This document shows, in pieces, positions 1 to 46,150 of a stretch of DNA of 46,150 nt. Under the pieces are notes generated by a model, which ran no database searches, was not told the origin of the DNA, and saw only the letters and a list, made by a program, of their open reading frames with translations. The position numbers were made by a program, and so were the translations under genes. Positions within the stretch are counted from its first letter, which is position 1; each line of letters starts with the position of its first letter. The stretch comes from Bacillota bacterium (GTDB lineage: Bacteria; Bacillota_I; Bacilli_A; Erysipelotrichales; Erysipelotrichaceae), in NCBI GenBank assembly GCA_029097145.1, contig JAQXNC010000033.1, positions 1-46,150 on the forward strand, given 5' to 3'.

Positions 1-95
1 TTATTTAGTTTTCAAAGATCGATATATCACACCTCATGAAGTATATCTTTCATTTGGCGCTTATTTATATTACCAAAGTGGTAATGACATGTCAA
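1..95 (-). promoter_or_regulatory. Probable rRNA-operon promoter and leader reading leftward out of the window
   Basis: Minus strand: TTGACA (comp. 90-95), 17-nt spacer, TAATAT (comp. 67-72), then CTTTGAAAACTAAATAA at the window edge (comp. 1-17), a phrase typical of Firmicutes rRNA leaders and spacers. No rRNA sequence is inside the window. Confidence 0.55.
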
Positions 96-181
96 CAAGA
101 AAATGAATTAATTTTCAAAAAGTTTTAGAGGGGGTTAGTAATTACACCTAAATATAACTTTTCATATTATATAATTGTGTT

Positions 182-2449
182 ATGAACGATAAATATATTA
201 ATAGAGGCCTTACAAATAAAGAGGTCCAGGAAAGAATCAGTGCAGATAAAATCAATATAACTAATGACAATTCCTCTAAAGGTGTTAAAGATATTATCAT
301 ATCTAATACTTTTAATCTTTTTAATGCCATCAATATCCTTCTAGCTATACTTGTATTAATAACCGGTCATTTCCGTAATATGTTATTTATGGGTATTGTC
401 ATCATTAATACAATAACTGGGATTTATCAGGAGTTAAAGGCTAAAAAGAAACTCGATCAGCTTAAACTTCTCAATAATCCAAAAGCTACATTAATTCGCG
501 ATGGTCATGAAATCGTTGTATCGGAAAGTGAAATTGTCATTGATGATCTGATGATTTTAAAAACTGGTGATGAGATATTGTGCGACGCAATTATTATTGA
601 AGGCAATATCGAGGTTAATGAATCGATGCTGACTGGTGAGAGTGATAATATCACTAAGCATCTTGATGACGAAGTTTTAGCTGGCAGTTTTGTAACCAGC
701 GGGTACTCTAAAGTAAGAGTTAATCATGTCGGTTATGATAACTATATGGCACATATCTTAAAAAATATCAAAAAAGAAAAGCGACAGCCATCTGTTATCC
801 GTGAAACCCTTGATAGAATTATCAAAACTATTACTGTTATTATTATTCCACTTGGTCTATTAATCTTCTTTAAACAGTTTATTCTTTCATCAATCCCATT
901 TGATGACGCCATTATCCAGACTGTTGCCAGTGTTGTCGGAATGATTCCTGAAGGTCTCGTCTTATTGACCACAGTAGCCTTAAGTATTGGTTGTCTCAAT
1001 CTATCATATGAAAAGACACTTGTTCAAGAAATTTACTCTTTAGAAACTCTAGCCCGTGTTAATACCCTATGCCTTGATAAAACTGGCACTTTAACAAATG
1101 GTAAAATGAGAGTTATCGAAACGATTAATATCGATAGTAAACTATCTTCAATTATTGCCAGTATCTACAATTCTTTAAAGACTTCAAATATGACAGCCAA
1201 AGCCATAATCGATTACTTCTGTGATTGTGAAAAGATAGAGGTTGATGAAGCCTATGAATTTTCTTCTTCTAAAAAATATTCTGGCGCCAGAATTGGTGAT
1301 GATATATATAAGATTGGAGCCTACACATATCTTCTTGAAACAAATCCTAATGATTTAAAATTTATTGAAAGTTATACCAAGCAGGGATATCGTGTTTTAA
1401 CTGTTACGAAAAACGATAAACTCGAAGGATATATTATAATTGAAGATGAATTAAGAAATAATGTTAAAGAAACAGTTCAGTTCTTTAATGATAATGATGT
1501 CAATCTCAAAATCATATCTGGAGATGATATGAGGACTGTATCTGCTATCGCTCATAAAGCTGGTGTCAAAAACACTGTTGACGCAATAGATTGTGGTAAT
1601 ATCGACGACGATACACTTAAGGAAAAAGTATTAACCCATACCGTTTTTGGTCGCGTTACTCCTGATCAGAAATATCTGATGATTAAAACTCTCAAGGAAA
1701 ATGGATATACTGTTGGAATGGTAGGTGATGGTGTTAATGACACCATGGCTCTTAAGGAAGCAGATTTTTCAATATCCTTTCTATCAGCAGCCGATAGTGC
1801 CAGAAATATCGCTAATGTCATCCTCATGGATGATGACTTCTCACATATGCCAAGTATCGTCAAGGAAGGACGTCGTGTCATCAACAATATCAATCGTACA
1901 TCGACACTTTTCTTATCTAAGACAGCCATGTCAATTCTGCTCACTGTCGCCACTATTTTTATCATGAAAGAATACCCATTCGCCCCTATTCAGTTAACTC
2001 TTTTATCAACTCTCTGTATTGGGATACCTTCATTTGTATTATCGCTTGAACCTGACTATAATATAGTTAAAGGGTCATTTGCCAGAAATATAATTTCAAG
2101 AGCCGTTCCTTCAGCTATATCAATTGTCATTGCTGGATTTGTCCTTGAAGTGCTGGTTGGTTTTCAGTTAATTGAAAGCACTTCTATTAACACTATATAT
2201 TCAATCTTTACATTAAGTATCTTTATCTCAAATATTATATATATCTCTATTCCGATTAATGTCTTAAGAGCTTCATTAATTGCCTTAGGAATTATCGGTT
2301 TCCTGCTTGCTTATTTTATCTTTGCAGATATATTCTATTTTGTATTTTTAACTACAAAGGAAATACTGATTACTCTTTGCTTAATTATTGTCGCTAATCT
2401 GTGTCTATTTTTTATAGGAAAATTGAAGTTTGATAGATATATTAAATAG
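182..2449 (+). CDS. HAD-type P-type cation-transporting ATPase (CtpE-like)
   Basis: DKTGTLT phosphorylation motif, TGES, MIPEGL, GDGVNDTMAL; multiple TM segments. Confidence 0.9.
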   Translation: MNDKYINRGLTNKEVQERISADKINITNDNSSKGVKDIIISNTFNLFNAINILLAILVLITGHFRNMLFMGIVIINTITGIYQELKAKKKLDQLKLLNNPKATLIRDGHEIVVSESEIVIDDLMILKTGDEILCDAIIIEGNIEVNESMLTGESDNITKHLDDEVLAGSFVTSGYSKVRVNHVGYDNYMAHILKNIKKEKRQPSVIRETLDRIIKTITVIIIPLGLLIFFKQFILSSIPFDDAIIQTVASVVGMIPEGLVLLTTVALSIGCLNLSYEKTLVQEIYSLETLARVNTLCLDKTGTLTNGKMRVIETINIDSKLSSIIASIYNSLKTSNMTAKAIIDYFCDCEKIEVDEAYEFSSSKKYSGARIGDDIYKIGAYTYLLETNPNDLKFIESYTKQGYRVLTVTKNDKLEGYIIIEDELRNNVKETVQFFNDNDVNLKIISGDDMRTVSAIAHKAGVKNTVDAIDCGNIDDDTLKEKVLTHTVFGRVTPDQKYLMIKTLKENGYTVGMVGDGVNDTMALKEADFSISFLSAADSARNIANVILMDDDFSHMPSIVKEGRRVINNINRTSTLFLSKTAMSILLTVATIFIMKEYPFAPIQLTLLSTLCIGIPSFVLSLEPDYNIVKGSFARNIISRAVPSAISIVIAGFVLEVLVGFQLIESTSINTIYSIFTLSIFISNIIYISIPINVLRASLIALGIIGFLLAYFIFADIFYFVFLTTKEILITLCLIIVANLCLFFIGKLKFDRYIK

Positions 2450-2457
2450 GAGGCATC

Positions 2458-2943
2458 ATGAAAAAACTGCTTAGCGCTGTCATTTCGATATCCATGGTAT
2501 TTTCACTCTTTGGATGTGATAAAGCCATGACTTTTGATAATGAATATGGTGTCAGATATCTACTTAATGAAGATAATTTCATTACTATTCATCTTGATCC
2601 AAACGATTCAAGAACCATCACGATGATAACCATTGTTTCAACTGATGAACTCTATGGAAATGGTGAAAACCTTGATGAATATCCAGATGATTCAGATTCA
2701 GAAGCTAACGTCATCTATAATCGAAATGATTATCAGGAATTTATCCGTATCAGATTCTATAATGGTATAAGCAGCGAAGAACTAAGTGCTATCAGCCAGT
2801 ATTTAAACTTCAGTTTTGCGACCAAAACCGATATTCATGACTTATTAGATTCCAGAACTTTCTTTTACCGCAAAATCTTAATCGATGGTGAATTCATCAA
2901 CGATATATCATTTTCTGGTAATCACAAAGTCACAATCAAATAA
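2458..2943 (+). CDS. Hypothetical lipoprotein
   Basis: Signal peptide plus lipobox-like FSLFGC at the N-terminus; RBS aggaggc just upstream. Confidence 0.7.
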   Translation: MKKLLSAVISISMVFSLFGCDKAMTFDNEYGVRYLLNEDNFITIHLDPNDSRTITMITIVSTDELYGNGENLDEYPDDSDSEANVIYNRNDYQEFIRIRFYNGISSEELSAISQYLNFSFATKTDIHDLLDSRTFFYRKILIDGEFINDISFSGNHKVTIK

Positions 2944-2947
2944 CATA

Positions 2948-2970
2948 AAAAAGCTCATTACGAGCTTTTT
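2948..2970. terminator. Bidirectional intrinsic terminator between convergent genes
   Basis: AAAAAGCTC-attac-GAGCTTTTT. Confidence 0.8.
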
Positions 2971-3817
2971 ATAATTTAATAAACATCATTCTGTTTTTGC
3001 CATTAATATCTTTTAATACCTCGATATCGGCATCCTTAAAGTATTCTCTTGCTAAGGCTATTAATGATTCCTTCTGATTGTAACCTATTTCAAATCCCAT
3101 CATGGCATTCTCATTTAATACTTTATCAGCATTTTCAAAGATAGTTCGATAATACTTTAAACCATCTTCTCCACCAAACAGCGCTACATGTGGTTCAAAA
3201 TCCTTAACCGAGACTTCCAGATCTTCTTCACTTGGAATATATGGTGGATTAGATATTAGTATATCCAGATGAATATTATTATCAATCAGTGGTTTAAGCA
3301 TATCACCACACATAAATCTGATATCTGCGTCATTAATTCTGGCATTTTCCTTTGCCACTTCTAAGGCTACATCCGAAATGTCAGTCGCTACCATATCAAG
3401 TTTACTTTCCTCTTTGACAAGACTGATAGCTATCGCTCCAGAACCAGTTCCAATATCTGCAATCTTAATCTTCTGATAATCACCATAATATTCATCAACT
3501 CTAGCCAGAATATTACCAACCAGTTCTTCTGTTTCATATCTTGGAATCAGAACATCCTTATTAACCTTAAGTTTATACCCGTAAAACCAGCAGTATCCAA
3601 GGACATAATTCATCGGTTCATGATTCAGGATTCTTTTGGCACCTTCATTAAAAACCTCTATAAATTCTTCTGAAGCTTCATTATCAAGATTTAAATATAA
3701 ATCGATATTTCTTTCATTACATAATTCAAAAAGAAAGACTTTCATCGTTTCTGATGGAATATCTTTTAAAGCCATTTCTTTTTTATACATATGCAAAAGA
3801 TTATTATAGGTTTTCAT
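2969..3817 (-). CDS. prmC: Release factor glutamine methyltransferase
   Basis: NPPYIP motif, SAM-binding DIGTGSGAIAISL, adjacent to prfA. Confidence 0.93.
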   Translation of the reverse strand: MKTYNNLLHMYKKEMALKDIPSETMKVFLFELCNERNIDLYLNLDNEASEEFIEVFNEGAKRILNHEPMNYVLGYCWFYGYKLKVNKDVLIPRYETEELVGNILARVDEYYGDYQKIKIADIGTGSGAIAISLVKEESKLDMVATDISDVALEVAKENARINDADIRFMCGDMLKPLIDNNIHLDILISNPPYIPSEEDLEVSVKDFEPHVALFGGEDGLKYYRTIFENADKVLNENAMMGFEIGYNQKESLIALAREYFKDADIEVLKDINGKNRMMFIKL

Positions 3818-4880
3818 TTAACAGTTTCTCTTTTTGTTCATTCTCTAATAAAGCATTAACCACATCATCAAGTTTACCATTAACGATACGGTCAAGCTGT
3901 GTAATAGTTAAACCAATACGATGGTCGCTGACACGGTTCTGTGGGTAATTATAGGTTCTAATCTTTTCAGAACGGTCACCAGTACCAATCTTCGATTTAC
4001 GGATAGCCCCTTCTCTTTCAGCCTTCTGTCTTGCATATTCTTCATATACTCTGGCACGAATAATCTTTAAGGCTGTTTCACGGTTAGCCATCTGGCTGCG
4101 TCCATCCTGACAGTTTACAGTAATACCTGTAGGCTTGTGAACAATTCTGACAGCACTATCAGTCTTGTTGATATGCTGACCACCAGCACCGCTGGCACGA
4201 TGTGTCTCGATTTCAAGATCTGAATCAGGAATCTCAATATCTGCATCTTCAACATCTGGTAACACAAGAACAGTCGCTGTTGATGTATGAATACGACCCT
4301 GAGTTTCTGTCTTTGGTACACGCTGTACACGATGAGCTCCACTTTCAAACTTGAAATGACGATATGCACCTAAACCTTTAACCAGGAAACTGATCAAAGT
4401 ATAACCACCAGCTTCTGATTCACTTGATTCCATTACCTGTACCTTATAACCAAGACTTTCAGCATAGTAACAGTACATGCGGTATAAATCTCCAGCGAAG
4501 ATATTACCTTCATCACCTCCAGCTGCTCCTCTGATTTCGACAATACAGTCATAATCATCTTCAGGGTCTTTTGGTAACAGTAACTCATCAATCTTCTTTA
4601 AAGTTTTTTCAAGCAGTTCCTCGTTCTCTTCGATTTCCATTTTAGCCATCTCTTTCATATCTTCATCATCGGTATGCAAGAGTTCCTTGGCTCCTTCAAT
4701 ATTAGCCACAATCTTCTTATAATGCTGAAATGTTTCATATGCATCTCTGATTGAAGCCTGTTCTTTTGATAACTTGGTAAACATCTTTGGATCGGATACA
4801 ATTTCATCCTGACCCATTAGATCATTTATCTCGTTATATCTCTTTTCAATACTTTCCAGTTTAATTATTCTAGCATCCAT
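3804..4880 (-). CDS. prfA: Peptide chain release factor 1
   Basis: GAGGQHINKTDSAVRIVH (GGQ) motif and full-length RF1 architecture. Confidence 0.97.
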   Translation of the reverse strand: MDARIIKLESIEKRYNEINDLMGQDEIVSDPKMFTKLSKEQASIRDAYETFQHYKKIVANIEGAKELLHTDDEDMKEMAKMEIEENEELLEKTLKKIDELLLPKDPEDDYDCIVEIRGAAGGDEGNIFAGDLYRMYCYYAESLGYKVQVMESSESEAGGYTLISFLVKGLGAYRHFKFESGAHRVQRVPKTETQGRIHTSTATVLVLPDVEDADIEIPDSDLEIETHRASGAGGQHINKTDSAVRIVHKPTGITVNCQDGRSQMANRETALKIIRARVYEEYARQKAEREGAIRKSKIGTGDRSEKIRTYNYPQNRVSDHRIGLTITQLDRIVNGKLDDVVNALLENEQKEKLLNENL

Positions 4881-4881
4881 A

Positions 4882-5484
4882 TTAATATTCTCCTTTTGTG
4901 AGTACCGGATGATCTAATACCTCATGGCAATGACGACATCTGGCCTCATAGCTCTCACTGGCTCCAACCATGACAATCGGATCGTTATATTTAGCTGGCT
5001 CTCCATTAATAATACGTTGTGTTCTAGTAGCTGGGGCTCCACATTTATTGCATACAGCGGTCAGTTTAGTGACAAATTCGGCTTGAGTAATTAGCTTTGG
5101 CATTGGTCCAAATGGTTCTCCTCTAAAGTCTGTGTCGAGTCCAGCACACATTACACGTTTACCACGTCTTGCGAGAATTGAACATACTTCACAGATTGAA
5201 TCATCAAAGAACTGTACTTCATCAATTGCCACGACATCTGTTTTATCACTAACCATTTTCAGGATTTCTCTTGGATCACTTATGACATGTGACTCAACTG
5301 AACTTCCTGCATGTGATACAACCATTGTATCTGAATAACGATTATCAATCGATGGTTTAAATACCATGATTTCTTTTCTGGCAAACTCCAGAACCTTAAT
5401 TCTACGAATCAGTTCTTCAGTCTTACCAGCAAACATGCATCCTGAAATAACTTCAACCCATCCGTCCTTATATCTTTGATACAT
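4882..5484 (-). CDS. tdk: Thymidine kinase
   Basis: P-loop [22 protein letters not shown]-terminal zinc-ribbon cysteines. Confidence 0.95.
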
Positions 5485-5510
5485 AATTATTTACCTCTTT
5501 TTGAGCTAAA

Positions 5511-5535
5511 AAATAAGGGTTTGTCACCCTTATTT
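5511..5535 (-). terminator. Intrinsic terminator downstream of rpmE
   Basis: AAATAAGGGT-ttgtc-ACCCTTATTT 10-bp stem. Confidence 0.75.
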
Positions 5536-5736
5536 CTTTAGTCCATACTTCTTATTGAATTTTTCAATTCTACCTGCAGCTGCTGCGAAACGCTGTCTGC
5601 CTGTATAGAATGGGTGACAATTTGAACAAGTATCAACTTTGATATCTCCCTTAGTAGAACCTGTTTCGAATGTAGCACCACAACCAGCACAAGTAACTGT
5701 TACTTTTCTGTATTCTGGATGAATTCCTTGTTTCAT
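5530..5736 (-). CDS. rpmE: 50S ribosomal protein L31
   Basis: [28 protein letters not shown]...[14 protein letters not shown]. Confidence 0.97.
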
Positions 5737-5828
5737 AAATAGCTCTCTCCCTTCTGCCTTAAGTATCTTATCAACTTAAAGTAAGTGCGTATAAAATATA
5801 ACATATTAAAATGTCAAAATCAACACAT

Positions 5829-7076
5829 TTATTCGACATCTGCCCCTAAAGAACGAAGTTTTTCCTTGATATTATCATATCCACGATAAATATGATAAGC
5901 ATCCTTTATTGTTGTTGTACCATTAGCCAGTAAACCAGCAATGACAAGTGATGCCCCACATCTTAAATCAGTAGCAGTTACTGTACATCCTTCAAGCGGT
6001 GTAGGTCCTGTGATTGAAGAAGAGCCACCACCGACTTCAATATCTGCACCCATTAATGATAATTCATGACAGTGTTTAAATCTTTCAGGATAGATTGTAT
6101 CCTTAATCCTTGAGAATCCTACAGCCTGCGTTAAAAGTGCTGTTAAAGGCTGCTGAAGATCAGTTGCAAAACCTGGATATGGTAAAGTCTTAACCTCAAC
6201 TGACTGCAGTTCATTACCACCATAGACAGTAACTGAATCAATTCCGATATCCATTCTGACACCCATTTCATCAAGTTTAAGTAATAATGATTCCAGATGC
6301 TGAGGAATTATATTAGATATTTTAACTTTTTCTGCACAGGCTGCTGCCATGATGATATATGTTCCGGCCTCAATACGGTCAGGTATAATCTCATGGAAAC
6401 ATCCACCCAGTTTATCAACACCATCAATTGTAATCTCATTGGTACCAGCCCCACGAATCTGAGCTCCCATCTTATTTAACATTGATGATAAATCAATGAT
6501 TTCTGGTTCTTTTGCGGCATTTTCAATTGTTGTTCGACCCTTGGCAAAACATGCTGCCATCATGATGTTGATGGTTGCACCAACCGATGCAAAATCCAGA
6601 TAGATATTGGTACCTTTTAATTCTTCGGCAGTAATCATATAGTAGCCATCATCATAATCAACTTTAGCTCCCAGAGATTCAAAGCCTTTTAAATGCAGAT
6701 CAATTGGTCGAGGCCCAAGATAGCATCCCCCAGACATCTTGATCTTAACCTGTTTATAACGTCCAAGCAGTGCTCCCATAAAGTAATATGAAGCTCTTAA
6801 CTTACTGACAGCCTCATGATCAAGAGTAACATTTCTGATCTCTGTTGGATCAATTACAATATGATCCTGTCTTCTTGTAACCTTGACATTCAGTTCTTCG
6901 AGTAATGTCGATAAGGCATCGACATCTGAAATCTCAGGTACATCACATATAGTAACAACATTGGTAGCCAGAACAGTTGCTGGAATAAGTGCGACAGTCG
7001 CATTCTTTGAACCACTGATTCTGACTTCTCCATTAAGCTTTTTACCGCCTCTAATGATAATTGAATCATTATTCAT
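5829..7076 (-). CDS. murA: UDP-N-acetylglucosamine 1-carboxyvinyltransferase
   Basis: EPSP-synthase fold, LNGEVRISGSKNATVALIPA, FATDLQQPLTALLTQA. Confidence 0.95.
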   Translation of the reverse strand: MNNDSIIIRGGKKLNGEVRISGSKNATVALIPATVLATNVVTICDVPEISDVDALSTLLEELNVKVTRRQDHIVIDPTEIRNVTLDHEAVSKLRASYYFMGALLGRYKQVKIKMSGGCYLGPRPIDLHLKGFESLGAKVDYDDGYYMITAEELKGTNIYLDFASVGATINIMMAACFAKGRTTIENAAKEPEIIDLSSMLNKMGAQIRGAGTNEITIDGVDKLGGCFHEIIPDRIEAGTYIIMAAACAEKVKISNIIPQHLESLLLKLDEMGVRMDIGIDSVTVYGGNELQSVEVKTLPYPGFATDLQQPLTALLTQAVGFSRIKDTIYPERFKHCHELSLMGADIEVGGGSSSITGPTPLEGCTVTATDLRCGASLVIAGLLANGTTTIKDAYHIYRGYDNIKEKLRSLGADVE

Positions 7077-7077
7077 C

Positions 7078-7740
7078 TTATTTTTCTCCTAATATATTTA
7101 ACAGTTCACCGATATCATCTATCAGGATATCAGCTTCACTCTGATCGATATTAAAACGTGTATCTTTTCTGGCAAAAGTATACATATGAGCTCTTTTACC
7201 AGCTTCAATCCCATGGGTTGAATCCTCAACCACAACAGCTTCATCATTGCTTACTTTAAGATGACTTAAAGCCAGAAGATATATTTCAGGCGATGGCTTT
7301 GATTCATTGCATTCATAACCACTAATTACAAAATCAAAACAGTCATCAAGCTCATTCTCTTTGATAAACCTCAAAATATCCATCTTGAGACTTGATGAAC
7401 ATAATGCCATCTTATAACCCTTATCTCTTAATGATCTGATAACTCCCTTAACCTCAGGAAAGATATATTCACGATAATCAATGACATCTTCCTTCATGAA
7501 ATAATAGTCATTCATCTTTTCAATTTCTTCAACCGAAAGCCTTCCATCAAGCAGTTTATGAATAATAGCATATGTCATAGGGAGTGTCGTCCCAATAATT
7601 GGATAGATTGCTTCCTTTGAACCTTTATATCCCACTCTTTGCATCCATCTGTATGTTCCATCAGTATAATACCTTTCAGAATCTACCAATGTTCCATCCA
7701 TATCAAACAATATAGCCTTTATTTTCATTACATACCTCAA
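7078..7740 (-). CDS. HAD superfamily hydrolase (beta-phosphoglucomutase-like)
   Basis: FDMDGTLVDSE, VVEDSTHGIEAG; likely start at the second Met (7728). Confidence 0.88.
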   Translation of the reverse strand: MRYVMKIKAILFDMDGTLVDSERYYTDGTYRWMQRVGYKGSKEAIYPIIGTTLPMTYAIIHKLLDGRLSVEEIEKMNDYYFMKEDVIDYREYIFPEVKGVIRSLRDKGYKMALCSSSLKMDILRFIKENELDDCFDFVISGYECNESKPSPEIYLLALSHLKVSNDEAVVVEDSTHGIEAGKRAHMYTFARKDTRFNIDQSEADILIDDIGELLNILGEK

Positions 7741-7887
7741 GTTATTGCCTACTTAATTTATCTTAATTCCTGAAAATAGTAAAGAATTATTTCATTGCAC
7801 TTATATTATAACTAAAAACCAGCATTATTTATATCCATCTTTATTCATTAAATACATATTTTATAAATAATCAATTATGGTATTAAA

Positions 7888-7929
7888 AAAGGTGATTCAG
7901 TAATAATCATAATTACCTGTATCACCTTT
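7888..7929 (-). terminator. Intrinsic terminator downstream of fba
   Basis: Near-perfect long stem AAAGGTGATTCAGTAAT / ATTACCTGTATCACCTTT; T-run on the minus strand. Confidence 0.8.
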
Positions 7930-7958
7930 AAAAGTTATTAAATAATTCAGATATTGAT

Positions 7959-8822
7959 TTATGCTTTGTGAGCAGAACCGAATTCTTCAACCATTAATTT
8001 ACACTTATTAACGATTGCTTCAGCTCCTGGAGCCAGTAACTTACGAGGGTCATAACCTTTACCCTGTAAATCTTTACCTTCTTCGATATATTTTCTTGTT
8101 GCTGCAGCAAATTCAAGCTGTAATTCAGTATTTACATTGATCTTAGATACACCTAAAGAGATAGCTTTTAAAATCTGATCCTTTGGAATACCTGAACCAC
8201 CATGTAATACTAATGGTCTACCATTTGTAACTGCCTGAATCTTTGCTAATGCTTCAAAGTTTAAGCCAGCCCAGTTTGCAGGATACTTACCATGAATATT
8301 ACCAATACCAGCAGCTAAGAAGTCAACGCCAAGTTCATTAATCTTGCGGCATTCTTCTGGATCTGCTACTTCACCCATAGAAGTAACACCATCTTCTTCA
8401 CCACCGATACCACCTACTTCACATTCAACGCTGATACCTTTTGAATGTGCATAAGCGATAATTTCTTTTGATTTTTCAATGTTTTCTTCGATTGAATAGT
8501 GAGAACCATCAAACATTACAGATGTGAATCCAGCTTCGATACAAGCCTTAGCACCTTCATATGTACCATGGTCAAGGTGTAAAGCTACTGGAACAGTAAT
8601 ACCCATCTTGTCATGGATTTCCTTTACCATAGCTGCTACTGTCTTGAAACCACACATATATTTAGCTGCACCTTCTGATACACCTAAAATAACTGGTGAC
8701 TGCATTTCTTCACATGCCTTTAATACTGACTTAGTCCACTCTAAGTTGTTAATGTTAAACTGAGCTACAGCGTAATGACCTTCGTGAGCTTTCTTTAACA
8801 TTTCAGTTGCTGAAACTAACAT
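7959..8822 (-). CDS. fba: Class II fructose-bisphosphate aldolase
   Basis: HLDHGTYEGAKACIEAGFTSVMFDGSH, LHGGSGIPKDQI, KINVNTELQ. Confidence 0.95.
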   Translation of the reverse strand: MLVSATEMLKKAHEGHYAVAQFNINNLEWTKSVLKACEEMQSPVILGVSEGAAKYMCGFKTVAAMVKEIHDKMGITVPVALHLDHGTYEGAKACIEAGFTSVMFDGSHYSIEENIEKSKEIIAYAHSKGISVECEVGGIGGEEDGVTSMGEVADPEECRKINELGVDFLAAGIGNIHGKYPANWAGLNFEALAKIQAVTNGRPLVLHGGSGIPKDQILKAISLGVSKINVNTELQLEFAAATRKYIEEGKDLQGKGYDPRKLLAPGAEAIVNKCKLMVEEFGSAHKA

Positions 8823-8867
8823 TTATTTTCCTCCTTAATTACAATACTATTCTACTCTATTTTAAAA

Positions 8868-9365
8868 TTATTTAAAACATTTTCTTATCAAAACTACCGC
8901 ATGGGCATCGGCACCTTTTTCTTCACCGATATATCCAAGTCCTTCTGAACACGTCGCCTTGACATTGATATTATCAATATCAGTATGTAGAACTCTGGCT
9001 ATATTTTCTTTCATTAGCGGGATATATTTTGCCATCCTTGGTTTTTCAATCACAACAAGACTATCCACATTAACAATCTCATAACCTTCACTCGCCATCA
9101 TCTCATAAGTCTTTTCCAAAAGAATCATGCTTGATATGCCCTTATATTGATCATCTTTATCACTGAAATGCTTACCGATATCACCCTTACCCATGGCACC
9201 AATAATCGCTTCAATGATTGCGTGCAACAAGACATCGGCATCGCTATGCCCCAATAAGCCCTGATAGTGTTCTATCTTCACGCCACCAATATATAAATCT
9301 CTTCCAGGCACAAGACGATGAGTGTCTTTTGACTGCCCAATTCTTAATCCATTATCCAAGTTCAT
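8868..9365 (-). CDS. ispF: 2-C-methyl-D-erythritol 2,4-cyclodiphosphate synthase
   Basis: RIGQSKDTHRLV, LLGHSDADVLLHAIIEAIIGA. Confidence 0.95.
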   Translation of the reverse strand: MNLDNGLRIGQSKDTHRLVPGRDLYIGGVKIEHYQGLLGHSDADVLLHAIIEAIIGAMGKGDIGKHFSDKDDQYKGISSMILLEKTYEMMASEGYEIVNVDSLVVIEKPRMAKYIPLMKENIARVLHTDIDNINVKATCSEGLGYIGEEKGADAHAVVLIRKCFK

Positions 9366-9981
9366 GTATTACCTCTTCTATACTGTCATATACTCTTTCG
9401 CATTTATCCAAAAGCTTTTTCCGTGACTGATGACCTTTAGCTACAAGATATGATTTAATACCCATAACATTCGCAACATCCATATCATGAAGTGTATCAC
9501 CTATAAAGATGCACTCATCAGGGTTTTTATCCTTAATCCACTCAAGCGCGATATATTCCTTGCTGGTGGCGTAGATATTATCAATACCTAGTATCTCATC
9601 AAAATATTCTTCTATTCCCAGTTCTTCACACTGTTTTTGAAGATTTTCAAGTTTCGAAGCACTGAGAATTATATTCTTATAACCCTTTTCAATATTACTC
9701 TTTAGAATATCTTTAACTCCATCCATCAGATGATATTCATCCTTATGAGAGTTATATAAATCCATCCATTCCTTACCAATCACCTCAAACGATACATCTT
9801 TAAAATCAAAACCAGCCTTACGATAATAATCAATTACCGGGAAATCAAAGATATCAAGATATTCTTCTTTGCTGATACATGGACGATTAAGATATTTTAA
9901 AACGAGTTCATTAATACATTTAACCCCAACATCAACATCATCAAGAATCGTTCCGTTAAAATCAAAAATAATATATTTCAT
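9352..9981 (-). CDS. HAD family hydrolase
   Basis: FDFNGTILDD, FIGDTLHDMDVANVMG. Confidence 0.88.
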   Translation of the reverse strand: MKYIIFDFNGTILDDVDVGVKCINELVLKYLNRPCISKEEYLDIFDFPVIDYYRKAGFDFKDVSFEVIGKEWMDLYNSHKDEYHLMDGVKDILKSNIEKGYKNIILSASKLENLQKQCEELGIEEYFDEILGIDNIYATSKEYIALEWIKDKNPDECIFIGDTLHDMDVANVMGIKSYLVAKGHQSRKKLLDKCERVYDSIEEVIHELG

Positions 9982-10007
9982 AGCATTATACTAACATAAA
10001 AAGAGGA

Positions 10008-10361
10008 CTAATAATCCTCTTCATCTTCAACCTTATGAATGTTTTCACCTTCGTCGCTATCTTCGTTATAGTATTCTTCCTCTTCTTCATCGTCATCATC
10101 CGCTTCGATATTATCAAAGTCAACGAATACTTCTTCAAAGGTATGTCTCTCTTTAAGATCCCATTTATTGTCTTTTAATGATGTAAAGCGACCATCCAGT
10201 GTCATATCTGTATAGAACTGTGCAATTCTATCAGATGCCTTTTCAGGATCCAGCTCCAGTTTCTCGATTACTTCCATCCATAATTTCTTAAACGGGATAG
10301 CTCTCTTCTTTTTTGACATTACTTCATAAGCAACATCAGTCATTGATCTGATTTTTGTCAT
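10008..10361 (-). CDS. rpoE: DNA-directed RNA polymerase delta subunit
   Basis: HARE-HTH-like N-terminus and very acidic C-terminal tail (DDDDEEEEEYYNEDSDEGE). Confidence 0.88.
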   Translation of the reverse strand: MTKIRSMTDVAYEVMSKKKRAIPFKKLWMEVIEKLELDPEKASDRIAQFYTDMTLDGRFTSLKDNKWDLKERHTFEEVFVDFDNIEADDDDEEEEEYYNEDSDEGENIHKVEDEEDY

Positions 10362-10368
10362 TTACTAC

Positions 10369-10743
10369 TTACTTCTCCTTAATAAAACTAATCTCCATGA
10401 GAATATTCTCTCCAGTAAAATAATTAGCTGATATCTTCTCTTCGCTAAATGATATATCATTTAATGAGATTGGAATATCAATATCCCCCTCTGGAGTCTT
10501 AATTTCAGCATACGATTTTTCTTTGGATAGACATATAAATGTTTTCAGGTCTTTAGAGAATCTTCTAATCTCTAAAACCTCCTCATTAAATCGAACTTCA
10601 TTTACTGCTCCATCGACATCATGGTAAATAACTCTTCTGGCATCATCTTCTATCATACCTTCAAACTGAATAGTAGAAAGATTCTGTTCATAGTTAGTTA
10701 TTGCGATTAATACCTTTTTCATGTCTATAATTATTCTATTCAA
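10369..10743 (-). CDS. Hypothetical protein, possibly DUF1934/YwiB-like
   Basis: Size, beta-rich pattern and adjacency to rpoE; assignment tentative. Confidence 0.5.
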   Translation of the reverse strand: MNRIIIDMKKVLIAITNYEQNLSTIQFEGMIEDDARRVIYHDVDGAVNEVRFNEEVLEIRRFSKDLKTFICLSKEKSYAEIKTPEGDIDIPISLNDISFSEEKISANYFTGENILMEISFIKEK

Positions 10744-10850
10744 TAACCATCTTTTGTCAACATATATTTCAATATTTATCTTTTTTAGGCTTTGTGATAA
10801 TATTAGGTTGTATAATTCTATATTATGCTAGCTAAGGGGAAAAAATAATA

Positions 10851-11048
10851 ATGACTGGTAAAGTTAAATGGTTCAATGCCGAAAAAGGTTATGGATTCAT
10901 TACCGGCGATGATGGAAAAGAAGTTTTTGTTCATTTCTCTCAAATCGTTTGTGAAGGCTATAAGACTTTAGATGATGGTCAAGCTGTTTCTTATGAAGTT
11001 AAAGAAGGCGAAAGAGGCCTCCAAGCAACTAATGTAAATAAACTGTAA
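10851..11048 (+). CDS. csp: Cold-shock protein
   Basis: [30 protein letters not shown]. Confidence 0.97.
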
Positions 11049-11081
11049 TCATCATAAAACATTTGTACCGCATTAGCATCC

Positions 11082-11107
11082 AAAAAGACGAGTAATATCG
11101 TCTTTTT
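11082..11107 (+). terminator. Intrinsic terminator after csp
   Basis: AAAAAGACG-agtaatat-CGTCTTTTT. Confidence 0.8.
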
Positions 11108-11121
11108 AATTTATAATAGTA

Positions 11122-12213
11122 ATGATGGAAGAAAAGATAAAGCTAATCCTGAAACTCATAAACAGTTATCACCATGAAGCCTATGTCGTAGGCGGTTTTG
11201 TCCGTGACTATCTTTTGGGCAAAGAAACCTATGATATCGATATTACAACCTCTGCTTCAAAAGAAGAACTATTAAATATACTATCACCCTATCATCCATA
11301 TGTCATAAACAAACACTTCGATACTGTAACAGTTAATCTTGATGAATATCAGATTGAGATTACACCTTATCGAATAGATGGTCATTACCTGAATCATCGT
11401 CATCCATCTTCTATTCAAAGAACCAGTTCACTTATGGATGACTTATCAAGACGTGATTTTACCATCAATGCCATCCTAATGGATGTCAATGAGAATATCA
11501 TCGATCCCTTAAATGGTTATGCAGATCTTAAAGATAGGATTATCAGGGCAATTGGTGACCCTTTAAAACGTTTTGAAGAAGATGCCTTAAGAATATTAAG
11601 AGCTATTCGCTTTAAGGCTAGACTGGGTTTTGAAATTGAAGATCAAACCAAGAAAGCTATCTATCTTAAAAAAGAACTGCTAAAAGATATTTCAATGTTC
11701 CGCAAACAGGCCGAAATCATCAAGACTGTCAGATATGATAAGAGAGTTATTGATGAATATCGTGATATCTTTGATGACATCATAAGACTTGATGTAAGTA
11801 TTAATCTCATGTGTGATAATGAAACACTGCTTTGGGCATTGATGTTGAACCGTAATAAAGAAGATATCGATAAACTGCTCATCAGTAAAAAAGAATTAAA
11901 CAATATCAGGAAACTGTTTAAATATACTGACAGTAATGATTATGTTGAGGCTTTTTCTGAGTTTGATGACCCACAGCTTTTTATTGATTATATGTATCAT
12001 CTAAAGGGTATCGACCTTAAGGAACTATATATATCTTCAAAAGATTATATCGTAAACAGAAATAATCTTGATATCAGTGCACATGATTTAATGGCGCTTG
12101 GTTATCATGATGTTGAGATAGGCAGAATTCAGAAAAGACTGATTGAAGACATCAGGAAGTGTCGATTAAAGAATAAGAAAGAAGATATCATCGCATATCT
12201 ACATATGTTATAA
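11122..12213 (+). CDS. cca: CCA tRNA nucleotidyltransferase
   Basis: VVGGFVRDYLLGKETYDIDITTSA, RRDFTINAI, EDALRILRAIRFKARLGFE. Confidence 0.93.
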   Translation: MMEEKIKLILKLINSYHHEAYVVGGFVRDYLLGKETYDIDITTSASKEELLNILSPYHPYVINKHFDTVTVNLDEYQIEITPYRIDGHYLNHRHPSSIQRTSSLMDDLSRRDFTINAILMDVNENIIDPLNGYADLKDRIIRAIGDPLKRFEEDALRILRAIRFKARLGFEIEDQTKKAIYLKKELLKDISMFRKQAEIIKTVRYDKRVIDEYRDIFDDIIRLDVSINLMCDNETLLWALMLNRNKEDIDKLLISKKELNNIRKLFKYTDSNDYVEAFSEFDDPQLFIDYMYHLKGIDLKELYISSKDYIVNRNNLDISAHDLMALGYHDVEIGRIQKRLIEDIRKCRLKNKKEDIIAYLHML

Positions 12214-12223
12214 TGTTAAGGCT

Positions 12224-13501
12224 ATGGAATTAAGAGAGATAAAAAAGGATATATTTGATCAGTTTGTATCCAAAAGTAATAAATCACACTTCATGCAGAC
12301 TTCTGCCTGGGGCGAGGTATCTTCTTCAAGAGGATATCGTATTCATCATCTTGGTCTATATGATGGTGATGAATTATGCGCAACAGCACTGCTTTTAGAA
12401 AAGAAGATTCTATATTATTCAACATATTACTGCCCACGTGGTTTTATTGCTGATTATAAAGATCTTAATCTTCTTAAAAAGATGATTGATGAACTTAAAA
12501 AATATGTTAAGCAAAACCGCGGTCTATATTTTAGAATGGACCCAGATATCATTCTCAATCAGTTAAATGAAGAAGGCGAAGTCATAAACCATGATGATGA
12601 TTCTTTAAACCTGATTGAATTCATGAAGTTAAACGGTGCAAGACACAAAGGGTATACCATCCGTTTTGCCGAAAGTTCCCTGCCACGTTTTACATTTAGA
12701 ATATCTGTTAAAGAGAGCGAAGAAGAAATACTTAAACGTATGCATCCAAAAACCCGTAAGGTCTTTAGAAACGGTATTCCAAAGGGTATCAGTGTCTATA
12801 AGGGTAACAGTGATGATGTCAAAGCCTTCCATGATACAATGAAGGAAACAGCCATCAGAAAGAAACTCTACCTTGAACCACTAAAATTCTTTATGGATTA
12901 TTACACTATTTTAAACGCTCATGACATGTCTGATATCTATGTCGCTCAAGCCGATATTAATGTCATCAGGGAATCATATGTCGATAAGATGAATAATCTG
13001 AAAGCTGAAAAAGAAAAACTGCTTTTGAAGCCTAATGCCAAAACAGCTGCCAGAATAAGCGAAATGGATAATCAGCTTTCCAAGCTTGAAAGAGAATACC
13101 AGGAACTTGAAAACTATAAAGATGAGAAAATTATTCTCTCTTCAGTTATTACGGCTAAATTTAAAGATAAGGTCTGGCTGATTCATGGTGGTAATAAAGA
13201 CTGTCTGCAGTTTTTAAATGCCAACTATCACCTGTACTATGGCATTATGATGGATGCTAAGAAAGAAGGCTATGAAACTGTCGATTTCTTTGGCAGTGAA
13301 GGTAAAATAGATAAAAACAGTGATTTATATGGTATCTATCTGTTTAAGTCACGTTTTGGTGGCGACTTTGATGAATTCATTGGAGAATTCGATTTCATCA
13401 TCAGACCTTTAATTAATAATATTATTAACTATCTATTGATTAAACGCCGAAAGATACTGATGAAAAAAGCAATTAAAGAGGTAAGCAATGCGACTGATTA
13501 A
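12224..13501 (+). CDS. FemAB/MurMN-like peptidoglycan interpeptide-bridge aminoacyltransferase
   Basis: FMQTSAWGEVSSSRGY, coiled-coil insertion (KMNNLKAEKEKL...LEREYQELE), C-terminal YHLYYGIMMDAKKEGYETVDFFG...FKSRFGGDFDEFIGEFD. Confidence 0.9.
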   Translation: MELREIKKDIFDQFVSKSNKSHFMQTSAWGEVSSSRGYRIHHLGLYDGDELCATALLLEKKILYYSTYYCPRGFIADYKDLNLLKKMIDELKKYVKQNRGLYFRMDPDIILNQLNEEGEVINHDDDSLNLIEFMKLNGARHKGYTIRFAESSLPRFTFRISVKESEEEILKRMHPKTRKVFRNGIPKGISVYKGNSDDVKAFHDTMKETAIRKKLYLEPLKFFMDYYTILNAHDMSDIYVAQADINVIRESYVDKMNNLKAEKEKLLLKPNAKTAARISEMDNQLSKLEREYQELENYKDEKIILSSVITAKFKDKVWLIHGGNKDCLQFLNANYHLYYGIMMDAKKEGYETVDFFGSEGKIDKNSDLYGIYLFKSRFGGDFDEFIGEFDFIIRPLINNIINYLLIKRRKILMKKAIKEVSNATD

Positions 13502-14765
13502 TATTAGTGAAGATCAATTCAATCAAAAGACATCTCATCTGCCATGTCTTAACTGGCACGAGACCAAAGAATGGGCTAAACTTAAAAGTCATACTGGCTG
13601 GCATAGTCACTTTCTTTTATACATTAATGATAACGATGAAGTGACAGCGGGAGTGATGTTGCTTGACAAGAATATTCCAATGTCAAAAAAGAAACTCTTC
13701 TATGCCCCAAGAGGACCGTTGATTGACTTTGACAATCTTGAACTGTTAAAAGCTTTTCATAATGATCTTATAAAATATATTAAAACCAATGATGGATTTG
13801 AACTTTTAATCGACCCATATCTTGAGTACCAGCATCGTGACATGAATGGTGATATTATCAATGATGGTTTTTCACGTCAGGATGTCGTCGATACCCTTAT
13901 CAAGCTTGGCTATCATCACAATAACGGTTTCAATCTCTACAATGAAAATCTGCAGCCAAGATGGCTCTATCGTCTTAGCCTTAAGGGCAGAACTTTTGAT
14001 GAAATCTTTAAGAAGTTCAAAGCTGAAAATCGTCGCTTATATAAGAAAAAAGATTTCTACGCTATTACAGTTAGGGAACTTAAACGTAATGAAATCAATA
14101 AATATAAGAATGTCATGGCTCATACTGCTTCAAGAAGAGGTTTTATTGACCGCCCTTCGAAATATTATGAAGATATGTATGACGCTATGCATGAAAGTCG
14201 AATGTTGCGTTATTTCGTGGCTGAAATCAACTTTGAAAAAGCTATCAGTAATTTTAATGAAGATATTAATAAGTCTTTAGCTAAACTTGAACGATTGAGA
14301 AGTCGCTCAAATCAGAATACCAAAACTCAAAATGAAATCAGAGAAGAAGAAATCCGCTATAAATCACTTCTTAAAAATCTGGAAATCATTAAAGGTTATG
14401 CAGCTAAAAGCGATAATATTACTGTACTATCAGGTATTACATTGCTCAACTATGGTAATGAAGCTGTTATGCTTCTGGCAGGAAATTATGAAGATTATGA
14501 ACTCTTTTCATCATCAGTTATCCTCGTCAGTGAACTGATTAAAATCAGTGTTGAAGAAGGACAGGATTATTATAACTTCTATGGTATTACTGGTGACTTC
14601 GATGAATCTAACCCACTTAATGGTCTATATACTTTTAAAAAAGGTTTTGGTGGCGAAGTTATGGAACTGATTGGTGAATTTGAATATGTCATTGATCCAC
14701 TTTCAAAAAGTTTCTACGAGATGGGTCTAAAGGTATATAATCTACTTAAGAAGATTAGACACTAG
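13488..14765 (+). CDS. Second FemAB-like aminoacyltransferase (tandem paralogue, 14-nt overlap)
   Basis: LNWHETKEWAKLKSHTGWHSHFLLYI, coiled coil, YYNFYGITGDFDESNPLNGLYTFKKGFGGEVMELIGEFEYVIDP. Confidence 0.9.
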   Translation: MRLINISEDQFNQKTSHLPCLNWHETKEWAKLKSHTGWHSHFLLYINDNDEVTAGVMLLDKNIPMSKKKLFYAPRGPLIDFDNLELLKAFHNDLIKYIKTNDGFELLIDPYLEYQHRDMNGDIINDGFSRQDVVDTLIKLGYHHNNGFNLYNENLQPRWLYRLSLKGRTFDEIFKKFKAENRRLYKKKDFYAITVRELKRNEINKYKNVMAHTASRRGFIDRPSKYYEDMYDAMHESRMLRYFVAEINFEKAISNFNEDINKSLAKLERLRSRSNQNTKTQNEIREEEIRYKSLLKNLEIIKGYAAKSDNITVLSGITLLNYGNEAVMLLAGNYEDYELFSSSVILVSELIKISVEEGQDYYNFYGITGDFDESNPLNGLYTFKKGFGGEVMELIGEFEYVIDPLSKSFYEMGLKVYNLLKKIRH

Positions 14766-14773
14766 TCTTCTTA
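14747..14773 (+). other. 12-bp hairpin spanning the fem stop codon, directly 5' of tRNA-Thr
   Basis: TAAGAAGATTAG-ACA-CTAGTCTTCTTA (one G-T pair). Confidence 0.75.
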
Positions 14774-14774
14774 T

Positions 14775-14849
14775 GCCGATGTAGCATAGTGGTAGTGCAA
14801 CGCACTCGTAACGCGTAGGTCGTAGGTTCAAGTCCTATCATCGGCACCA
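14775..14849 (+). tRNA. tRNA-Thr (anticodon CGT), CCA encoded
   Basis: Complete cloverleaf by hand: acceptor GCCGATG/CATCGGC, anticodon loop CTCGTAA, T-arm GTAGG-TTCAAGT-CCTAT, ACCA end; one 31A-39C mismatch in the anticodon stem. Confidence 0.95.
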
Positions 14850-14860
14850 TATTAACAATC

Positions 14861-14886
14861 AAAGGAACTCGATCGAGAGTTCCTTT
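14861..14886. terminator. Terminator downstream of tRNA-Thr and of the convergent ORF
   Basis: AAAGGAACTC-gatcga-GAGTTCCTTT. Confidence 0.8.
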
Positions 14887-14888
14887 TA

Positions 14889-15317
14889 TTATTCCTTATC
14901 ATCATTTTGATCAATATATCTTTGAATATCCTGATCTTTATAACCCAGAAGATATCCAAAACGATAGGCAATATCCTTGCGACATTCATCATATCTGTTA
15001 TCAAGTAAAGCCTGTTTCTTATCTTCCTTTAGTTTTAGATATTCACTGATATCATTTTCTTCACTATACATAATCACAAGATATTTACCTTTGTTCATTC
15101 TGACAGGGAAAAGATCACTTAAGAGTGAACTGTCTTCCACATAGTAGCTGATACCGTACTCTTTTGTAATATCCTTAATAAATTCAAGGTAACTGTCACG
15201 AACTTCCACGCTGTCTTCAGGATGAGTTAAAGCCAACTTTTTAACTCCTGCCTTAACCATTTCTGCAAAGCAGTCAATAACCCCACATTTATAGGAAAAT
15301 TCATCAATTTTATACAT
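14889..15317 (-). CDS. Hypothetical protein
   Basis: Intact 142-aa ORF between a terminator and a divergent gene; no family recognised. Confidence 0.6.
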   Translation of the reverse strand: MYKIDEFSYKCGVIDCFAEMVKAGVKKLALTHPEDSVEVRDSYLEFIKDITKEYGISYYVEDSSLLSDLFPVRMNKGKYLVIMYSEENDISEYLKLKEDKKQALLDNRYDECRKDIAYRFGYLLGYKDQDIQRYIDQNDDKE

Positions 15318-15387
15318 AATACATCCGCCTTTTGATATGCTTAATTATATACTATTATTTTAAATTAATCGTGATATAATCAAAACG

Positions 15388-16158
15388 ATGGATAAAAACA
15401 ACTGCAATAAACTCGCGAAAGCTGTCACTAAGGCTGGTATCATCTTAATGGAAAGTGGTGCTGAAACCTATCGTGTTGAAGAGACGATGGAAAGAATATG
15501 TCTCGCATATGGAGCCAGCGTTGTCGATTCATACGCTACGCCAACGATGTTGCTGATATCATTTTCGCTCGATGATGAACTATATCATAATATTAAACGT
15601 ATCAAGAAGATTAAGGGTGTCGATTTAACCAAAATCGATAAGGTTAACAGCCTTTCAAGATATGTTTCAAACAACGCCCTTGAACTTGATGAGTTTGTAA
15701 ATATATTAAACGAAATTGATAAGGAGCCTAAATATTCATTTAAGATGAATCTTTTTGCAGCCTTTATCTGTACCATGGGTTTTGTCTTTTTCTTTAAGGG
15801 CAATATCAACGATATGATTGTAGCCTGTGCAATTGGTGTTTTAGTCAAATTCTTATCTGTAATTCTTGACAAGATTGAATTCAGCCCCTTTTTCTCCAAT
15901 GTCTTTTTAAGCATGTTGATAACAGTGTGTTCGATCATGTCAGAATACATTCATTTTGCCGATAAGAATATTGTCAATATATCAGTAATAATGCTGTTGG
16001 TACCAGGACTTGCGATAACCAACGCCATTCGTGATACGGTCAATGGCGATTTGATTTCTGGATTAACCCGTACAACTGAAGCCATCTTTGTCGCAATAGC
16101 TTTAGCCCTTGGCAGTGGTCTTGCATTTATTATTATGGGAGGTGTTTTGGGTGTTTAA
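15388..16158 (+). CDS. Threonine/serine exporter family protein, ThrE N-terminal part (DUF1212-like)
   Basis: AGIILMESGAETYRVEETMERIC...YATPTMLLISF, membrane C-terminal half. Confidence 0.9.
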   Translation: MDKNNCNKLAKAVTKAGIILMESGAETYRVEETMERICLAYGASVVDSYATPTMLLISFSLDDELYHNIKRIKKIKGVDLTKIDKVNSLSRYVSNNALELDEFVNILNEIDKEPKYSFKMNLFAAFICTMGFVFFFKGNINDMIVACAIGVLVKFLSVILDKIEFSPFFSNVFLSMLITVCSIMSEYIHFADKNIVNISVIMLLVPGLAITNAIRDTVNGDLISGLTRTTEAIFVAIALALGSGLAFIIMGGVLGV

Positions 16159-16582
16159 TGGAATGATGTCCTTTTTTGCCTCTTTAGGTTTTGCGATTCT
16201 TTTTAATATCCGTAAAGAAAAGATGATATATGCAGCCTTTATTGGGATGATTGGTGGCGTATTGTACTATATGGTTATGAATTATGGCTATTCTGAAGTA
16301 TTTGCCTTATTCATCAGCAGTGCTGTTGTATCACTGCTGTCTGATATTGCAGCCCGTGTCCTCAAATGTCCGCAGACCACCTTCTTAATCTGCGCTCTTA
16401 TACCTCTTGTACCTGGAGGAACCATGTACTATACAGTCTTAAGACTGGTTGAAGGTGACAATCTTATGGCTTTAAACTACGGACTTAACACTATCTTCAA
16501 TGCCTGCTCAATCGTTATCGGATGTATACTGGTATCCGGCATTATGAAGGCATATAGTAAAATCAGAAAATATCTGGGCTGA
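16151..16582 (+). CDS. Threonine/serine exporter family protein, ThrE C-terminal part (ThrE_2/DUF3815-like)
   Basis: CPQTTFLICALIPLVPGGTMYYT; GTG start at 16151 proposed from GGGAGG at 16137-16142 (ORF track gives 16109). Confidence 0.82.
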   Translation: MFNGMMSFFASLGFAILFNIRKEKMIYAAFIGMIGGVLYYMVMNYGYSEVFALFISSAVVSLLSDIAARVLKCPQTTFLICALIPLVPGGTMYYTVLRLVEGDNLMALNYGLNTIFNACSIVIGCILVSGIMKAYSKIRKYLG

Positions 16583-16651
16583 AATATCAGCCTTTTCATT
16601 TACTTTTATCTGTATAGGAGTAGAATAGAGTAGTTAAAGGGGGAAATAAAT

Positions 16652-16984
16652 ATGGAACTGCTTGTTTTTGTAATGAATAAAGTTGATTTACTCGATGAAT
16701 TACTGATGAAATTCTCTGAACATTCTAATTTCAGAGCGACTGTCATTGATTCTAGTGGTATGGCTCATATCTTAAAAGATACAAACCTATTTTTCGGTTT
16801 AAGAGATTTACTGAATAATTCACAGGTTAATTCTAAGACGATTCTGATGGCTCTTGATAATAAGGATATTATGACAGCTGTCGATATTATTGAAAGTGTT
16901 GTAGGCAACCTTGAAAATCCTGATACAGGAATTGTCTTTACATTGCCTATATCGTATATGAAAGGCATGGTCAAAAAAGGATAA
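16652..16984 (+). CDS. Small PII-like (nitrogen regulatory PII superfamily-like) protein
   Basis: Ferredoxin-like beta-alpha-beta x2 pattern and a PII-like C-terminal NPDTGIVFTLPISYMKG; stop overlaps the next start (TAATG). Confidence 0.65.
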   Translation: MELLVFVMNKVDLLDELLMKFSEHSNFRATVIDSSGMAHILKDTNLFFGLRDLLNNSQVNSKTILMALDNKDIMTAVDIIESVVGNLENPDTGIVFTLPISYMKGMVKKG

Positions 16985-18147
16985 TGGATGCACTTTTATC
17001 ATTGGCGATCATTCTTCTCACGGGCCTTATTTTTGAGAAGATAATCCGTCTTTTTAAGCTGCCTAATGTCACAGGATATCTGATTGGTGGTCTTCTGATT
17101 GGTCCTTCAGTCTTAAATCTTGTAACTGAAGGTCAGCTTGAAAGTCTTTCATTTGTCTCAAGTATCGCTCTTGGCTTTATTGCCTTTTCTATTGGCGGTG
17201 AATTCAAGATGTCTTATTTTAAAAGGGTCGGACTGACACCAATAATTATCGCTATATTTGAATCTTTGATGGCTGTTTTTATGGTTACAGGAACTCTGAT
17301 ACTGTTTGGCTTTGATAAAGCCTTCTCAATTGTATTAGGTGCGATTGCTGCAGCTACAGCACCAGCCGCTACTATTATGGTTATTAAGCAATATAAGGCT
17401 AAAGGTTCTTTAACTGAAACTCTGTTAAGTGTTGTAGCTTTGGATGATGCAGTGGCTTTAATTGCCTTTGGTGTAGCTGTCGCCATATCACAGATGATTA
17501 ATAATCCATCTGGTGCTAATCTTCTATCACAGATTGCCTCTCCAGTAATTGAAATACTAATGTCACTTGTGATTGGAGGAATTCTTGGTTTTCTTCTGGT
17601 ATTACCTGTGAGATTCTATAAGGATGATGCGTCAAGACAATCATTAATCTATATCTTTATCTTTATAGCTTTATATATCGCTTCTAAAGGTGGATATAGT
17701 GATTTATTAACTATTATGGCTATGGGTGCTGTCTTTACTAATCTCTCTAATGAATCTTTAAAACTCATGCGTATAGCTGATGTGATGACACCGCCAATCT
17801 TTATGGCTTTCTTCGTTATCAGTGGTGCTGACCTTAAACTCAGCATCCTGCCTTCAATTGGCCTTGTCGGTATTATCTATGTCGTTATCAGATCTGTTGG
17901 TAAAGTACTTGGTGCCAGTATTGGTGCTATTCTATCAAAGAGTGATGCCAATATCAGGAAATACCTTGGTTTTGCCCTCCTGCCACAGGCAGGTGTGGCA
18001 ATCGGTTTAACAGTTGTTGCCAAGACCGTGGTACCTCAATATGCTGAAACCATCCGTGCTGTTATTCTTTGTGGCACTCTGATTTATGAACTGATTGGAC
18101 CTGCAGTATCTAAATGGGCTTTAACAAAAGCCGGTGACATAAAATAG
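16984..18147 (+). CDS. CPA2-family cation:proton antiporter (KefB-like membrane domain, no RCK domain)
   Basis: FEKIIRLFKLPNVTGYLIGGLLIGPSVL, AATAPAATIMV, VVALDDAVALIAFG; ends right after the membrane domain. Confidence 0.9.
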   Translation: MDALLSLAIILLTGLIFEKIIRLFKLPNVTGYLIGGLLIGPSVLNLVTEGQLESLSFVSSIALGFIAFSIGGEFKMSYFKRVGLTPIIIAIFESLMAVFMVTGTLILFGFDKAFSIVLGAIAAATAPAATIMVIKQYKAKGSLTETLLSVVALDDAVALIAFGVAVAISQMINNPSGANLLSQIASPVIEILMSLVIGGILGFLLVLPVRFYKDDASRQSLIYIFIFIALYIASKGGYSDLLTIMAMGAVFTNLSNESLKLMRIADVMTPPIFMAFFVISGADLKLSILPSIGLVGIIYVVIRSVGKVLGASIGAILSKSDANIRKYLGFALLPQAGVAIGLTVVAKTVVPQYAETIRAVILCGTLIYELIGPAVSKWALTKAGDIK

Positions 18148-18193
18148 AATAATTATGGTATCATTATTCGTGTAATTTGAGGAGATATAGCTT

Positions 18194-19489
18194 ATGATCG
18201 ATCGTTATTCAAGGAAGGTAATGCGTGATATCTGGAATGAACAAAATAAGTTTGACGCTTATCTTAAAGTTGAATTATTAGCTTCTGAAGCCTTTAGTGA
18301 ACTGGGTGAAATACCTAAGAGTGATATTGAAAAACTCAAAGCTAAAGCTTCATTCAATCTTGATCGTATTTATGAAATTGAAAGTGAAACCAAACATGAT
18401 GTCGTAGCTTTCACAAGGGCTGTCAGTGAAACTCTGGGTGAAGAAAAGAAATGGATTCACTATGGTTTAACTTCAACTGATGTCGTTGATACAGCTTATG
18501 GATATCTGTACAAAAAAGCTAACGATATACTTTTAGATGATATTCATCGATTCATGGAAGTATTAAAGAAAAAAGCCTTACAGTATAAGGATACCGTCAT
18601 GATGGGACGCACTCATGGTGTCCATGCCGAAATTACGACCTTTGGTTTGGTATTCGCTCTATGGTATGAAGAAATGAAACGCAATCTTAAGCGTTTTGAA
18701 GACGCCAGAGCTGATGTTGAAACTGGAAAGATTTCTGGAGCTGTTGGTACATTTGCCAACACACCACCATTTGTACAGGACTATGTCTGTGAAAAACTAG
18801 GTATTAATTCAGCAGCTATTTCAACTCAGGTTCTTCAAAGAGACCGCCATGCCCACTATTTTGCAACATTGGCCCTGATTGGTACATCACTTGAAAAGAT
18901 GGCAACTGAAATCAGACATTTACAGCGTACAGAAGTCAGAGAAGCTGAAGAATACTTCAATAAAGGCCAAAAAGGTTCAAGTGCCATGCCTCATAAACGT
19001 AATCCTATCGGTTCTGAAAATATCTGTGGCTGTTCAAGAGTTCTAAGGGGATATATGCTGACAAGCTATGAGAATGTTCCTTTATGGCATGAAAGAGATA
19101 TTTCACATTCAAGTGCCGAAAGAATCATTGCACCTGATGCAACGATGCTTCTTGATTATATGTTAAATCGTTTTACTAAGATTATTGATACACTTACCGT
19201 CTTTGAAGATAATATGAAAGCCAATATCTATAAGACATATGGTGTTATCTTCTCACAGCGTTTCATGTTGAAACTGATTGAAAAAGGCTGGTCAAGAGAA
19301 AAAGCCTATGATACTGTTCAGCCTAACGCTATTAAGTCATGGGAGAATAAAATTGACTTCAGATCATTAATGGAAGCTAATGAAGAAGTTACATCTACTC
19401 TGACAAAAGAAGAAATTGATGACTGTTTTGATACAGCTTATCATATCCGTAATGTCGACACTATCTTTAAACGTGTTGGCTTACTCTAA
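18194..19489 (+). CDS. purB: Adenylosuccinate lyase
   Basis: [33 protein letters not shown]. Confidence 0.96.
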
Positions 19490-19499
19490 AATATGACTA

Positions 19500-19530
19500 A
19501 ACCGAGGAAAAATCCTCGGTTATTTTTTAT
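19500..19530 (+). terminator. Terminator after purB
   Basis: AACCGAGGA-aaaa-TCCTCGGTT followed by ATTTTTT. Confidence 0.88.
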
Positions 19531-19542
19531 ATACATATATAT

Positions 19543-22500
19543 CTATTCTGTTCTCAAAGCGACAGCAGGATCAAGTTTAGCTGCCTTTCTTGATGGAATG
19601 AGACCAGATATCAAAGTCAAGACAACACTGATGATGATTAATGTTACTGCATATTCAATATTCAGTACAGCTGTAATATCAGTATTAATACTATGGATTA
19701 CACTGTTAATTGGTATTAGAAGCAGATAGGATACTGCAATACCAAGTGCACCTGATAATAAACCAATAATAAATGTTTCGGCATTAAAGATTGATGATAC
19801 ATTACCCTTAGAAGCACCCATCGCTCTTAATATACCAATTTCCTTAGTTCTTTCCATAACACTGATTAAGGTTATGACTGCAATCATAATGCTTGATACA
19901 ATTAGTGAAATTGATACAAAGGCAATTAAGACATAAGTTACTGAAGACAGAATTGTCTCAACACTCGACATCAGTAATCCCGTCATATCGGTATAGCTGA
20001 TCTTTTTCTCTTCAACTACACTATCATTATAGTTATTTAAGACTTCGATAAAGTTATTCTTTGATTCAAAATCATTGAAGTAGATTGACATCGATGTTGG
20101 TTCATCAATATCCTGATAACCAAGATTAATCAGATTATTTGAATATGAAGCGCTTGTCGATTTCATCATACTGCTCATAAGTCTTGAAAGTTCATCTTCA
20201 TTCATTTCAAACTTAAAGGCTTTAGCGAACTTATCAGTATCAATACTCATAATATCACCTGACATCTTATCGCCAAGTGAACTCATCGATTCACTAAATG
20301 GTTTCATAACTTCACCAACTGAAGTACCAATAGATGCCATTATCACATAGGTTGTATAGTTATTGACAATACTGTTCATAGCTGCAGCCACAAAACTGTT
20401 CGCATCAGTATTCATCATTTCTTTAGCTATTAGTGTTAGATTCATCAAAGAAGTATTAGGATCTTCTTTATTGATATATGAAATAATTTTAGTATTACCA
20501 TTAATTAGGGAACCTATGGCATTTTTAACTTCTTCACTTAAATCATCAACATTTATCTCTTTATAGATGACTTCATTATCTACTGCAATAGCCTTAATGT
20601 TGTCATAATAATCAACAAACATTGTCTTTACAGCCTTTGAAAGATTATCAAGATCTTCATCAGTCAGTATTGTAAACATAGCCTGATATTCAGTGCTAAC
20701 ACCATCAATCATCAGTTTCAGAGCGTTTTGATAATTATCTTTAGTGATAACTGAAGCGAATTCCTCATAACCATCAAGTTTCAGATAAGTTATATCATTA
20801 TCGGCATCATATACTGTATTATTAGTCTCATACATACTGATATATGTATTTAGAACACTCATATTGATACCAGTAAAGAATGTTGTCATATCGGTTACAT
20901 TTGGACCACTGGTAATAGCCTTGGCAGCTGTTGACGCATTATTAGCAATAATATCCTGCATCTCATCTTCACTCACAGTATTGAACTTGAAATCATCACT
21001 GCTGAGGTTGATTTTAAAGGCATCCTTCAACATCTCTTCATCAATACTGACCATATCGTTAAAATCTAAACCTGACTGATTCTTATCATCTTCAAAGAGT
21101 GTATTCGAAAAGACATCAGTGTCTTTATTTGCCAGCTGTTTTTTAACAATCTCACTGTTTTTAGCTTCATTTATTACATATTGAGTCAGTTTGTCAGAAT
21201 AAAGAATTCCTGCCCCATCATGATTAACCGCAATACCTGTAATCTTGAGTTTCAAGGCTTCATCATATAACCTGTTCATATATGCTTCATCTTTTTCCAT
21301 ATCTTCATATGTTGAATATTCACTGTTATAACGATATAAATCACCGGCATTGATTACTCTAAAGTCTAAAGCCATCATCTCATCATAAGATATCGTCATC
21401 GGTTCATTATGAACAGTAACTTCTTCACCATTTAAAACCTGCTGAATCATCTTCTGCAGTTCGTCACTGTCTCTTAATCCTAATGAATATGTAAAGATAT
21501 CTGGCATCATTTTTTCGCTGCTTAAAACCAGCAAAACTTCATCATATTCCTTTGGATATGTACCTTTGACCAGTTTATAATCATCAGTAAATTCATTAAA
21601 ATCAAACTCACTGAAAGAACCTATTGATGTAGCAGCACCCATCGAACTAATCACCGATACCATTGAATCAGAATAAAGTGAAGACAAAACCTGACTTGGA
21701 TTAAGCTTAACTATTTTATTCTTTGAATCTTTAGAATAAATCAAAGGTGATACAGAATATGAATAACTGATTTTCTTGACATCTTTTTCTATAAGTTCAT
21801 GATTACTATCGAGATATTCTCTAAAACTCTTGATATCGTTAGAACCTATTGAATCAGCAGCTGTCGCAATTACTGGTATCTCCTTAACATATCCATCCTG
21901 CATTTCTTCGCCACCATGGAGATCTTTTGATAACAGGGCTGTAAAGATGTTGGTCGTCTCACTTTGAATAGTCAAAGGATATGAAGACATTGTATCTTCC
22001 TGTATCATATCAATATAGTTTTGAAATCCTTGTGAAAGTGATAGTATCAAAGCTATACCGATAATTCCAATCGATCCGGCAAAAGCTGTCAGGATTGTAC
22101 GGCTTTTTTTAGAAAGCAGATTATTAAAAGACAGACTAAATGAAGTGAAGATACTCATCTTAGCCTTACCCATATTTTCATGGACAATTGGCTTATCTTC
22201 AATGTCAGTATATGGATTAGTATCATCAACGATTTTACCATCCCTGATTCTGATAATACGATTAGCATATTCTGCTGCCAGTTCAGGATTATGTGAAACC
22301 ATTACCACAAGACGATCTTTAGCAACCTTTTTTAAAAGTTCCATAACCTGTACAGATGTTTTTGAATCTAAGGCTCCTGTTGGTTCATCAGCTAAAAGTA
22401 TATCTGGATTATTGACAAGAGCTCTGGCGATCGCAACTCTTTGCATCTGTCCTCCAGACATCTGCATTGGTTTTTTATGAGCTTCTTTAGCTAACCCAAC

Positions 22501-22890
22501 CGCTTCAAGAGCTTCTAAGGCTCTTCTTTGTCTTTCCTTTTTAGATATTCCTGATATCGTCAATGCCAGTTCAACATTACGCAAAACAGTTTGATGTAAT
22601 ATCAGATTATATGACTGAAAAACAAATCCAACGGTATGATTTCGATACGAATCCCAATCACGATCTTTATATTTTTTAGTTGATATATGATTAATGACTA
22701 GATCACCACTATCATAGCGATCAAGTCCGCCAATAATATTCAAAAGCGTTGTCTTACCACTACCCGAAGGTCCAAGTATCGCAACAAACTCATTATCCCT
22801 TAGATTTACGGATACATCATCTAAAGCTTTCTGGATAAGATCACCAGTTTTATACTCCTTAGATATATGTTTTAACTCCAACATAAGCAT
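19543..22890 (-). CDS. ABC transporter, ATP-binding domain fused to a MacB/FtsX-like permease
   Basis: Walker A GPSGSGKTTLLN, LSGGQ-like MSGGQMQRVAIARAL, LLADEPTGALD; C-terminal FtsX-type permease. Start at 22884 is better placed relative to GGAGG. Confidence 0.93.
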   Translation of the reverse strand: MLMLELKHISKEYKTGDLIQKALDDVSVNLRDNEFVAILGPSGSGKTTLLNIIGGLDRYDSGDLVINHISTKKYKDRDWDSYRNHTVGFVFQSYNLILHQTVLRNVELALTISGISKKERQRRALEALEAVGLAKEAHKKPMQMSGGQMQRVAIARALVNNPDILLADEPTGALDSKTSVQVMELLKKVAKDRLVVMVSHNPELAAEYANRIIRIRDGKIVDDTNPYTDIEDKPIVHENMGKAKMSIFTSFSLSFNNLLSKKSRTILTAFAGSIGIIGIALILSLSQGFQNYIDMIQEDTMSSYPLTIQSETTNIFTALLSKDLHGGEEMQDGYVKEIPVIATAADSIGSNDIKSFREYLDSNHELIEKDVKKISYSYSVSPLIYSKDSKNKIVKLNPSQVLSSLYSDSMVSVISSMGAATSIGSFSEFDFNEFTDDYKLVKGTYPKEYDEVLLVLSSEKMMPDIFTYSLGLRDSDELQKMIQQVLNGEEVTVHNEPMTISYDEMMALDFRVINAGDLYRYNSEYSTYEDMEKDEAYMNRLYDEALKLKITGIAVNHDGAGILYSDKLTQYVINEAKNSEIVKKQLANKDTDVFSNTLFEDDKNQSGLDFNDMVSIDEEMLKDAFKINLSSDDFKFNTVSEDEMQDIIANNASTAAKAITSGPNVTDMTTFFTGINMSVLNTYISMYETNNTVYDADNDITYLKLDGYEEFASVITKDNYQNALKLMIDGVSTEYQAMFTILTDEDLDNLSKAVKTMFVDYYDNIKAIAVDNEVIYKEINVDDLSEEVKNAIGSLINGNTKIISYINKEDPNTSLMNLTLIAKEMMNTDANSFVAAAMNSIVNNYTTYVIMASIGTSVGEVMKPFSESMSSLGDKMSGDIMSIDTDKFAKAFKFEMNEDELSRLMSSMMKSTSASYSNNLINLGYQDIDEPTSMSIYFNDFESKNNFIEVLNNYNDSVVEEKKISYTDMTGLLMSSVETILSSVTYVLIAFVSISLIVSSIMIAVITLISVMERTKEIGILRAMGASKGNVSSIFNAETFIIGLLSGALGIAVSYLLLIPINSVIHSINTDITAVLNIEYAVTLIIISVVLTLISGLIPSRKAAKLDPAVALRTE

Positions 22891-22900
22891 TCCTCCAATT

Positions 22901-22953
22901 AGTTAACGAGTTAACTGTTATTAATTTTAAACTTTATACTTCACTAATGTCAA
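22901..22953 (-). promoter_or_regulatory. Promoter and palindromic operator of the ABC transporter gene
   Basis: Minus strand TTGACA (comp. 48-53 of 229xx), 18 nt, TAAAAT (comp. 22924-22929); downstream perfect dyad AGTTAAC-N2-GTTAACT at 22901-22916. Confidence 0.7.
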
Positions 22954-22954
22954 C

Positions 22955-22982
22955 AAAAGAGCATACCGAAGTATGCCCTTTT
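22955..22982 (-). terminator. UUCG-tetraloop terminator downstream of the flavoprotein reductase
   Basis: Minus strand AAGGGCATAC-TTCG-GTATGCTCTTTT. Confidence 0.85.
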
Positions 22983-23009
22983 GCCCTATATATAATATTA
23001 GCTGTAATA

Positions 23010-25535
23010 TTATTTATTGTCTTCAACGATTGCATTAGCTGCGTTGATACCTGATACGAAGATTTCAACGATAGCGTTACCACCTAAACGATTACCACCA
23101 TGGATACCACCAGTAACTTCACCAGCAGCATACAATCCAGGAATAACTGTACCATTATCATCCAATACATGTCTTTGAGTATCAACAACGACACCGCCCA
23201 TTGTATGATGAGTAGATGGAGCCATAATTCTAACTCTTAATAGTTCACCATCAAGCTTATATGTACCATCTTCAGCAACTGTACCAACTGTAACTGTTGA
23301 CTGTAACTTAGCTACACCATCGCTTGGCTGTTCGTTAGCCAGGATAGATTTGTCGTAGTTTTCAATAGTTGCATAGATATCAGCTGGGCTGGCAGTCATA
23401 CCAAACTTATCTAAGATTGTCTGTAATTCATCCTGAGATGAGAAGTAATATACGCGTCCTTCAACATCTTCAGTAGAGATTTCTACAGGAGTAGTACCTT
23501 CATACTTATCATATGGATAAGGGAATGTGATAGCTGTAGTAGCATTAGTGAATTCTAAGAATACACCCTGAGAACCATTGTATTCAATACCATTAGCGAA
23601 TTCGCCAAGTGATAATACGTCACGTTCAGCTGATTCATCAACGAATCTTGCACCAGTAGTTGGATTTACATAAATACCATATAAACCATTACCGAAAGCC
23701 AGATCACCATTATCAACCCAAGAAATAGGCATCATCTGAGTAAATCCAAGACCTGTAGTTGCCGCACCAGCTTCAGTTGCCATATCAATACCAGAACCAG
23801 TTAAAGATGAGCGGTTTGTAGTCTGAGTATTGTTTGTAATATAAGAATCTTTCCAGTAGATATTTTCATCAGCTACCATTGAGATATTTGCTGCATAACC
23901 ACCAGTAGTTAAGACAACACCCTTAGTCGCATGAGCTATAACCTTAGTACCATCATACATAACAGCTTCAATACCTGTAACTCGACCATCTTCAACAATC
24001 AGCTTTTCAGCAGTTGTACGAGTCATAATCTTATTAGAAGCAGCTGTAGAGCTTGTATTCAGGATTGTGTTCATAGTAGGCAAGAAGTAAGTACCCCAGT
24101 TACCAGCAGCATCCTTGTTGCCATCACCATCGATATCACAGCCAAGGTTAATATTTTCTCTATACCATAAAGCACCAATCAGTGTAATCTGAGCACCATC
24201 ATTGAATAGAGCACCCTGATCTTCTAACCATACCTTTAAGTCATAACCTTCTTCACAGAACTGCTTAACCAGTTCAAAATCACCATAAATCCATTCAGTC
24301 TTATCACTGTTCTGTCTTAAACCACCATAGTAAGTCTGGAAGATATGTAAATTAACAGTAGAGAATAAAGTTAAATCAGTTTCAGAAGCACCAGCAGCCA
24401 TCTTCTTGTCTGCATAGTCAACATAAGCTCTGATTTCATCCTTTAAAGCCTTTAAAGTAGGCAGATATTCAGCATGAACACCAGCTTTAGAAACAAGATC
24501 GATTTCACCTGGAACATATTCCTTATCATCAAAGTAATGTTCATCAAATGCTTCTTCATTCCAATTTAAGATAGTCTTTAATGTATCTAACTGACCATGT
24601 ACAGCCTTAACCTTGTTGTAAGTCTGGCCATTGTATTCCCATACAGCTTCAGTAGCTTCAGGATCATTAGCGTCCCATACAAGGTAATCCATAACAGCCT
24701 GGAACTGACCACCTGAAACCAGTGTATTACCACCAACTTCAGCATTCTGTTCAAGCACCAGAACACTTAAACCATTCATTGCAGCTTCAGCAGCAGCACC
24801 CATACCAGCACCACCAGCACCTACAACTACTACATCATATGTTTCTTCAATATCAGCCTGAGCCTCATGTACAACAGTGTTACTCTTGAACTTTGTCATA
24901 TTTGTTGCACCAGCCTGAGTTGCTGCATCATTTAAAGCTTCTTTGATAGCTCTACTTGTAAATGTAGCACCACTGACTACGTCAACACCAGAACCATTAG
25001 CTTCAATCGCATCAGCGAAGAGAATATCATATGCAGGCGAACCGACATATGCAGTTTCCTTCTGAGAATTTACTTCGATAGAAACGATATTCTTTTCATC
25101 AAATGTTACATCAAGCTTAACTTCACCATTATAACCAACACCAGTACCTGTATATGTACCAGGAGTATAAGTCAGTTCAGCATCATTGGCGCCTTCGCCC
25201 TTCTTAGCCATTTCAATAGCAGCTAGAGCAGCTTCCTTGGCACCATTTGAAGTATAAGTTGCACCAGTCACTACATCGATTTCAGCACTTTGAGCCTTCA
25301 TAATTCTTTCTGCAAGAACACTTAAAGCTGCACCACCGACTTCTTCAGTTTCTTTAGCACCTTCAACTTTGACATCAGTAATTGATTTTGCATCAGTTGT
25401 GATAGTTACCTTAACCTTACCTGCATATCCATCAGCTTCAGCAGAGTATGTACCAGCTACATAGGTATCACCCTTTGAACATCCAACAGTCGCAAAAAGT
25501 AAGCATGTAACTACTAAAATAAGCAGTTTTTTCAT
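23010..25535 (-). CDS. Lipoprotein FMN-binding/FAD-dependent reductase (flavocytochrome c / urocanate-fumarate reductase-like) with two FMN_bind domains
   Basis: Lipobox FATVGCSKGD; flavinylation-type motifs DVVTGATYTSNG and DVVSGATFTSRA; FAD motif VVVGAGGAGMGAAAEAA; THHTMGGVVVD and GGNRLGGNAIVE. Start set at Met 25535 (RBS aaggggag), not the ORF-track 25577. Confidence 0.92.
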   Translation of the reverse strand: MKKLLILVVTCLLFATVGCSKGDTYVAGTYSAEADGYAGKVKVTITTDAKSITDVKVEGAKETEEVGGAALSVLAERIMKAQSAEIDVVTGATYTSNGAKEAALAAIEMAKKGEGANDAELTYTPGTYTGTGVGYNGEVKLDVTFDEKNIVSIEVNSQKETAYVGSPAYDILFADAIEANGSGVDVVSGATFTSRAIKEALNDAATQAGATNMTKFKSNTVVHEAQADIEETYDVVVVGAGGAGMGAAAEAAMNGLSVLVLEQNAEVGGNTLVSGGQFQAVMDYLVWDANDPEATEAVWEYNGQTYNKVKAVHGQLDTLKTILNWNEEAFDEHYFDDKEYVPGEIDLVSKAGVHAEYLPTLKALKDEIRAYVDYADKKMAAGASETDLTLFSTVNLHIFQTYYGGLRQNSDKTEWIYGDFELVKQFCEEGYDLKVWLEDQGALFNDGAQITLIGALWYRENINLGCDIDGDGNKDAAGNWGTYFLPTMNTILNTSSTAASNKIMTRTTAEKLIVEDGRVTGIEAVMYDGTKVIAHATKGVVLTTGGYAANISMVADENIYWKDSYITNNTQTTNRSSLTGSGIDMATEAGAATTGLGFTQMMPISWVDNGDLAFGNGLYGIYVNPTTGARFVDESAERDVLSLGEFANGIEYNGSQGVFLEFTNATTAITFPYPYDKYEGTTPVEISTEDVEGRVYYFSSQDELQTILDKFGMTASPADIYATIENYDKSILANEQPSDGVAKLQSTVTVGTVAEDGTYKLDGELLRVRIMAPSTHHTMGGVVVDTQRHVLDDNGTVIPGLYAAGEVTGGIHGGNRLGGNAIVEIFVSGINAANAIVEDNK

Positions 25536-25562
25536 ATTTTTTCTCCCCTTTTTACGATAAAA

Positions 25563-25593
25563 ATAATAAACCTTCAAGTAACTTGAAGGTCAA
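25563..25593 (-). promoter_or_regulatory. MerR-type promoter/operator with 19-bp spacer
   Basis: Minus strand TTGACC-(19 nt)-TATTAT with a perfect dyad ACCTTCAAGT-N-ACTTGAAGGT (25570-25590) in the spacer. Confidence 0.9.
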
Positions 25594-25615
25594 TAACTTT
25601 TGTGAATATTTTAAT

Positions 25616-26395
25616 TTATTTATTAATAGCCAAACCAACAGAATATACTACTTTATTTTTATCCTGATATGAGAAATAAATTCTGCCGGTTATATCCTCA
25701 ATACCACCATGATTTACCATATAATCAATCAGTGGCTTTAGCTCTTCCATCGTAAAACTTGTCACATCTTCCTTTTCAAACATATACTGAATCAGGGAAT
25801 GACGCCCAATATAAGTCATAGATTCGCTAAGATCAAGTTGCAGAAGTTCTCGATTGATATCAAGGATTCCATATCCAATAGTAACAGAAGGTTTATTATT
25901 CAAAATACTCTCTTTAGGTATTTTAATCGCTGTATAAGTATAAGGCATATTATCTGAAAGAATCTTTACATCTTTATAATTAATACTATCCTGTGATACA
26001 TCATCGCCAAAAGTATATACAATATATTGTCCATAAAAATCTTCAAATACTTTGGTTTTGTTCTTACTGACAGTATCATCCACATATGATTTGATAGTCA
26101 TATAACGGTTAAGTTTTTTATTCAGTATATCGATTTCTTTATTCAACTTTTCAATATTGCCATCAATCCATAAAGAAAGATCTTCCTTTTGCATCTTCTC
26201 TCTTTCTTTTAATTCACCAATACTCATACCATAACTTCTAAGCATTTTAATACGATAAAGATCTATCGCATCACTCTTATCAAAGTCACGATAATTATTC
26301 TCACTTCGATTCTCCTTTAAAAGACATATATCATCATAATAACGAATATTACTCTCACTGATACCTGTTCTTTTTGCGAATTCCTTAATCTTCAT
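25616..26395 (-). CDS. MerR-family transcriptional regulator with GyrI-like C-terminal domain
   Basis: MKIKEFAKRTGISESNIRYYDDICLL HTH; coiled coil; C-terminal effector-binding-like domain. Start at 26395 preferred over 26422. Confidence 0.88.
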   Translation of the reverse strand: MKIKEFAKRTGISESNIRYYDDICLLKENRSENNYRDFDKSDAIDLYRIKMLRSYGMSIGELKEREKMQKEDLSLWIDGNIEKLNKEIDILNKKLNRYMTIKSYVDDTVSKNKTKVFEDFYGQYIVYTFGDDVSQDSINYKDVKILSDNMPYTYTAIKIPKESILNNKPSVTIGYGILDINRELLQLDLSESMTYIGRHSLIQYMFEKEDVTSFTMEELKPLIDYMVNHGGIEDITGRIYFSYQDKNKVVYSVGLAINK

Positions 26396-26510
26396 ACCTG
26401 CTATATTAAAACATATAATCATAAGAATTAAAAGTGATTTTTTTCACATAATTCATGTTTTTATCTTTTCAGCGATATGTTAAACTAAAAAACAGAAAGA
26501 AGTTTATATT

Positions 26511-27440
26511 ATGATATACAATCTCAAAAGTTATAAAGAACTGATCGAAGGTTCTGAGAATAAAGCCATATTGTTGAATGATTCGAAACATATGGAAGTA
26601 TCAGCTTTTCATGTCAAAACCGGTGGAACACTGAGTATTAAATTTGACGAAGGTGAAGACTTTAAAAGAGATATCACAGTTGTCTATATCATTCTTAAGG
26701 GTAAGGTCGAAATTATTGAAGAAAAGGACTCCAAAATCGTTTCAGCTAACGAAGTATTCGTCTTACACCCAAAACACAATTACATCATTTCCATTAAAGA
26801 AGAATCAGATATTATCTGCATAACTAATGATGGTGGTGGTGATTTTGATAATGAACACTATGAACTGCTTGATATTATTAAAGAAGCCGAAGAAAATGAC
26901 GTCTATGTCAAAGGCCACAATTACCGTGTCAGTCGTTATTCAATCATGATCATGCAGTTACTTGATCCAAGTGATGACAATGATATCATGCGTCTGGCTT
27001 CTGGATTCCATGATATCGGTAAATCAAGACTGGATCCGGTCATTTTAAATAAAACAGGTAAACTGACTGATGAAGAGTTTGAACACATCAAAATGCATCC
27101 CGTATATTCATATGAGATACTTAAGGAACATATCGGTGAAAAAGTTGCCAGAATAGCCAGATGTCATCATGAAACACTTGACGGTTCTGGATATCCAGAT
27201 CATCTAAAGGGTGATGAAATACCTATTCAATCACAGGTTATCGCTATTGCTGATATCTTTGATGCCCTGACAACAGCCAGAAGCTATCGTGATGCCTTAT
27301 CATTTGAAAAGGCTCTTGAAATTATTCATGAAGATGTCAGAAGAAACCGTCTTAATAAAGAAGCTTATGAAGCCTTAAAAACATTGATTGAAAGAAAAAC
27401 AATTGTCGAAGGCCATGATAATACACTCCGCAAGGGATAA
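26511..27440 (+). CDS. Cupin-like N-terminal domain fused to an HD-GYP phosphodiesterase-like domain
   Basis: FHDIGKSRLDP, HHETLDGSGYPDHLKGDEIPIQSQVIAIADIFDALTTARSYR. Confidence 0.85.
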   Translation: MIYNLKSYKELIEGSENKAILLNDSKHMEVSAFHVKTGGTLSIKFDEGEDFKRDITVVYIILKGKVEIIEEKDSKIVSANEVFVLHPKHNYIISIKEESDIICITNDGGGDFDNEHYELLDIIKEAEENDVYVKGHNYRVSRYSIMIMQLLDPSDDNDIMRLASGFHDIGKSRLDPVILNKTGKLTDEEFEHIKMHPVYSYEILKEHIGEKVARIARCHHETLDGSGYPDHLKGDEIPIQSQVIAIADIFDALTTARSYRDALSFEKALEIIHEDVRRNRLNKEAYEALKTLIERKTIVEGHDNTLRKG

Positions 27441-27442
27441 AA

Positions 27443-27480
27443 AACCAGAGAGTTGTTCAAATGAGAACTTCTCTCTGGTT
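27443..27480. terminator. Bidirectional terminator between the HD-GYP gene and rpoC
   Basis: AACCAGAGAG ... CTCTCTGGTT. Confidence 0.8.
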
Positions 27481-27487
27481 TATTTTT

Positions 27488-30400
27488 TTATTCTTCGTTT
27501 ACTGTATCTTCAGCATCGAAATCTTCATTATTACCAACTACTTCTTCAGGAAGACTTTCACTCTCTTCATGCTGTTTTTTAGCTGCTTCTCTGATTTCTT
27601 TAAGTTCAAGAGCTCTTTCTTCAATCTTAATTGTTGATTCTCTTTCAAACTTAGAACCAGTACCAGCTGGAATTAGCTTACCAATAATGACATTTTCCTT
27701 AAGACCCAGTAAATGGTCAACCTTGCCGTTTACTGCTGCATCAGTTAATACCTTAGTAGTTTCCTGGAATGAAGCAGCTGACAGGAATGAGTCAGTTTCA
27801 ACTGATGACTTAGAAATACCAAGCAGGATAGGACCAAACTTAGCAGGAGTCTTGAATTCTCTTAATAATCCATCATTGATTGCAGTGATACGTCTTACAG
27901 ATAATGTCTGACCTACACTTAATCCAGAATCACCAGATTCAAGCACAACAACTTTCTTAAGCATCTGTTTGATAATAACTTCAATATGCTTATCTGAGAT
28001 ATCAATACCCTGTACAGAATATACCTTCTTAACTTCTTTTAAGATGTAGTTCTGAACAGCCTGTACACCAGCAATTTCAATCAGTTCCTTAGGATCGATA
28101 TGACCTTCAGTTAACTTATCTCCAGCCTTAACCTTAGATCCAACCTTTAGCCAAGGACGAATTGTTGATGACATATTACATTTATGTTCAATAGATTCCT
28201 TATCATTAGAAATAACAATTGAGAATCCAGAACGGTTTTCAAGTTCTTCAATTGATGTGATTTCACCATCAATCTTAGACAGTAATGCAGGATGTTTAGG
28301 ACGACGTGCTTCGAACAGTTCTTCAACACGTGGTAAACCTTGAGTAATATCTCCATCGTTACCAGATGCAACACCACCAGTATGGAATGTACGCATTGTT
28401 AACTGAGTACCAGGTTCACCGATTGACTGTGCTGCCATAATACCGATAGCTTCACCATTTTCAACAACCTTACCAGTTGCCATGTTGCGGCCATAACACT
28501 TACGGCAGATACCAGTCTTACAGTTACATGTAAATGTATTTCTGATATATACACCCTTGATTCCAGCATTGACAATCGCTTTAGCCTTGAGTTCATCGAT
28601 AAATTCTTCTGCTTCAACCAGTACTTCACCAGTTTCAGGATGAGTTACCGTTTCCTTAGCGAAGCGTCCAACAATACGATCAAATAATCCTTCAATCTTA
28701 TTGTTATCCTTGATATCGATGATATCTTCGACATAGTAGCCTCTATCTGTATGACAGTCATCTTCTGAGATGATGACATCCTGACCAACATCGACAAGAC
28801 GTCTTGTCAGATAACCAGATTCAGCTGTCTTTAAGGCAGTATCTGTTAAACCTTTACGCACACCATGTGTTGAAATAAAGAATTCAGATACATTCAGACC
28901 TTCACGGAATGAAGAATAGATAGGAACCTCAATAATTGATGGCTGATATTCCTTCTTAGACTTAGACTGTGTAGGACGACCCATCAGACCACGCATACCA
29001 GCCAGCTGAGTAAAGTGAGACTTGTTACCACGGGCACCAGATACAGCCATCATATTGATAGGTGACTTTCTTGGCAGATTAGCCATTACTTCATCACCAA
29101 TGACATCCTTAGTATCAGCCCACAGTTTAGAGAAGTGTTTTTCCCATTCAGGTGGAGTCAGTAAACCTCTCTTTAACAGGTTCTGTAATACATCAGCCTT
29201 TTCTTTAGCTTCTGCGACATATTTTTCTTTATTAGGTGCGACATTGATATCAGATAATGATACTGTCATACCTGCAACAGTTGAATATTCAAAACCAAGG
29301 TCTTTGATACTATCAAGGATATCACTTGAACCTTCTGTACGATAACGGTTGAAGACTTCAGCGATTACACTTGATAGATCTTTCTTCTTGAACTCAGGTC
29401 TGATTGGCTGAGCCTTGATATATTCCTTGATATTTGTACCTAATTCAACGAAGTCACTATCTGGAGTAGCCTTCAGATTTTCAAAGCTTACAGAGTTAAT
29501 GTAAGGGAAATCATGAGGGAACTTATCATTGAAAATAAGTTTACCGATAGTTGTGATAAGGTACATGTTGTTTTGTTTTTCTGTGAAGCATGTCTTACCT
29601 AATGATGATGCGATAATTGCGATACGTGTATGCAGGTGAACCTGCTTGTTGTTGTAGGCAAGTAAAGCTTCATTAAAGTCTTTATAGACATGACCTTCAT
29701 TATCACCAAATCTGTGCCACATTTCAGCTGCTTCATCATCACCTAATGTAGACAAGAACTCAGCTTTTTCATAGAATTCTTCAGCTTTTTCTTCCATATT
29801 CAGATAGAAGTTACCAAGAACCATATCCTGTGATGGTGTAACGATAGGTTTACCATCCTTAGGACCAAGGATATTGTTACTTGCAAGCATCAGAACTTCA
29901 GCTTCAGCACGAGCCTTTTCTGATAATGGTAAATGCACAGCCATCTGGTCACCATCGAAGTCGGCGTTAAATGCAGTACATACAAGTGGATGTAGACGGA
30001 TAGCACGTCCTTCAACTAGTTTAGGTTTGAAAGCCTGAATACCTAAACGGTGTAATGTAGGCGCACGGTTTAAGAATACTGGATGATTATCCATTACCTG
30101 TTCTAAGGCATCCCAAATCTGTGGGTCGAGACGATCAATCATCTTTTCAGCATTCTTAGGGTTAGTAGCCAGTTCACGGTTTACAATCTCATTAATTACA
30201 AATGGTTTGTATAACTGAATAGCCATTTCACGTGGAATACCACACTGATACATCTTGAGGTTAGGTCCAACTGCAATTACTGAACGTCCTGAGAAGTCAA
30301 CACGCTTACCTAAAAGGTTCTGTCTGAAACGACCCTGTTTACCCTTTAAGCTATGAGATAATGACTTTAAGACACGGTTACCTGCACCCTTGATAGGAGC

Positions 30401-31306
30401 ACTACGACGACCATTATCAATTAATGCATCTACAGCTTCCTGCAACATACGTTTTTCGTTTTGTACAATGATAGCTGGGGTACCAATCTCAAGCAGTTTC
30501 TTTAATCGGTTATTACGAGTAATAACACGACGATATAAATCATTTAAATCTGATGTTGCAAAACGGCCACCATCCAGCTGCAACATAGGTCTTAAATCAG
30601 GTGGAATAACTGGTAATACAGTTAAAATCATCCATTCTGGTTTATTGTCTGATTCAATGAAGGCATTAACAGTTTCAAGACGCTTGATAAGTTTCTTACG
30701 CTTGTCACCCTGAGCTTTTTCAAGTTCAAAGATAATCTGTTCTTTTTCCTTTAAGACATCAACCTGTTCCAGTAATACTCTGATGGCTTCAGCACCAGTC
30801 TGAGCCTTGAATTTGCCTTCACCATATAAAATACGGTTTTCACGATATTCTCTTTCAGATAATATCTGCTTATACTGCAACTTTGTATCGCCTGGATCAG
30901 TAATAATCCAAGATACAAAGTATACAATCTCTTCAAGAGCTTTTGGTGGAATATTAAGCAGTAATCCCATGCGTGATGGAATACCCTTCAGATACCAGAT
31001 ATGTGCTACTGGTGCAGCTAATGAGATATGACCCATTCTTTCTCTTCTGACAGAAGATTTAGTAATTTCTACACCACAACGGTCACATACAACGCCCTTA
31101 TATCTGACTTTCTTATATTTTCCACAATAACATTCCCAGTCTTTCTGAGGACCGAAGATTCTTTCACAGAACAGTCCATCTCTTTCAGGTTTCTGAGAAC
31201 GATAGTTAATAGTTTCAGGTTTTGTAACTTCACCATGAGACCATTCAAGAATTCTTTCAGGAGATGCAAGTCCAACTTGCAAAGCTTCAAATTGTTTATT
31301 TGCCAT
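27488..31306 (-). CDS. rpoC: DNA-directed RNA polymerase subunit beta'
   Basis: [16 protein letters not shown] catalytic motif and full-length RpoC. Confidence 0.99.
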
Positions 31307-31319
31307 TTATTTCTCCTTC

Positions 31320-34300
31320 CTATTCTTCATCATAGTCACCAAAGCCACTTACTGCAGCTTCAACAACTTCTTCATCACTTTCGGCATCCTTAATAGTTAA
31401 GCCATCATATTCAGCAACTTCTTCAGTTTCAGCTACTGGCAGATCTTCATCATCACCTGTTTCAGATAACTGGATTTCATTGCCCTGACCATCTAACATT
31501 CTGACATCGATAGCTAATGCCTGTAATTCATGTTTCAGAACCTTGAATGATTCAGGTAAACCTGGTTCAGGAATATCCTTACCCTTAATGATAGCTTCAT
31601 AAGTCTTAGTACGTCCGTTAACGTCATCAGACTTAACTGTCAGGATTTCTTCAAGAGTATGAGCAGCACCATATGCTTCTAGAGCCCAAACTTCCATTTC
31701 ACCAAATCTCTGACCACCATTTTGTGCCTTACCACCAAGTGGCTGCTGAGTTACTAATGAATATGGACCTGTTGCACGGGCATGCAGTTTATCATCAACC
31801 ATGTGTGCCAGCTTGATCATATACATGACACCAACAGAGATTCTCTCATCATATGGTTCACCAGTAGAACCATCACGTAAGACAATCTTACCATCATCAG
31901 TAGTTTCAGCTTCCTTCATGATAGCTTTTAACTCATCATTTGAAATACCATCAAATACTGGAGTAGCGAACTTAACACCAAGTTTCTTAGCTGCAAAGCC
32001 CAGATGAATTTCCAGTACCTGTCCGATATTCATACGTGAAGGTACACCGAATGGATTTAACATAATATCTACTGGAGTTCCATCTGGCATAAATGGCATA
32101 TCTTCAACTGGCAGGATCTTAGAAATAACACCCTTATTACCATGACGACCAGCCATCTTATCACCTTCAGAAATCTTACGTTTCTGAACGATATATACCT
32201 TAACTACTGATGTAACACCAGGATTTAATTCATAACCATCAGCACGATTGAAGATACGTACTGAATGAACAATACCAGCACCTCCATGAGGAACTCTTAA
32301 AGAGTTATCTCTAACTTCATGAGACTTCTCACCAAAGATTGCCAGTAACAGTTTTTCTTCTGGAGATGCATCGCTTTGTCCCTTAGGTGTTACTTTACCA
32401 ACCAGGATATCGCCTTCCTTAACTTCTGCACCTACCATAATAATTCCGCGACCATCCAGATTTCTGCATGCAGCATCTGAAACGTTTGGAATATCACGAG
32501 TGATTTCTTCACTACCTAATTTAGTATTACGACATTCAATACTGTATTCATCAATATGAACTGAAGTATAAACATCGTCTTTAACCATTCTTTCAGACAT
32601 GATAATAGCGTCTTCATAGTTATAACCATGCCATGTCATGAAGGCAATTGTAACATTTTGACCTAAAGCCAGTTCACCATTATCCATTGAAGGACCATCA
32701 GCAATCACATCACCAGCCTTAACCATTTCACCTTTAGATACAATAGGACGATGGTTAATGCATGTGCTGGCATTACTTCTTGTGAACTTCTCTAAATCAT
32801 ATGTATGTTCACCTTCTTCATCTGCGATAACAATCTGCATTGCATCAACATAAGTAACCTTACCTGTATGTTTAGATACAACACCAGAACCACTATCCTT
32901 GGCAATACGTGATTCAATACCAGTTCCAACAAATGGGCTGTGTGGATTTAATAGAGGTACTGCCTGACGCTGCATGTTGGCACCCATTAAGGCACGAGAT
33001 GCGTCATCGTTTTCAAGGAATGGGATACAAGCTGCCGCTACAGATACAATCTGTTTTGGAGAAACGTCGGCTAATTCAACTTCTTCTCTTGGAGCCAGAA
33101 TTGTTTCACCAGCTTTTCTTGCGACAACCTGTTCATTGATGAGTTTTCCGTCAACTACTTCGTTCGCCTGAGCGATGAGGTAGTCAGCTTCTTCATCTGC
33201 AGATAAATAAATATAATCTTCTGTAACTGTACCGTCAGCTAAAACCTTACGATATGGAGTCTGAATGAAACCATATTCATTAACCTTAGCATAAGAAGTG
33301 AGATATGAGATCAGACCGATATTCTGACCTTCAGGTGTCTCAATTGGACAGATACGACCATAGTGTGAGTTATGTACGTCACGAACTTCATATGAAGCTC
33401 TTTCTCTTGTTAAACCACCAGGTCCAAGAGCACTGATACGACGTTTGTTTGTTAATTCAGCAAGAGGATTCTGCTGGTCCATAAACTGTGACAGCTGTGA
33501 ACTTGAGAAGAATTCCTTAATTGCTCCACTTAATGGACGGATATTAGTTAAAGTCTTAGGTGTAGCTGTTTCGAGATCAACGATTGACATCTTTTCCTTA
33601 ACAGCCTTTTCCATACGGCTTAAACCAATTCTGAACTGGTTTTGAATCAGTTCACCAACAGTTCTGATACGACGGTTACCCAACTGGTCAATATCATCTG
33701 TTGAACCAATACCATCAAGCATTGATAATGTATAGCTATAGAAAGCTATCATATCAGACATTGTGATACATTTCTTCTGGTTAAGTGGATCAATACCAAT
33801 CAGTTTGATAGTATGTTCACTATCCTTAGGATGTGCTACTGTCATTACCTGGCAGGCATTACCAACAAGCCAAGCAGTAACTTCAGTCTCATTTACAAGA
33901 CTTAAAAGTTTGCCTTCGTTATCCATACTTAACATGTATGTATCTGTATCAGGAATATAACGTGGAATAGCCAGTTCATCATCAAATCTCACATCTTCTC
34001 CATCCACAGTCAGACGACCTAAGACAAATAATCTCTGTCCATAGTCGATAACACCACGGAAGTTAGCAGCCGTAAGTTTAACTTCTTCAGCTATAATCGC
34101 ACTATATATCTTTACTTCCTTAACTTCTTTTGACAGTCTTTCAATATCTGTCATAGTTAAGACAGTACCTGTTTCATAGAACATATCGCTCAGTTCTACA
34201 TCATTCGCAAGTATTCTGCCCTTAAGCGCCAGTTTGTCATCTGTTGAGACATTAACGGTTACAGGGTGAGAGAATGAATGATTGAATGGGAATGCATGTA

Positions 34301-35447
34301 CATGTGTACCCTTAGTCAGTTCTTCTCTTAATACATTACGTTCCTTCTTAGAGATAAATGTACCTGCTTCGTATAAAACAGTTCCATCTGCCTTTAAGAT
34401 ATCTTCTTTGATAATGTTATTTTCCATTCTGTCAATAACATTCAGTTTCTTGTTTAACTTATAGCGTCCTGCCTTGGTCAGATCATATTTCTTCTGATCA
34501 AAGAATTTCGCATTCATCAGGTTGACAGCACCATCCATTGTAGGAACTTCATCTGACTTCTGATTTTCATACATCATGATCAAAGAATCTTTGGTTGTCT
34601 TTGCCTTATCAGCCTGTAAAGTATTGGTGATTTCTTCATAACCACCGAAGAATGAAGTATAGATAGCTTCATATATATTTAAAAATTCACGATCATCATT
34701 CTGGTTAATCAGATCATCGTAAACTGTTAAATTCATAGCCTTTAAAAGACTCTTAATACGGCTTACATCAAATGCATCTTCACCCTTTTCAAGGTCTAAT
34801 GAGAACCCAATAGCCTTAAAGAGAATAGTAGAAAGAATTTTACGTTTACGGTCAACGCTCATATTGAGTAGACGACCAGTATTAGTCTTCTTTTCATCAG
34901 TAACGAACTCAAGCCAAGTACCTCTACTTGGAATTAATTCATTGTCAAAAATCTCCTTACCAGTTTTTTCATCTGAAGCGATGTCAAAATAAGCACCAGG
35001 AGACCTTACGATTTGTGATACTATAACTCTTTCAGCACCATTAATGATAAATGTACCTGTTTCAGTCATCATTGGGAATTCACCTAAGAAGACTTCTTCA
35101 AACTTAGTGAAGACTTCACCGGTCTCTTCATTAATGATTTCAAGTTCCATTTTAGCTTTAAGAGGAGCTGCATAATTTACTTCACGGTATTTAGACTCTC
35201 TAACTGAATATTTTGGTTCACCAAATTCATAATCAATAAAATTCAGTCTGATATTACCGCTGTAGTTCTGAATTGGATAGATATCTTCAAATACCTCTTT
35301 AATTCCTTCTTCAACAAACCACTTAAAAGAGTCTGTCTGAATTTCTACAAGGTTAGGTAATTCAAGTTTACCACTAACCTTAGAGTAATCACGGCGAGTA
35401 GAATGTTTGCCCAATTCAACATTGTGATAAGTTTGTTTTTCTGTCAT
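31320..35447 (-). CDS. rpoB: DNA-directed RNA polymerase subunit beta
   Basis: [36 protein letters not shown] and full-length RpoB. Confidence 0.99.
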
Positions 35448-35481
35448 ATATGCGCCGTCCTTTCAAAAATATCGTGCAGAA

Positions 35482-36072
35482 TTATTTGGTTGCCTCAATT
35501 AACCAATGCTGGTCAATCCGATCGAGGACTTTAACTTCATTAAATAATTCTTTTAGTTTATTTAGACTTGACTTAGCACCATGTTTCTTTAAAATAACAA
35601 TATATAGATGTCCTCCATCTTTAAGGCACTGGTATGCTTTTTCATAGAGTCCAAATATAACCACTTTACCCGCTCTAATCGGCGGGTTTAAAATGATAGA
35701 ATCATATTGTCTATTTATAGTGCTGATATCGTCAGTCTGATATAAATTTATGCTGACATTGTTTTTCAGTGCATTCAATCTGGATAATTCAATCGCTCTT
35801 GAATTAACATCGACAAGATCAATAGTCGAATATTTGTGAAAACGTGCTAGGATAATCCCTACCACTCCATAACCACATCCAAGATCGAGTATATTTTCTC
35901 CAAGTGAAAGCTGATAAACACACTTGATTAATAAATAACTACCGTAATCAACGGAGTCTTTTGAAAAGACTCCATGATCACTAGTAAAGATAAATTCCTC
36001 ATTATCAAATGTATACTTAAATTCTTTCTTTTCGCTTTTCAGCATTGAATTGTCTGTATAATAATGAGTCAT
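35482..36072 (-). CDS. Class I SAM-dependent methyltransferase (RsmC/YbxB-like)
   Basis: ENILDLGCGYGVVGIIL, ILNPPIRAGK; conserved position between rplL and rpoB. Confidence 0.9.
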   Translation of the reverse strand: MTHYYTDNSMLKSEKKEFKYTFDNEEFIFTSDHGVFSKDSVDYGSYLLIKCVYQLSLGENILDLGCGYGVVGIILARFHKYSTIDLVDVNSRAIELSRLNALKNNVSINLYQTDDISTINRQYDSIILNPPIRAGKVVIFGLYEKAYQCLKDGGHLYIVILKKHGAKSSLNKLKELFNEVKVLDRIDQHWLIEATK

Positions 36073-36082
36073 TTTAATTTAA

Positions 36083-36451
36083 TTATTTAATTTCTACAAC
36101 TGCACCAGCGTCAACTAGCTTCTTCTTGATTTCTTCAGCTTCTTCTGCACTGATATTTTCCTTGATAGGGCTTGGGCACTTGTCAACTAAGCCTTTAGCT
36201 TCAACTAAACCAAGACCAGTTAATTCTCTAACAACCTTGATAACTCCAACTTTAGAAGCTCCAACTTCCTTAAGGATTACTGATACTTCTACTGGACCAG
36301 CTGCTTCTTCAACTGGTGCTGCTGCTACTGCTACTGGAGCTGCTGCTGTTACACCAAATTTTTCTTCGATTGCTTTTACTAATTCATTTAGTTCAAGAAT
36401 TGTTGCTTCTTCTAAGAATGCTAAGATATCTTCATGTGATAATTTTGCCAT
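36083..36451 (-). CDS. rplL: 50S ribosomal protein L7/L12
   Basis: Ala-rich hinge and [29 protein letters not shown]. Confidence 0.98.
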
Positions 36452-36468
36452 TTTAATTTTCCTCCTTA

Positions 36469-37008
36469 TTATTCGGCTGCAGCTTCTGGAGCTGCTTCTT
36501 CATTTGTTGCTGTTTCGCCTTCACCCTTCTTATCTGCAACTGCCTTAACAGCACATGCAAATGAACGAACTGGTGACTGTAAGCAACTTAACAGCATTGA
36601 TAACATACCTTCTCTGTTAGGTAGACTTGCAAGTTCCTTGATAGTGTTAATATCAACAACTTTGCCTTCAACGATACCGCTCTTTAATACTAAGTGTTCA
36701 TGCTTCTTTGCGAATTCTGCTAAAACTCTAGCAGGAGCTGTAGCGTCCTTTGAGAATGCAATCGCATTAGGACCCTTTAAAGCTTCCTTTAATTCGCCAT
36801 AACCGCAAGCGTCAACTGCTCTTTCAACCATTGAGTTCTTGTAAACCTTGAATTCAACGTTTTCTTTTCTTAAGTTACGACGTAACTCAGTTACTTCAGC
36901 AACACTTAAGCCACGGTATTCAACGACAACACTTGAGCTTGAATTTTTGATCTGTTCAGAAATTAAAGATACAAGTGCTTCCTTTTCGTTTAATACAGCT
37001 TGATTCAT
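36469..37008 (-). CDS. rplJ: 50S ribosomal protein L10
   Basis: [44 protein letters not shown]; start at 37008 with agagg RBS (ORF track extends to 37071). Confidence 0.96.
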
Positions 37009-37188
37009 ATTGTTCCTCTTTCTAGCACAATATACACTTAAGTTATAAAAAACCTGCGCCTTAGACAGCACAGGTTTAAAAAATCATCATGATCTTTTAC
37101 CTCGGCAACATGATTAAGCTTCTAGCCGTTGCTGTCTATGGTATATTGATGCCTTGATATTATACATCAATCAAATCTTACGATGCAA
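37009..37188 (-). promoter_or_regulatory. rplJ promoter and L10 leader with attenuator
   Basis: Minus strand TTGCAT-18-TATAAT (37159-37188); terminator AAACCTGTGC/GCGCAGGTTTTTT at about 37047-37077; 9-nt TAGACAGCA/TGCTGTCTA complementarity (37062-37070 with 37130-37138). Confidence 0.82.
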
Positions 37189-37215
37189 GATAATTCTTAT
37201 TTTTTGTGTTATTTT

Positions 37216-37773
37216 CTAGTCTTTTAGTTTACTTTCAATCTCTTTATCAGGCCAGTAACCCCATGATTCGACAATCTTACCATCAACGACCTTAAAGTTC
37301 TCAAGTGCTTCAAATGTAATATGCCTGTGTGTAGCACTGATACCCATACATTCACCTGTATGGATGACATCATATAATACTCTTGCGGCTACCATTTCAT
37401 TTTCGGCAAAAATATCACTCATACTGACTTTCATCTTTCCAAACTGTCCTTCAACAATCTTTAATATATTAACCGCATCATTATTACTTCTGGCTGCAGC
37501 TGGAGAGTGATCATAATATTCATCAGTCATCATATTCATGACATATTCATAATCATGGCTGTTATATCCACAGTCGAAAAATCTTTCAACTACTTCTTTT
37601 GGTGAAAGTACATATTCATGCCACTTTGAATCATCATTAATCTTATAATAAAGCCTTGTCACCTTTAATTCTTTTGTCAGTTCATTAAGTTCTTTTAAAG
37701 ATTTTTCACATTCAAGATAAACATAATATTCATTATCCCGTTTTTCTATTTTTAAATCATTCCATCTTTTCAT
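37216..37773 (-). CDS. SnoaL/NTF2-like domain protein
   Basis: VERFFDCGYNSHDYEYVMNMMTDEYYDHSP...ISATHRHITFEALENFKVVDGKIVESWGYWPD. Confidence 0.65.
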   Translation of the reverse strand: MKRWNDLKIEKRDNEYYVYLECEKSLKELNELTKELKVTRLYYKINDDSKWHEYVLSPKEVVERFFDCGYNSHDYEYVMNMMTDEYYDHSPAAARSNNDAVNILKIVEGQFGKMKVSMSDIFAENEMVAARVLYDVIHTGECMGISATHRHITFEALENFKVVDGKIVESWGYWPDKEIESKLKD

Positions 37774-37798
37774 TTATCTTTCCTCTGAATCTGGTTAA

Positions 37799-38320
37799 TC
37801 ATTCATCGAACGCATCGATAATCCAGTTATATACAAAGTCTTTATTATTTTTAAGATCATCAATCTCAAGAATAATCTTCTCACCTTTAATATATTCTTT
37901 TAATCCAAGATAATCAACGATATTGTCAATTTCACGAAGCGACACTTTCTTAAGATCAAATTTAATTGCTTCATAGTCAATTATTCTATCATATGGTATC
38001 GATGTCAGATGATAATCGACTTTTAATCCATCAGTATCAACTTTCTGAATCTTTTCCAAAATATCAGTTCTATCCAAAAGGACATTTTGGCCAATATATT
38101 CAATATTATCTTCATCATATTTTGCATATAATGTGAAGCTGGTTAATTCATGATTACGCTTAATCCCCAAAGATAAAAGAGCTTTGGTCGATGATTCATC
38201 CTCTGAACTAATATTATAAGAATAGTAATCAACATAATTCATATAGGCAACATAAATTAAGATACCCATAATGATTGATATAAATCCAACTGTCATAAGT
38301 ACTTTTGTCGACTTTTTCAT
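37799..38320 (-). CDS. Hypothetical membrane-anchored protein
   Basis: Single N-terminal TM segment; no family recognised. Confidence 0.6.
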   Translation of the reverse strand: MKKSTKVLMTVGFISIIMGILIYVAYMNYVDYYSYNISSEDESSTKALLSLGIKRNHELTSFTLYAKYDEDNIEYIGQNVLLDRTDILEKIQKVDTDGLKVDYHLTSIPYDRIIDYEAIKFDLKKVSLREIDNIVDYLGLKEYIKGEKIILEIDDLKNNKDFVYNWIIDAFDE

Positions 38321-38370
38321 ATATCACTAATCTCCTTGTACTTATATTTTAACATTTAGCATACGAAAAA

Positions 38371-38396
38371 AAAGAATGCCTCTATCGACATTCTTT
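38371..38396 (-). terminator. Terminator at the 3' end of the aminotransferase gene
   Basis: AAAGAATG/CATTCTTT with T-run on the minus strand. Confidence 0.75.
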
Positions 38397-39548
38397 TGTA
38401 TCATTATACATTCTTTCAATTCGATTTAAGGCTTCCTTCAGTTCATCCATCGATGATGCATATGATATACGCACAAAACCTTCGCCACATTTACCAAAGG
38501 CATTACCTGGCACTACTGCCACCTTATAATCAGTTATCAGTTTAATAGCGTAATCATCCGAAGATAAACCACTCGATGTAATATTAAAGAAGACATAGAA
38601 AGCCCCTTTAGGCATATGACACTTTAACCCAATTTCATTAAGTCTGCCAACCACATAATTCCTTCTTCTTTCAAATTCCAGTTTCATGGCTTCAATATCA
38701 TCATCACCACGTCTTAAAGCTTCTAAAGCGCCATATTCTACAAAGCTTGAAGGACACATAATGGTATATTCATGAATATTGGCCATCGCTGTAATCAGTT
38801 CACTATGGGCCATGATATATCCGATTCTAAAACCTGTCATGGCATAAGCCTTCGAGAAACCTGAAATCAGAATTACCCTGTCTTTAACTCTTTCATCCTG
38901 AGCGATTGAATAGTGTTTGACATCATATGTCAGTTCAGCATATATCTCATCTGTTATAACCAGAAGATCATTATCCACTATCACATCAATCAGTTCATCA
39001 TAATCTTCCTTTGTCATAATACCACCTGTTGGATTAGATGGATAATTGATTAAGACAGCCTTAGTCTTTGGTGTAACGGCATTAATCAAAGCTTCTCTTT
39101 TAAGTTTAAACTCTTCTTCAGCCTTAAGATCAATTGTCTTAACTACACCTCCAGCCATAATAATCGCTGGTGTATATGCCACATAACATGGTTCTAAGAT
39201 AATGACCTCATCACCTTCATCTAGGATTGTTCTAAAGACGAGGTCTACAGCTTCACTGGCGCCTACTGTCACAAGGACATTCTCAACACCATATTCAAGA
39301 TTGAATCTTCTACGCTGATAGTTACAGATCTCTTTTCTTAAAGACAGTAAACCTCTTGATTCAAGATAATGGGTTTTATTCTTCTTAATTGCATATATCG
39401 TCTCATCTCTGATATGCCATGGTGTATCAAAATCTGGTTCACCAATAGCCAATGAGATAATATCATCCATCTTAGCCGCCAGTTCACAGAACTTACCTAT
39501 CCCACTCAGTGGTACCTTTTTAGCTCTTTTTGATACGTACTGACTCAT
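38382..39548 (-). CDS. PLP-dependent aminotransferase class I/II
   Basis: NYPSNPTGGIMTKEDYDELI, SGFSKAYAMTGFRIGY. Confidence 0.93.
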   Translation of the reverse strand: MSQYVSKRAKKVPLSGIGKFCELAAKMDDIISLAIGEPDFDTPWHIRDETIYAIKKNKTHYLESRGLLSLRKEICNYQRRRFNLEYGVENVLVTVGASEAVDLVFRTILDEGDEVIILEPCYVAYTPAIIMAGGVVKTIDLKAEEEFKLKREALINAVTPKTKAVLINYPSNPTGGIMTKEDYDELIDVIVDNDLLVITDEIYAELTYDVKHYSIAQDERVKDRVILISGFSKAYAMTGFRIGYIMAHSELITAMANIHEYTIMCPSSFVEYGALEALRRGDDDIEAMKLEFERRRNYVVGRLNEIGLKCHMPKGAFYVFFNITSSGLSSDDYAIKLITDYKVAVVPGNAFGKCGEGFVRISYASSMDELKEALNRIERMYNDTKECR

Positions 39549-40039
39549 AGTTTAACCCTCAGACGGTTATCTTCAGTTTCCTCATCTTCTAAGACAATAC
39601 CTTCAACCTTATACTGTTTTAAAACGAAATATGTCTCAGTACGGTTAACACCTTCAATGACAGCTAGTTTTCTTGAGACAAAATCTGACACTTCCTTCAT
39701 AGTTTTACCTCGGATAATCACGATAAATTCACTCTTACCGCTCATGAGATACATCGTACTGACTTCAGGGAACTTATATATCTCTTCAGCAATCGAATCA
39801 TAGCCTGTATCTCTTCTTGGTGTTGCCCCTACTTCGATTAGTGCTGTCACATTCTCAACACTGGTCTTATCATAATTGATTACTGTATGAAACCCACAGA
39901 TAGTCTTATCTTCCTCAAGTCTATAGAGAGCCTTACTTATATCTTCTTCACTTTCATTAAGCATCAATGAAAGTTCTTTTAAACTGGTTCTGGCATTATT
40001 CTCAATTGCCTTTAATAATTTAATATCATTCATATACAC
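39545..40039 (-). CDS. Lrp/AsnC family transcriptional regulator
   Basis: LLKAIENNARTSLKELSLMLNESEEDISKALYRLEED; C-terminal RAM-like domain. Confidence 0.9.
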   Translation of the reverse strand: MYMNDIKLLKAIENNARTSLKELSLMLNESEEDISKALYRLEEDKTICGFHTVINYDKTSVENVTALIEVGATPRRDTGYDSIAEEIYKFPEVSTMYLMSGKSEFIVIIRGKTMKEVSDFVSRKLAVIEGVNRTETYFVLKQYKVEGIVLEDEETEDNRLRVKL

Positions 40040-40097
40040 ACCTCAAAAAAATATATGTCTAAATTATATTGGATATCAAACCAAAATAACAGTTAAA

Positions 40098-40126
40098 AAA
40101 TAAAAAAGACTCTATTATCTAGAGTC
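40098..40126 (-). terminator. Terminator after rplA
   Basis: GACTCT-attatct-AGAGTC followed by T-run on the minus strand. Confidence 0.75.
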
Positions 40127-40137
40127 TCAATCATCAA

Positions 40138-40821
40138 TTAGTCAGCTAATACTTTTACACCAGGACCCATTGTTGAAGATAATACGATATTTAAAATATA
40201 ATTACCTTTAACAGCAGCTGGTCTAGCCTTAGCGATTGCACCGTATAAAGCTTTGTAGTTTTCAACTAAAGCTTCATCAGTAAATGATTTCTTACCAATT
40301 AAGCAGTTGATATTACCTTCTTTATCAACACGGTATTCAATCTTACCTTTTTTGATTTCGTTAACAGCGTTAGCTACATTCATTGTAACTGTACCTGTCT
40401 TAGGATTTGGCATTAAGCCCTTAGGACCTAAAATCTTACCTAATTTACCAAGTTCACCCATCATGTCTGGTGTAGCTACGATTACATCGAAATCGAACCA
40501 ACCCTTCTTGATATCTTCAAGAATTTCTTTACCACCAACATAATCAGCGCCTGCATTCTTAGCTTCTTCTTCCTTGGCACCCTGAGTTACTACTAATACC
40601 TTCTGAGAACGACCTGTTCCGTTAGGAAGTACCATAGCACCACGAATCTGCTGATCAGCATGTCTTGGGTCTACATTTAAGTTAAATGAAACTTCGATAG
40701 ATTCATCAAATTTTGCAGTAGCGTTTTCCTTAACTAACTTAACTGCTTCACTCACTGAGTACTGTTTACCCTTTTCAATCTTTGAAAGTGAGTTCATATA
40801 ATTCTTACCATGTTTTGCCAT
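40138..40821 (-). CDS. rplA: 50S ribosomal protein L1
   Basis: [16 protein letters not shown]. Confidence 0.98.
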
Positions 40822-40827
40822 TGTCTA

Positions 40828-41250
40828 TTATTCCTCACCTTCTACAGTAATACCCATGTTACGAGCAGTACCTGCTACAATTCTCATTGCAGCTTCAACG
40901 TCATTAGCGTTTAAGTCTGGCATCTTGTATTCAGCAATTTCTCTTAGCTGATCCTTAGTGATAGAACCAACCTTCTTAGTCTTTGCACTACCAGAACCTT
41001 TAGACACCTTAGCAGCCTTTAATAATAAATTAGCAGCTGGAGTTGTCTTTAATACGAAATCAAATGACTTGTCTTCGTATGCAGTAATAATTACAGGAAC
41101 TACATCACCTTTTCTGTCTTTAGTCGCATCATTAAATGCTGAACAGAACTGAGGCATGTTGATACCTGCTGAAGCCAGAGCTGGTCCAGGTCTTGCACCA
41201 CCGGCTTCGAACTGAAGTTTACAAACTTTTGCAACTTTTTTCTTTGCCAT
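40828..41250 (-). CDS. rplK: 50S ribosomal protein L11
   Basis: [31 protein letters not shown]. Confidence 0.98.
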
Positions 41251-41345
41251 AATTTTCCTCCTATATGGTTACGTGGTTATTATTGAAGTAGTTGCACTTC
41301 TCCCGCGTGCTTAGATATTTTACACTATAATCCATTCTTATGCAA
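41251..41345 (-). promoter_or_regulatory. rplK promoter and structured leader
   Basis: Minus strand TTGCAT-17-TAAAAT (41317-41345); leader hairpin GAAGT-gcaact-ACTTC (41285-41300) downstream of CGCGGGA. Confidence 0.55.
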
Positions 41346-41355
41346 CGAAAATCGT

Positions 41356-44310
41356 CTATTTATCGCTATTTTTCGCAATACTCCAGTAAATACTGTTAAC
41401 TGTATCGATAGCTTCGTTATTTTCAATAGATTTTAGAGCTCTGTCATAAATTTCTTTATGACATTTTCTGACATCTATACTATCAAGTAACAACCTTAAA
41501 TCATTAATGGTTGCCAAGGCACGATTACCATAGATATGTAATTTTTCAAGATGTATACCTTTGATAAATCTTCCTCTTTGATAGATATGCCTGTTATCTT
41601 TTATCTCCCTATAGTCAATTCCATTTTCACTGATATAAAGCACATCATCGAAGTCAGCTCTAATAATATCGTAGATACCCTCAAGATCGATTACTTTAAG
41701 ATTATCTTCACAATATACTTTCTTTCCATAAGCGAGGTTGCCTTTATCTGCATCAACTTTCTTTTCATAACGACATTCATCAAGGACATTACTCATAATC
41801 TTTCGATATTCATCATCCTTAACTGCTTCTATTTGGTATTGTTTATCATCAAGTACCCATTTAAAGTATCTTCTGGCATATTTTGAAGCGTCATCAAAGT
41901 CTTCTTCATGATTAAAATATAGGATATAGTTTTCCTTATAGACATCAATCAGAAGTCCCTCATAAGTCCTGAAGGCATAATCAATCAAAGAACCTTCAAT
42001 ACTGCCCCATGTGGTTATCAGAGATTTGGCATTCATTATAAAACTATCAACTGTAAAATCATCAAAATTCTTTCCAAGATCACTGGCATTTTTAATCCAG
42101 TCACCCACAAGATATATCCTGTTTGTCTTTAAGACACCATTTAAAATATCAAATATCTTTAAGAAATCTTCTTTTGAATATCTGCCTTCATTCACTTCAT
42201 TATAGCGAAGGCTCATATAATCACATACCAGCTGTCTTGATATCTCACTTAAATCATAACGATATCCTTCAACATCCTTTAATTCATCATAATATTTAAA
42301 TAATAATCGAAGACTCTCATACAAATCGCTATATGGATAATGGATAAAACTGTAATTCTTATGTTTTACGACATTACTGGTCCTGATATCGATAACCTGA
42401 TCAATCATCCTGACCCCAAGTGCGTAGTTATTCTCCTTAATCATCTTAAAAGCCTGATATATATCATCATTAATCATGCCATAGCGATTATTAAGATATT
42501 CCTTCATCCATTTATCTGTATCTTCAATATCTTCAAAGATCAAATCAAAAAGCAGACTGTAGACCATCGGATTATCATATGTCGCCTCTGATATCATACC
42601 AATACCACACATGTATTGGTATGTTTTGGCTTCTTTTATCAGTCTCACCATTTCATCAAGCTGACCATTCATTGAAGGATTGCCCCCGAAATTACCCAAA
42701 AGAGCCCATACCCAAGCCGTATGATTAAATTCAGTATCTTCTAGTCTTGTATCATAGTATTCTGTTTTCTGATATGCAAGATTACTGCCAAGTGGATAAC
42801 TGATAAGATCAATTATCAAGGCATGTTCATTCTTAAGCTCTCCCATTCCTTTTAAAAGTTCGTTAGTTGGATTTGACCACCAGGACTGAATTACCCATAT
42901 CGCATCTTTGCGATACTTCAACATCGATGATAATACTTCCCTTGATATCACTTCATCACTTAGACCTTCTTCACGAATACCGCCTTCATGGAATGGATCA
43001 ACCGCAAAGAATCGACTTGTATCACCAAAGATATATCTTTGAGCTTCATAGAAAGCCTCAGCCATATCATCATAATCTTTTGAATCGCTCATAATCATTG
43101 AAGGACGATTAAAACCATTCCAGATGCCCTGTCCTTTAACTCTGATATCTTTCATATGGTTATTAAAATCAGTCGGTACCATTCCTGCATAGCCCTGAAA
43201 AACAGTCTCAATCCCTAAGGCACGACGATATCTTTGAATCCTGCGCCCCATTTCAACCCGACTTTGAATATAGTGATCATTAAGTGGTCCACCAAAGACT
43301 TCCATATTATCCATAAGCTGCCATGCATTATATGCTGGACCAACCAGAAAATCCTTAGCTTCTTTATATGTATATTTATAATTCATTAAAAACTTAATCC
43401 AGACCGCTTCTTCACCTGCAAGATCGAGTACGACATTAATCCCATTTAAAGCCAGATAATCATTTTCTTCAAGCCATCTATCATAGGATACAAAGGCAAA
43501 AGTATAGCTCAATGTACAATAATTTAAGGCATAGCGTATTTTAAAGTCTGTCTTTTTCCTGATAGTCTCACCAATTCCTACAAACTCTTTGACATCAACC
43601 TTTCGGGCATTTTCACTGATACTAACACCCAGATAGTGTTTATAGTAATAGTTAAGACCCGATGTAAGACATACACCCTTATTACCTCTGATATGAATTC
43701 TTTTATTCCTGTCACTTAATTCAAAAAAATCTTCACTGGTATTTTCAAGCTCAAAACTGAACCATTCACGATACTCTTTGCCAATGGTTCTGTCAATTAC
43801 GCCATAAACTGTTTCATATACTTCATCATCACCGATATCTCTTGCATAAATACTTTCATCAAAGTCTTCGATACCTGTGATCTTGAAGAAATCTCGCTCC
43901 TCATATTTATCAGTATTATTATTTAACTTATCTCCATAAACAGCGATATTCTTAAGATAAGCCTTTTCACAAGTATCATTATATTCAATATAGACTCGAA
44001 CAAAGCGATACTCTATATCCTTAAATTCAATCCTATCCTTACTGTATTTTTTCTGGTCACTGTGACTCTTATATATTCTTGTGAAATCTACTCCATCTTT
44101 ACTTCCATAAAGGGTATAGTAAAAAGCCATGCCATCCATAAATTCAAGAGATATTTCTTTTATCCTGTAATTATCAAGCAGATCAACTTCTATATAACTT
44201 GGAAAAAAGATTCCTTCCCAGTATGTATCATCTTTTCCATCGACTGCTCTATAGGCATTTGTATTATTGAGATTACTTCTGACAGGTTTATTTAATGCGA
44301 TATTTTCCAT
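41356..44310 (-). CDS. Alpha-N-acetylglucosaminidase-like glycoside hydrolase (GH89-like) with N-terminal F5/8 type C domain
   Basis: NIALNKPVRSNLNNTNAYRAVDGKDDTYWEG discoidin-like start; GH89-like RYALNYCTLSYTFAFVSYDRWLEENDYLALNGINVVLDLAGEEAVW and FFAVDPFHEGG. Confidence 0.83.
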   Translation of the reverse strand: MENIALNKPVRSNLNNTNAYRAVDGKDDTYWEGIFFPSYIEVDLLDNYRIKEISLEFMDGMAFYYTLYGSKDGVDFTRIYKSHSDQKKYSKDRIEFKDIEYRFVRVYIEYNDTCEKAYLKNIAVYGDKLNNNTDKYEERDFFKITGIEDFDESIYARDIGDDEVYETVYGVIDRTIGKEYREWFSFELENTSEDFFELSDRNKRIHIRGNKGVCLTSGLNYYYKHYLGVSISENARKVDVKEFVGIGETIRKKTDFKIRYALNYCTLSYTFAFVSYDRWLEENDYLALNGINVVLDLAGEEAVWIKFLMNYKYTYKEAKDFLVGPAYNAWQLMDNMEVFGGPLNDHYIQSRVEMGRRIQRYRRALGIETVFQGYAGMVPTDFNNHMKDIRVKGQGIWNGFNRPSMIMSDSKDYDDMAEAFYEAQRYIFGDTSRFFAVDPFHEGGIREEGLSDEVISREVLSSMLKYRKDAIWVIQSWWSNPTNELLKGMGELKNEHALIIDLISYPLGSNLAYQKTEYYDTRLEDTEFNHTAWVWALLGNFGGNPSMNGQLDEMVRLIKEAKTYQYMCGIGMISEATYDNPMVYSLLFDLIFEDIEDTDKWMKEYLNNRYGMINDDIYQAFKMIKENNYALGVRMIDQVIDIRTSNVVKHKNYSFIHYPYSDLYESLRLLFKYYDELKDVEGYRYDLSEISRQLVCDYMSLRYNEVNEGRYSKEDFLKIFDILNGVLKTNRIYLVGDWIKNASDLGKNFDDFTVDSFIMNAKSLITTWGSIEGSLIDYAFRTYEGLLIDVYKENYILYFNHEEDFDDASKYARRYFKWVLDDKQYQIEAVKDDEYRKIMSNVLDECRYEKKVDADKGNLAYGKKVYCEDNLKVIDLEGIYDIIRADFDDVLYISENGIDYREIKDNRHIYQRGRFIKGIHLEKLHIYGNRALATINDLRLLLDSIDVRKCHKEIYDRALKSIENNEAIDTVNSIYWSIAKNSDK

Positions 44311-44486
44311 AACTCAATTGTACCCCAAATAACAGCCATAAAAATTAGATAATATAAATCAAGTAGTATTTTGAATATTTTTAGAAAATTATTGTTTTGT
44401 TCATTAGGGTACTATTAAAAGACGATATATATGATCGTGTATAAAGATAAATTGATTATATTTTATGATTACCTTAATGATATAAT

Positions 44487-45710
44487 CTAATTGTATATAT
44501 ACAATTCGCCTGTTTTGGACATACCGTAAATTATAGTCAGTAATTTACGACATGCGGCGATTTTGGCAACTTTCGGTTTTAATGGGACAGATTGTTGCCT
44601 TTTTCTTTGATAGAAGTTATATATATGATCATTTCTCTTTAGCCTTAAATTGCAGCCAACAGCTAAGTATAATAAACATCTTAAATACTTATTACCTTTC
44701 TTTGATATCGATAAGTGAATGCCATCATATTTACCTGATTGCCTAATCATTGGATCGATGCCTGCGTATGAAGTAAATTTATTAACGCTATCAAATCTTG
44801 ATATGTTGCCAATCTCAGCTACTAATCTTGCGGCTATATTCTCACCTATTCCAGGTATAGATAATAACTGAACATATAAAGACTCATCTTTAGCTTCATT
44901 AATGATATTCTCTAATATTTCATTAGCTTCATTATCAATTTCTTCAATATGTATTATTAATGATTTTATCTTATCGACAATAACACTATCTTTATCGCAT
45001 CCTGAATATACTTCATTAGCCCATTCCCTTATTTTAGATACATGCTTGATGATAAAACCTCTATTATGTTTAGTTTTACTTTTAAGATATTTGATCATAC
45101 TTTCTTCTTTAGTTTTAATAATTAAATCTGGATGAGGATATTTCTTTAATATCTCGATAGATAAAGGATTATAGATATCTTCTTTAGGAAAACATGTATC
45201 ATAATCTGGCATTGCGATATCAAGGTAAGATCTAAGCGTGACTTTATATTTTCTTAAATGTATTAATACATCTTCATAATAACGATTAAGCCTTTGAAGC
45301 TTTTCATATTTAGATATAGGCGACTTGTATTTATTTAATCTTTCACTCTTAGAACCATAAAATACTTTAGCGATATTAGTACAATCTAATGGATCGGTCT
45401 TATTAGAATGCAATTCTGTTTGACGATACTTAGCTGATAATAATGGAGAAATAATATAATACTCTAAGTCATTATCATCTAAATATTTCTTTAATACTTC
45501 ATGATATACACCTGTAGCTTCGAATACATAAGATACATTATCATCATTAGCTTTGGCCTTTAATTTAGAAACATAATCTTCTAACTCTTTAAATGATGAT
45601 TTAGTGAACTTTAAAATTCTTGGTTTAGTAAATGATGTATCTTGGTCAATAAATCCTTGATAATGACAACTACCCTTAGATACATCAAATGAAACAATCG
45701 TGCCTTTCAT
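44487..45710 (-). mobile_element. IS110-family transposase/recombinase (DEDD N-terminal and Transposase_20 C-terminal domains)
   Basis: FDVSKG, FEATGVYHEVL, HSNKTDPLDCTNIA, LSIPGIGENIAARLVAEIGNISRFDSVNKFTSYAGIDPMIRQSGKYDG; element ends not determined. Confidence 0.93.
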
Positions 45711-45842
45711 TAATCTTAATTCCTTTCATAATCAACTGATAGCTTAATTACTTCCTATAATTCATCATTATCTATTTTCGTGTTAGATACAGTATCACTA
45801 TTATATTCATAGGTACTATTTAGATATAAACAGATTTTAAAT

Positions 45843-45922
45843 GAAAAAAAGGAAGTAGAGTGATTTTTATGACAAAGTCATGTATTACTACAGCTTTTAA
45901 AAGAGCTTCACTCTTGCTATCC
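45843..45922 (-). ncRNA. Candidate structured RNA upstream of the IS110 recombinase (possible bridge RNA segment)
   Basis: Closing stem AGAGTGA/TCACTCT (45857-45863 with 45908-45914) enclosing ATGAC-aaa-GTCAT (45869-45881) and AGCTTTTAAAAGAGCT; T7 at the minus-strand 3' side. Confidence 0.45.
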
Positions 45923-45952
45923 TTTAGATTCTCTCATACTACGCAATATAAG

Positions 45953-46001
45953 AAAACCAGATGATAATCATGATAGCTAATCATAATATTCATCTGGTTT
46001 T
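45953..46001. terminator. Terminator-like long hairpin, both strands
   Basis: AAAACCAGATGA ... TCATCTGGTTTT. Confidence 0.65.
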
Positions 46002-46009
46002 ATAATACG

Positions 46010-46034
46010 AAAAAGATATCTCAGATGAGATATC
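46010..46034 (-). terminator. Terminator of the gene entering from the right edge
   Basis: GATATCTCA-GA-TGAGATATC, T5 on the minus strand, overlapping the stop codon. Confidence 0.85.
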
Positions 46035-46149
46035 AGTCATATGATATGCCATTTTTGATAAGTAATGGTTTGATTATCTTAAGGAAGATAATAATCAGAA
46101 TGATTTCAAAAGGCAGCAATGTAATATTTTTAATAAAACTCTTTACAAG
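46033..46149 (-). CDS. C-terminal fragment of a membrane protein (possibly an ECF-type S component), truncated by the window edge
   Basis: Frame reads LVKSFIKNITLLPFEIILIIIFLKIIKPLLIKNGISYD-stop, followed at once by a terminator; absent from the ORF track. Confidence 0.6.
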   Translation of the reverse strand, partial: LVKSFIKNITLLPFEIILIIIFLKIIKPLLIKNGISYD

Positions 46150-46150
46150 A

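What the first reader, a model, noticed from the sequence alone, without database searches (positions are those of the whole stretch)
45711..46009. Candidate IS110 bridge-RNA locus in the 5' non-coding end of the element
IS110-family recombinases are known to use an element-encoded bridge RNA with target- and donor-binding loops, in IS110-group elements upstream of the recombinase gene. Here about 300 bp of non-coding DNA separates the recombinase start from the terminator of the next gene. It contains a compact multi-stem structure: AGAGTGA/TCACTCT closing two inner hairpins, flanked by GGA/TCC and ending in T7 on the recombinase strand. The recombinase itself looks intact (DEDD-type motifs plus RQSGKYDG serine region), so this could be an active programmable element.
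Basis: partly seen in the sequence, partly recalled or inferred. Interest (0 to 1): 0.6.

Follow-up and report, generated by a model that had tools for sequence, protein, structure and literature searches.

The report
Bridge-RNA transposon aimed at transcription terminators
This small jumping gene carries its own two-part guide RNA, and about 80% of the insertion sites found for its relatives lie in the stop signals that end gene transcription, which would let it land widely while rarely breaking a gene.

Summary
Window 44344-46009 (-) is a complete IS110-group element: LE, bridge RNA, intact DEDD/Ser recombinase, RE. Across ~27 related genomes (recombinases 33-73% identical):
- The stems covary.
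- Joining RE-core-LE rebuilds a promoter (TTGAYT-16/17-TATTAT).

So it is a bridge RNA: target-binding loop 45857-45914, donor-binding loop 45746-45856.

The new point is the target. At 31 of 39 distinct insertion sites a hairpin of at least -8 kcal/mol runs directly into the T-run that was entered, against 9.5% of nearby T-runs (13.6% of non-coding ones) and 1 of 20 sites of other IS110 lineages. The guide spells the terminator's 3' arm plus U-tract. I found no report of terminator targeting by IS110.

Caveats: no RNA or transposition data; the window's own left-guide match is modest (7 of 9); the window joins flanks of two IS copies.

The parts
44344..46009 (-). IS110-group element, LE to RE without the target core dinucleotide (1666 bp)
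   Evidence: Ends shared with relatives while flanks differ; occupied and empty contigs branch exactly at 46009/46010
44487..45710 (-). IS110 recombinase, 407 aa, intact
   Evidence: PF01548 3e-21, PF02371 1e-23; NF033542 184.7 bits, cut-off 140; catalytic residues invariant in 13 relatives
46010..46034 (-). Left target: intrinsic terminator GATATCTCATCTGAGATATCTTTTT, entered after its fifth T; core TT is 46010-46011
   Evidence: empty site in C62/C103
46002..46007 (-). -10 box TATTAT of the circle-junction promoter
   Evidence: Spacing 17 to TTGATT in RE when RE-TT-LE are joined; 16 or 17 in 33 copies
44357..44362 (-). -35 box TTGATT in RE (circle-junction promoter)
45953..46001 (-). 5' stem-loop AAAACCAGATGA..TCATCTGGTTTT
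   Evidence: Fold; a hairpin in this place is seen in relatives
45857..45914 (-). Target-binding loop (TBL), closed by AGAGTGA/TCACTCT
   Evidence: Covariation
45899..45907 (-). Left target guide AGCTCTTTT (left flank ATATCTTTT, 7 of 9)
45864..45871 (-). Right target guide CATAAAAA, complement of right flank TTTTTATG (8 of 8)
45874..45897 (-). Apical stem of the TBL (AAAGC..CTTT, with inner TGTA-GTAA-TACA)
45746..45856 (-). Donor-binding loop (DBL): outer stem 45838-45856 with 45746-45767, inner stem within 45791-45817
   Evidence: Outer stem -17.4 own against -11.8 sd 0.5 shuffled, 0 of 2000; inner stem
45818..45828 (-). Left donor guide TATATCTAAAT (RE end TATTATCTAAT)
   Evidence: Co-varies with RE across relatives, 0 of 2000 shuffles
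45772..45783 (-). Right donor guide ACACGAAAATAG (complement of core + LE, TTTTCGT)
   Evidence: Co-varies with LE, 0 of 2000 shuffles
45844..45850 (-).
44344..44486 (-). Right end (RE), 143 bp, ending TTGATTTATATTATCTAAT; core TT copy at 44342-44343

Best explanation
The 299 bp upstream of the recombinase encode an IS110-group bridge RNA. Proposed cycle: the recombinase excises the element as a circle. The RE-core-LE junction rebuilds a sigma-70 promoter (TTGATT-17-TATTAT) that transcribes the RNA: 5' stem-loop, target-binding loop, donor-binding loop, then recombinase. The donor loop pairs with the RE/LE junction of the circle (..ATCTAAT-TT-CGTAT..). The target loop pairs with a chromosomal site spelling the 3' arm of a terminator hairpin plus its T-tract (left guide ..TCTTTT, right guide CATAAAAA pairing with TTTTTATG). 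Strand exchange at the shared TT core leaves the element just downstream of an intact terminator hairpin, in fixed orientation. SHOWN here by sequence: boundaries, both guide pairs, covarying stems, terminator preference of the clade, the junction promoter motif, a second copy and an empty allele. INFERRED from IS621: circle formation, RNA expression and binding, strand-exchange chemistry. Also inferred: terminators are favoured because they are numerous, intergenic and keep their hairpin after insertion.
For: Target guides match own flanks: left 7.54 nt against 5.47 sd 0.19 shuffled, right 7.30 against 5.33 sd 0.24, both 0 of 2000; wrong-side controls 713 and 1713 of 2000. Holds with one copy per genome (0 of 5000) and within one close group (14 and 31 of 5000). 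Donor guides match own ends (0 of 2000 each). TBL and DBL stems covary: 86% of cells paired against 69% shuffled and at most 42% slid, 16 of 17 pairs with compensatory changes. Junction promoter in all 33 copies with both ends. Terminator at 31 of 39 sites against 38 of 400 T-runs, p 3e-21, or 51 of 376 non-coding T-runs, p 1e-17. Five elements fetched later gave left-guide matches of 8, 9, 5, 10 and 9 nt, with 3 of 5 at terminators. Empty site ancestral in sister genomes.
Against: No RNA-seq, binding or transposition data. For the window copy itself the left-guide match (7 of 9, longest run 6) is no better than to several foreign sites, and the LE flank here is one T out of register. Right guides are A-rich and T-tracts are repetitive, so single matches are weak; the support is in the set. 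8 of 39 sites are not strong terminators. An exact predicted target string is not enriched in the host genome (4 against 4 in the reversed control). Relatives are phylogenetically linked; the within-group test is small.
Confidence: 0.93

Rival explanations
1. The structured region is only a 5' leader or attenuator regulating recombinase expression, and sites are chosen by the protein's own liking for T-runs.
For: The region is a 5' leader next to the start codon, and T-runs occur at nearly all sites.
Against: A leader would not match the element's own flanks and ends better than other elements'. Relatives with other targets have other guides: G033 TAGTCATTT and G069 GGTAGTCA (9 nt each), and L202 ATCCTTGTTT in a CRISPR repeat.
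Confidence: 0.03
2. The bridge RNA is real, but the terminator link is survivorship: guides only require a T-run, and only insertions between genes survive.
For: Terminators are intergenic and T-runs are the constant part of the guide; some sites (L198, G203, G073d) are T-runs without a strong hairpin.
Against: Non-coding T-runs are terminators in only 51 of 376 cases against 31 of 39 sites. The 5 nt before the T-run in the guide match the hairpin arm (3.11 against 1.73 sd 0.19 shuffled, 0 of 2000). Other IS110 lineages, also often next to genes, hit hairpins in 1 of 20.
Confidence: 0.12
3. The element is IS1111-type, with its guide RNA in the right end.
For: IS1111 and IS110 share the DEDD/serine recombinase type (PMC11187229), so the protein alone does not exclude it.
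Against: RE is only 143 bp and LE 299 bp, and all four guides lie in LE. Long LE with short RE is the IS110 pattern (PMC11208160).
Confidence: 0.01

Closest known systems
IS621 bridge recombinase and bridge RNA (IS110 group; PMC11208160, PMC11208158)
   Same: Long LE with 5' stem-loop, then target loop, then donor loop; guides include a 2-nt core; LE guide order LTG/RTG then LDG/RDG; circle junction rebuilds a promoter; DEDD plus serine residues align.
   Different: Recombinase 407 aa against 328 and only distantly similar (IS621 found at E 3e-19 by profile). Core TT (CT in one relative) instead of CT. Targets terminators, not REP palindromes.
IS110-type ISEc21 and IS1111 elements with seekRNA (PMC11187229)
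   Same: Element-encoded RNA with two target-matching stretches; each element or close group has its own target.
   Different: The ISEc21 seekRNA is about 74 nt; here two full loops cover about 170 nt. No terminator targets reported there.
Other IS110 lineages in the same order (G041, G037, G014; about 28-31% identical)
   Same: Same family, multicopy, oriented insertion at a recurrent feature.
   Different: 13 of 20 insertions sit at a start codon/Shine-Dalgarno complement (CAT..CTCCT), 1 of 20 near a strong hairpin. From memory this resembles the published IS900 target; not checked here.

Membership tests
IS110 family recombinase | N-terminal DEDD RuvC-like domain plus C-terminal Tnp domain with conserved serine | tested here: met
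IS110 family recombinase | No long terminal inverted repeats; sequence-specific oriented insertion | tested here: met
   Shared ends without long inverted repeats; LE always after the T-run
IS110-group bridge RNA | Non-coding RNA region in a long LE upstream of the recombinase, RE short | tested here: met
   LE 299 bp, RE 143 bp
IS110-group bridge RNA | Target-binding loop: 5' strand matches left target, 3' strand complements right target | tested here: met
IS110-group bridge RNA | Donor-binding loop: 5' strand matches RE, 3' strand complements core + LE | tested here: met
IS110-group bridge RNA | Conserved secondary structure with covariation | tested here: met
IS110-group bridge RNA | Promoter rebuilt at the RE-LE circle junction | tested here: met
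   Sequence motif only: TTGATT-17-TATTAT; transcription not testable
IS110-group bridge RNA | RNA expressed and bound by the recombinase, guides recombination | not testable with these tools
   Needs experiment
IS621-like REP-targeting element | Insertion into repetitive extragenic palindromes | tested here: not met
   Sites are terminators that differ from one another
IS1111 group | Guide RNA in a long RE, with subterminal inverted repeats | tested here: not met
   RE 143 bp, guides in LE

The most novel reading that the evidence does not exclude
A clade of IS110 elements centred on Erysipelotrichales has specialised on intrinsic transcription terminators as a genome-wide, gene-sparing landing pad. 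The U-tract part of the guide is nearly fixed, while the hairpin-arm part and the right guide vary between copies and species to fit particular terminators. Occasional escapes include one relative whose guides match a CRISPR repeat and which sits inside a CRISPR array.
Probability: 0.78. Interest if true: 0.65.

Novelty: new variant of a known kind. Interest (0 to 1): 0.58.

Why it matters
It gives an independent, naturally varied set of bridge RNAs (about 40 copies with known targets) outside the IS621 lineage. It also shows a target strategy I could not find described: a guide-RNA recombinase that reads the 3' arm and U-tract of terminators, sites that are abundant and whose hairpin and T-run stay in place after insertion. 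It points to bridge recombinases with T-rich cores, and makes it testable how guides co-evolve with a diffuse target class.

Tried and rejected
Rfam: no match in 44200-46150 even at E<=5. Single-protein scan of genome contigs found nothing; the alignment-based scan gave 71 loci. Single-sequence MFE as the structure: rejected in favour of the comparative one (against 50, 54). My first structure string for pair counting was off by one column in two helices, corrected. An alignment with a two-base stub as second sequence was useless. Synteny of the NAGLU flank: no match elsewhere in the genus; solved through rplK/nusG instead. Enrichment of the exact predicted target string in the own genome: none. 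Plasmid and phage collections: best relatives only about 30% identical. Literature: no paper in the held library links IS110 with insertion into terminators; subscription journals and preprints are not covered. IS1111-type and leader-only readings were considered and rejected (see rivals).

Full report
OBSERVATION. The non-coding interval 45711-46009 is real and exactly bounded: recombinase ATG at 45710 on the - strand, terminator hairpin at 46010-46034. The region folds more stably than shuffles (z -5.6 whole, -3.0 for 45840-45930). The protein 44487-45710 is an IS110 recombinase with DEDD and serine residues at conserved positions (residues of IS621 from PMC11208158; the first D by position only).

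RELATIVES AND BOUNDARIES. The nearest relatives are 33-73% identical and come from the same family, order and class. Named ones include Solobacterium, Holdemania, Holdemanella biformis, Sharpea azabuensis, Kandleria vitulina and Breznakia. Their ends are shared (LE CGTATTAT or CTATTAT and variants; RE TTATCTAAT and variants) while the flanks differ, which fixes the element at 44344-46009. In the assembly, contig C33 (this window) and contig C62 both run into the same 141-bp start of C103, branching exactly at 46009/46010. C62-C103 is the empty site, because the two flanks are neighbours in sister genomes G004 and G006.

TARGET-BINDING LOOP. The 5' strand matches the element's own left flank and the 3' strand is complementary to its own right flank. 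Both matches are lost when flanks are exchanged between elements (0 of 2000 each), and guides tested on the wrong side give nothing. One copy per genome and a close-group-only test agree. Five elements fetched later gave left-guide matches of 8, 9, 5, 10 and 9 nt.

DONOR-BINDING LOOP. Just before the start codon lies a second covarying stem-loop. Its 5' strand carries the RE sequence and its 3' strand the complement of core + LE. In most relatives they change in step: TCTAA, TCCAA, TCGAA, TCAAG, TCGGA or AACTAAT in both guide and RE; ACGAAAA with LE CGTAT, AGAAAA with LE CTATT, CGAG in the one relative with a CT core. G111a is an exception on the RE side. The order TBL then DBL in a long left end is that of IS621 (PMC11208160).

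PROMOTER. Joining RE, a TT core and LE gives TTGATT-17-TATTAT here and 16 or 17 spacing in all 33 copies with both ends, as described for the IS621 circle junction.

TARGET CLASS. In 31 of 39 distinct sites the left flank is a hairpin of -8 kcal/mol or better running directly into the T-run where the element sits, against 38 of 400 T-runs nearby, 51 of 376 non-coding T-runs and 1 of 20 sites of other IS110 lineages. The left guide includes the hairpin's 3' arm, for example G111b GTGCGGTTTTTT, 12 of 12, downstream of a tRNA-like gene (tRNA read by eye). The held literature does not mention terminator targeting by IS110.

THE WINDOW ITSELF. For this copy the right guide matches 8 of 8. The left guide matches 7 of 9, in register at the C59 site and one T out of register at the C103 site, and it is no better than for several foreign sites, so for this copy alone the case rests on the right guide, the donor guides and the family. 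Contig C59 carries proteins I read as NusG and SecE (by eye) and a second LE of the same IS at another terminator. In sister genomes the window's 40128-41312 region (an L1-type ribosomal protein gene and its upstream neighbour) adjoins that nusG. The simplest reading is that the right half of this locus (RE, NAGLU gene, ribosomal proteins, rpoB, rpoC) belongs to a copy at nusG, while the last 141 bp (46010-46150) belong to a copy at C62/C103, joined by the assembler inside the repeat; recombination between copies is the alternative.

INFERENCE AND LIMITS. RNA expression, binding and strand exchange are inferred from IS621. The benefit of terminators to the element (many sites, gene-sparing, hairpin retained) is my inference. 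Survivorship as a cause of part of the terminator enrichment is not excluded (rival 2).

Noticed in passing
L202 (G388:C120), repeats at about 950-1035 and 2815-2910 of the locus: A relative sits inside what looks like a CRISPR array (repeat GTTTCAATCCTTGTTTTAATGGATCATGCACTTCAAC). Its left guide matches ATCCTTGTTT (10 nt) and its right guide complements TTTTAATGG of the repeat: a bridge recombinase apparently aimed at a CRISPR repeat.
   Followed up: partly
L106-L125 (G041, G037, G014): Other IS110 lineages (about 28-31% identical) insert at start codon/Shine-Dalgarno complements: CAT followed by CTCCT-like sequence at 13 of 20 sites.
   Followed up: partly
window 46010-46150 against 44343 leftwards; L039, L040, L041: The window appears to join the flanks of two IS copies: right side from a nusG/NAGLU site, left side from the C62/C103 site, probably an assembly crossover within the repeat.
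   Followed up: yes
window 41356-44310: A 984-aa alpha-N-acetylglucosaminidase (NAGLU with an F5/8 type C domain) sits between the inferred nusG copy and the ribosomal protein genes, and has no DNA match in the other 8 genomes of the genus: a probable insertion into a conserved operon.
   Followed up: partly
L047 (G033), L074 (G069), L197-L203, upstream of the target-binding loop: Several relatives carry an extra stem-loop module of about 90 nt between the 5' hairpin and the TBL, with a CTCGTAAAAA-like motif resembling the right-guide side of the TBL. The window and its nearest relative (G178) lack it (LE 299 and 292 bp against up to about 455). Function unknown; a third loop is possible.
   Followed up: partly
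L091 (G223:C14), downstream of RE: A second copy of the right end follows directly after the first, suggesting a tandem or partial insertion next to an existing copy.
   Followed up: no
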